39,084 nt of DNA from the IMG/VR virus record IMGVR_UViG_3300031696_001483, positions 1 to 39,084 of that record. The stretch is one strand, 5' to 3'. Source of the stretch: a virus. A program made the position numbers and the translations under genes. Under the pieces are notes generated by a model. It had not been told where the DNA came from. It did not search any database and was given only the letters and a program-made list of their open reading frames with translations. Of this stretch, positions 1 through 39,084 are shown in pieces (the stretch's first letter is position 1; each line of letters starts with the position of its first letter).

Positions 1-120
1 GTAATCAAGGCATGCAGCATGGCAGAACTGTTAAGCGACCCATCATTACACAGTAACGTCATCGTGAGTAGTACGAAAACCAGAGAAATGAAGAACTTTG
101 TTAACGGTCAGCCAATATAA
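1..120 (+). CDS. C-terminal end of an unknown protein (cut by window edge)
   Basis: An open frame runs from base 1 without a stop to TAA at 118-120, giving 39 residues that end in NFVNGQPI. It lies 15 nt before the next plus-strand gene, which has its own ribosome binding site, so it is probably the tail of the previous gene in the same transcription unit. No domain can be recognised from this fragment. The start lies outside the window. Confidence 0.5.
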   Translation, partial: VIKACSMAELLSDPSLHSNVIVSSTKTREMKNFVNGQPI

Positions 121-135
121 CCCAGGGAGACACAA

Positions 136-372
136 ATGCAACAACGCCAAGAATGCATGTATACAGCACCATTTCCAGTGGATGAATGGGATCGACTAGG
201 CGGTCAATACAGTCTAGCAGATGTACCCGTCAAAGCATATCGGACCTTAACCCGATCTGGCCAAATCATCAGTAAGGACAGCCCGAATCAGCTATTCGAA
301 ATTGAAGATAAAGAGCTCAAGTTCACTATAGTGGTACCAATGACTGATGTGCGGGATACGGACATTCAATAG
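136..372 (+). CDS. Small hypothetical protein (78 aa)
   Basis: A GGGAG ribosome binding site at 124-128 stands 7 nt before the ATG. The 78-residue product is soluble, with no signal peptide, membrane segment or cysteine cluster, and ends in an acidic, beta-rich half. I do not recognise the family. It sits between the preceding partial gene and the tRNA-Trp gene, which begins 9 nt after its stop, so gene and tRNA may share a transcript. Confidence 0.6.
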   Translation: MQQRQECMYTAPFPVDEWDRLGGQYSLADVPVKAYRTLTRSGQIISKDSPNQLFEIEDKELKFTIVVPMTDVRDTDIQ

Positions 373-381
373 AAGCTATAT

Positions 382-455
382 AGGGGATAAGTGTTACGGT
401 AGCACGACTGGCTCCAACCCAGTAAGCGAGGGTTCGACTCCTTCATTCCCTGCCA
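382..455 (+). tRNA. tRNA-Trp (anticodon CCA)
   Basis: A full cloverleaf folds by eye. The acceptor stem is AGGGGAT/ATTCCCT with one G-U pair. The D stem is GTGT/GCAC around a 7-nt loop containing GG. The anticodon stem is ACTGG/CCAGT with loop CTCCAAC, giving anticodon CCA. The variable loop is 4 nt, and the T stem is GAGGG/CCTTC with loop TTCGACT. A discriminator G and an encoded CCA tail follow. The length is 74 nt. AGGGG...CCCCTGCCA matches the usual bacterial tRNA-Trp acceptor. Position 8 reads A where U is nearly universal. A single phage tRNA at the edge of a gene block is common in large phages. Confidence 0.88.
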
Positions 456-530
456 TTAATGGTTAAATACTAGTGAACCCCGAAATCATCCAGATTCAAA
501 ACCTTCCCGGAGAGGATCCTATAGACAAGC

Positions 531-1808
531 ATGAAGAAGCCCGATAACCTATGCATGGCACCCTGGGTACACACCTATCTTTCGCCCCAGACCGAGCGGA
601 GACTGTGCTGTGCCAGCCGTGAGCCAGCCCAATCATTCACCCAGTATATAGACAGTGCCCCAGGTGATGATGAATATACACCCTTGAGCCTTGACCAGCA
701 TTGGAATAGCCCACATATGCGGGAGATTCGACTTGAAATGCTGGCTGACAAGGTGCCATCAGCTTGTGAAGTGTGTGATAAACGGTTGTTAAACACTGAT
801 GTATACCGTGACTACTTTAATCAGTTGTTTGGTGATCAATGGGATCGTGTCCAGAGCAGTACTGATGCCCAGGGCCATACTGATATGACGCCTGTCAGCT
901 GGGATTATCGCTTTTCAAACGTTTGTAACTTCCGATGTCGAATGTGTGGACCTATGCTTTCCAGTGCATGGGAGGCTGAATCGCGTGATAATGGTTTCCT
1001 GGAGGCGTGGCAGGCACCAAGGGTGAAAAGAAAAATATCTGCATTCCAGCGTGATATCGTAGAAAATGAATTTAATGCCGCTGTCGAAGCCCATAGTATA
1101 AAAGAAATATACTGGGTTGGTGGTGAACCTCTATTAATGTCTCAGCATTGGAAGTATATGAGTCGTATTATTGAATTAAATGATGGGCCAGGCTTATATG
1201 CTAGATATAATACCAATTTAAGTGTTATTAGTTCTGGTGATGTTCATCTTTTTGAACATATATTACCTAATATACGTGACTGGCAAGTGTGTGCCAGTTT
1301 AGATGGTGTTGGTACTGTGGGGGAGTATATTCGTACCGGGTTAGATTATGAACAATTTTTAATTAACTTTCGTATTGGCTTAATGACTGCTCGGCACCGT
1401 CGTAATATGCGTCTTGACTTTACTTTAACCTTGCCCGGGCTTAGTCAGATTGTTCCCATGCAGGATCTAGCGTCAGATTTGGGGTGTGATCTACTTGCCA
1501 AGGTGTGCTTTGCTTTCACGCCTGATGTCGCTATGTCCCCATTGTTTATTCCACGCCGTATTCTAGAACCGATAATTACTAATAGTATCCAGTATTCAAC
1601 TGGTGCTATGCGTGATGTGTTAGAGAACCTATTAACTCGACCCACGTTCGAGGAGGAATATCCGTCGGAAGTATATCTCGAGTCCAGATATAGAGCCAAG
1701 CAGCGAATGAACAGTCTGGATACAGGTAGAAATGGGATAGGGTTCTCGGACACGTTACGCGATTTACCTGAATTATATGAATGGTGGGAATCAATTGATA
1801 CACATTGA
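531..1808 (+). CDS. Radical SAM protein with N-terminal cysteine (twitch/SPASM-like) region
   Basis: The product has 425 residues. The radical SAM motif CNFRCRMC (C132, C136, C139) should bind the 4Fe-4S cluster that cleaves S-adenosylmethionine, and VGGEPL at 196-201 is the SAM-contacting GGE motif. Before the core lie C8, C26, C27, C79 and C82, which could hold an auxiliary cluster as in twitch or SPASM proteins. The substrate cannot be read from the sequence. The ATG at 531 has only a distant GGAGAGG upstream. It overlaps or abuts the next unknown gene and heads a plus-strand run that includes a second radical SAM protein and a carbamoyltransferase. Family assignment is firm; function is unknown. 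Confidence 0.85.
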   Translation: MKKPDNLCMAPWVHTYLSPQTERRLCCASREPAQSFTQYIDSAPGDDEYTPLSLDQHWNSPHMREIRLEMLADKVPSACEVCDKRLLNTDVYRDYFNQLFGDQWDRVQSSTDAQGHTDMTPVSWDYRFSNVCNFRCRMCGPMLSSAWEAESRDNGFLEAWQAPRVKRKISAFQRDIVENEFNAAVEAHSIKEIYWVGGEPLLMSQHWKYMSRIIELNDGPGLYARYNTNLSVISSGDVHLFEHILPNIRDWQVCASLDGVGTVGEYIRTGLDYEQFLINFRIGLMTARHRRNMRLDFTLTLPGLSQIVPMQDLASDLGCDLLAKVCFAFTPDVAMSPLFIPRRILEPIITNSIQYSTGAMRDVLENLLTRPTFEEEYPSEVYLESRYRAKQRMNSLDTGRNGIGFSDTLRDLPELYEWWESIDTH

Positions 1809-1809
1809 A

Positions 1810-2850
1810 ATGTCGGGTGGGGTAGAATATACTATTACCCCGGTTGAATCAGCCTTGGCCCGTGATTGGGTCGATGCTCTTCGAGACCTATTGGCTGCTG
1901 ATTATCATTTAGAAAAGAATTTCTGTTTTATGGGATTTCCAGGTACTGATCGTGATTTAAATCAATTATGTACTGAATTAAATAAACATATTAGTCGTAT
2001 TAATAAGAGCCCTATAAACTATCGTATAGAAGAATGGTTCGCGCCCGAAAGTGTGTGGTTCGACGTTGCAAATTATAATTTTAATCCCGAGACGCTGCAT
2101 ATTAAGCAGGATATTTTAAATAAGTTACACAATCATTTTGAGCGGTTGCAGGGCACTGTTACTGCGATGAGTGATTATTATATTAGAGCGGAGCCATCCG
2201 TGAAGTATAGTATACGACAATTAAATTTAATATGTCACGAAATGGAGAGCTGGGTGTTGGGTCAGATTAAACATGGTCGTGATCCCTATTGGACCAGACC
2301 CAGCCAGATTACCACGTTTTTAAATGCTCCACGTATGAATTTAACAGCAGAGCATCGCGAGGCGTTCGCGACAAATGGATATGATCGAGTGTTTGGCGGT
2401 GTATATATGCACTGGTGCCAGATTGGTAAAACATATTATGAAGTGTTTAAAGATGAGGGTGCTCCAGTATTAACTGATACTGTGTGCGAGGCTATTAATA
2501 ATCTGCAATATTATAGTGGTGAATTTGATATCGAATGGGGTAGGGACGTTGTCGCTGCTGGCGAACAACACTGGCATAATAAGGAAATGAGTGAGTATTC
2601 AGCATGGCTCGTATCAAATGGGCTGGACCCAACGGATACCAGTTTATCCCTGGGCTATTTGCCCCTGGGTCAAGTAGACATTATGTCCAGTTTTGGGACT
2701 TCCGACCCAGGCGAGGTGTGGGATATAATGAGTAATGCACTTAATATTACTCGCATTACAATTGGTGATGTGACGTGTCGGTATGATTATAATATTAATG
2801 ATGACAATTACGAAGAATTACAAATGCAAAAATTAGGATTTATTAAATGA
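1810..2850 (+). CDS. Hypothetical protein, probable partner of the upstream radical SAM protein
   Basis: The frame encodes 346 residues from ATG 1810, one base after the upstream TGA. An in-frame ATG at 1777 would give 357 residues and overlap the radical SAM gene by 32 nt. Neither start has a clear ribosome binding site. The protein is mixed alpha/beta, rich in Trp, Tyr, Asp and Asn, with no signal peptide or membrane segment, and is not recognised. It is physically coupled to the radical SAM gene and overlaps the next small gene by ATGA. That suggests co-production with them but does not prove a shared task. Confidence 0.75.
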   Translation: MSGGVEYTITPVESALARDWVDALRDLLAADYHLEKNFCFMGFPGTDRDLNQLCTELNKHISRINKSPINYRIEEWFAPESVWFDVANYNFNPETLHIKQDILNKLHNHFERLQGTVTAMSDYYIRAEPSVKYSIRQLNLICHEMESWVLGQIKHGRDPYWTRPSQITTFLNAPRMNLTAEHREAFATNGYDRVFGGVYMHWCQIGKTYYEVFKDEGAPVLTDTVCEAINNLQYYSGEFDIEWGRDVVAAGEQHWHNKEMSEYSAWLVSNGLDPTDTSLSLGYLPLGQVDIMSSFGTSDPGEVWDIMSNALNITRITIGDVTCRYDYNINDDNYEELQMQKLGFIK

Positions 2851-2987
2851 AACATATCCGCGGGTTAATTAATGCATTAATTAATAAATTAAATAATAAT
2901 AGATTAATTAATAGAATTAAATTAGAATTAAAATACCGTAAAAGATTAAAAGAATTAAAAAAGCGTGACCCGTTTATATATAAATGA
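2847..2987 (+). CDS. 46-aa basic small protein, translationally coupled
   Basis: An ATG at 2847 overlaps the upstream stop (ATGA) and the frame ends at 2985-2987, where another ATGA starts the next gene. Coupling at both ends strongly supports a real gene despite its size. The 46 residues are almost only Lys, Arg, Leu, Ile and Asn, with a strongly basic second half (YRKRLKELKKR) that would form an amphipathic helix. It could bind nucleic acid or membrane, or serve as a peptide substrate for the adjacent radical SAM enzymes. None of these is shown. The DNA is extremely AT-rich and holds a 20-bp palindrome. Confidence 0.6.
   Translation: MKHIRGLINALINKLNNNRLINRIKLELKYRKRLKELKKRDPFIYK
2865..2884. 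repeat. 20-bp perfect palindrome in AT-rich DNA
   Basis: TTAATTAATGCATTAATTAA reads identically on both strands and lies inside the 46-aa gene. Further TTAATTAAT copies follow over the next 40 bases, making the stretch 2861-2970 far more AT-rich than the flanking genes. It could be an operator, a replication-related element, or a by-product of Leu-Ile-Asn codons (TTA ATT AAT). Confidence 0.7.
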
Positions 2988-3211
2988 AAACAGCTAAATG
3001 GGCCGCTTTTGTCGGGGCAATAAGCTGCTTATTCTTTCTTGCAAGTGGACACGCCGCTCTACAGTGGATTGGCTGGGCACTTAGTTGTGTTGCCTGTCTA
3101 GCATGGGCATATTTCGCTCACGCTGATAAGGATCATCCCAGGCTATTAATGGAATTGTGCTATTTTGTGGCTGCTATTGTTGGCGTGTATAATTGGATTG
3201 GACAAGGTTAA
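2984..3211 (+). CDS. Small membrane protein, three predicted segments (75 aa)
   Basis: The start overlaps the previous stop (ATGA) and the stop abuts ATG 3212 of the carbamoyltransferase gene. Hydrophobic segments lie at about residues 6-22, 27-45 and 54-71, separated by a short charged loop (HADKDHPR). The pattern of a Trp/Tyr segment, a charged turn and a last segment ending in YNW vaguely recalls half of a PnuC or SemiSWEET-type transporter, but this is only a resemblance by eye. It is likely an inner-membrane protein produced with the radical SAM/carbamoyltransferase group. Confidence 0.65.
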   Translation: MKTAKWAAFVGAISCLFFLASGHAALQWIGWALSCVACLAWAYFAHADKDHPRLLMELCYFVAAIVGVYNWIGQG

Positions 3212-4738
3212 ATGAAATCAAAAATATATATGGGCGTTAGTGCTGGATTCCACGATGCAGGGGTTAGTGTCGTTGATGACACTGGCCATATACTATTTGC
3301 TGGCCACAGCGAACGTTATAGTGGAATAAAGAATGATAGTCAATTAAATCATGGTATTATGGATGAGGCATTAACTTATGGTGACCCCAGTGTTATTGGT
3401 TGGTATGAACGGCCATGGGTTAAAAAGACACGACAGATATACAGTGGTGAATGGCGTAAATTGTTTACTGATCGCAGTCCCCAACGTCAATTAGCACCGT
3501 ATATTATACCACCATTCCCGTCTGGTCCGGCTGTGGAGTATTTTCACGCAGCCAATGTTCGATACTTTCCACATCATTTGAGTCATGCGGCTGCTGGGTT
3601 TCAGACAAGTCCATTTGAAACTGCAATTGTAGTGGTAATTGATGCTATTGGTGAATGGGATACCTATAGTGCCTATCGCGCCAGTTACGATAAACATGGT
3701 AAGGCACAATATAAAAGAATATACAGACAAATATATCCACATAGTTTAGGATTGTTTTACAGTGCAATGACACAACGGTGTGGATTAAAGCCCATGGAAG
3801 AAGAATACATCATGATGGGTATGGCGGCTTATGGTAACAGCTCGGCCTATCGTGAGGTTTATGATATGGCTGTCGAGGCTGATCATAATTGCACATTTAA
3901 ACGTAATTTCCATACTGGGATTGAGTACGAATTTGGTGCACAATACGGTATTGAGACACTAGCCAGAGCCGCACAACAAGTAACAGAGCGGTGCCTAAAC
4001 ACACTAATGAAACAATTGGCTATTAATAATCCCGATATCGAAGATTGCGTGTTTATGGGCGGAGTTGCCCTTAATTGCGTTGCTAATAATGATGTACGTG
4101 AAGCATGGAACCGTTTGTGGATTATGCCCAACCCGGGTGATTGTGGATCCAGCTTGGGCGCAGCCGCATTGGCATACGGCAAACGACTACAGTGGATTGG
4201 ACCTTATCTAGGTACAAATATCCCAGGGTTTTATCCCAGCGAGGATATTATAAGTGAGTTACAGCGCACTGGTATTTGTGGTGTTGCCACTGGTAGAGCG
4301 GAGTTTGGCCCGAGGGCATTAGGCGCACGAAGCCTGCTCGCTGATCCGCGTGGCGAAGACATTAAAGATAGAGTTAATGATATTAAAAGACGCCAGAAGT
4401 TTAGACCGTTTGCGCCAATGATATTAGAAGAACATGCACACGAATACTTTGAATTTCCTGTTTCGTGGGATACTAGTCCTTATATGCAAAACACCTACAG
4501 GTGTAAACGACCTGATTTATTCCCTGCTATTGTGCATGAAGACGGAACTAGTCGCGTACAAACTGTGGGCAAAGATGGGCATCTTGGCGTGAGGGATTTA
4601 TTAGAAAAATGGTACGTATTAACTGACTGCCCAATGCTATTAAATACATCATTAAATATTCGTGGTGAACCAATGGTGAATGATCGTCATGATGCTGATC
4701 GCTTTGAAAAAGAATATGGTATTAAAGTATGTTCTTAA
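3212..4738 (+). CDS. NodU/CmcH/TobZ-family O-carbamoyltransferase
   Basis: The product has 508 residues, somewhat shorter than the usual 550-600. The N-terminal Kae1/ASKHA-like domain shows GVSAGFHDAG near residue 8, the metal-binding HHLSHAA at 121-127, VVIDAIGEWD at 141-150 and GGVALNC at 283-289. The C-terminal YrdC-like part begins with the family signature FGPRALGARSLLADPR at 365-380. Such enzymes move the carbamoyl group of carbamoyl phosphate, via carbamoyl-adenylate, to a hydroxyl of a sugar, antibiotic or modified base. The acceptor here is unknown. Candidates are a hydroxymethylated base in phage DNA or a sugar. The start follows the previous TAA directly, and the end overlaps the next radical SAM gene by 10 nt. 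Confidence 0.92.
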   Translation: MKSKIYMGVSAGFHDAGVSVVDDTGHILFAGHSERYSGIKNDSQLNHGIMDEALTYGDPSVIGWYERPWVKKTRQIYSGEWRKLFTDRSPQRQLAPYIIPPFPSGPAVEYFHAANVRYFPHHLSHAAAGFQTSPFETAIVVVIDAIGEWDTYSAYRASYDKHGKAQYKRIYRQIYPHSLGLFYSAMTQRCGLKPMEEEYIMMGMAAYGNSSAYREVYDMAVEADHNCTFKRNFHTGIEYEFGAQYGIETLARAAQQVTERCLNTLMKQLAINNPDIEDCVFMGGVALNCVANNDVREAWNRLWIMPNPGDCGSSLGAAALAYGKRLQWIGPYLGTNIPGFYPSEDIISELQRTGICGVATGRAEFGPRALGARSLLADPRGEDIKDRVNDIKRRQKFRPFAPMILEEHAHEYFEFPVSWDTSPYMQNTYRCKRPDLFPAIVHEDGTSRVQTVGKDGHLGVRDLLEKWYVLTDCPMLLNTSLNIRGEPMVNDRHDADRFEKEYGIKVCS

Positions 4739-5643
4739 ACCCAAGCCAAGAAAAGGTAAAACAATTACACATTGAACCTACTACACGGTGTACACTTGCC
4801 TGCCCACGATGTGAACGTACGGTTTTAATTAACAAATTTGGTAACAAGTTTGTACAGCAGGATATTAATATACAAGACTTAGATAAGTTTATTAATGTGC
4901 CAGTTGACACTATATACATGTGCGGTAACCTTGGAGATCCAATATATCATAAGGACTTTCATACACTTGTGAGCACACTACGACATAAGACTAAACAAAT
5001 AAGAATTGTCACTAACGGCAGTTATAGAAAACTAGAATGGTGGGAACAGTTGAGCAAGTTACTAGAGCCGCAGGATGAGATATCATTTAGCGTAGACGGT
5101 GTTCCGGACAATTTTACTGAATATAGAGTTAATGGAGATTGGGATAGCATTGAACCGGCAATACGTACAATGGCGGCTAGTCCTGCTATTGTAATTTGGA
5201 AATATATACCGTTTGCATATAATGAGAATAGTATAGACGAGGCGAGGCAACTAAGTGTAGATTTAGGCGTTGATCAGTTTATAATTGACCCAAGTGATAG
5301 ATGGTTGGGAGAAGACGATCCATATAAAACTATTAAAGAGTATGATAAGAGGTATGTTGCTGGAGGTTCAGAATATGATAGTGAAAACATTAATGTTGAC
5401 CCTAGGTGTGTAAGATTAGACAAACATCATTTTATTAGTGCAGACGGTTTTTATACTCCGTGTTGTTATGTAAAACATCATAGTTTTTACTATAAAAGCG
5501 AGTGGCATAATAATAAGCATAATATAAAGAATACGAAGTTAAGTAAAGAACTAGACTACTTTTGGACAAAGTTTGCTAATACCTTACCAGATAATAATTA
5601 TTGTAGATTTTATTGCGGAAAAAAAGAAAAGATAACACAATGA
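4729..5643 (+). CDS. Radical SAM protein with C-terminal SPASM-like cysteines
   Basis: The product has 304 residues. The motif CTLACPRC (C21, C25, C28) follows the first strand. A glycine-rich NLGDP stretch near residue 63 stands where GGE is expected. The C-terminal part holds a Cys in DPRC, the PCCYV pair and CRFYC close to the end, a layout fitting a SPASM-type auxiliary cluster. SPASM proteins usually modify peptides or proteins, but divergent phage members have unknown substrates. The start lies within the end of the carbamoyltransferase gene, and its TGA overlaps the DUF59 gene start. An Fe-S assembly gene next door makes biochemical sense for a two-cluster enzyme. Confidence 0.85.
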   Translation: MFLNPSQEKVKQLHIEPTTRCTLACPRCERTVLINKFGNKFVQQDINIQDLDKFINVPVDTIYMCGNLGDPIYHKDFHTLVSTLRHKTKQIRIVTNGSYRKLEWWEQLSKLLEPQDEISFSVDGVPDNFTEYRVNGDWDSIEPAIRTMAASPAIVIWKYIPFAYNENSIDEARQLSVDLGVDQFIIDPSDRWLGEDDPYKTIKEYDKRYVAGGSEYDSENINVDPRCVRLDKHHFISADGFYTPCCYVKHHSFYYKSEWHNNKHNIKNTKLSKELDYFWTKFANTLPDNNYCRFYCGKKEKITQ

Positions 5644-5939
5644 TAGACAAAGAACATATTATAGCAAAATTACGTGAAGTGTTTGACCCTGAAATAAGCA
5701 TTAATATATACGACCTTGGGTTAATATACGATATCAATATTAATCAAGATGATTTTTGGGTAGAAATTACTCATACATTAACTAGTGCATTTTGTCCATT
5801 CGCAGATCAGATCGTTAGTGATATAACGGGTGCAGGTTATGCACCAGATGTTCTTAACGTTGAGGTGATAACAACTTTCGATCCTCCATTTACTATAGAT
5901 AGTGTGCCGGAAGAAACAAAAATGATAATGGGATGGTAA
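5640..5939 (+). CDS. DUF59 / MIP18-family Fe-S assembly protein (SufT/PaaD-like)
   Basis: From the coupled ATG at 5640 (ATGA overlap) the product has 99 residues. The family pattern is clear: VFDPEISINIYDLGLIYDI near residues 14-32, then the conserved THTLTSAFCP segment with C52, and a C-terminal TFDPPFTIDSVPEE. This is a stand-alone DUF59 domain, as in SufT and PaaD, which help mature Fe-S proteins. Two radical SAM proteins upstream, and QueE elsewhere in the window, are plausible clients. That link is inferred from position. Confidence 0.88.
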   Translation: MIDKEHIIAKLREVFDPEISINIYDLGLIYDININQDDFWVEITHTLTSAFCPFADQIVSDITGAGYAPDVLNVEVITTFDPPFTIDSVPEETKMIMGW

Positions 5940-6385
5940 TGAAACAGAAACATAAAATAGCACATATGAAATCAGCATTTAATTATGCTGAGTGTTCAAC
6001 CGCGGTTCGCCTTCAAGTTGGATGTGTGTTAGTTAAAGACAATCGTATTATTAGTATCGGCTACAATGGCACGCCATCTGGGTGGGATAACGAGTGTGAG
6101 AATTCAGTTCTATGGAAAGACGGTAAGCAATTATCAAAACCAGTGCTGATATCCAAGCCAGAGGTTCTACATGCAGAATCAAACGCCATTTGTAAACTTG
6201 CTCGCAGTAGTGAGAGTGGAGAGGGTGCAACGGCATTCGTAACACATCAACCTTGTTTGGATTGTGCTAAACTACTCTACCAGAGCGGTGTTACTGAAGT
6301 ATATTATGTACATGAATATCGTAAAACAGATGGCGTTGATTTCCTTTCAAAATGTAAAATTAAAGTAGAGCAGATTGCAATATAA
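5939..6385 (+). CDS. Deoxycytidylate (dCMP) deaminase family protein
   Basis: The product is 148 residues from ATG 5939, which overlaps the upstream stop as TAATG; an ATG two codons earlier is also possible. The zinc-dependent deaminase motifs are present: HAESNAI (zinc His plus catalytic Glu) and PCLDC, which supplies two zinc cysteines. A GYNGTPSGWDN segment is typical of dCMP deaminases. The reaction turns dCMP into dUMP, feeding thymidylate synthesis by the ThyX encoded at 9.1 kb on the other strand. An extra insert before HAESNAI, with a Cys in NECEN, is usual for phage members. Confidence 0.9.
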   Translation: MKQKHKIAHMKSAFNYAECSTAVRLQVGCVLVKDNRIISIGYNGTPSGWDNECENSVLWKDGKQLSKPVLISKPEVLHAESNAICKLARSSESGEGATAFVTHQPCLDCAKLLYQSGVTEVYYVHEYRKTDGVDFLSKCKIKVEQIAI

Positions 6386-6387
6386 AG

Positions 6388-7629
6388 ATGTTTGACATAT
6401 TCTGCATGCAGATCACAGAACACGATGTTGATCTGCCGGCCCATACACAATACACTCGTTGGAACGGTACCCATTTAGATACTATTCGTAGATGCGTTAA
6501 TCGTGCTAAAACAGAGTATGTCTGGATCGTAGCAGACTGTTGCAATTATGCAACATTCGATTTCACATGGCAACCCGTGCCCTGGGAAGCAGACCAGATA
6601 CACTGCTGGGCAAGCGGAAATCAGAAATTTGGTGATACATTCCTAGTGCCAGTGGACGCTTTTAAGCGTCAGCAAGCGGGTCTAGCGTTATTAGAGTGGT
6701 ATGAGCATATAAACTGGCATAGTGAGCCCTGTGTGCCCCGCTACGAATGGCCCACAGTTGGTAGTTTAGATGAACAGACTAGCTTGTACGCATGGATCAA
6801 GCAAACCCCCGCTGACATTGACTTTGAGCCTAGCTTATGGAAAAAACGTGATCTACACGTCTTTAACAAGAGCGGGAGCGTACTACTAACGCCGCGGGAC
6901 TGTAAAACGCAATTTAAGGACCAATTCTATGACTACCCATACATCTTGCGTCATACCGACTATAAAGTAGAAGAAAAACCACTAGATGTTGTGTATCTTT
7001 CAAATGGTGAGGAAAACGCTGATAAAAATTACTTCTTACTAAAGTGTATGCAGCCAAATGCCAAGCGAATTGATGGAATAACAGGCAGAGCAGAGGCATA
7101 TAAAGCCTGCGCAGAGGCTAGCGACACTCCTTGGTTCTTTAATGTGTTTGCTAAGTGTGAGGTATTGCCTGACTTTGATTTTAACTGGCAACCCGATTGG
7201 CTGCAAGGCCCCAAACACTGGATTTTTAATGCACGTAATCCTGTTAACGGACTAGAGTACGGGCATATGGGTATTATTGCATACCATACGCAAACTGTAC
7301 TAGAGCAAACTGAGTGGGGTCTAGACTTTACTCTTAGTGCCAGACACGGGGTTATTCCCGTTGTTGGCAGTATTGCTGAGTTCAACACAGACCCATACGC
7401 TACATGGCGCACATCGTTTAGAGAATGTATTAAACTAACCCAACAGACAGACATAGAGAGTCGTTACAGATTAAAGATATGGAGTACTGTTGGAGAGGGT
7501 GATTTTTCTGAGTGGAGTATTAAGGGAGCAACTGATGCTGTTGAATTTGTGGCTAGCGGAGAGGACCTACGCAGCACCTTTGAATGGGCTTACCTTAAAG
7601 AATTCTTTAATAGCAAGTATAACAGCTAA
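6388..7629 (+). CDS. Glycosyltransferase-like protein with two tandem similar domains
   Basis: The 413-residue product contains an internal duplication. The segment around residues 30-95 (YVWIVADCC, then FDFTWQPVPW, then HCWASGN) resembles residues 250-310 (WFFNVFAKCEV, then FDFNWQPDWL, then HWIFNAR). The second unit begins with DVVYLSNGEENADKNY and a run up to ACAEASDTPWFF. This resembles a family of phage proteins distantly related to GT-A glycosyltransferases, where an acidic site follows such a segment, but this is recognition by eye. The gene begins 3 nt after the dCMP deaminase stop. Its last 63 nt overlap the end of the oppositely oriented aminotransferase gene. Confidence 0.6.
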   Translation: MFDIFCMQITEHDVDLPAHTQYTRWNGTHLDTIRRCVNRAKTEYVWIVADCCNYATFDFTWQPVPWEADQIHCWASGNQKFGDTFLVPVDAFKRQQAGLALLEWYEHINWHSEPCVPRYEWPTVGSLDEQTSLYAWIKQTPADIDFEPSLWKKRDLHVFNKSGSVLLTPRDCKTQFKDQFYDYPYILRHTDYKVEEKPLDVVYLSNGEENADKNYFLLKCMQPNAKRIDGITGRAEAYKACAEASDTPWFFNVFAKCEVLPDFDFNWQPDWLQGPKHWIFNARNPVNGLEYGHMGIIAYHTQTVLEQTEWGLDFTLSARHGVIPVVGSIAEFNTDPYATWRTSFRECIKLTQQTDIESRYRLKIWSTVGEGDFSEWSIKGATDAVEFVASGEDLRSTFEWAYLKEFFNSKYNS

Positions 7630-8568
7630 TACCTCATCGTCAGTCATATGTGGGCTACATGGTATCTGTAAAAAATGATGGCAATTAATTACGGCTTGCT
7701 GTGTAGCCGCCACGGGATTAGTATACGCACGTTTAGTTTCAATTTTACGGTTATCTAAGTGTTGTGCCAGTTCTTCACGATATGGTGTGCTGATAACAAA
7801 CTTGCTCACTTGTCCATGATGATCAGTGATGCAATCCACACATTCACGCAACTGGGCATGGTAATCCCTAGCAATCTCTTGTCTGCGTTCAACCCAGAAT
7901 GGAAAAAAGTCTAACTTAATACACATCTCAGCACATTCGCGTTCACTCATGATGCTATGACCACCAACGTGCCCGTTCACTGTTCCATGTCGCCGTAATT
8001 TCTTAACTCTGTCAATTACATTTTTATCACATGACACTACGGCGCCACCGTTGCCAAAGTTAGGAAATGATTTAGTAGGATCAAAACTATATGCGGCTGT
8101 GTTTGTTTGAAGAGCCGCACCAAAATGTTGCGCTCCATCTTCTATAAATGGAATGTCTGATGTTATCTCTTCTCGATTCCCAAATAGTCCAACCCATACT
8201 GCGGCGTTCAAGGTGTCTATGTCATCGGGTATTTGTTCCCAATCCATTAATCCATTTGGTTTCACGTCAATGCCCAAAGGAAAACACCTAGCACGTAAGA
8301 TACTATTGGCTGTGGCTACAAATGTCTGTGCCGGTAAAGCAACGAACCCTGTTATGTTCTCAGCAATAAGAGCATAATATAATGCGTCACTGCCACTGCC
8401 AACTACTGCGGCGTAATTAGCACCAGCAACTCTTGCAATACGTTCCTCAAACTCAATCGTAAGATCACCTAGTACATGCTGTGGATGAAGCAACACAAAT
8501 GCATTAGCGGCGTCTAATTGTCTGTGAATTTCCTTGTATAATCTACTAAGGTAGTGTAGGCGTATCAT
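7567..8568 (-). CDS. DegT/DnrJ/EryC1/StrS-family PLP aminotransferase
   Basis: From ATG 8568 the product has 333 residues, slightly shorter than typical 360-400-residue sugar aminotransferases. Fold-type I features are visible: GSGSDALYYAL (phosphate-binding region), IEDGAQHFGA with the aspartate that contacts the pyridine nitrogen, and the SFDPTKSFPNFGNGGA segment whose lysine should bind PLP. Members transfer an amino group to a keto-sugar nucleotide. The start lies inside the end of the upstream small gene. An in-frame TTG at 8589 would add seven residues. It may pair with the nucleotide-sugar enzymes at 37-39 kb. A second, shorter DegT protein is at 34.5 kb. Confidence 0.88.
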   Translation of the reverse strand: MIRLHYLSRLYKEIHRQLDAANAFVLLHPQHVLGDLTIEFEERIARVAGANYAAVVGSGSDALYYALIAENITGFVALPAQTFVATANSILRARCFPLGIDVKPNGLMDWEQIPDDIDTLNAAVWVGLFGNREEITSDIPFIEDGAQHFGAALQTNTAAYSFDPTKSFPNFGNGGAVVSCDKNVIDRVKKLRRHGTVNGHVGGHSIMSERECAEMCIKLDFFPFWVERRQEIARDYHAQLRECVDCITDHHGQVSKFVISTPYREELAQHLDNRKIETKRAYTNPVAATQQAVINCHHFLQIPCSPHMTDDEVLAVILAIKEFFKVSPFKGAA

Positions 8569-8833
8569 CTTCTTCGACAACTTCTTCAACTGGTTTTAGT
8601 TTTACTGTTGTCAAATCATCTATAATTTCTTCTTTAATGCTAGCAAGATCTAAATCGCCAGTTCCGAGCAATTCTAATGCTGCAGTAGCTTTAATGTTTC
8701 TGCTTCTAGAAACTTTGGCCGCCAATGTAACTAGTTCAATTCTACCTATTCCTAATTTTTGTGTAATGCTGTCTATGTCAGGTATTACTCGGGCCCGATC
8801 TTCGTCGTTTGATTTTGCTTTGAAAGGTATCAT
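8546..8833 (-). CDS. Hypothetical small protein (95 aa)
   Basis: An AGGAAC ribosome binding site precedes the ATG. The product is charged and helical, with a long acidic C-terminus (VEEVVEEDD) and no cysteines or membrane segments. The family is not recognised. Its end overlaps the DegT aminotransferase start by 23 nt, so the two are probably translated from one mRNA. Confidence 0.65.
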   Translation of the reverse strand: MIPFKAKSNDEDRARVIPDIDSITQKLGIGRIELVTLAAKVSRSRNIKATAALELLGTGDLDLASIKEEIIDDLTTVKLKPVEEVVEEDDTPTLP

Positions 8834-8904
8834 ATTATTTGTTCCTATGTTCTGTTAAGTTCTTGCAAGATACAGATTTATCTGAACCTCTTGATTCGCG
8901 TAAT

Positions 8905-9069
8905 TTATACTAAATCATACACAATTGCCTTTAATTTGTCGTGAAGTTTGAAGCACTCCCACGGAAAATTACACATCTCACCACGATCCTTTGCATCAGA
9001 ATCACAGTCGCACAGATCATTGAACTCAAGGAGTTCTTTGATATTGTTAATCTTCTCTTTATCAGTCAT
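8905..9069 (-). CDS. 54-aa small protein with CDCDSD motif
   Basis: The ORF starts at ATG 9069 and stops with TAA at 8905. The peptide begins MTDKEKINNIKEL and contains CDCDSD, then MCNFPWEC, so four cysteines could bind a metal. No strong ribosome binding site is seen. A TATAAT box (9075-9080) sits only six bases before the ATG, so translation might be leaderless or start from a longer transcript. Codon use and the intact frame in a gap between genes support it. Function unknown. Confidence 0.5.
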   Translation of the reverse strand: MTDKEKINNIKELLEFNDLCDCDSDAKDRGEMCNFPWECFKLHDKLKAIVYDLV

Positions 9070-9130
9070 AGTGTATTATACTACAATTTATCGTAAAGGG
9101 TTAAGTTTTCAGTGTGTGGTATCTTTGTTG

Positions 9131-9823
9131 TTACTCGTCATCATCAGACACATTGATAATATCATTAATCATCGGAAATATTCCTGCGATAACTTTAGCA
9201 CAGTCGCGGGCAATTGCCATATGCTCTTTTTGTGTGCCGTTACCAGTTCTAAGATCGCAGTAATGGATCCAAGATCTTAGTGAGCCCGACATATACATAC
9301 GACTTGCAGTTAAGCCTTCAGGCAATACAGCCCGGGCTTGTTCTTTGGCAATGCCCTGGCTAATAGCCCACTCATATGCATTTTTAGCGGCGTTAATTAC
9401 TGTTTGTTGCTGTGCCTGCCAACCAGTATCCAGTAGTGGATCATCGACATCCACGCTGTTCTGTCTATTAGTTTGATCCTGCAATCGAGTCTCTCGTATT
9501 TCAAAATCGAGATCCTTTGTGGGATCAGCATACCGTTGACTAAACTCCTGGAAACTAAAACTACGGTGTCTTAGGATCTGCCTAGCAATATCCCTTGTGG
9601 TTTCAATTTCAATACATGCACTCACCATCTCTAGAGGTGACCAGTGCTTGTGCTTGATAAGATATTTAATAAGTTTAGCACTCGTCTCCGTATTCATCTG
9701 GCCACTGGGATTACTGACGCGAGCACAAAACGCAATAAGGTCCTGTATGTCCGCGTCAGCAATGTCGTGTTCAGTTAAAAACTCCGGAGAAACTTGGCTA
9801 TAACTAACAAGGCGTGTCTTCAT
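9131..9823 (-). CDS. thyX: Flavin-dependent thymidylate synthase ThyX
   Basis: The 230-residue product carries the ThyX signature RHRSFSFQEFSQRY near residues 84-97 (RHRxxSxxxxSxR), with an FAD/dUMP-binding C-terminal segment ending in MINDIINV. It methylates dUMP to dTMP using methylene-tetrahydrofolate and NADPH, and releases tetrahydrofolate instead of dihydrofolate. It should use dUMP from the dCMP deaminase at 5.9 kb. Its ATG shares a base with the stop of the upstream AT-hook gene (TAATG). The length fits the family. Confidence 0.95.
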   Translation of the reverse strand: MKTRLVSYSQVSPEFLTEHDIADADIQDLIAFCARVSNPSGQMNTETSAKLIKYLIKHKHWSPLEMVSACIEIETTRDIARQILRHRSFSFQEFSQRYADPTKDLDFEIRETRLQDQTNRQNSVDVDDPLLDTGWQAQQQTVINAAKNAYEWAISQGIAKEQARAVLPEGLTASRMYMSGSLRSWIHYCDLRTGNGTQKEHMAIARDCAKVIAGIFPMINDIINVSDDDE

Positions 9824-10509
9824 TACGAAGAAACAACTGGGGATGGTTCAGCGGCAACTACCTTCTTAGGACGCCCACGTTTCCTTGGTTCCGGGGCAAG
9901 TGCTGGATTCATTTCCAAAGCTTCTGCCATTAAGCGATCATGCTCTGCCTGTAGTCCGAGAACTTGAGTTTTAATGCCTTCAGCTTGCTTAAACATATCA
10001 TCGGCGATCTTCTCGTCGGTTAAAACGCCTTCAGCAGCATTAGTAGCTGTAATGGCATTTGTTGTCGAGGCATATGCTGAATCAGCTGGCAATGCCTTAG
10101 CAGGATCTGCAAGTCCGGCCTGGGAATCAATCTCTGCCATACGCTTTGCAGCGTCAGCACCTGATTCCATTTCTGTAATGATCTTATTAATCTCATCAAG
10201 ACGAACACCGGGCTGGTTAGGCAACGGGGTCATAATAACGTCCTGACACCGCACCTTCTTCATCCACCGTTGTTGGTGGATTGCTTGTAGTAGGTTGCGG
10301 CCGTCTGTGCCGACGACGCGATGTAATGCCTCGCCAAAATTGTTAGCAGATTGTCCTGGGTTGCTCTCAAGACACTTCATTACGTCATCATGGAATACTG
10401 ATGGAACTTGTCCTGGATAAATTACCAGACACATATGATCTTCGTTTGGAACTTCACGAAAAACAATTACAACATTCTCACCGCTATGCTTACCAATATG
10501 TTTCAACAT
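9823..10509 (-). CDS. Hypothetical protein with C-terminal AT-hook
   Basis: A strong AAGGAG ribosome binding site stands before ATG 10509. The 228-residue protein has a folded N-terminal half (about 1-115), then an alanine-rich, probably helical stretch with a coiled-coil-like segment near 165-195. The tail contains RKRGRPKKV, a classic AT-hook that binds the minor groove of AT-rich DNA. It is tightly coupled to thyX downstream and to an acidic partner gene upstream. The biochemical role is unknown; DNA binding is inferred from the AT-hook alone. Confidence 0.7.
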   Translation of the reverse strand: MLKHIGKHSGENVVIVFREVPNEDHMCLVIYPGQVPSVFHDDVMKCLESNPGQSANNFGEALHRVVGTDGRNLLQAIHQQRWMKKVRCQDVIMTPLPNQPGVRLDEINKIITEMESGADAAKRMAEIDSQAGLADPAKALPADSAYASTTNAITATNAAEGVLTDEKIADDMFKQAEGIKTQVLGLQAEHDRLMAEALEMNPALAPEPRKRGRPKKVVAAEPSPVVSS

Positions 10510-10510
10510 A

Positions 10511-10834
10511 TTATTCTCCTTGTGTTAACTCTACTTCATCTACTTCTGGGGCATCTGCTGAAGCTTCTTGTGCTTGATCAGTCGCCGGCGCTGCCTGACG
10601 AAACCCATTAGTGACGAGGAAGTGATTAAGTTTAGTATATAGTTGTCCAACAATTTGCATTTCATTTGCACGAATTGCACCGCGTTGAGCAGTTGCTTCA
10701 ATTACAGTAGCCATTGTGTTTAGATCAGTTGCCTGCAGGGCGTTCGGATCTTGTTCTACTGTTTCTTCTACTGTTTCTACTTCAACGGGTTGCATGTCCG
10801 TATCAGTTTCTTCTAGTTTAGTTTTTTTTGTCAT
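10511..10834 (-). CDS. Acidic hypothetical protein (107 aa)
   Basis: A GGAGAAAG ribosome binding site precedes ATG 10834. The product has acidic, disordered ends and a helical centre (ATVIEATAQRGAIRANEM, then LYTKLNHFL) of the sort found in conserved small proteins of T4-like marine phages. It is the first gene of a run leading to the AT-hook protein and thyX. Only one base separates its end from the next start. It is read away from the divergent exported-protein gene. Confidence 0.65.
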   Translation of the reverse strand: MTKKTKLEETDTDMQPVEVETVEETVEQDPNALQATDLNTMATVIEATAQRGAIRANEMQIVGQLYTKLNHFLVTNGFRQAAPATDQAQEASADAPEVDEVELTQGE

Positions 10835-10904
10835 TTTAGTTATCTTTCTCCAAATATTTGGTTATTATATTATATAATAAGTACTATTATACGGGATTTT
10901 CGCC
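10835..10904. promoter_or_regulatory. Divergent intergenic promoter region with 12-bp palindrome
   Basis: This 70-bp gap separates a minus gene from a plus gene. It holds the perfect palindrome CCAAATATTTGG (10851-10862) and several overlapping TATAAT-like boxes on both strands (between 10863 and 10894). No clear TTGACA element is visible for either direction, so an activator may be needed. The palindrome could bind a dimeric regulator. Confidence 0.45.
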
Positions 10905-11441
10905 ATGAAAACAATATATATTTTACTAATATCACTTTTTATTTCAGTGACACCTTCGTCTGCATCAGATCCTAGTGCTAATTATATCGGTACACCAGAA
11001 ATTAAATCTACATCTGATGAGTTAACGGCGTTTTATACGCAAATTATTGCTTGCCAAGCTGGATTTAAAATAGTAGCACATTATATGGATATTTATAACA
11101 CTCTTACAAAGTTAATAGATAAAAATGAAGTGTCTTCTAAATCTAAAACTATTACACTAAAACTTAGAAATAATTGGACTGAATTAGAAACTGTAGTAGC
11201 ACCTATAAAAGCTGAATTGATAAAGTTAGGCATACCTGCTCAATCAATCGAACTCCAATACTATTCACAAGCCCAACTCGGTATCCTAATGGATGGTCTT
11301 AAAAAGAAACCTTCTGTGTCTATACCAGCCTTGGTGGAATTTATTATTGGTTGTGTTAACGCTAAAGACGCAGCTACTAAATTCCTAAAGAGTCCAGATC
11401 TCCCGGTTGATAACACCGAAGACAATTATGATTATGATTAA
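10905..11441 (+). CDS. Exported hypothetical protein (signal peptide, 178 aa)
   Basis: The product begins MKTIYILLISLFISVTPSSA, a typical Sec signal peptide with likely cleavage after residue 20. The mature part is helical, has two cysteines (in IIACQA and IIGCVN) and ends in an acidic NTEDNYDYD tail. It should reside in the periplasm or at the cell surface. It is a lone plus-strand gene within a minus-strand block, with its own divergent promoter region, and converges with the VWA gene five bases after its stop. That placement is typical of an added 'moron' gene, for example for envelope modification or exclusion, but no family is recognised. Confidence 0.7.
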   Translation: MKTIYILLISLFISVTPSSASDPSANYIGTPEIKSTSDELTAFYTQIIACQAGFKIVAHYMDIYNTLTKLIDKNEVSSKSKTITLKLRNNWTELETVVAPIKAELIKLGIPAQSIELQYYSQAQLGILMDGLKKKPSVSIPALVEFIIGCVNAKDAATKFLKSPDLPVDNTEDNYDYD

Positions 11442-11446
11442 GTACC

Positions 11447-12739
11447 TTAGTTTTTCACCATATCATAGTAGGCATAATTACCAAACGGTGGCTTAATACT
11501 GTCTGGGCCATGAATCACAAATACTGTATCACAAAAATCTGGATCGCCCCAGCTTCCCATTGGATAACCATCAGTAAACATTACAAAGCGATTGGGTTGT
11601 ATATCTTCAGCTTTCATATAGTTCCAATTGCACATAAAGTCTGTTCCACCACCGCCCATTGGGGTGTAGTCCATGATCTCATCAATATTATCAGCAGTAA
11701 ATTCTGCATAGTTGTATACGCCAGTATCAAAACACCACAACTTAATAGTAAAGTCAGTGTACATTTCCATAATAGCCTTGATCTCTGAGAAAAATTCACC
11801 TGCTTGTTCGTTACTAATACTGCCGCTCATGTCAACGCCAATGCTAATATCAATCATAGTTTCAGGAACCATACCAGGCAGTAATACCCCACTGTAAAAG
11901 CCTTTGCGTGAAGAACGTTGGAAACTATAGTCACTCTTAATTGAACTCTCAATACTCATCGCAAGTAACGCTCTCCAATCCATCTTAGGCTCAGTAAGAT
12001 CCTTGATAATACGCTGCACTCCGCCTGGAAGATCCCCAACATTGCCACTCTGCTTGGCACTATTAATCAAAGACTCTTTAATCTCATCCCTAATCTGTTT
12101 CTTTTCGTCTTCGCTATATGATGGCTTTTCCTTGCTAACAAGGTCACCGTTCTCATCTTCTTGTGGAGCAGACCCCTCGCCCTCACTGTCATCTCCTTGG
12201 AGGTGTTCATCTAGCAACTTATCAATTAGGTCTTCAAGATCAATCTTCTCCATGTTATCGAATAGATGATCGTAAATTTCTTCCATGCTCATACCATAAT
12301 ACTTAGGATCATGTAATGCAGGAACAGTAGTAATCAGTTTACCAATTTTAGCCTGTACAAGGTCACCATTAACAGCAAAATCCGCCGCAACGTTTGCCAG
12401 CATATGATTATGCTTGAGCATTGTACTGCGACCAAGATGCTCATATACATTATGAAGCACTTCATGTCCAAAAAGGAACTGCACTTCTTTTTTCTTGAGC
12501 ATGTTAATAAATTTGCTGCTATAGTAAAAATAACGCCCATCAGTTGCCGCTGTTGGGCACCAAGCGTCTGCGTTAACCAAGGGCAAGCGTGTAGCCATGT
12601 TGCCAAACCAAGGAGCCTTCATAAGAAGTGCTACACGGCCAACAGTTAGTGCTTCACGGGCCTGGTGATCTTCTGCAGGAACGGTTTCGTATCCTACTGG
12701 AAGGTCAACGTCTTTTTTGTTTGATGTAGTTTTAGGCAT
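11447..12739 (-). CDS. Putative metallopeptidase with VWA domain (MoxR partner)
   Basis: The 430-residue product has an N-terminal zinc-peptidase-like motif HEVLH at 92-96, an acidic linker at about 160-225 and a C-terminal von Willebrand A domain with MIDAS DMSGS (D303, S305, S307) and a later TDGYP loop. This domain order matches the DUF2201-type 'metal-dependent peptidase plus VWA' family. Such proteins work beside MoxR AAA ATPases, one of which is encoded at 15.5 kb. The GGAG ribosome binding site lies before ATG 12739, and a TAGACA-N16-TATTAT promoter stands 30 nt upstream. The target is unknown. Confidence 0.85.
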   Translation of the reverse strand: MPKTTSNKKDVDLPVGYETVPAEDHQAREALTVGRVALLMKAPWFGNMATRLPLVNADAWCPTAATDGRYFYYSSKFINMLKKKEVQFLFGHEVLHNVYEHLGRSTMLKHNHMLANVAADFAVNGDLVQAKIGKLITTVPALHDPKYYGMSMEEIYDHLFDNMEKIDLEDLIDKLLDEHLQGDDSEGEGSAPQEDENGDLVSKEKPSYSEDEKKQIRDEIKESLINSAKQSGNVGDLPGGVQRIIKDLTEPKMDWRALLAMSIESSIKSDYSFQRSSRKGFYSGVLLPGMVPETMIDISIGVDMSGSISNEQAGEFFSEIKAIMEMYTDFTIKLWCFDTGVYNYAEFTADNIDEIMDYTPMGGGGTDFMCNWNYMKAEDIQPNRFVMFTDGYPMGSWGDPDFCDTVFVIHGPDSIKPPFGNYAYYDMVKN

Positions 12740-12769
12740 ACATTCGCTCCTTTAATTAACTTATACACT

Positions 12770-12802
12770 ATAATAACATGGTCTGATAACATGTCTATCG
12801 GT
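12770..12802 (-). promoter_or_regulatory. Promoter with CAGAACCGATAGACA block, for the VWA gene
   Basis: Read on the minus strand, TAGACA (12792-12797) lies 16 nt before TATTAT (12770-12775). The -35 is preceded by CAGAACCGA, part of a block shared with three other promoters in the window (16.66, 17.96 and 28.72 kb). It points at the VWA gene, whose ATG is about 30 nt on. Confidence 0.65.
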
Positions 12803-12810
12803 TCTGGGAT

Positions 12811-12842
12811 AAAAAAGGACCCAAGGACCCTAGGGTCCTTTA
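12811..12842 (-). terminator. Rho-independent terminator after the HNH gene
   Basis: On the minus strand, AAAGGACCC can pair with GGGTCCTTT followed by a T run (TTTTTT), and an 18-bp perfect palindrome AAGGACCCTAGGGTCCTT (12823-12840) lies within. It sits 24 nt past the stop of the HNH nuclease gene and before the promoter of the VWA gene, so it separates the nuclease cassette from the next unit. Confidence 0.85.
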
Positions 12843-12865
12843 ATTGGTTACTCTTTTCTCAAATA

Positions 12866-13309
12866 TTATACGTTTTGGTTACTCGGAGTGAGTGTGTCTC
12901 CGTTTATCACCGTTTTAATTGCATGACATACAGTACAAAGCGTCTGATGATTTTCTGGGTCGTTATTCTCGTGATTACCATCAATATGATCCACGGTTAG
13001 TAAAGTACGACACAATCGGTTACGAAGTTTGTCATCTTCCACTTCCTGTACTCGTGTATCAGTAAATGGTGTATAACCACATTCTTGACAATGAGTACCT
13101 TTGTTTTGACTATATGGTTTTGCAGCATTCGCTAACCCTCCATAATCTGAAAGATTCTTCTGATGTACTCTGCATAGTGTATCACTACCAGGTCCTTGAT
13201 ACGCTGTTAGGAAGTCATTGCAACCTGCATGAGTACATCTTGATTTACGGGCGGTACGAAGTAATAGGCCTTCTTTAAGAAGATCCAGGCTTGGGTCTCG
13301 CAGTATCAT
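12866..13309 (-). CDS. HNH endonuclease with zinc-finger cysteines
   Basis: From ATG 13309 (GGAG six bases upstream, one base after the previous stop) the product has 147 residues. A CQECGYTPF zinc half-site is followed by TVDHIDGNHENNDPENHQTLCTVCH, the HNH nuclease core with its second CxxC. An additional C-x-H-x3-C cluster lies near residue 20. It resembles endonuclease VII-like and HNH proteins of T4-like phages and should cut DNA with one metal ion. It is the last gene of a three-gene operon ending at the terminator at 12.8 kb. Confidence 0.85.
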   Translation of the reverse strand: MILRDPSLDLLKEGLLLRTARKSRCTHAGCNDFLTAYQGPGSDTLCRVHQKNLSDYGGLANAAKPYSQNKGTHCQECGYTPFTDTRVQEVEDDKLRNRLCRTLLTVDHIDGNHENNDPENHQTLCTVCHAIKTVINGDTLTPSNQNV

Positions 13310-13310
13310 T

Positions 13311-13901
13311 TTAATCTCCAAAGTCAAAAAAACTGTTGCACTCTGCATTTGAAATACTTTCCATGCGTTCCATAATGTCATTAGGAATACGCAATTCCCA
13401 ACTGGTATTTGATTGTTTTTCCAGCTGCATCCAGTCACCTACATGACGAATATATGTCCGTTCATCGCTAATTCCATTTTCAAGAATATTTTGAATATTC
13501 TTGTACGCTTTTTCAAGGTTATCTTGTATCTTTAGCGAAGTAAAATCGTAAATTTGTTCTGATTTTACTACATTTTTGCAAGTGGTTACATCTTTGTCGT
13601 AGGTTATCCTAAGTTGCGTTTGTAACTTGCCTCTTAAATGACTATCTTTCCATTCAGTAGATATAATATCTTTAATAGTAGATGCTCCTACGGTATGTGG
13701 ACTATTGCTACTACGCATTCGTGTTTTAATTTCAGTAGCTAGATCAACTAAGTCCAATCCTTTGCCTTTATTAAGCCTGTGTCCGCCTTTTTCGATTTCA
13801 TTTTCTACCCACCGTCCGATATTACCACAGTTCTGCTCCATAGGAATTACAGTACCAGGCTTCATAGTGTGTTTAACTGATTTTAATTTTATGTTATTCA
13901 T
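13311..13901 (-). CDS. Candidate PD-(D/E)XK restriction-like endonuclease
   Basis: The 196-residue product has the pattern GKGLDLVDLATEIKTR at about 47-61, with D50, E57 and K59 placed as D-x6-E-x-K, and E34 in an upstream helix (RWVENEIE). This matches the active site of type II restriction-like enzymes, where a short strand carries the acidic residue and ExK. The rest is charged and helical, with no zinc cluster. Its ATG overlaps the ParB-like gene stop by ATGA, and the HNH nuclease gene follows after one base. The assignment rests on the motif alone, so the enzymatic call is an inference. Confidence 0.5.
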   Translation of the reverse strand: MNNIKLKSVKHTMKPGTVIPMEQNCGNIGRWVENEIEKGGHRLNKGKGLDLVDLATEIKTRMRSSNSPHTVGASTIKDIISTEWKDSHLRGKLQTQLRITYDKDVTTCKNVVKSEQIYDFTSLKIQDNLEKAYKNIQNILENGISDERTYIRHVGDWMQLEKQSNTSWELRIPNDIMERMESISNAECNSFFDFGD

Positions 13902-15133
13902 GCTCCTAATTCCTTATCTTCAAAATCATATTGAAATTTGCCAATAAACACCGGAAGTTCGTATTTAAATCCCGCTAGTTTAATTGCCTGGATGATCCAT
14001 GTAGGCGCCACTTCTGTTTGGTTACAACGTGTATCAAATTGCTCACGTACACGGTAATGCTGACGAGTTAGCCAGCTCTTGTAGCCATTCATTACCATAG
14101 TGTGCTTGCGGTGGGACTTAGTATAGCCTTTCTGCCAGGTATTACCAGTTACTGCTCCAAGATACTTAACAATCTGGCGGATATAATCAGTGTCTACTGT
14201 AATACCCTGCTGATCACAGGCACGGAAGATGTGTGCCATGTTGTCAATTTCTAGAGGTTCAATTGGAAGATCGGGGTTACTAAGACTATGATACTCAAAC
14301 ACGTTACTGAGTACTGAACTTTTCCATTTGTTTACGTCACGACCTGTTGGGAAGATTTCTGACGGACGTGAAACTGCCCCTGCTTCCTTTGTGTCACTAA
14401 ATTTTTCGTGGGTAAAAAAACAACCAAATTTTTCTAGTGCTGTTTGGATTTCTGCAAACCTTATGCTCCATGGATCACTATCATCATTATGCCGAACTGC
14501 ATATACATACTGCATAAACAGATCAATCTTATCTAGTGGCTTGGTCATTGTATTGTCATGAACTCCAATAAAACGCTGCCGGAGTTTGGCAATATTATGG
14601 TTTGGGTGGATTGCTGTTGGAACTTCTAGTTTTAGGGCATCCTCGACGCTCATTCCAAAAGCATATAATGCAATACACATTAAAACAAACGAGGTATGTT
14701 GTCCATCCCAGATGGCATGCGCCGCTTGACCATCTTGACCATCCACAATGGGATATACTCTAATACTGTTGACAAAAAATGGATCAAATTTGCCCATAAT
14801 GGCAATTAACCAGTCAATATCTACTTTGCGCTGAATTACAGTATTAATTAGCATGTCACCAAGCGTGAGTCGCATCTTTGGATCCATAGGTATTTGGACC
14901 ATGTCAGTATACATGTCTTCAAACTTAGAATATTGTGGGTGTCGATTTCGGAATTCTGTTCCGATTTGATCTCGAAGGAAGGCAGGCAGTTCTGGATCCT
15001 CGTTAATAAATGCGTCAGTAAAACGATCTACTAAACTTACAATAGTATCTTCGGATGTTTGGAATTTGTCGTTTACGCTGTCTGCGTATGATATCGTATC
15101 AGAATCTGATACGATCTGTAATGTAACACTCAT
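13898..15133 (-). CDS. ParB/DGQHR-like domain protein
   Basis: From ATG 15133 (AAGGAA nine bases upstream) the product has 411 residues. IWDGQHTSFVL, with DGQH at 143-146, matches the core of ParB-type and DGQHR-type domains (usually DGQHR). Some members bind CTP or nucleotides and act in DNA partition, phosphorothioation control or nicking. The C-terminal 200 residues are helical and unrecognised. It heads the operon with the PD-(D/E)XK-like and HNH nucleases, under a promoter loaded with inverted repeats. A role in controlling or guiding the nucleases is possible but unproven. Confidence 0.65.
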   Translation of the reverse strand: MSVTLQIVSDSDTISYADSVNDKFQTSEDTIVSLVDRFTDAFINEDPELPAFLRDQIGTEFRNRHPQYSKFEDMYTDMVQIPMDPKMRLTLGDMLINTVIQRKVDIDWLIAIMGKFDPFFVNSIRVYPIVDGQDGQAAHAIWDGQHTSFVLMCIALYAFGMSVEDALKLEVPTAIHPNHNIAKLRQRFIGVHDNTMTKPLDKIDLFMQYVYAVRHNDDSDPWSIRFAEIQTALEKFGCFFTHEKFSDTKEAGAVSRPSEIFPTGRDVNKWKSSVLSNVFEYHSLSNPDLPIEPLEIDNMAHIFRACDQQGITVDTDYIRQIVKYLGAVTGNTWQKGYTKSHRKHTMVMNGYKSWLTRQHYRVREQFDTRCNQTEVAPTWIIQAIKLAGFKYELPVFIGKFQYDFEDKELGA

Positions 15134-15195
15134 TTTAGTTTCCTTTGTATGCCTTAAAACAGGCCGGCTAAATATGCCCAATAAAAACGGGCTAT

Positions 15196-15251
15196 ATAAG
15201 TTGACTATCAACTTATTCTAGAATGATACTACACCTTTGTAGTATTGTCAA
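15196..15251 (-). promoter_or_regulatory. Strong promoter with two operator-like inverted repeats
   Basis: On the minus strand, TTGACA (15246-15251) is 17 nt from TATCAT (15223-15228). The spacer itself is an inverted repeat, ATACTAC-N6-GTAGTAT (15226-15245). A second perfect repeat, ATAAGTTGA-N3-TCAACTTAT (15196-15216), begins at about the expected transcription start. Both would suit repressor binding; the second could also form a 5' hairpin in the mRNA. It drives the ParB-like/nuclease operon. Confidence 0.75.
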
Positions 15252-15252
15252 A

Positions 15253-15513
15253 TTAAACAGGCATCTTAACAACTGGAAAATCTGCATATTGAGCTCTCCG
15301 CATGCCGCTTTCACTGCGGCCATGCCGCATACCTACGGCAAAGCCATTCTCGAGTTCAACCCAGTAGTTTACGTCAGTATCTTCTCCAGGCCATCCTCTG
15401 TTACTTGCATTTGTATAAACAATTTTTTGGTTACCAAACTCGCGAGCAGGAATTTCCCGCTTACGATACTTGGGCATATCCCACCAAATATTAAAATCTT
15501 CTTGAAGTGTCAT
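15253..15513 (-). CDS. Hypothetical small protein (86 aa)
   Basis: From ATG 15513, one base after the MoxR gene stop, the product begins MTLQEDFNIWWDMPKYRKRE and is basic and aromatic, with no motif I can name. A longer open frame extends to 15630 but would overlap the MoxR gene by over 100 nt. Position makes it the second gene of the MoxR transcript. Confidence 0.6.
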   Translation of the reverse strand: MTLQEDFNIWWDMPKYRKREIPAREFGNQKIVYTNASNRGWPGEDTDVNYWVELENGFAVGMRHGRSESGMRRAQYADFPVVKMPV

Positions 15514-15514
15514 A

Positions 15515-16627
15515 CTATTCTTCATTTGCAGCCACCACATACTTGCCAAAGCGATCAAAGAATTCTTTGAAGTGCTTGAGCTTGTTAGGCTGGAACGGAA
15601 GGTTGTAGTTCGTAATTGCAGTACGGGCACCCATTACAGTCATTTCCGTTGGGAAGAAATCCATCATGAAGCGGAAGAAGTTATCTGCAAGCTCATGCCA
15701 CCGTTTAGCATCTTTCTTACCAAATTTGTCATATGCATCTTTAAGCTCATAGCACATGCCAATTGTAAGAGCATACTGGGCACTGATTTCTTTAATCTTA
15801 CACTCAGTAACCTTGCCTGCAAGGATATCTTCTGGATTTGGCATATCCTTTGCAACTTTACGGTGGATCATAAACTTAACTGCAATGCCTTCACCAACAC
15901 TACCAGCAACCAAGTCAGTTAGTTCGTTGTCTGAGATAGTTTCGTCCTGGAGAAATTCACTAACGAAACTCCAACTACGTGGAGTGGCAAAAGAACGTCC
16001 GCTTGACCGAGGATCAAAATCACACAAGTCTGCCTTAGCAAACGAGCAGTATCCAATAACGTCTTCGTGGATACGATTTTCAACAGCCCAATCCAACCAG
16101 CTATCAAAATCTACACGCAATTCCAAGTGAACAAACCGGTTAGCAAGTGGAGTAGGCATCCGGTACGTAACACCTTTGTCGCTCTCACGGTTGCCAGCGG
16201 CGACAATAACAACGTTGTCGGGCAACTGGTAAGCACCAATCCGCCGGTTAAGAGTTAGCTGATACCCTGCTGCTTGTACTGCAGGAGCTGCGCTGTTAAG
16301 CTCGTCCAAGAATAAAATAACGGTTTCATATTTTGCCGCTTGCTCTTCAGTAGGAAGATCTGAAGGAGGAAGCCATTGCATCTGCCCAGTTGCCAAATCA
16401 GGAACAGGATAGCCACGCAAATCTGTTGGCTCGAAAAGATTAAGTCGGAGATCGATAAGCAAGGTTTTTCCTAGTACTTCATCATCTGCAATCTGTTGCA
16501 TAAGATCCGATTTGCCGACGCCGGGAAGTGACCACACAAATAGTGGACGCTGAAGCCGCATCGCCCGCACAATGCGAGTCTTTGCTTCTGCAATAGTAAC
16601 TGTACGATTTGATATTTGTTCTGCCAT
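15515..16627 (-). CDS. MoxR-type AAA+ ATPase
   Basis: The product has 370 residues. Walker A is SLPGVGKSDL (G36-S40), Walker B is VILFLDELNSA near 104-114, and sensor-like AAGNRESDKG follows near 165. This is the MoxR/CbbQ AAA+ family, which remodels or inserts cofactors into partner proteins together with VWA-domain proteins. The expected VWA partner is encoded at 11.4 kb, separated by the nuclease cassette. A GGAGAGAG ribosome binding site precedes the ATG, and a promoter of the shared CAGAAACGGTAGACT class lies 33 nt upstream. Confidence 0.92.
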   Translation of the reverse strand: MAEQISNRTVTIAEAKTRIVRAMRLQRPLFVWSLPGVGKSDLMQQIADDEVLGKTLLIDLRLNLFEPTDLRGYPVPDLATGQMQWLPPSDLPTEEQAAKYETVILFLDELNSAAPAVQAAGYQLTLNRRIGAYQLPDNVVIVAAGNRESDKGVTYRMPTPLANRFVHLELRVDFDSWLDWAVENRIHEDVIGYCSFAKADLCDFDPRSSGRSFATPRSWSFVSEFLQDETISDNELTDLVAGSVGEGIAVKFMIHRKVAKDMPNPEDILAGKVTECKIKEISAQYALTIGMCYELKDAYDKFGKKDAKRWHELADNFFRFMMDFFPTEMTVMGARTAITNYNLPFQPNKLKHFKEFFDRFGKYVVAANEE

Positions 16628-16659
16628 CTGTCTCTCTCCTTAGTTTCTAACTATTATTA

Positions 16660-16696
16660 ATAATAACACACAACGCAGATAAGTCTACCGTTTCTG
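16660..16696 (-). promoter_or_regulatory. Promoter with CAGAAACGGTAGACT block, for the MoxR gene
   Basis: TAGACT (16682-16687) is 16 nt before TATTAT (16660-16665) on the minus strand and is preceded by CAGAAACGG. It lies between the ligase gene end and the MoxR gene start. Confidence 0.7.
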
Positions 16697-16701
16697 AACT
16701 T

Positions 16702-17820
16702 TTAATCTGCACGTTGACCCACGCCGTAGTCAATTACTACTGGAAACCGCGGTACACCATCGTTTGAAAGTTCGAAGAACCTGCATGTTGCCCATGTAGG
16801 CTTAGTTTCAGCATCCAATAACGACTTTAACTGTGCTTGGCTACCCCTAACGCCGCTACTAAATGTACGGCCATCGTCTAGTTTTAGCACAAAACGTTTA
16901 GCATATCCCGTCCATGCTCCCTGACCTTCTTCAACGCTTACTACTTCAAACTCTTCAGTAGTAAATTCCTTACGCTTGAGCAGTCCCTTGCTACGCTTAC
17001 TCTCATATTTTATGTTCTGACGGATCATCTGTCCTTCAAATCCAGCCTGTGTATAGGTTCCGTACATGTGATCAATTTGTTCTGGTGTGTCACATTTTCT
17101 AGTCTCAACCAGTACAATTTTGTCTGCATTAATATTACATGAGATCCACATAGCACGATCTAAAAATAACATATCTGGCTTATTATGATCAAACATATCA
17201 TATATATGGTACTCTACCTTTTGTGCAGCTTCCTCGATCTCTTCTGGTCTGCATTTTACTTTTCTAACCAGACTAACAATCTTCTGAAAGTCTGCTTTAA
17301 GTTCATGATTATAAAGCTCCCCGTCTAATACAATGCTAGGGTTTAATTTAATAATATGCTGTACACTTTCCCAGATATGCGGACAACTATTAATAGGCTT
17401 CCCGCCTCTGGTGTGCATGCCGTTTACATCAATAATGCAACGAATACCGTCTAACTTAGGTTGTGTGTAGCCGCTCTCCACTGGAGTTTTTGTGAAGTCG
17501 TGTGCTAGCATAGGCTTAAACAATTTGTAACTGTCAATGTCCTCGACGCTGGCAAAGTATTCTTTGTCTGCTTTTTTAGTCCACTGTGCTTGTGCTTCAA
17601 AGTGTGCCTGCTCAACAGCATTTCTAGCATTAGATCTGCCAGTGTTAGTGGGATGGGATATATTCCAAACGCTTGTAATTTTTTCACCGTCAACGAGTCC
17701 ACTTATACTACGAATCCCAGCAACATCTAGCTCATCATGACCAACCTCTACGGTCCAAATACGAACTTGATTTTTTGAATCTCTTTTGTAAAGGGGATCT
17801 AATGCTGTAATGTTTTTCAT
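16702..17820 (-). CDS. ATP-dependent DNA ligase with N-terminal WGR-like domain
   Basis: The product has 372 residues. Residues 1-90 look like a WGR domain (IWTVEVG, GRSNARNAVEQAHFEAQAQWTKK). The nucleotidyltransferase domain follows, with motif I PKLDGIR whose K122 should take AMP, then DGELYN (motif III region) and FEGQMIRQ (motif IV). The C-terminal OB part includes LLKRKEF (motif V) and a late ATCRFFELS segment. It seals nicks during replication, probably together with the exonuclease at 19.7 kb. An AGGAT ribosome binding site is present. This WGR-ligase arrangement is typical of phage enzymes. Confidence 0.93.
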   Translation of the reverse strand: MKNITALDPLYKRDSKNQVRIWTVEVGHDELDVAGIRSISGLVDGEKITSVWNISHPTNTGRSNARNAVEQAHFEAQAQWTKKADKEYFASVEDIDSYKLFKPMLAHDFTKTPVESGYTQPKLDGIRCIIDVNGMHTRGGKPINSCPHIWESVQHIIKLNPSIVLDGELYNHELKADFQKIVSLVRKVKCRPEEIEEAAQKVEYHIYDMFDHNKPDMLFLDRAMWISCNINADKIVLVETRKCDTPEQIDHMYGTYTQAGFEGQMIRQNIKYESKRSKGLLKRKEFTTEEFEVVSVEEGQGAWTGYAKRFVLKLDDGRTFSSGVRGSQAQLKSLLDAETKPTWATCRFFELSNDGVPRFPVVIDYGVGQRAD

Positions 17821-17840
17821 AAAGTTATCCTAACGTGTGC

Positions 17841-17918
17841 TTAAAATGCTGATTGAACCAAATATAGAACCGAATTGGCGATTATAATGCCTCCAAAGAT
17901 CGCTAAACCTAAAACCAT
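17841..17918 (-). CDS. 25-aa hydrophobic peptide
   Basis: A TAGGAG ribosome binding site lies upstream of ATG 17918, and the frame (MVLGLAIFGGIIIANSVLYL...) runs to TAA at 17841. It encodes one membrane helix. It stands directly behind a good promoter, ahead of the ligase gene. Such tiny membrane peptides are common in phages; function unknown. Confidence 0.55.
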   Translation of the reverse strand: MVLGLAIFGGIIIANSVLYLVQSAF

Positions 17919-17955
17919 GACATACTCCTATTTGTTGTTTTTTCTAACTATAGCT

Positions 17956-17992
17956 ATAATAGCATGCCTTCGTGGATAGTCAACCGTTTCTG
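17956..17992 (-). promoter_or_regulatory. Promoter with CAGAAACGGTTGACT block, for the small peptide and ligase
   Basis: TTGACT (17978-17983) is 16 nt before TATTAT (17956-17961) on the minus strand, preceded by CAGAAACGG. It lies directly after the terminator at 17.995-18.014 kb, so it begins a new transcription unit. Confidence 0.75.
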
Positions 17993-17994
17993 CC

Positions 17995-18014
17995 AAAAAA
18001 AAGCCCCGTAGGGC
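17995..18014 (-). terminator. Rho-independent terminator
   Basis: The minus strand reads GCCC-TAC-GGGGC followed by eight Ts. It lies 13 nt after the stop of the hypothetical gene at 18.0 kb and ends the run of genes from the exonuclease downward. Confidence 0.8.
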
Positions 18015-18027
18015 ATTGGAATTTTGT

Positions 18028-18348
18028 TTAGTGTCCTCTAATTCCTACATAAGGTCTCATCATAACATCTCTAGTAACGGTGTGTAGCATAATAAAACTT
18101 CCAGCATCACTTGCATTATCAAAACGGATATCAGCACCATAGTCACTCCAGCGTATGTTCCAACGAATCTCCTCAGGGCCATACGACTCGTTCATGATAA
18201 TTAGGAATTGTTTCTGCTGTTCTAAGTAACTGTCTTTAAAGGCTGCCCGAGTTAGCTCTTGGGCGACGGTGAACCCAATAGTAACCATATGTTTCCACTT
18301 GCTTCCGGTTAACGATCTAGTATAATTAAGTTGAAACTTTGTATCCAT
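18028..18348 (-). CDS. Hypothetical protein (106 aa)
   Basis: ATG 18348 has AAAGG eight bases upstream and lies 23 nt inside the end of the previous gene. The product starts MDTKFQLNY and is a mixed alpha/beta soluble protein with no recognised motif. An upstream in-frame start at 18405 would add a hydrophobic stretch (FIFGLACIAIF) but overlap the neighbour by 80 nt, so I prefer the shorter form. Confidence 0.6.
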   Translation of the reverse strand: MDTKFQLNYTRSLTGSKWKHMVTIGFTVAQELTRAAFKDSYLEQQKQFLIIMNESYGPEEIRWNIRWSDYGADIRFDNASDAGSFIMLHTVTRDVMMRPYVGIRGH

Positions 18349-18706
18349 CAAGAAACCTTTGAAAATCGCTATGCATGCAAGCCCAAAAATAAACCTTCTC
18401 ATCAAACAGTATGATTTTAGGCCACCTTCCGAGTCTTACATAATATGGACACTCAAGGTGTTTGTCGAGATCTAATAAGAACTTGAAGTTAACTTGTACA
18501 ATATTGTCATTGTCATCCCATAACTTAATCTCGTATTCTGTTAAGTTAAGATCAGATATTAAACAATCATATCCAGACTCAGTTAGTCTAAGTCCCCCAT
18601 TGGCCCGTACGTTCTGCCAGAAGAAAACAAGTTCTGATCCTGATGGGATACTAACATGCTCGAGGTTTTTAATAAAAATATCTGTGTATTGCTGTTTAGT
18701 CCGCAT
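18326..18706 (-). CDS. Hypothetical protein (126 aa)
   Basis: From ATG 18706 the product starts MRTKQQYTDIFIKNLEHV and contains FFWQNVRANGGLRLTESGYDCL, a pattern seen in conserved proteins of T4-like marine phages. A middle segment (YYVRLGRWPKIILFDEKVYFWACM) is beta-rich. The gene overlaps both neighbours by a few bases, so it belongs to a coupled run. Function unknown. Confidence 0.65.
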   Translation of the reverse strand: MRTKQQYTDIFIKNLEHVSIPSGSELVFFWQNVRANGGLRLTESGYDCLISDLNLTEYEIKLWDDNDNIVQVNFKFLLDLDKHLECPYYVRLGRWPKIILFDEKVYFWACMHSDFQRFLDGYKVST

Positions 18707-18995
18707 TTTCCGGGTATACTGTCTCTCCACTCGTTAATAGAACGACTGTAAATCCTTCAGTACTGAACTTTATATTAAGCTTCTTACATAGGTTAATCGC
18801 ATGCCCGGGATTACTAAAGGATACTTTCTTGTATTTTGGCCCAGGGTAACTTGTTAAGATATTATGGCTTTTCAAGTTAATAGGGTTATTCTCGTAGAAT
18901 ACACTCCATATACCAGCACTTGCTAATACTTGATCTGATTTGTAACTAATCTTGTCTACTTTTTCAAGTAATACTGTTGGTTTTGGTCTACTCAT
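18696..18995 (-). CDS. Hypothetical protein (99 aa)
   Basis: The product begins MSRPKPTVLLEKVDKISYKSDQ and is basic and beta-rich, with a single Cys in LCKKLN. No family is recognised. The 55 bp upstream (18996-19050) are AT-rich and hold weak -10-like boxes but no convincing promoter. The end overlaps the next gene by 11 nt. Confidence 0.6.
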   Translation of the reverse strand: MSRPKPTVLLEKVDKISYKSDQVLASAGIWSVFYENNPINLKSHNILTSYPGPKYKKVSFSNPGHAINLCKKLNIKFSTEGFTVVLLTSGETVYPENAD

Positions 18996-19050
18996 GAATT
19001 ATTCCAGTTATATGCTACTATTATTTATCTTTAACAGCATACAATAGGAG

Positions 19051-19263
19051 TTAAAAAGACCCTGATTTAATCTCTAATTCTATCACATCATCGGCCTGGT
19101 GATCTATAATTTTTGATTGTAAATCAACGGTGTAGGCTAGTAAGTTCTGATACTCACGTGCTATACCTTGCGCCTCTGTTCTGGGTACTATGATATTTTC
19201 TGAATTAGTTCCAGCACATCGATTGCAAAATGATTCTAGGTTACCAAAGTTAGGCCGGATCAT
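19051..19263 (-). CDS. Small hypothetical protein with CNRC motif (70 aa)
   Basis: The product begins MIRPNFGNLESFCNRCAGTNSE. The single CxxC is not enough for a full zinc site, so a dimer or another ligand would be needed. The remainder is helical. Its start overlaps the end of the upstream gene by 14 nt. Function unknown. Confidence 0.6.
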   Translation of the reverse strand: MIRPNFGNLESFCNRCAGTNSENIIVPRTEAQGIAREYQNLLAYTVDLQSKIIDHQADDVIELEIKSGSF

Positions 19264-19732
19264 TGGCTTTTCTTACATGTTCTTGCATCTCTAACCGAGT
19301 AGTATACGGCCCTTTGAATTCATTACGGCCAAGGGTTAGTAGTTTAGGGCAGTAGCTTGGAAGCCATCCAGTGGGAAAGTGTATGATATAGTAACCAGCA
19401 CAAAAGAAGCTCTGGCTTCTAGGAGTTTTGGTATATATCGGCAACTTACGCTTTAGGTCATAGATATCATTATATGGCTTTACTTTACAAGGGTAGCCGT
19501 GCACACTATTTTCAGTTTTAGTATCTTGCTTGTATTCATCAGTAACTTCTACGCTAGTAGTTAATTCAATACCAAATTGATTTTTTAGATCAGCAATACT
19601 ACTACACTTGCCTATATTTTTCCCGCCCATGGTAACAGTTAGGTCGTGGCCCTTTCGAATAGTTCCAACCTTTTGCCCATTTTCTTCTACAATCCAAAAC
19701 TTATTCTCAACTACTGGCTTAGCCTGGTACAT
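19250..19732 (-). CDS. Hypothetical protein, cotranslated with the exonuclease (160 aa)
   Basis: From ATG 19732, 14 nt inside the exonuclease gene end, the product starts MYQAKPVVENKFWIVEENGQ. A beta-rich first half (GTIRKGHDLTVTMGG) precedes a C-terminal part with FFCAGYYIIHFPTGWLPSYCPKL. I recognise it only as a type of conserved phage protein found near replication genes. Upstream in-frame ATGs exist but overlap more. Confidence 0.6.
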   Translation of the reverse strand: MYQAKPVVENKFWIVEENGQKVGTIRKGHDLTVTMGGKNIGKCSSIADLKNQFGIELTTSVEVTDEYKQDTKTENSVHGYPCKVKPYNDIYDLKRKLPIYTKTPRSQSFFCAGYYIIHFPTGWLPSYCPKLLTLGRNEFKGPYTTRLEMQEHVRKANDPA

Positions 19733-20714
19733 TATACCCTCGCTGTAACCATTCTGCATATTTCGTAACATCTTCTGCAATCCTATTCAGTTCATATTTG
19801 CCACAGAACTTAAGAAACTTAGCACCCACCATGGGATTCTTCTTAGTATGCATCTGCCCGCGCATGCTATTATCGATAAAGTCTTTTAGTTCTGTGGGTT
19901 GCGCCGTTAGGTCAACTAACGTGCAATTTCGTTCATAGTCGTCTAGTACACGATGCTCAACGTCATTATGGTCAGTCCAACGCTGGAGCATCATATTGTT
20001 CCAGTTAAATCCTTTGCTAGAACGATCGTCAAATGCTTCTAGTAGGCCCACTTTGTTCTTGGTGCCCTTCTTACGCACACCTGGATATGCACTAAAGACA
20101 TTATCTGTCGCATCACCCCGCATACACTTCTCAAATAGTAACCATTCTGGCTCAATTGTTTTAAGCTCGCCCGTCTTTTTGTCCTTCACAGGTTTTCCGT
20201 AATCGTCATATACGCCCTCAAGTGTCATAGTATGACCTTGAATGCCGTTGTACTGTTTAACATTCTTACTAACCAACTGTACAAAGTCCGAGTCACTGCT
20301 CACAATTACATGATCATCATCAGGATGCATATGTATAAAGCGGGCAATAATATCATCTGCTTCTGCAATTTCACACTGCAACACACTACAATTAGCACTC
20401 TCCTTAAGGAAGGTAGTTAACTCGTCATATGTCTCCCAGAATAGTTTATCTTCTTCTATCTGTTCATCATTAAGTGCTTCACGTTTTACTGCCCGGTTCT
20501 TCTTATAGGGCTCGTAAAAGTCTTTGCGCCAACTGCGGCCTTCTAATGCAAATACAACATGATCAGCATTAGCAATCCGCCACGCCTTATTAACGCAACC
20601 CATTGTAACGTGCATAGAAAAACCTAGCTTCGTCCATGTATCAGCGTGTTTGTGCGCCGCATGTCGTGCTCTAAAAAACGTATTCGCAGTGTCAACCAGT
20701 AGATATGTTGTCAT
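19719..20714 (-). CDS. 5'-3' exonuclease / flap endonuclease (T4 RNase H-like)
   Basis: The 331-residue product begins MTTYLLVDTANTFFRARH, the N-terminal metal-binding strand of the FEN/5'-3' exonuclease family. It continues with FALEGRSWRKDFYEPYKKNR (helical arch, conserved Lys/Arg/Tyr), AEADDIIARF and VSSDSDFVQL (acidic metal ligands), and GDATDNVFSAYPGVRKKG (helix-turn-helix). It should remove RNA primers and flaps, with the ligase at 16.7 kb sealing the nick. A good promoter lies 40 nt upstream, inside the end of the SGNH gene. Ribosome binding site AAGGTG. Confidence 0.92.
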   Translation of the reverse strand: MTTYLLVDTANTFFRARHAAHKHADTWTKLGFSMHVTMGCVNKAWRIANADHVVFALEGRSWRKDFYEPYKKNRAVKREALNDEQIEEDKLFWETYDELTTFLKESANCSVLQCEIAEADDIIARFIHMHPDDDHVIVSSDSDFVQLVSKNVKQYNGIQGHTMTLEGVYDDYGKPVKDKKTGELKTIEPEWLLFEKCMRGDATDNVFSAYPGVRKKGTKNKVGLLEAFDDRSSKGFNWNNMMLQRWTDHNDVEHRVLDDYERNCTLVDLTAQPTELKDFIDNSMRGQMHTKKNPMVGAKFLKFCGKYELNRIAEDVTKYAEWLQRGYNVPG

Positions 20715-21463
20715 TTTTTCTTAGCACCTTGTACTGTTTGTGTTACAGTCTTTATTGTACTACTGTTATCCGTATTTGTCAACCTGGCTAGAATATGTTT
20801 TGACCAAGCAATGTGTGCGTCAATACCATAATGATAACCACCATTAACTGGTTGGTGCCCTCGTGCCTCACACCAATGCCAGTATGTACCTGATTGATTG
20901 TACGGATCAATGTAACAATCGTTCCAGTCTACTTGGTTTTCTACGTTACCAAAATAATTATAACTATTAAAGAACATGTGTTTGATATGGCGGTGTTGCA
21001 GTTCTTTGTGTAGGTTGTGTATTTTTTCGTGCCAATAATTTTCTTTTCGCACAACTTCGCCTGGAGTTTGCCGCATTACCCATTCTTTGTATTGGGGTTC
21101 TAAATCAAACGGAACTTGATCTGAGCCACTTGCTGTTATCTGATAAACACTATCTCCGTGAGCCCATTCCTCACGTTCCCATGTGCTCCAGCCAATAATA
21201 ATAGCTGTCTCACTTTTAGGCATATTTTTTAAGAATTGTTGAGTTGTTTTAAGTATTCTAGCATTACTACTTGCACTGATAGCTTCACAGAAGAATCCTG
21301 CATTTAGAGTCTTTGCTAACCTAAATCCATAACTTAGATTTAAGCATTCTGGGTGGGCGAGTTCTCCCAAGTGTGCATACGCTGGATCATCTCTAGCAAA
21401 ACAATAGTCTTTGACTAGTTCGGCGCCCGCACTATGGCTGTCACCATTTATATAGATGTTCAT
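20711..21463 (-). CDS. SGNH/GDSL hydrolase-like protein
   Basis: The 250-residue product begins MNIYINGDSHSAG; GDSHS is the block I motif whose serine would be catalytic. A later YHYGIDAHIAWSKHI near 210-224 offers the Asp-His pair of block V. SGNH enzymes cleave esters of lipids, polysaccharides or acetyl groups. Phage members may be esterases acting on glycans, or inactive. The start overlaps the previous gene stop by ATGA, and the last four bases overlap the exonuclease start. Confidence 0.65.
   Translation of the reverse strand: MNIYINGDSHSAGAELVKDYCFARDDPAYAHLGELAHPECLNLSYGFRLAKTLNAGFFCEAISASSNARILKTTQQFLKNMPKSETAIIIGWSTWEREEWAHGDSVYQITASGSDQVPFDLEPQYKEWVMRQTPGEVVRKENYWHEKIHNLHKELQHRHIKHMFFNSYNYFGNVENQVDWNDCYIDPYNQSGTYWHWCEARGHQPVNGGYHYGIDAHIAWSKHILARLTNTDNSSTIKTVTQTVQGAKKK
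20754..20782 (-). promoter_or_regulatory. Sigma70-like promoter for the exonuclease gene
   Basis: On the minus strand, TTGACA (20777-20782) is 17 nt from TACAAT (20754-20759). Only one -10 base departs from consensus. It lies within the end of the SGNH coding region. Confidence 0.8.
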
Positions 21464-21837
21464 CTATATTCGGTCCTACCATCTCCAAGATCATTACTGC
21501 GAGTTACCATAGCTTCTTCTTTTTCATAGCTTTCCATAACAACGTGTCTACATACATCCTGGAACCAACGATCAACCATATCGTTTTCGTCCTTGTCTAT
21601 GTAACCAGAGTTATGTAACTGTTTGATAAAATATTCGTTCCAGTCTAATTCAAATGCACCGTTGCCTGGATTATCTGGATCAACTTCAATATTTAATACA
21701 CTAACCCATGGCTCTTCAGCCGCAGTAGCTAACTCTTTTTCTGTCTTTTTAGGTGCTCGTTTGGTCTTAGGCAGAGGCTCAATCTTCTTTGCTTTTCCTA
21801 GCCCAATAGCATTTTTAGCATCCTCTAAAATACCCAT
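21460..21837 (-). CDS. Hypothetical protein (125 aa)
   Basis: The product begins MGILEDAKNAIGLGKAKK, followed by a basic, disordered region (PKTKRAPKKTEKE). The C-terminal half (VDPDNPGNGAFELDWNEYFIKQL ... MVDRWFQDVCRHVV) is acidic and helical. Similar short proteins occur in T4-like phages without known function. It overlaps the histidine phosphatase gene by 13 nt and the SGNH gene by ATGA. Confidence 0.65.
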   Translation of the reverse strand: MGILEDAKNAIGLGKAKKIEPLPKTKRAPKKTEKELATAAEEPWVSVLNIEVDPDNPGNGAFELDWNEYFIKQLHNSGYIDKDENDMVDRWFQDVCRHVVMESYEKEEAMVTRSNDLGDGRTEYR

Positions 21838-22373
21838 TCTACATATTCTCCATTCTTTACTTCCCAGTGAGTAATATCATCTGGGGTATTCATCTGTAAT
21901 ACAACACTTGCTGCTTTAATAGTATTAACATGTGTAACTATAACGTATGGTAGTTCACTCTCTTCTAATTCTTGTATAAATGTAGCAACTCTTCCTGCAA
22001 CATCTCTTAAGGAATCACCATCAGGCGGCGCTTTATTCCATCCTCTTCGAACACTAGCATACATCGAAACACTTTCAAGTGCCGCAATACTTACTCCAGA
22101 CCACTCACCCCAATCACGATCTCTAATCATATTGTCTATCGTAACGTCATTATTTAATGATGTGTGTTCTTTGATAACCTCTGCTGTATAGAAGCATCTC
22201 CTAAGATCACTACTATATATGCCAGCAATATCTGGATACTCTTTGGCAATACGTTCAGCAACATCTGTTGCTTGCTGTTTGCCCAACTCAGTAAGTTCAG
22301 GATCGTGCCAACCAGTTGCTAACCCTTGTTCATTATATTCACTTTGTCCGTGTCTTACCCATATAGTTTTCAC
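21825..22373 (-). CDS. Histidine phosphatase (phosphoglycerate mutase-like)
   Basis: The start is a GTG at 22373, right after the QueE stop. The 182-residue product has the RHG motif VRHGQSEYNEQG at 7-18, whose His becomes phosphorylated. A GWHDPELTELGKQQA segment and a second histidine in VIVTHVNTI near 146 follow. RRGWNKAPPDGDSL recalls cofactor-dependent mutases, but the protein is short and could simply be a small-molecule phosphatase. Its coupling to queE suggests a nucleotide or pterin-related job, which is inference. Confidence 0.85.
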   Translation of the reverse strand: MKTIWVRHGQSEYNEQGLATGWHDPELTELGKQQATDVAERIAKEYPDIAGIYSSDLRRCFYTAEVIKEHTSLNNDVTIDNMIRDRDWGEWSGVSIAALESVSMYASVRRGWNKAPPDGDSLRDVAGRVATFIQELEESELPYVIVTHVNTIKAASVVLQMNTPDDITHWEVKNGEYVEWVF

Positions 22374-23237
22374 TTAGGTTCCCCAGGAGTTTCCAAAGAT
22401 GTCGACGTGGAGTCTTGCTGAGTAACGATATCCTTTTGCCAGAGCAAGATCAGCCACCACCGCCCCATTGTTGAAGTAACTGTCTGATGTACCGCCAACA
22501 GGCATGATGTAAACCGGCGCACTAACCCCAGCTTTCCTATATATTTCAACAGCTTCGTCAACTTCTGCCACGTCCACTGCATCAGCCACCACAAACTTAA
22601 AATAAAGGTGACTATTACTAATATTGCGGTATTGATATGCAACATCAGGCTTAATAGCATCAGAACTATCATGTCCAGAAACTGATAGTTTTGGGGAGCA
22701 ACTGAATGTAACGTGTAATTTGTCATTATCGTTGAGATACGATTCGAAATTACTGTTGAGAGTCTGCGTAGTATTCGTTTCGAATGTAACATTTTGTAAG
22801 TCTTTCATACGTGGATGATCTAACAATTCCATGTAAGCTCGTTGCCATCCTAGTAGTGGTTCACCGCCAGTGATAACCAAATGTATATCCTGACCATTAT
22901 CTAACGTCCAACTACCGGATGGAGTTAGTTCTAGTAATGTATCTACAAGCCCGTCAATATCTGTGTCTGTCTGTAGATGCTTAAACGCTGGATGCCAAGC
23001 TGCATAGCTATCGCACCCAACTGTAACAAGTGGTAGTTCTTTAATGGTATTATATTTGTCAATATCATCAATAATAGCATTAATCTCTTGCTCAGCCGTT
23101 GCGTCACTATCTCTAGCAATACCAAATTTAGGGCATGTGAAGTTACACCCAAACATGCGTAGGAATACACTAGGCACTCCCATAAAACGGCCTTCGCCCT
23201 GTACAGAGTAAAATGCTTCTGTGTATCTTACTTTCAT
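22374..23237 (-). CDS. queE: 7-carboxy-7-deazaguanine synthase QueE (radical SAM)
   Basis: The 287-residue product starts MKVRYTEAFYSVQGEG, the QueE opening. C31 and C35 appear in FGCNFTCPKFG, but the usual third Cys two residues later is absent. The likely third ligand is C75 in TVGCDSYAAWHPAFKHL, as in the subfamily with a widely split cluster motif. VITGGEPLLGWQ near 117 is the GGE motif, and TFETNTTQ near 155 follows. It converts 6-carboxytetrahydropterin from QueD into CDG. An AGAGG ribosome binding site is present. Confidence 0.9.
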   Translation of the reverse strand: MKVRYTEAFYSVQGEGRFMGVPSVFLRMFGCNFTCPKFGIARDSDATAEQEINAIIDDIDKYNTIKELPLVTVGCDSYAAWHPAFKHLQTDTDIDGLVDTLLELTPSGSWTLDNGQDIHLVITGGEPLLGWQRAYMELLDHPRMKDLQNVTFETNTTQTLNSNFESYLNDNDKLHVTFSCSPKLSVSGHDSSDAIKPDVAYQYRNISNSHLYFKFVVADAVDVAEVDEAVEIYRKAGVSAPVYIMPVGGTSDSYFNNGAVVADLALAKGYRYSARLHVDIFGNSWGT

Positions 23238-23246
23238 GTCTACCTC

Positions 23247-23408
23247 TTAAAATAAGTTGTTAAGTTGTTTGATCATCTTAGCTTTTGTAAGACGACGATC
23301 AAGTTTAACGCCTCTTGCTTCGGCCCATTCATCAATGGCCTTTTTAGTCATACTTTCAAATTCAGGAATACTGTTGTTAGTGAACCATTTCTTAATCATT
23401 TTAAACAT
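23247..23408 (-). CDS. 53-aa SAP/HeH-like small protein between queD and queE
   Basis: An AGGAG ribosome binding site sits eight bases before ATG 23408, and the frame runs to TAA at 23247. The peptide starts MFKMIKKWFTNNSIPEFESM. Its second half (IDEWAEARGVKLDRRLTKAKMIKQL) has the helix-extension-helix pattern of SAP/HeH DNA-binding motifs, with LTKAKMI as the conserved second helix. It is cotranscribed with queD and queE. A DNA-binding or modification-targeting role would be a guess. Confidence 0.7.
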   Translation of the reverse strand: MFKMIKKWFTNNSIPEFESMTKKAIDEWAEARGVKLDRRLTKAKMIKQLNNLF

Positions 23409-23422
23409 AGTAATTCTCCTTT

Positions 23423-23893
23423 CTACTCAAACTCGTTATCTTCTCTGTGACCAACTTTCATAGCCATATTCGAATCGGTTTCCCTTACCTCAACCTTACT
23501 GCACCAAACACGATTCTCTTCGCTGTAGTCCGGAAGTAATATAGTGTTACAGTACTCATATAAGAAGTCAGCTAACCCCTCGCACCCAGTCTTTTCAACT
23601 TCAGTAATTTTAGCAATGCCAAGTTTTCCTAGGTTTAATAAGTCCTCTCTGTGTGGATCATCTTGTGCTACTAGTAAGGTATGATCAAACCAATCTTCTA
23701 ATTTTTCTTTTAATGGACGGAGGCCACCAAAGTCCATGCACCAGTTACGGGCGTCTAACGTATCACACTCGAATTCAAAGTGAAAACTTAATGCATACCC
23801 GTGTACCATATTGCAATGACTGTCCGCCCGCCATTGGCGGTATGCGACTGGGCCTAGTTGTGTGTAAGATTTAGTACTAATATATTTTGCCAT
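23423..23893 (-). CDS. queD: 6-carboxy-tetrahydropterin synthase QueD
   Basis: The 156-residue product belongs to the QueD/PTPS fold. SHCNMVHGY at 25-33 holds the catalytic C27 and zinc residues H26 and H31, but the usual HGH reads HGY. CMDFGGLRPLKEKLEDWFDHTLLV at 52-75 contains the conserved DFG and the DH pair (D70-H71). VEVRET ends with E138, the base-binding glutamate. It makes 6-carboxytetrahydropterin from the triphosphate produced by FolE (31.2 kb). A strong promoter and a structured leader stand upstream. Confidence 0.9.
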   Translation of the reverse strand: MAKYISTKSYTQLGPVAYRQWRADSHCNMVHGYALSFHFEFECDTLDARNWCMDFGGLRPLKEKLEDWFDHTLLVAQDDPHREDLLNLGKLGIAKITEVEKTGCEGLADFLYEYCNTILLPDYSEENRVWCSKVEVRETDSNMAMKVGHREDNEFE

Positions 23894-23900
23894 ATTTTAT

Positions 23901-23957
23901 ACTCCTTGGATATGGAGTGCGCGGAATGTTTTGAGAGGGGCGAACACAAAGGCCTCT
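23901..23957 (-). promoter_or_regulatory. Structured queD 5' leader: RBS hairpin plus possible pseudoknot (preQ1-I-like?)
   Basis: In the RNA, AGAGG (23957-23953) pairs with CCUCU (23938-23934) across a 14-nt loop. A CAAAACA tail follows and could pair back into the loop (UGUU with AACA), giving the layout of a small H-type pseudoknot. Next, ACUCC (23918-23914) pairs with GGAGU (23905-23901), which contains the queD Shine-Dalgarno sequence. Hiding the ribosome binding site suggests translational control. A preQ1-I-type riboswitch would fit the gene, but loop bases differ from what I remember of that class. Confidence 0.4.
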
Positions 23958-23969
23958 TTACTATTAACT

Positions 23970-23998
23970 ATTGTATGATATTTATGAATTGATGTCAA
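23970..23998 (-). promoter_or_regulatory. Consensus-like promoter for queD
   Basis: On the minus strand, TTGACA (23993-23998) is 17 nt from TACAAT (23970-23975). Transcription would start near 23963, just before the structured leader. Confidence 0.85.
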
Positions 23999-24001
23999 GT
24001 T

Positions 24002-24571
24002 TTATACCACCATTCCCTGTGAAGTTGTTAGGGGAGTTTTCCACCACTCTTCATAAGGAAACACAATCCATAAATCTTCTTCTGTTTTGTTAACTTCGAT
24101 AGATGAGTATTGAATATCAAAACTACTGCCAAGATTGTTAACTACAGTTGCAAATTTTACATTTTTACCCCAAATAGTTTTCCAAGTTTTGTCACCCGGC
24201 GAGCATGATTGTTCCCAGTCGTTTTTGATCCAATTAAATGTTGCACCGGTATCGTTGATGTCATCTACAATAAGAATGTTTTTACATATTCTTCCCGCTT
24301 GGCGTTCCCAGTTTGGAATTCCAATCGCATCTGCTGCCATCCATGAGTTAGATTCTTGGGAATCACCATCCCGCAATCTAACGTCTAGAGTATGCATGCT
24401 TACGTCTAGATAATGACTAAGCATAACAGCGAGCGGCAATCCGCCCCTAGTAATGCCCACAATATAATCAGGTTTAAAGTTATCCTTTGTCATACCTCTC
24501 GAAATCTCAAGGGCACCAGTCTCAATATCTTTATTAGTTAAATATAATTTTTTCAAGATCCGCATCTCCAT
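24002..24571 (-). CDS. Phosphoribosyltransferase (purine-type, COG2236-like)
   Basis: The 189-residue product has VGITRGGLPLAVML at 38-51 and the PRPP-binding loop ILIVDDINDTGATF at 99-112, with D103 and D104. These are standard type I phosphoribosyltransferase features. The active-site flap region contains RLRDGDSQESNSW. It probably attaches ribose-5-phosphate to a purine base and could salvage guanine or act on a deazaguanine, but specificity is not readable. AAGGAA lies nine bases before the ATG. It stands between GNAT and queD. Confidence 0.85.
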   Translation of the reverse strand: MEMRILKKLYLTNKDIETGALEISRGMTKDNFKPDYIVGITRGGLPLAVMLSHYLDVSMHTLDVRLRDGDSQESNSWMAADAIGIPNWERQAGRICKNILIVDDINDTGATFNWIKNDWEQSCSPGDKTWKTIWGKNVKFATVVNNLGSSFDIQYSSIEVNKTEEDLWIVFPYEEWWKTPLTTSQGMVV

Positions 24572-24585
24572 AGTTAAAAATTCCT

Positions 24586-24603
24586 TAGTATAGTACTATA
24601 CTA
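24586..24603. repeat. 18-bp perfect palindrome over the GNAT stop codon
   Basis: TAGTATAGTACTATACTA is its own reverse complement. It lies at the end of the GNAT gene and 14 nt before the phosphoribosyltransferase start. It could be an operator or an mRNA hairpin; there is no T run for termination. Confidence 0.7.
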
Positions 24604-25057
24604 CTGGAAGGCGTTGAAGTCTATATTCGTAGTTGTCTGTTGTAGCATTGTTGTTTAATGTAAATGCGCCATTGTTCAAGTGAAATCTATGCGCCATATC
24701 AGTTTTTGGACTGAGAGTTATGAGCCGCTCTACGTGATTACTTTTTTCCATCTCAGTTGCAAGCCTAAACACAATGTCTCTGCCTGCACGTGGTGCATTA
24801 CTCCATACAGTGTATGCTATTGCAATGTTACTATCCTCTAATGTAAATTCAGATAACTCTTCTACATTAGTTGGAATTCGATTAACAAAGGCAATACAAA
24901 TTGCTGCCTTGTATTCATTGTTCTCTTCCAATACATAAACCCTGCGGCCCGGGCCCAATCTAAACGCTAGATCAAACTCGGGCCTTACGGGGTCATCATT
25001 GGTATCGAACTTTAATTCATTCACGTTATCATGTGTAAGTTCAATAAAATTCAACAC
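24596..25057 (-). CDS. GNAT-family acetyltransferase-like protein
   Basis: A GTG start with AAGGAG upstream gives 153 residues. The layout fits GNAT: a strand with IAIAYTVWSNAPRAGRDIVFRLATEM, where the RAGRD region would contact CoA, then RLITLSPKTDMAHRFHLNNGAF, the typical final helix-strand unit (F-H-x-x-N-G-A-F). It should use acetyl-CoA with an unknown acceptor. It follows the subtilase gene by 12 nt. Confidence 0.7.
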   Translation of the reverse strand: MLNFIELTHDNVNELKFDTNDDPVRPEFDLAFRLGPGRRVYVLEENNEYKAAICIAFVNRIPTNVEELSEFTLEDSNIAIAYTVWSNAPRAGRDIVFRLATEMEKSNHVERLITLSPKTDMAHRFHLNNGAFTLNNNATTDNYEYRLQRLPVV

Positions 25058-25069
25058 TTGTTCTCCTTA

Positions 25070-28000
25070 TTACCAAGTTAGCTTAACTTTTACGCCTGTA
25101 TTTGTTTCAGTGTTACCCGCAACCCCTGCAACGTTATTACGATGCTCTGCATAACCTGCAAATGACACGTTGTCTATGTTATAACTTACACTAAAGCCTA
25201 AGTCATGTTCGATGTTTGTTGTACTTGCATCTGCACTGCCTTCGTTAAACTGTACTGCACCATCTGTCGTACGTGCGGTTGGTACTTTATAGTTCATCCT
25301 GCCGCTCATTACGCTAAGTGGCTGACTTAGATTGGCAGTAATTGTAAAGCCATTCTTAGTTTTGTAACCAGCACCTAATCCCCAACTGCTACTAACAAGT
25401 CCACTATAGCCCGTAACTAGACTAAACTCTTTACTTGCTTCCACATCTGTATAACCCATCTGTGCATTACCAAATGCGAACCAGCTGTTGTTGAACTTAT
25501 GATTTAGGTTAAGCCCCGCATACTGTGTAGTATGTGTGTCGCCAACGCCCATGTAGCCTTGTTGCACATTATTAAGGAACTTCTCAGTCTCCTTAAGAAA
25601 GCCCAGTGTAGCCTTTAATGAAGTATCATCGTCTTTGTGAACATCAAATCCAACTTTAATGCCCATGTCTCCGTCAGCTTTTGCTTCCGGATCCATTTTA
25701 AACGACGCACTAACGCCCAGTACTTCTGGCATCGTAAGTTCACCTGCGCGAGCCAAATTCCAATAACCATCGTATGCCCCTTGGCCGGCATGTGCAATGC
25801 TTTCTGCTAACCCGCCTGGACGAGTATCAACTGCTTGTGTATTATTTAGGTTAATAGAAAAGTCTCGTTCAAACTCATCTAGCACCATAACATTACTTAG
25901 TGCCGCAAATGCACCACTGCTAATGTTGCCAATTCCAGCACCGCCACTTAGTGTAGCAAGGTTTGAAATCTGTCCGTTGGTACGTCCGCTTGTTGGAATG
26001 CCAGTTGCACCTACAGGCTGTGTTGCCTTGTCCAAATCCAACAGTCCTTGACCGTGTGTATACTCCGCATATCCAGGCAAGTCCTTATTCGCAGTCTTAA
26101 GGACTAACTGTACTAGGTTCTCGCCTTTCATATGAGGCCACATTTGATGTAGGATCGCTAAACTTCCCGTAACAACCGGCGCAGCCATACTAGTGCCGCT
26201 CATTGTAACTTGAGTACCATCTTTGTATGCACTATTAATTTGATCACCCGGAGCAAGAATGTAGAAGTCACTTGCTTTCGCAGCATCCTTACATACGTTT
26301 CCAGTAAAGTCGTATGTTGCACAAACTGTGCCAGCCTTGCTACTGTAACTGTCAATAGCATTGTTAACCATGTTATACGATCCTACAATAAGCATACGGC
26401 CACCAAGGATAAGTTTACCATCATCGCCAGTAGCGTGGGCCATCTGTGCTGATCCACTCACATAGTCTTTAGCAAAGTTACCAGCACTGTTAACAAGAAT
26501 CTGTTCAGTGCCTAGTGCAATCTTCCATTCCTTTGCTTCATCAACTGCGCCGTTGTACCCATGCTCACCGTAGTAGTAGTGATTACTATAGCTAACGCCA
26601 GTTGTCCCTATTGCAGTAATACTATTACGGAAGGTACTATCTTCGTTCCAGTTTGCACTTATGTTAAATGCAATTGATCCTAAGTCCCGTGCCCACGCCG
26701 CGCCAATCCTAGCTCTTTGAAAACTATACCCGGAGCTATCAGTTACTTTAACTACAGCAACATCTGCATCATATGCAACACCGTGTGTACCAGTGCCATT
26801 TTTACGTCCAGCCGCAATACCTAGCACATGACTACCATGCCCTACGTTATCGTCCATAAACGTATTTGTGCCATCAGTTAGTGTATTGAACTGATATTTA
26901 ACTGCCCCTGCTAAGTCACTATGGTCTTTATCAAATCCAGTATCAGCAATGGTAATCAAACTACCTTTACCAGTCCAACCTCTACTATACGCAACGTGTG
27001 CATTAATAGCGGCCTTGTAGTTAGTACCTGAGCCATTAAACTCTGATGTTTTATAGCTGTTAGCATCGGTGTTATATCCAAGAGTACGTGTTCCCATGTC
27101 TGCGTGATCACTATTGTTATCAATTGGATCAGCTTCAGGCTCAGCAACTACGGCGTCATCCACTGTAGTTGCAACTTCACTCATAACCTTTGTCCAAGTA
27201 TCAGTTACTACTGTATTTTCAGTGTTAGTGGTTGTTACCGTTTCACCCCTGATAAGTTTCTCTTCTCCATCAGTCCAAACTTGCTTGGTAACTGGTGTAG
27301 TCTTAACTGTTGTAGTAGTAACGATAGTTGCAGTTGTAGTGTAATGCCGAGTAACTGTTGTAGTCTTAGTAGTGTCTACAGTTACGTCACTAGTCTTATC
27401 TTCGTACACCGTCGCAAAAACTGGATCAGCTTCAGCTTCTTCAGTAATAACTTCGTTAGTGATATTCTCATTTGCAACTACGTGCTCTGTGGTGGCCTGC
27501 GTAATTGCTTCTGAGACATCAACAATAACTTCATCAACTGTCGTTGCATCAATTTGATCTGTATCATCCCAAGTAAACGCATGCCCATCTGTGTAAGTGT
27601 ACACTTTAATCTTAGGATAAGTTAGTGTAGTTGTTACAGGAGTTGTACTAGTCTTTGTAGTCTTACGAATAGTATTATGTAATTTACTAGTATCAGCTTG
27701 TGTAATAGTCTCAATACGATCCTCGTATACATTACCAACAGCGGTCTCGCCACGAGTAACCACAGTAACAGGTGTGTTTTGATCGTCAACAGTGTATGTA
27801 ATGTTACTTGTTTTTGCGACATTATTAACTACATCAGCAATGTCTAACGTCTGCTTGTTAGGGATTTCGCGGACAGCGCCTTTTTCTTGCTTTGTAGTGC
27901 CGTCACTAAAGACGTAGTTCGTAATGTTCTGTAGTGATACGGTCCATGTGCGATCATAATGCATCTTCTTGGTCGTAGTTTCTGTCCAAGATGCCGTGCG

Positions 28001-28660
28001 TGTTAGATCCGTTTGATTGGCACCACCAGTAATAATTTGCTCACTGTTTGTGACAATAGTTTCTTTAACTTTGTCTGGAGAGTTAACAGCAGAAGATTGT
28101 GCTACCGTAACGCTACTGGTACTTGCACTAATAACAGTTGGAGTTGCCTGGTCAAAGATTAATGCTTGTTTCTCATTAATAACTTTATCCAATGATTCCT
28201 TATTAGCAAGGAACTTAAACTTATTAGTGTCGTAACCTTTGCCTGCGGTTACGTCATTAATCATAGGACGTAGTTCGTCTTTAAGAAGTTTAACGACCGC
28301 TTCTGCTTTACGGAAGCCAGCGTCTCCTAGTTTAGCTCGTAACAGGCCTTGACTCATTCCCGCCTTGTGCTCTTCCCATCCTGCAATAACATTGTCAATA
28401 CGTGTGACAATATCACCAGCTAAGGCTTTATCTTTATCTGTAGGATTTAGGAGAGCACTAAGTGAAGCACTTGATTGTGCGAATGAAACAGCCTGCTCTA
28501 GTTCACTAATCTGTGCGCTAATGACTGCAAAGTTCGAGTTAATTACGGGGTTAAGAGCACTCTTAACTGTGCTTATTGCCCCACTGCCACCGTCAACATT
28601 ACAAGCGGTAAGCAGTGTGGTAGCCAACAGTGCTCCTGCATAAGATTTAAGTTTCATCAT
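25070..28660 (-). CDS. Subtilisin-like (S8) autotransporter lipoprotein
   Basis: The product has 1196 residues. A lipoprotein signal ends at LLTAC with C20. Residues about 205-500 hold three imperfect repeats rich in Thr and Val (pattern VYED...TTT...TPVT...TDG). The peptidase S8 domain carries D573 (IADTGFDKDH), H608 (VGHGSHVLG), oxyanion N728 (NSAGN) and S824 (SGTSMAAP). Residues about 945-1196 form alternating beta strands and end in VKLTW, as outer-membrane barrels do. The architecture matches SphB1/NalP-type autotransporters, which are exposed at the outer surface and cleave surface proteins. Such a gene is unexpected in a phage. GAGG precedes the ATG; a shared-class promoter lies upstream. 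Confidence 0.88.
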   Translation of the reverse strand: MMKLKSYAGALLATTLLTACNVDGGSGAISTVKSALNPVINSNFAVISAQISELEQAVSFAQSSASLSALLNPTDKDKALAGDIVTRIDNVIAGWEEHKAGMSQGLLRAKLGDAGFRKAEAVVKLLKDELRPMINDVTAGKGYDTNKFKFLANKESLDKVINEKQALIFDQATPTVISASTSSVTVAQSSAVNSPDKVKETIVTNSEQIITGGANQTDLTRTASWTETTTKKMHYDRTWTVSLQNITNYVFSDGTTKQEKGAVREIPNKQTLDIADVVNNVAKTSNITYTVDDQNTPVTVVTRGETAVGNVYEDRIETITQADTSKLHNTIRKTTKTSTTPVTTTLTYPKIKVYTYTDGHAFTWDDTDQIDATTVDEVIVDVSEAITQATTEHVVANENITNEVITEEAEADPVFATVYEDKTSDVTVDTTKTTTVTRHYTTTATIVTTTTVKTTPVTKQVWTDGEEKLIRGETVTTTNTENTVVTDTWTKVMSEVATTVDDAVVAEPEADPIDNNSDHADMGTRTLGYNTDANSYKTSEFNGSGTNYKAAINAHVAYSRGWTGKGSLITIADTGFDKDHSDLAGAVKYQFNTLTDGTNTFMDDNVGHGSHVLGIAAGRKNGTGTHGVAYDADVAVVKVTDSSGYSFQRARIGAAWARDLGSIAFNISANWNEDSTFRNSITAIGTTGVSYSNHYYYGEHGYNGAVDEAKEWKIALGTEQILVNSAGNFAKDYVSGSAQMAHATGDDGKLILGGRMLIVGSYNMVNNAIDSYSSKAGTVCATYDFTGNVCKDAAKASDFYILAPGDQINSAYKDGTQVTMSGTSMAAPVVTGSLAILHQMWPHMKGENLVQLVLKTANKDLPGYAEYTHGQGLLDLDKATQPVGATGIPTSGRTNGQISNLATLSGGAGIGNISSGAFAALSNVMVLDEFERDFSINLNNTQAVDTRPGGLAESIAHAGQGAYDGYWNLARAGELTMPEVLGVSASFKMDPEAKADGDMGIKVGFDVHKDDDTSLKATLGFLKETEKFLNNVQQGYMGVGDTHTTQYAGLNLNHKFNNSWFAFGNAQMGYTDVEASKEFSLVTGYSGLVSSSWGLGAGYKTKNGFTITANLSQPLSVMSGRMNYKVPTARTTDGAVQFNEGSADASTTNIEHDLGFSVSYNIDNVSFAGYAEHRNNVAGVAGNTETNTGVKVKLTW

Positions 28661-28716
28661 AATGAACCTCTTCGTTAAAGTTAATATATAAACGTTCTTT
28701 TACTAAACATAATACT

Positions 28717-28753
28717 ATATTAACAGAGATTCTTAGTAAGTCTACCTGTTTTG
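28717..28753 (-). promoter_or_regulatory. Promoter with CAAAACAGGTAGACT block, for the subtilase gene
   Basis: TAGACT (28739-28744) is 16 nt before TAATAT (28717-28722) on the minus strand, preceded by CAAAACAGG. It is the weakest of the four related promoters. The start codon is about 57 nt downstream. Confidence 0.55.
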
Positions 28754-28757
28754 AAAC

Positions 28758-29009
28758 CTATTCTTTATTTAATTCTTCCCAAGCTGTGTAATGCTTCTCT
28801 ACTTCCTTGTATTTCTCCCAGGCTTCCGCGAGTTCTGGGTATTTTTTTATCATATCCTTGCGTGTTAATTTGGTACGACTATCAAGTTCGCCAAACCCAG
28901 TATTTGTTATTGTAATGGTATTACTTAGATCCGGATCACCAAAATCACGAGATCTAACAGTTATACCACCGTCTGGTGATGTGAATATTTTTCGTTTATC
29001 TTTAAGCAT
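28758..29009 (-). CDS. Hypothetical protein (83 aa)
   Basis: The product begins MLKDKRKIFTSPDGGITVRSRDFGD, a beta-rich half typical of short phage proteins that carry a DGG-x-TVR turn, and ends with a charged helix (AEAWEKYKEVEKHYTAWEEL). No cysteines, signal or membrane segment. No strong ribosome binding site is visible. It is isolated by the terminator upstream and the subtilase promoter downstream. Confidence 0.6.
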   Translation of the reverse strand: MLKDKRKIFTSPDGGITVRSRDFGDPDLSNTITITNTGFGELDSRTKLTRKDMIKKYPELAEAWEKYKEVEKHYTAWEELNKE

Positions 29010-29023
29010 TTAATAGTCCGAGT

Positions 29024-29052
29024 CAAAAATAGGGGGAAATTAATCCCCCTAT
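29024..29052 (-). terminator. Rho-independent terminator after the YhhQ gene
   Basis: The inverted repeat ATAGGGGG-N8-CCCCCTAT (29029-29052) is followed on the minus strand by TTTTT. It lies 12 nt after the transporter stop codon. Confidence 0.9.
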
Positions 29053-29063
29053 GTGTTTGTGTA

Positions 29064-29717
29064 CTACTTTAGGTCGTTTCCAGCATTCTTAAATGATGCC
29101 TGTACATCTTCATCAACGTGAATTTTACTAGATAGATATCTAAGTAATAGCCCGTATGCTGGTAAGAAGAGAATTAATCCCACAGCAATCTTAATTACTA
29201 CCTGAGCACCCGCAACTTCCATCCAGTTTGCTGACATATACTCGTTTGCTGAGTTATGAAAGGCTACTGCAAAGAATGCATAAGTGTCAATAATGTTTGC
29301 AACTACGGTTGATAACGCTGGAGCAATCCACCATTGAGACATGCGCTCCCTTAGTGTTTGGAATACATATACGTCAAGCATAGTACCTACTGCATAAGCA
29401 GTTGCACTTGCAAAGCCAATACGTAGAGCCACACTCGTTGGTGCTCCTTCTGCTAATACTACTAAAATACTTGCAATAATTGCGAGTGGATACGCCGCAA
29501 GGATTGTTTTACGTGCAATTCTCTTGCCAAGCAACCGTACTGTTAGGTCTGTTGCTAGCACTACTAGTGGAAATGTAAACGCTGCCCATGTTAACTTGAC
29601 ACCGAAAATTTCTACTGGAATACCAACAATTGCATTACTGACTGTAATGACGATAACATGTAGGGCGACCAACTTTAGTAGCATTGATCGATCCACGCCT
29701 TCAAAAAACTTTAACAT
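29064..29717 (-). CDS. yhhQ: YhhQ/VUT-family queuosine-precursor transporter
   Basis: From ATG 29717 with AGGAGA upstream the product has 217 residues and about six membrane helices. Conserved features of the COG1738 (vitamin uptake-like, YhhQ) family include TFPLVVLATDLTVRLLGKRIAR (helix plus charged loop), ATAYAVGTMLDVYVFQTLR and NIIDTYAFFAVAFH. E. coli YhhQ imports preQ0 and preQ1. In this phage it would bring host or environmental 7-deazaguanine into the infected cell, matching DpdA and the Que enzymes. It overlaps no neighbour and ends at a terminator. Confidence 0.88.
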   Translation of the reverse strand: MLKFFEGVDRSMLLKLVALHVIVITVSNAIVGIPVEIFGVKLTWAAFTFPLVVLATDLTVRLLGKRIARKTILAAYPLAIIASILVVLAEGAPTSVALRIGFASATAYAVGTMLDVYVFQTLRERMSQWWIAPALSTVVANIIDTYAFFAVAFHNSANEYMSANWMEVAGAQVVIKIAVGLILFLPAYGLLLRYLSSKIHVDEDVQASFKNAGNDLK

Positions 29718-29752
29718 ATGTTTCTCCTGTTTAAAGTTATATAGTATTGCCC

Positions 29753-30439
29753 CTAATGAGCTTTTAAGATATCCCAAGTATTAGTCCAGCCACTAACGTG
29801 ACTTACTTGACAATCTTCTCTCCCTGCCAGTCTCTTAGCAATACTATAGTCATTGCCACCTGGCTCGCATCGGTCCCCAAAAAAGTGTACCGATGATCCG
29901 TTAAAATACTTTAGTACTTGTGATTTATCGTTGCCTTTGGGGGAAACATCAATGCCAGTTTCCCCACCCACTGTAGCGCCAATATCTGGGAATCGTTCGA
30001 CTATTTCTTGCGCAATACGCTTACGCTCTTTTGTAATATTGTCCCATTTGTTATAATGTGTACGTTGATCACCAACGGCATTTCTACCTACTATACTAAA
30101 GTTAAGCATACCTGGACGCTTTTCGATATGATTACCAAACCGATAATCATATGGACTTTTTGTTATCTGTTCTTCAAGGTACGATATAAGTGACGCATTT
30201 GCATTCCAATTATTCCTTGCAATATTCTGTCCTTTAGTATAAACGTCACTACCACTGCAATTGAAGCACCAGTCTGCTTGCTCAAACACGTCCTGACCAA
30301 CCTGCTCAATTGTCTTGTCTACGTCACTACCAGTAACTAAACTAAAGTTTGGCATCTGCATAAAGAATTGCTTAAATTCAGAATGCATAGTTCCCCTGCT
30401 AGGGGTTAATGTGCCGTCTACGTCAAACAAATAGATCAT
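29753..30439 (-). CDS. HAD-superfamily phosphatase, phosphomannomutase-like
   Basis: The 228-residue product opens with FDVDGTLTPSR (D6, D8), the HAD catalytic motif, then LVTGSDVDKT. A phosphomannomutase-type cap region follows (RPGMLNFSIVGRNA), and the final HFFGDRCEPGGNDYSIAKRL carries the metal-binding acidic residues typical of eukaryotic-type PMM proteins. It probably isomerises or dephosphorylates sugar phosphates and could supply GDP-sugars. An AAGGAG ribosome binding site and a good promoter lie upstream. Confidence 0.87.
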   Translation of the reverse strand: MIYLFDVDGTLTPSRGTMHSEFKQFFMQMPNFSLVTGSDVDKTIEQVGQDVFEQADWCFNCSGSDVYTKGQNIARNNWNANASLISYLEEQITKSPYDYRFGNHIEKRPGMLNFSIVGRNAVGDQRTHYNKWDNITKERKRIAQEIVERFPDIGATVGGETGIDVSPKGNDKSQVLKYFNGSSVHFFGDRCEPGGNDYSIAKRLAGREDCQVSHVSGWTNTWDILKAH

Positions 30440-30464
30440 AATTACCTGTAATCTCCTTATTATT

Positions 30465-30493
30465 ATAATAACTTAAAAATATATAGTTGTCAA
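30465..30493 (-). promoter_or_regulatory. Consensus-like promoter for the HAD-YhhQ unit
   Basis: On the minus strand, TTGACA (30488-30493) is 17 nt from TATTAT (30465-30470). The transcript would start about 20 nt before the HAD gene and continue into yhhQ. Confidence 0.8.
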
Positions 30494-30566
30494 GAGATAA
30501 ATAAAGGTGTAGTCCGCGATATTGGCGTATCCGACCACTCTAACTGTTTAGAAGGAACTATCAGCA

Positions 30567-31220
30567 ATGTTATTTATTCACAACAAATATACTAAATGGT
30601 ACTTTCGGATCATCGAGTCTGCTAAATCGAGCAACTTTGTAGGATACACCGAAAAGCATCATATCATCCCAAAATCGTTAGACGGAACTGACGAGAGTAA
30701 TAATATCGTCACCCTAACCCCTAGACAGCATTTCGTCTGTCATATGTTACTTACTAAAATGGCTCGTAGTAAAAAACATAAGCATAAAATGATTCATGCG
30801 AGTTGGGCTATGACTACACTTGAATATTCTGAACGGCAAGACCGACATAAAAACAATTCTAAATCATACGAATATTCAAGAAAACTGTATAGCAAGCATA
30901 TGTCAGAAAACAACCCAATGCACAATACTAAAATTCAAGCTCGTAGATTGGCAACTTGGAAAAGGAATAGAGCTGAAAAAGATTATATTCCGGTTCGTGT
31001 ATTAAAAGATAAGTTTGTTACTCCGGCTGGGATATTCAAAACTAAAAAAGCAATACAACAAGAGTTAGGAATACCTGAACATACACTTAACACCATCTAC
31101 GCCAATTTAGATGCTCTACCTACATCAAACGGTAGACGAAGTAAAAAGATAGAGCATCTAAATATCGACCCATCTAAAACTTGGAGAGACAATGGATTTG
31201 GATTAGTTTCCGTTCCTTGA
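30567..31220 (+). CDS. Free-standing HNH homing endonuclease-like protein
   Basis: The 217-residue product has EKHHIIPKSLDGTDESNN near 28-45, an HNH nuclease motif, and a basic middle. A C-terminal NUMOD-like DNA-binding region follows (FVTPAGIFKTKKAIQQELGIPEHTL). AAGGAA lies nine bases before the ATG. It is the only plus-strand gene between 11.4 kb and the right edge, sits between folE and the HAD gene, and its end overlaps the end of folE by 18 nt. This fits invasion of an intergenic site by a mobile endonuclease. Confidence 0.85.
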   Translation: MLFIHNKYTKWYFRIIESAKSSNFVGYTEKHHIIPKSLDGTDESNNIVTLTPRQHFVCHMLLTKMARSKKHKHKMIHASWAMTTLEYSERQDRHKNNSKSYEYSRKLYSKHMSENNPMHNTKIQARRLATWKRNRAEKDYIPVRVLKDKFVTPAGIFKTKKAIQQELGIPEHTLNTIYANLDALPTSNGRRSKKIEHLNIDPSKTWRDNGFGLVSVP

Positions 31221-31886
31221 TTGTAGTTTAATGTTATCAAAAAACTCTTTTTTACAAGCATGATCACTTAAAAAGGACCCTTTTAATACAGTCGTCTGTG
31301 TTAGACTATTATGAGCCATTATGCCTCTATTTTCTACACAGCCGTGTGTCATTTCCATGTAAACACCAACGTCACTACTGCCAGTAGCGGACATTATTTC
31401 TCTTGCAATATCGTTACATAGTTCTTCTTGCAACGTGCCGCGGCGGGCGCACCACTGAGCTAATCGTGTATACTTACTTAGACCAATTAGTGTATCAGCG
31501 GCAATAACACCAATGTATGCTGTGCCTGTTACGGGCTGATGGTGATGTGAACACATACTTTTTAGTTCACTGCGCACAACTAGCATACCATCATAACGGT
31601 CACTTGTATGATTTGGAAAGGCAGTAGCATTTGGTCGTTGCTCATAGCGGCCGCTCATGACCTCTCTGATATACATCTTTGCCATGCGACTGGGTGTATT
31701 TTGACTATTGGGATCATTTTCTCTATCAATAATTAGACTGTCTAACACACCCTCGAACTTTTCAGTTAGTTCTAAAATAAGGTTTTCCTCTTCGCCCTCT
31801 TCAATAAAGTCAGCAATATTATCACCAGCCCAAAAGGACTTGCCACTTTTCTGTATTCTCTCTTTAATTATATCGGAAGTCTTCAT
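31203..31886 (-). CDS. folE: GTP cyclohydrolase I (FolE)
   Basis: The 227-residue product carries the complete type I set: MCSHHHQPVTGTAYIGVI at 111-128, LIGLSKYTRLAQWCARRGTLQEEL at 133-156 and THGCVENRGIMAHNSLTQTTVLKGSF from 180. Zinc ligands are C112, H115 and C183. It converts GTP to dihydroneopterin triphosphate plus formate, the first step towards QueD, QueE and 7-deazaguanine. AAGGAAC precedes the ATG; the glycosyltransferase gene ends five bases upstream. The last few codons overlap the HNH gene end. Confidence 0.95.
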   Translation of the reverse strand: MKTSDIIKERIQKSGKSFWAGDNIADFIEEGEEENLILELTEKFEGVLDSLIIDRENDPNSQNTPSRMAKMYIREVMSGRYEQRPNATAFPNHTSDRYDGMLVVRSELKSMCSHHHQPVTGTAYIGVIAADTLIGLSKYTRLAQWCARRGTLQEELCNDIAREIMSATGSSDVGVYMEMTHGCVENRGIMAHNSLTQTTVLKGSFLSDHACKKEFFDNIKLQSRNGN

Positions 31887-31890
31887 TATA

Positions 31891-32958
31891 CTATGTTCCT
31901 TTATTTAAAATATTGTCTAACATGATCTTGCTGGACAAATAATCCTCTATTAATATCTGTTGTTGAGCTTCAATTAACTTTTTGTATGTGTCAAAATTGT
32001 CTAGTTTATCCTGAATAAAATTAACTAAGTCATTACGATGATACACGAAACTACCGTAGTCCGTTGTCCATTCGCTTGGATACTTAAATTCAGGCAAATA
32101 CATCTCACTATAACTACACCGATCAGGCACAACCGGAATTGCACCCGTTAGTACTGCTTCCATAACACTAATGCCTAAGTTTTCATGTAATGCACAACTA
32201 AAGATAAGTTTACTCTTACCCATTTTAGCATAATAATCCGCCTTGTCAAGATTCATCTTCTGTGTGATAACCATATCAAACGTATCAGTCAATGCTTCTG
32301 CTATTTCTGGTTGTTTGTCATCGTTATATCGATGCGGCCACATAATTGTATCTGTCTTAGCAGTGCCTTGATACTGTGTTAACGAATCTACAATAAGCTC
32401 ATGCGGTTGACCACTGCGTATTGCCTTATGATGGTATTCTTCTGGAATGTTGAGATTTTCTAAGAACATACTCCTGTGGCTTTCACTAGCATAGTAGTTG
32501 TAGTCACTGCTATGGAACCAACTAGTCTCAACATGACTCGGCCATGGCTTTTGCATCTTATAACCTAAAATATCACTAGGGTCATAAGCACCAGCATGCC
32601 AAATACTATGAATCTCTACTGGGATATCCAGCAAGTCACTCATGTATTTAATAGGAGTAATGATAAAGTTCCATGCATCAGTAATCAGGAACTTATCACC
32701 GGCTTTAATTCTACCATGACTAAACCAACGACTTACTTGCTCAGTCTGTGATGCTTTGTAAACATTGGTCGCTCCGAAGTCTAAAAACGCCCCTGCACTA
32801 GTCTTATCTTCAATTCCAGCACCGTATACAGTTACCACATCATAGTCCAAGTTCTGCTCAGCAATATTCTTTTCTAGCATTTTAGGAATATTGTCGTACC
32901 ATTGCCTTGTGTAACGTTGATCCAAAGGTTCTATGGGAATTATATAAATTGTGTTCAT
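31891..32958 (-). CDS. GT-B glycosyltransferase next to dpdA
   Basis: The 355-residue product shows the C-terminal Rossmann signature of GT4-like enzymes: HENLGISVMEAVLTGAIPVVPDR, with the paired glutamates that bind the nucleotide sugar, and TIMWPHRYNDDKQPE at the start of that domain. The N-terminal half is less conserved. The ATG overlaps the dpdA stop by ATGA, so the two proteins are coproduced. Acceptor and donor are unknown. A modified base in DNA is a tempting acceptor, but a glycan or protein is equally possible from sequence. Confidence 0.82.
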   Translation of the reverse strand: MNTIYIIPIEPLDQRYTRQWYDNIPKMLEKNIAEQNLDYDVVTVYGAGIEDKTSAGAFLDFGATNVYKASQTEQVSRWFSHGRIKAGDKFLITDAWNFIITPIKYMSDLLDIPVEIHSIWHAGAYDPSDILGYKMQKPWPSHVETSWFHSSDYNYYASESHRSMFLENLNIPEEYHHKAIRSGQPHELIVDSLTQYQGTAKTDTIMWPHRYNDDKQPEIAEALTDTFDMVITQKMNLDKADYYAKMGKSKLIFSCALHENLGISVMEAVLTGAIPVVPDRCSYSEMYLPEFKYPSEWTTDYGSFVYHRNDLVNFIQDKLDNFDTYKKLIEAQQQILIEDYLSSKIMLDNILNKGT

Positions 32959-34418
32959 CGGGCATCATCCTCTGCAAAACTTCCATCAACGTCATCATTA
33001 GTTGTTGCCACATCAAAACTAAACAAACTATCAAATGCATTTGTATTTTTAAGGTTCTTAATACGGCTAAGTTTAGATATTAATCCTTCATGCTTATCTA
33101 TTTCAGCATCAATCGCCTTCATACTCTTGTTATAGTCTTTACTAAACAACTCAACACATAAATCTTGGAATTGGATATATTGATCTGGAATCCATTGGCT
33201 CATGCCGGTTGGCCGCTGTAGTAGTCTGTTTGCCATCTGCACACTATCAATATGCTTGTATATATTATGTCCCATCATCAATGCATATGCAAAACTATCC
33301 CAACTGGTCCTGCCTTCATTACCTAGTTTATTAACCATTCCTGGATCATACCAATTAATATCTCTCCAAGTTAGGCGTTCTCCAATAGGACTATCATCCC
33401 AAGGCCACGGAGCATCCTTGTTAGTTGGGGATTTATCATCTACCATATGCTGCATATTATAACCGATGCGCTTGTTGGTAAATGTATTGCCAGTGTATAC
33501 TTGGCCATTAGCCGTTGCAATAAACGGACTGGCGCAATCCATACTAATAACTAGTTCAGGATTAATCTCTTTTCTAATTGCACGTTGCAATGCGGTGTAC
33601 ATTACGCCTTGATCTAATCTGCCTGTGCCTAGAAAGTGGATCCATTCTGCTTTTTGTAATAGTCCAATCTCTTTAAGATACAATAGTCGTCTTAGGCTAT
33701 GGTTGAGGTTGGTCTTCTGCACACCACCAAACGCCCACCCGCTTGTATGTTGCACAAATGGTAAGCAAACTTTCTCAAACCAATCATCTGCTTGTTCATA
33801 TGTACTGCCTTGGCATACGTTAAGGAACTTTGTTTTTCCTTGGCGATGGTTAAAGAAGTACTTGTTATTTTCGATAGTAGCATTTCTAAATTCATCATAG
33901 TTGTTAAGACCACATTTTGGTTTACCAGTAACCTCGTCAATAAAGTTTAATCCGTTTGTTGGAATATCTAGTACCATGCTGTAGTCAGCTGTATTTTCTA
34001 ACCAGTTAAGAACTTTGCCACGGATTGCGTCTGTTTTAGCATCGCCACCTTCGGGTTCTGTCCATAAGCCCTGCCACACTCCTTTACTAATCTGGAAGCC
34101 GCCACTGTCGCCAAGAAGGATAGTATTCTCACGATCACGATCATGGATCATACCCTCTTTAACTACTGCCTTATTCATATCTAATTCAGCATGACCTGCA
34201 CTATATAATGCGTAATCATATGTAAAGTATCCCTGCTCTCGATTTAAAAAGTTTAGTCCCTCAATGCCATGCTCAAACTTTGCTGGAATTCGGTCTTCTG
34301 GTACGTATGTTGGCTCAACTCGTTGTTTGCTAACATAATTACTATAGAACGTACTTAACGCTGGCGTAAATATCGCATAGTCATTATTCTTCTCTGTAAG
34401 ATTTACTCGATGTGACAT
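32955..34418 (-). CDS. dpdA: DpdA-type DNA-guanine transglycosylase (TGT-like)
   Basis: The 487-residue product has TGT-fold motifs: GDSGGFQISKG at 103-113 (D104 for base contact), NVCQG at 200-204, GWAFGGV at 227-233 and ISMDCASPF at 291-299, where D294 would be the nucleophile. It lacks the tRNA enzyme's CxCxxC zinc site. With folE, queD and queE encoded nearby, it fits DpdA, which swaps guanine in DNA for a 7-deazaguanine. Promoter TTGACT-N17-TACAAT stands upstream, AAGG before the ATG. It leads the dpdA-GT-folE operon. Confidence 0.9.
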   Translation of the reverse strand: MSHRVNLTEKNNDYAIFTPALSTFYSNYVSKQRVEPTYVPEDRIPAKFEHGIEGLNFLNREQGYFTYDYALYSAGHAELDMNKAVVKEGMIHDRDRENTILLGDSGGFQISKGVWQGLWTEPEGGDAKTDAIRGKVLNWLENTADYSMVLDIPTNGLNFIDEVTGKPKCGLNNYDEFRNATIENNKYFFNHRQGKTKFLNVCQGSTYEQADDWFEKVCLPFVQHTSGWAFGGVQKTNLNHSLRRLLYLKEIGLLQKAEWIHFLGTGRLDQGVMYTALQRAIRKEINPELVISMDCASPFIATANGQVYTGNTFTNKRIGYNMQHMVDDKSPTNKDAPWPWDDSPIGERLTWRDINWYDPGMVNKLGNEGRTSWDSFAYALMMGHNIYKHIDSVQMANRLLQRPTGMSQWIPDQYIQFQDLCVELFSKDYNKSMKAIDAEIDKHEGLISKLSRIKNLKNTNAFDSLFSFDVATTNDDVDGSFAEDDAR

Positions 34419-34449
34419 CGTAATCCTTATTGTTTATAGGTTATAATGT

Positions 34450-34478
34450 ATTGTATGGGTATTTAGACTATAAGTCAA
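34450..34478 (-). promoter_or_regulatory. Promoter for the dpdA-glycosyltransferase-folE operon
   Basis: On the minus strand, TTGACT (34473-34478) is 17 nt from TACAAT (34450-34455). The -35 element overlaps the last codons of the upstream aminotransferase gene. Confidence 0.75.
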
Positions 34479-35076
34479 TTTTAATTTTACTACAGTCTGG
34501 ATAAGTTTTTAACTGTGATTTTAAATTTGGTAAGTTGTCTGTGGGATTAAGCATTAGCTCTAATCCTCGTTGCGCATCTTCGAGTCGCATATTATAATGA
34601 AACCCAAGTTGCCAATGCTTCTGTTGATCCCATGGCGTCTTGCTCCATAGTTGTCTGCCGTCATAAGCCATTTGTTTAAGTACGCCATGGTCTGACTTGT
34701 TATCCAAAAGTATGGCGCCGCCGTGGCCAATGTTTAGACGTTTATCCCAGCCAAAGCTAAGACACTGCATACGGCCAGATACAAACATATTTTCGTCAAA
34801 CGCCCTTGCACTATCCCATATGTTCGTTGGAGCAATACGATACTCATATTGCCATTCGCTCGCCCATTCATCCCAATACAATTCCAAACCAAGTTTGTGT
34901 ACGGTCATCGGAACACTTATATAAGTTTGGTTGGGTAGTATAATTGGGCCCGTCCATTTCTTAAAACGGAGACATAATTCAATAGCATGGGTGCAACTAT
35001 CAGTTAATACAACGTGTGGTGCGCCGGTGTATTCACTTAGTACACGCTCAAACTTGTCTAGTATGCTATAATCCAT
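34468..35076 (-). CDS. Short DegT/DnrJ-family aminotransferase (202 aa)
   Basis: The product has TDSCTHAIELCLRF (phosphate-binding region), IWDSARAFDE with the pyridine-contacting Asp, and SFGWDKRLNIGHGGAILL, whose lysine should bind PLP. It ends near residue 202, without the small C-terminal domain of the usual 360-residue enzymes. It looks intact, not recently broken: the start overlaps purT by TAATG and the frame has a proper stop with a promoter right behind. It may need a partner subunit or have a narrowed role. Confidence 0.8.
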   Translation of the reverse strand: MDYSILDKFERVLSEYTGAPHVVLTDSCTHAIELCLRFKKWTGPIILPNQTYISVPMTVHKLGLELYWDEWASEWQYEYRIAPTNIWDSARAFDENMFVSGRMQCLSFGWDKRLNIGHGGAILLDNKSDHGVLKQMAYDGRQLWSKTPWDQQKHWQLGFHYNMRLEDAQRGLELMLNPTDNLPNLKSQLKTYPDCSKIKIDL

Positions 35077-36245
35077 TATAAATGATCATCAGGTGTGATG
35101 TCTAATACTTGGATTTTGCTAGCAGCTAGTTTAGCAGTTTCTACGTCTGGTGCTAGTACCACTCCCATTCTTCTATATGGACGTGTAGTTGGTTTACCAA
35201 ACACCCTAACATCAACATCTGGAATCTTTAGTGCATCATTGATCCCATCAATAAAGAACTGACTGCTATGTTCAGTCGCTAGTACAACATGACTTGCGCC
35301 TGGCCGCACTAGTTTAATATCCGGGATAGGTAAGCCTAAAATAGCACGGGCATGCAAATCAAACTCACTCAAATCTTGTGTATACATGGTCACCATTCCA
35401 GTATCGTGTGGCCGCGGACTTAGCTCACTAAAGACAACCTCTGGCTTATCTGCACTTATGTTAATAAAAAACTCTACGCCAAATAACCCAGCGCCACCTA
35501 AGTCATCCGTTATGGTCTTAGCCATAGCCTGACAATGCATGTCTACGATATGTCCTGTGAAGTCTGGGTCTGTTGCAGGTTGCCAACTATACTGATAATC
35601 ACCACGCTCTTGCACATGTCCAATTACAGGGCAAAATAATGTTGGGCCATTGTATTGTTTAACGGTGAGCATCGTAACTTCATAGTCAAAATTAATAAAC
35701 TCTTCTACAATTACACGCACCCGATCTCCACGCATATTATTTACTGCATATGACCATGCGGCATCTATATCAGCCGCAGTCTTTACAACGCTTTGTCCTT
35801 TGCCACTAGAACTCATAACAGGTTTAACGACACATGGATATCCTACAGTGTGTTCACGTAGATCATCTACAGTCTCAGCATATTCAAATTTTGCTGTCGG
35901 TAGCCCAAGTTCAACTGCACGATCCCTAATACGATCCCTATTCATTGTAAGGTTGGTTGCTCTTGCTGTGGGTATCACAGTGTACCCACGTTCTTCTTTC
36001 TCTAGCAATACTTCTGTGCGGATTGCTTCGACCTCAGGAACAATAATATCCGGTTTATGTTTGTCGATGGTTGCTGACAGTGCCTCACCATCAAGCATAT
36101 CTAATACTTCAAACTTGTCTGCTACTTGCATAGCGGGGGCGCCCCCATAACTATCGCATGCAATCACATGGCATCCCAACTTCTTTGCGCTAATAGTAAA
36201 CTCTTTGCCAAGTTCTCCGCTACCTAATAGTAAGATTTTCTTCAT
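35076..36245 (-). CDS. purT: Formate-dependent GAR transformylase PurT (ATP-grasp)
   Basis: The 389-residue product, full family length, starts [16 protein letters not shown], with [12 protein letters not shown] near 70-81 and [18 protein letters not shown] near 139-156 (ATP-grasp lysine and Gly-loop). [10 protein letters not shown] and [14 protein letters not shown] follow near 250-300, the last carrying metal ligands. PurT makes formyl-GAR from formate, ATP and GAR. FolE, encoded 3.2 kb away, releases formate. It overlaps the DegT gene by TAATG. PurK-like enzymes are a less likely alternative given this motif set. Confidence 0.93.
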
Positions 36246-36247
36246 TA

Positions 36248-36517
36248 TTATTCACTGCCCATTACAGTAACAGACTCTATATTTGCAATTAAGAAACTAC
36301 GCCACCCCTGTGCATTGATATCCCAGATTGGCATTGATTTCGGCGGCTCTTTAGCTTCTTCAGTTAACTTTGTTTTGGGTGTCTTGATAGGAGGAAGCAT
36401 ATCTTCCCGCAAGGTGCAAGTCATAATTCTCCTATCACCGTTTTTCTTAATAAAGTCAATTTCTAGTATTTCATCTTGTGCGAGAGCAATAATATCATCG
36501 TGTTTCCATTGTGCCAT
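36248..36517 (-). CDS. Small SH3/WYL-like phage protein (DUF2693-like)
   Basis: The 89-residue product has [16 protein letters not shown] near 28-43, a proline- and lysine-rich loop, then [22 protein letters not shown]. The pairing of MxCTLxxxxLP with WDxxxxGWRSF is a recurrent feature of a small beta-barrel family in T4-like phages. It follows the upstream stop by one base. The role is unknown. Confidence 0.65.
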
Positions 36518-37042
36518 TTATATGTGTCCTGTTATCTGTAGTGTGTATCTAGGATCCGTTCCTAGGTTTGCAGCCATGTGTGCGACATCACCACGCCACT
36601 TAACATAGTCTCCTTTTTTCCAATCCACAATCGGAACTCCATCTATTTCAAGATAATGTCCACTCTGCCAATCTTCTAAGAATACTATTATACGCTCTAT
36701 TGAGCCTAATGTACAATTAAAAAGTTCTATATATCTTCTGTATATGTCTCCGTGCATGGGTAGTATGGTGCCCGTGTCCATGCGATAATAACTTGTGCCA
36801 ATATTTTTTAGTTTAAACTCGCTTTCCGCCCAAGAAATAACTTGATCGTTATATACAGGCTGGGTATTACGCATGTCACACAAGCTGCCCACAAACTTCT
36901 GTTCTGGAATATCCCAACCTTCCCTACGCCATCTGAATACATCAGATCTATTGTTAAAGGCCTCTGTTATATAATGTAGTTGTTGGTGTTCGTTGCCCCA
37001 AAATGGAATAACAAACCCCCTACGCCACTCTTGTGTTGCCAT
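36518..37042 (-). CDS. 2OG-Fe(II) oxygenase / cupin-like protein
   Basis: The 174-residue product has a HxD...H metal site: H97 and D99 in LPMHGDIYRRY and H155 in GDVAHMAANLG. R166 in RYTLQITG is placed to bind 2-oxoglutarate. FLEDWQSGHYLEIDGVPI between them is the core double-stranded beta-helix seen in phage dioxygenase-like proteins. It should hydroxylate an unknown substrate. The start overlaps the dehydrogenase gene by 23 nt. It could act on nucleotide sugars or on a modified base; neither is proven. Confidence 0.7.
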   Translation of the reverse strand: MATQEWRRGFVIPFWGNEHQQLHYITEAFNNRSDVFRWRREGWDIPEQKFVGSLCDMRNTQPVYNDQVISWAESEFKLKNIGTSYYRMDTGTILPMHGDIYRRYIELFNCTLGSIERIIVFLEDWQSGHYLEIDGVPIVDWKKGDYVKWRGDVAHMAANLGTDPRYTLQITGHI

Positions 37043-38240
37043 AATGTATTACCTCATATGTACTATCTTTAGAAAACGACCGCCACGGATCGACAATAAC
37101 ACTATCCGCATTGACTCTGCAGTATAGGTTGTTTTCGTTTGTGTTATTCATGTAGTCGTACGTTACCTTAGCATTGTGTGCTAGCAGAACTACTGCACTA
37201 TACGGCCCCGGATCAGGGTGTGTAAGTGGATCTACCATGATTGGAAAAAATCCTCTTTCACCACAGTAATGTGCGACTAATAAACTATAACTACCATCGA
37301 GGTAAGGAACATCAGGTTTATATGTTATTCCATGCATTAGCACAGGCAAGTCGCGTTCTTCTGCTAAGTTGCATAAGAAATCAGCCAGGTTCTTTGCTTG
37401 CTGTTCACGACTATTCATAATAGTATGGAACAAATCATACTTTAAATCTAAACTCTCTGCAAGCCAACGTAGTGCAATGTTGTCACGTGGATGACACGGA
37501 CCCGCATCACCCATACCAGCAGTCATATACTTTGGACCCATGATGCGTTGAGTACTGGCCGACAGTGCGTCAGTAACAACATCAGTATCCATATGCCCAA
37601 GTTTCATACTGACATCCTGGATCATATTAACAAGACTTAGTTTAGCACTAATAAATGTGTTATAGAATATCTTAATACTCTCTGCTTCTTCCCACGTACC
37701 AATCACATAGCGGGGGCTATTTTTCATTAGGGATTTATAGAAATTTGTTAGTATTACGCTATCGTTGTTATCATTGCTTTCTTCTGTTCCAATGATTACC
37801 ATCTCTGGATTAACCATGTCCCACGTTACACTTCCCATTGCAATTAGGTATGGATTGTAAATAAACCGTGCGTTTTTAACCAACGGAGCAATCTCTCTGC
37901 GTATTGTTCCAGGGAGTACAGTGCTGATTAATACAACAAGTGTGTTACCTGTAGCATACAAATCTATTTCTTGTATACACTGCTTAACTTGCGTGTAATC
38001 AAAGTCTTTAGGCGCATATTCCATACACGGTGCACTGCCGTCATACTGTGGGTGGTGGGGAGTTTGGATAGCAACGAATACAATATCTTGTCCTTTGACT
38101 GCTTGCTCAATATCAGTAACAACTGTTACTGTCTTGCTTTCCCGGCCGACAATGTCATATCCAGTTACATCGTATTTCTCAGCCATTACTTCCGCACAGG
38201 GCAAACCAAGTTTTCCTAGTCCAATGAAACCTACTTTCAT
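37020..38240 (-). CDS. UDP-glucose/GDP-mannose dehydrogenase-family enzyme
   Basis: The 406-residue product starts MKVGFIGLGKLGLPCAEV, an NAD-binding Rossmann motif. VFVAIQTPHHPQYDGSAP near 55-72 follows, and GMGDAGPCHPRDNIAL near 245-260 carries the catalytic Cys that forms the thiohemiacetal. C-terminal GITYKPDVPYLDGS matches the third domain. The family oxidises the C6 hydroxyl of a nucleotide sugar to a uronic acid. Its ATG overlaps the SDR stop by ATGA. Confidence 0.9.
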   Translation of the reverse strand: MKVGFIGLGKLGLPCAEVMAEKYDVTGYDIVGRESKTVTVVTDIEQAVKGQDIVFVAIQTPHHPQYDGSAPCMEYAPKDFDYTQVKQCIQEIDLYATGNTLVVLISTVLPGTIRREIAPLVKNARFIYNPYLIAMGSVTWDMVNPEMVIIGTEESNDNNDSVILTNFYKSLMKNSPRYVIGTWEEAESIKIFYNTFISAKLSLVNMIQDVSMKLGHMDTDVVTDALSASTQRIMGPKYMTAGMGDAGPCHPRDNIALRWLAESLDLKYDLFHTIMNSREQQAKNLADFLCNLAEERDLPVLMHGITYKPDVPYLDGSYSLLVAHYCGERGFFPIMVDPLTHPDPGPYSAVVLLAHNAKVTYDYMNNTNENNLYCRVNADSVIVDPWRSFSKDSTYEVIHYGNTRVA

Positions 38241-39076
38241 AATATTTTAATTAACTCCTTGATCCCATCTTGGACACTAACTTTAGGAACGTAACCTAAC
38301 TCTGTTGTTATCTTATGAATTGATAATGCTCCACGTTTTGGGTAATCCATATCTCTACCAATCATACTATACGTACCGTTGCCAACTAATTCGCAAACTG
38401 ATTTTGCAATAGCATCTAGTGGATGACTCTGTCCATAACTTATGTTATACGTAGTAGTTTTATAGCTCTGTTGGTCTTTTTTCTCAATAACTAAACGGAT
38501 ACCTTGAACTACATCGCTCACATGCGTAAAGTCTAGACAATTATCCACACCTTTAACTTGTATATTACCACCCTCTTTTGCTGTTCGTATGAATAAAGGA
38601 AGCACTCTATTAGGATTGTCGCCTTCACCGTATACTGCCGTCGGTCTAACAATAGTCCATTTGTCATGTAGTGTTTGCACCAACGCTTCGCCAGTGAGTT
38701 TTAATCTACCGTACAAGTCATTGGGCGCTTTGGGATCGTACTCAATCATTTGTTGATGACTGTTCCAATCACCATACACCATGCTACTGCTAAAATATAT
38801 GAAGTGACTGTTCTTGTATCGTTCTAAACAGTTAATTAATCCTGTTGTTAATGTGTGTGTCGCTTCCACTGGGTTTGCTTTAACCGCCGCCAAGTTAGGC
38901 TCTGCGGCTAAAAATACAACGTGGTCAAAGTTTATGCTAACTCCGTCTAAGTCTTTTTTGTTGTTAACGTTTACTCCTGTGTTCTTGTCTACAGAAACAA
39001 CAAAATAGTCTTTTTCTAAATCACGGCGCAGGTGTTTGCCTATAAACCCATCGCCCCCAATTAGTAGTATGTTCAT
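38237..39076 (-). CDS. SDR-family NAD-dependent nucleotide-sugar epimerase/dehydratase
   Basis: The 279-residue product starts MNILLIGGDGFIGKHL, the GGxGFIG NAD-binding motif. It shows HVVFLAAEPN near 50-60, YFSSSMVYGD near 98-107 and YGRLKLTGE, where Tyr and Lys form the catalytic YxxxK pair. WTIVRPTAVYGEGDNP and FTHVSDVVQGI complete the extended SDR pattern. It probably epimerises or dehydrates a nucleotide sugar together with the following dehydrogenase. The ATG lies eight bases from the window edge, so upstream context is missing. Confidence 0.9.
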   Translation of the reverse strand: MNILLIGGDGFIGKHLRRDLEKDYFVVSVDKNTGVNVNNKKDLDGVSINFDHVVFLAAEPNLAAVKANPVEATHTLTTGLINCLERYKNSHFIYFSSSMVYGDWNSHQQMIEYDPKAPNDLYGRLKLTGEALVQTLHDKWTIVRPTAVYGEGDNPNRVLPLFIRTAKEGGNIQVKGVDNCLDFTHVSDVVQGIRLVIEKKDQQSYKTTTYNISYGQSHPLDAIAKSVCELVGNGTYSMIGRDMDYPKRGALSIHKITTELGYVPKVSVQDGIKELIKIL

Positions 39077-39084
39077 ACTTTTTC

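Follow-up and report, generated by a model that had tools for sequence, protein, structure and literature searches.

The locus considered here raises the question of what a group of nuclease-like genes is doing between the genes for a MoxR-type ATPase and a VWA protein. It is carried by a 39,084-base IMG/VR virus record (IMGVR_UViG_3300031696_001483), the whole of which is referred to as the window. The initial annotation described three coupled genes (ParB/DGQHR-like, PD-(D/E)XK-like and HNH) that had been inserted as a unit, with an operator-rich promoter and a terminator of their own, between two genes that usually work together, and suggested an attack or competition system of a phage with deazaguanine in its own DNA. 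ParB/DGQHR-plus-HNH enzymes are known as bacterial anti-phage weapons, and BrxU and SspE show a division of labour between a recognition or gating part and an HNH nuclease. The coupling and coordinates of the three genes and the presence of terminator-like stems were confirmed, and the family assignments were supported, the second one being more exactly MutH/Sau3AI (Table 1). It should be noted that the metallopeptidase-VWA protein matched phrog_1314 at 7e-93, whose label 'HNH endonuclease' looks like a mislabel for this protein. In addition, a homing-endonuclease-like open reading frame (phrog_655, 6.6e-36) was observed on the opposite strand at 30567-31220 (+).

Table 1 Features of the window and contents of the MoxR-VWA slot in other loci (L numbers are our locus handles)
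Feature	Location	Strand	Evidence or remark
Metallopeptidase-VWA (DUF2201), slot flank	11447-12739	-	PF13203 3e-28, PF09967 3e-13
Terminator-like stems followed by T-run	12816-12840	-	Sequence
HNH nuclease gene, 147 aa	12866-13309	-	One-base gap after 196-aa gene
MutH/Sau3AI-type nuclease gene (predicted), 196 aa	13311-13901	-	Overlaps 411-aa gene by ATGA
DGQHR/ParB-fold gene, 411 aa	13898-15133	-	Family alignment, AF2 model, Foldseek
Leader RNA	15134-15222	-	MFE -21.8 kcal/mol, z -2.1; three predicted hairpins
Sigma-70-type promoter TTGACA-17-TATCAT	15223-15251	-	11/12 consensus matches; cassette head
Small conserved gene, 85 aa	15253-15510	-	Slot border on MoxR side
MoxR-type AAA+ ATPase, slot flank	15515-16627	-	phrog_1297 E=4.5e-99
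Cargo: DGQHR-HNH pair	L109, L112, L114, L116, L132, L138
Cargo: pair and MutH	L120
Cargo: pair, then ResIII-type SF2 helicase	L129
Cargo: EHVVP protein and DGQHT protein	L133, L136
Cargo: DAQHR protein and HNH	L141
Cargo: DAQHS protein	L142		Contig ends
Cargo: DGQQR protein	L146		Contig ends
Cargo: ParB-type/NOV_C-like fusion, 414 aa	L121:8212-9456		N-terminal GGHTR, C-terminal NOV_C/PD-(D/E)XK-like; possible one-chain ParB-nuclease
Cargo: HNH alone	L128		GmrSD_C at 0.026
Cargo: N6/N4 methyltransferase and unannotated 368-aa ORF	L139:8482-10586		Methyltransferase 4e-35; candidate type II restriction-modification system with unfamiliar nuclease

The 411-aa protein itself matched no family model, including TIGR03187 (DGQHR), which was matched by 14 of 38 members of its family (best E-value 5.6e-6). 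The family alignment revealed three motifs, Q101-R102, W142-DGQHT-147 and F188-x3-H192; QR and WDGQHT were kept across the family, with FxxxN in most members and FxxxH in the window subgroup. QR, DGQH and FxxxN are the DGQHR-domain motifs given for GmrS and DndB (PMC4619093), and by sharing them the family resembles DGQHR proteins such as DndB and DpdB. Unlike DndB and DpdB, it has an obligate HNH neighbour, and no dnd or dpd genes were associated with it in the loci inspected. The fifth residue of the DGQHT motif is T, not R, and mutating the R of the DndI motif impaired phage resistance (PMC11662687). Because T replaces R, and H replaces the N of FxxxN in the window subgroup, NTP hydrolysis may be lost. 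The ParB-like assignment held up in structure prediction: the AF2 model (pLDDT 74.6) found ParB (probability 0.95, E=0.009), KorB and sulfiredoxins as its best Foldseek matches in PDB, with low global TM, and phage ParB/Srx proteins (7e-8) and phage sulfur-modification (DndB-type) proteins in BFVD, placing it in the ParB/Srx fold. As judged from motifs and model, the protein is a divergent member of the DGQHR/ParB-fold group; its gene appears to be under strong purifying selection (dN/dS about 0.05-0.12).

The 147-aa HNH protein matched phrog_1271 (E=6e-7) and, under the cut-off, Pfam HNH (E=0.003). It contains D107-H108 and C125-x2-C128-H129 plus an additional N-terminal Cys cluster, and the HNH signature is intact: D107, H108, C74, C77, C125, C128 and H129 were invariant in 11 HNH homologs. 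Sequence searches against solved structures gave weak HNH matches and otherwise chance matches. Direct searches identified homologs of the 411-aa protein in nine loci, each with an HNH gene immediately after it, and a profile search widened the family to 66 IMG/VR loci, 57 of which had HNH directly after the DGQHR gene. The spacing ranged from about -94 to +190 nt, mostly an overlap or 0 to 3 nt. After removal of identical copies, 41 non-identical pairs remained, with identities as low as about 21% for both proteins. DGQHR and HNH distances were correlated across these pairs (r=0.86; none of 2000 permutations was as high), part of which is expected from shared phage ancestry; the pairs occupy many unrelated contexts. 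The conserved unit is the DGQHR/ParB and HNH pair, not the trio. HNH was absent in the very distant family members L089, L090 and L092. Beside the DGQHT protein of L087, HNH is replaced by a 190-aa protein (6194-6766) containing EHVIP, and a 263-aa EHVVP protein lies upstream of the DGQHT protein in L133 (7440-8231). No kinship beyond the motif could be detected between these two proteins, which we would guess to be other nuclease types.

The pair resembles GmrSD, BrxU, SspE and DndI, in which a ParB/Srx-fold protein with QR, DGQ[QH] and FxxxN motifs works with an HNH nuclease. It differs from these DUF262-DUF1524 systems in consisting of two separate genes that are phage-borne, in uncultured phages only, and in its motifs: the window pair has DGQHT as against DGQQR of the GmrSD type, and a zinc-ribbon HNH (DHIDGN) as against the [ED]H-N-N type. 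PF03235 (DUF262) was neither matched by the window protein nor one of the 25 families hit most frequently by the 38 members, and the window HNH matched general HNH models alone, with no match to DUF1524/GmrSD_C. PADLOC system models also gave no good fit. GmrS and GmrD represent a two-chain form (PMC4619093); nicking by the HNH domain is NTPase-gated in GmrSD and DndI (PMC4619093, PMC11662687), and DndI combines nickase and NTPase activity in one fused protein (PMC11662687).

From how the pair is built and from what is known of GmrSD and DndI, we infer a two-chain gated nuclease. The DGQHR/ParB-fold protein would act as a recognition or gating subunit responsive to DNA and nucleotides, and the HNH protein would be the nuclease under its control on a separate chain, the two perhaps forming a physical complex gated by NTP or by DNA modification. 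The target would most likely be DNA competing with the phage, that is, co-infecting phage, plasmid or host DNA, and the benefit to the phage would lie in attack or competition. In the window phage, a MutH/Sau3AI-type gene has been spliced between the two partners, and the module occupies a MoxR-VWA slot that different phages load with different nuclease or restriction cassettes. We give about an even chance to this reading, in which the pair is a portable two-subunit DNA-cleaving module of large tailed phages that probably cuts phage-competing DNA.

The 196-aa protein between the partners is predicted to be a MutH/Sau3AI-type nuclease. Alone, it reached 14.9 bits with PF02976 (cut-off 23) and 0.0015 with the Sau3AI model, and a 26%-identical homolog in L063 scored 28.2 bits, above the Pfam MutH cut-off of 23. 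When it, together with two relatives, was aligned as a profile against MutH/Sau3AI by hhalign, a probability of 77 and a score of 40 were obtained, twice the maximum of 100 column shuffles (20.7); other families scored 10.9-17.9. D50, E57, K59 and K92 aligned with D70, E77, K79 and K116 of Escherichia coli MutH, giving the catalytic D-x6-E-x-K and downstream K. The AF2 model of the protein, built with three sequences, was not interpretable (pLDDT 36), so that membership of the MutH fold rests on sequence. Unlike MutH and Sau3AI, the gene had no linked methyltransferase or mismatch-repair partner that could be seen, and it lies in another operon as a recent splice.

The trio was rejected as a conserved unit, since the MutH-like gene lies inside the pair in two contigs only, the window and IMGVR_UViG_3300000101_003974 (L034/L120). 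Between them, the MutH-like gene showed 90-96% DNA identity and the flanking genes mostly 59-75%, with dS saturated or nearly so; the DGQHR gene was 59-73% identical, and the HNH gene rose from 66% to 81% toward its end. The shift in identity falls at the start and stop codons of the MutH-like gene. The junction reads TAATG in pair-only phages and is opened in the window to ...GC-ATGAATAAC...GAGATTAA-AATG. Because the MutH-like gene is far more identical than the flanking genes, it must have been spliced in recently. Its dN of 0.054 and dS of 0.088, which involve few changes, suggest weak constraint. Such a gene-sized recent insertion with sharp borders and relaxed constraint would be expected of a homing endonuclease gene. 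A divergent MutH-like gene (26-28% identical) is also found directly downstream of the pair in L063 and L083, indicating that a second MutH-pair association exists.

A promoter of its own had also been proposed for the cassette. It is present, with a near-consensus sequence, but one such promoter is not unusual here because TTGACA promoters are common in the window genome. Comparison across loci was more informative: a promoter with at least 11/12 matches was found upstream of 61% of 36 DGQHR-HNH pairs, compared with 15.5% of 322 other genes in these loci (Fisher p=1e-8; the data are non-independent, as the loci are related), and scores were just 8-9 for the HNH-less relatives L086, L089, L090 and L092. 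The pair is usually under its own strong promoter. The palindromes past the -10 box, described at first as operators, are better read as a hairpin-rich leader RNA, in the order of a 9-bp hairpin just past the -10 box, two small hairpins and the ribosome-binding site. This layout is repeated with differing sequences in L030-L038, L057 and L063; in these loci and the window, the first hairpin varies in sequence and keeps its pairing, and small GUUUUA-type loops follow. Orthologous loci repeat the palindromes with altered sequences and with G-U pairs, which points to RNA hairpins, and DNA operators at the cassette promoter were rejected. We make no regulatory claim for the leader, because hairpins of this sort may also be present after other phage promoters.

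Strong sigma-70-type promoters suggest transcription by the host polymerase, and the pair lies near DNA-metabolism genes in several contigs. Both would suit a role in host takeover or core DNA metabolism, in which the module attacks host DNA early by nicking or degradation, or acts in the processing of phage DNA. We consider such a role quite unlikely, as the pair is accessory: close relatives that share the backbone lack it, and its position is variable.

With regard to deazaguanine, the window contains QueE-like (22374-23237) and QueD-like (23423-23893) genes, both on the minus strand. QueD was found in 14 of 15 related records, with or without the DGQHR-HNH pair, which indicates that preQ0 synthesis belongs to the backbone of the group. 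No TGT/DpdA gene could be identified in 34 distinct related records; a very divergent phage DpdA could escape PF01702, and this absence is not proof. The suggestion that the phage's own DNA carries deazaguanine is therefore unsupported, and self-protection by deazaguanine was rejected as a link to the cassette, QueD not being tied to the pair. That a phage whose DNA is modified can afford to make nucleases against its host or competitors has already been argued by jumbo-phage authors (PMC7824862). Nor was any self-protection gene linked to the pair. In the HNH-less sister L090, the DGQHT protein is directly followed by an ABC-ATPase/GNAT fusion (4983-7303), a kind of protein for which acyl modification of DNA has been predicted (PMC7824862).

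The same genes bear on a DNA-modification or epigenetic role, in which the DGQHR protein would resemble DpdB or DndB in function, supporting or regulating modification of the bases or the backbone, and HNH would serve in regulatory nicking or quality control. Such a role would accommodate QueD and QueE in the window, the fusion in L090, the DndB-type sulfur-modification phage protein among the best fold matches and the one family member that matched DpdB (E=0.039). It is nevertheless highly improbable, considering that TGT/DpdA was missing from the 34 records, that QueD is equally present without the pair and that the flanks examined contained no modification gene accompanying the pair.

The place where the cassette lies also bears on the module reading. 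In a survey of eighty MoxR loci, MoxR and VWA were 44-171 nt apart with no cassette in at least 16, and in L123 and L124 only the 85-aa gene lay between them. This gene adjoins MoxR in most loci of the window subgroup, including cargo-free L123 and L124. The insertion between MoxR and VWA was thus borne out, the same site being empty or differently filled in relatives (Table 1). Across MoxR and the 85-aa gene, the DNA of L141 and L142 was 93% identical, the match stopping about where their differing cassettes begin, and L132 and L133 have flanks 85-90% identical on both sides and entirely different cargo. In profile comparison with the DGQHR family, the DAQHR, DAQHS and DGQQR slot proteins scored 37.8, 116.7 and 35.9, respectively (shuffle maxima 22-26), and are by this measure related to it. 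Behind the pair of L129 (9400-12639), a 185-aa protein that may carry a PD-(D/E)XK motif, the helicase and another open reading frame were observed, perhaps a second restriction system. Some slots contain unrelated genes, for example, prohibitin-like or dehydrogenase-like open reading frames identified by eye, and the slot is therefore not exclusive to nucleases. As far as locus comparison can tell, MoxR-VWA is a swap slot filled differently in different phages, and the predicted cargo supports a restriction-like theme. Group 2.2 jumbo phages likewise have a MoxR-vWA gene pair with VWA fused to a metallopeptidase domain (PMC7824862); unlike there, MoxR and VWA bracket a cargo slot in the window, and the text of that study does not contain ParB.

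The occurrence of the cassette at many different genomic positions, the exchange of cargo at a fixed slot and the HNH gene standing alone in L128 would also be expected of a selfish mobile unit, with a homing-like HNH, the DGQHR protein as its DNA-targeting helper, spread by marker exclusion and only secondary benefit to the phage; HNH folds are common in homing enzymes. This explanation appears unlikely, as it does not readily fit the co-divergence of two genes that have a promoter and leader of their own, the strong purifying selection on the DGQHR gene or a slot that also takes quite different cassettes. A wider form of the DNA-cleaving module is put forward tentatively, somewhat short of an even chance. 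Here, several DGQHR-type sensor subfamilies, each with a nuclease and a promoter, would constitute interchangeable restriction cassettes, swapped at the MoxR-VWA virion-assembly slot as phage-phage weapons, and the MutH-fold gene would be a free-standing mobile gene.

Searches of cultured phages by tblastn, with five members of the family as queries, recovered nothing related. The MutH-like protein likewise had no relatives in phages (window copy as query) or plasmids (L063 copy as query), nor did the DGQHR family in GTDB species genomes, where scans used few peptide patterns. Since genome scans were so limited, and the fold search lists similar uncharacterised cyanophage proteins, distant cultured relatives may exist. 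The component parts are of known kinds; our literature search returned neither the split DGQHR and HNH family seen in uncultured phages nor the slot that houses it. If the proposed role is true, this diverse set of split, phage-carried versions would add phages to the users of ParB/DGQHR-plus-HNH enzymes. The MoxR-VWA slot, with near-identical backbones bearing different nuclease cassettes, provides a defined place in which to seek further systems, and its cassettes make the purpose of phage nucleases directly testable.
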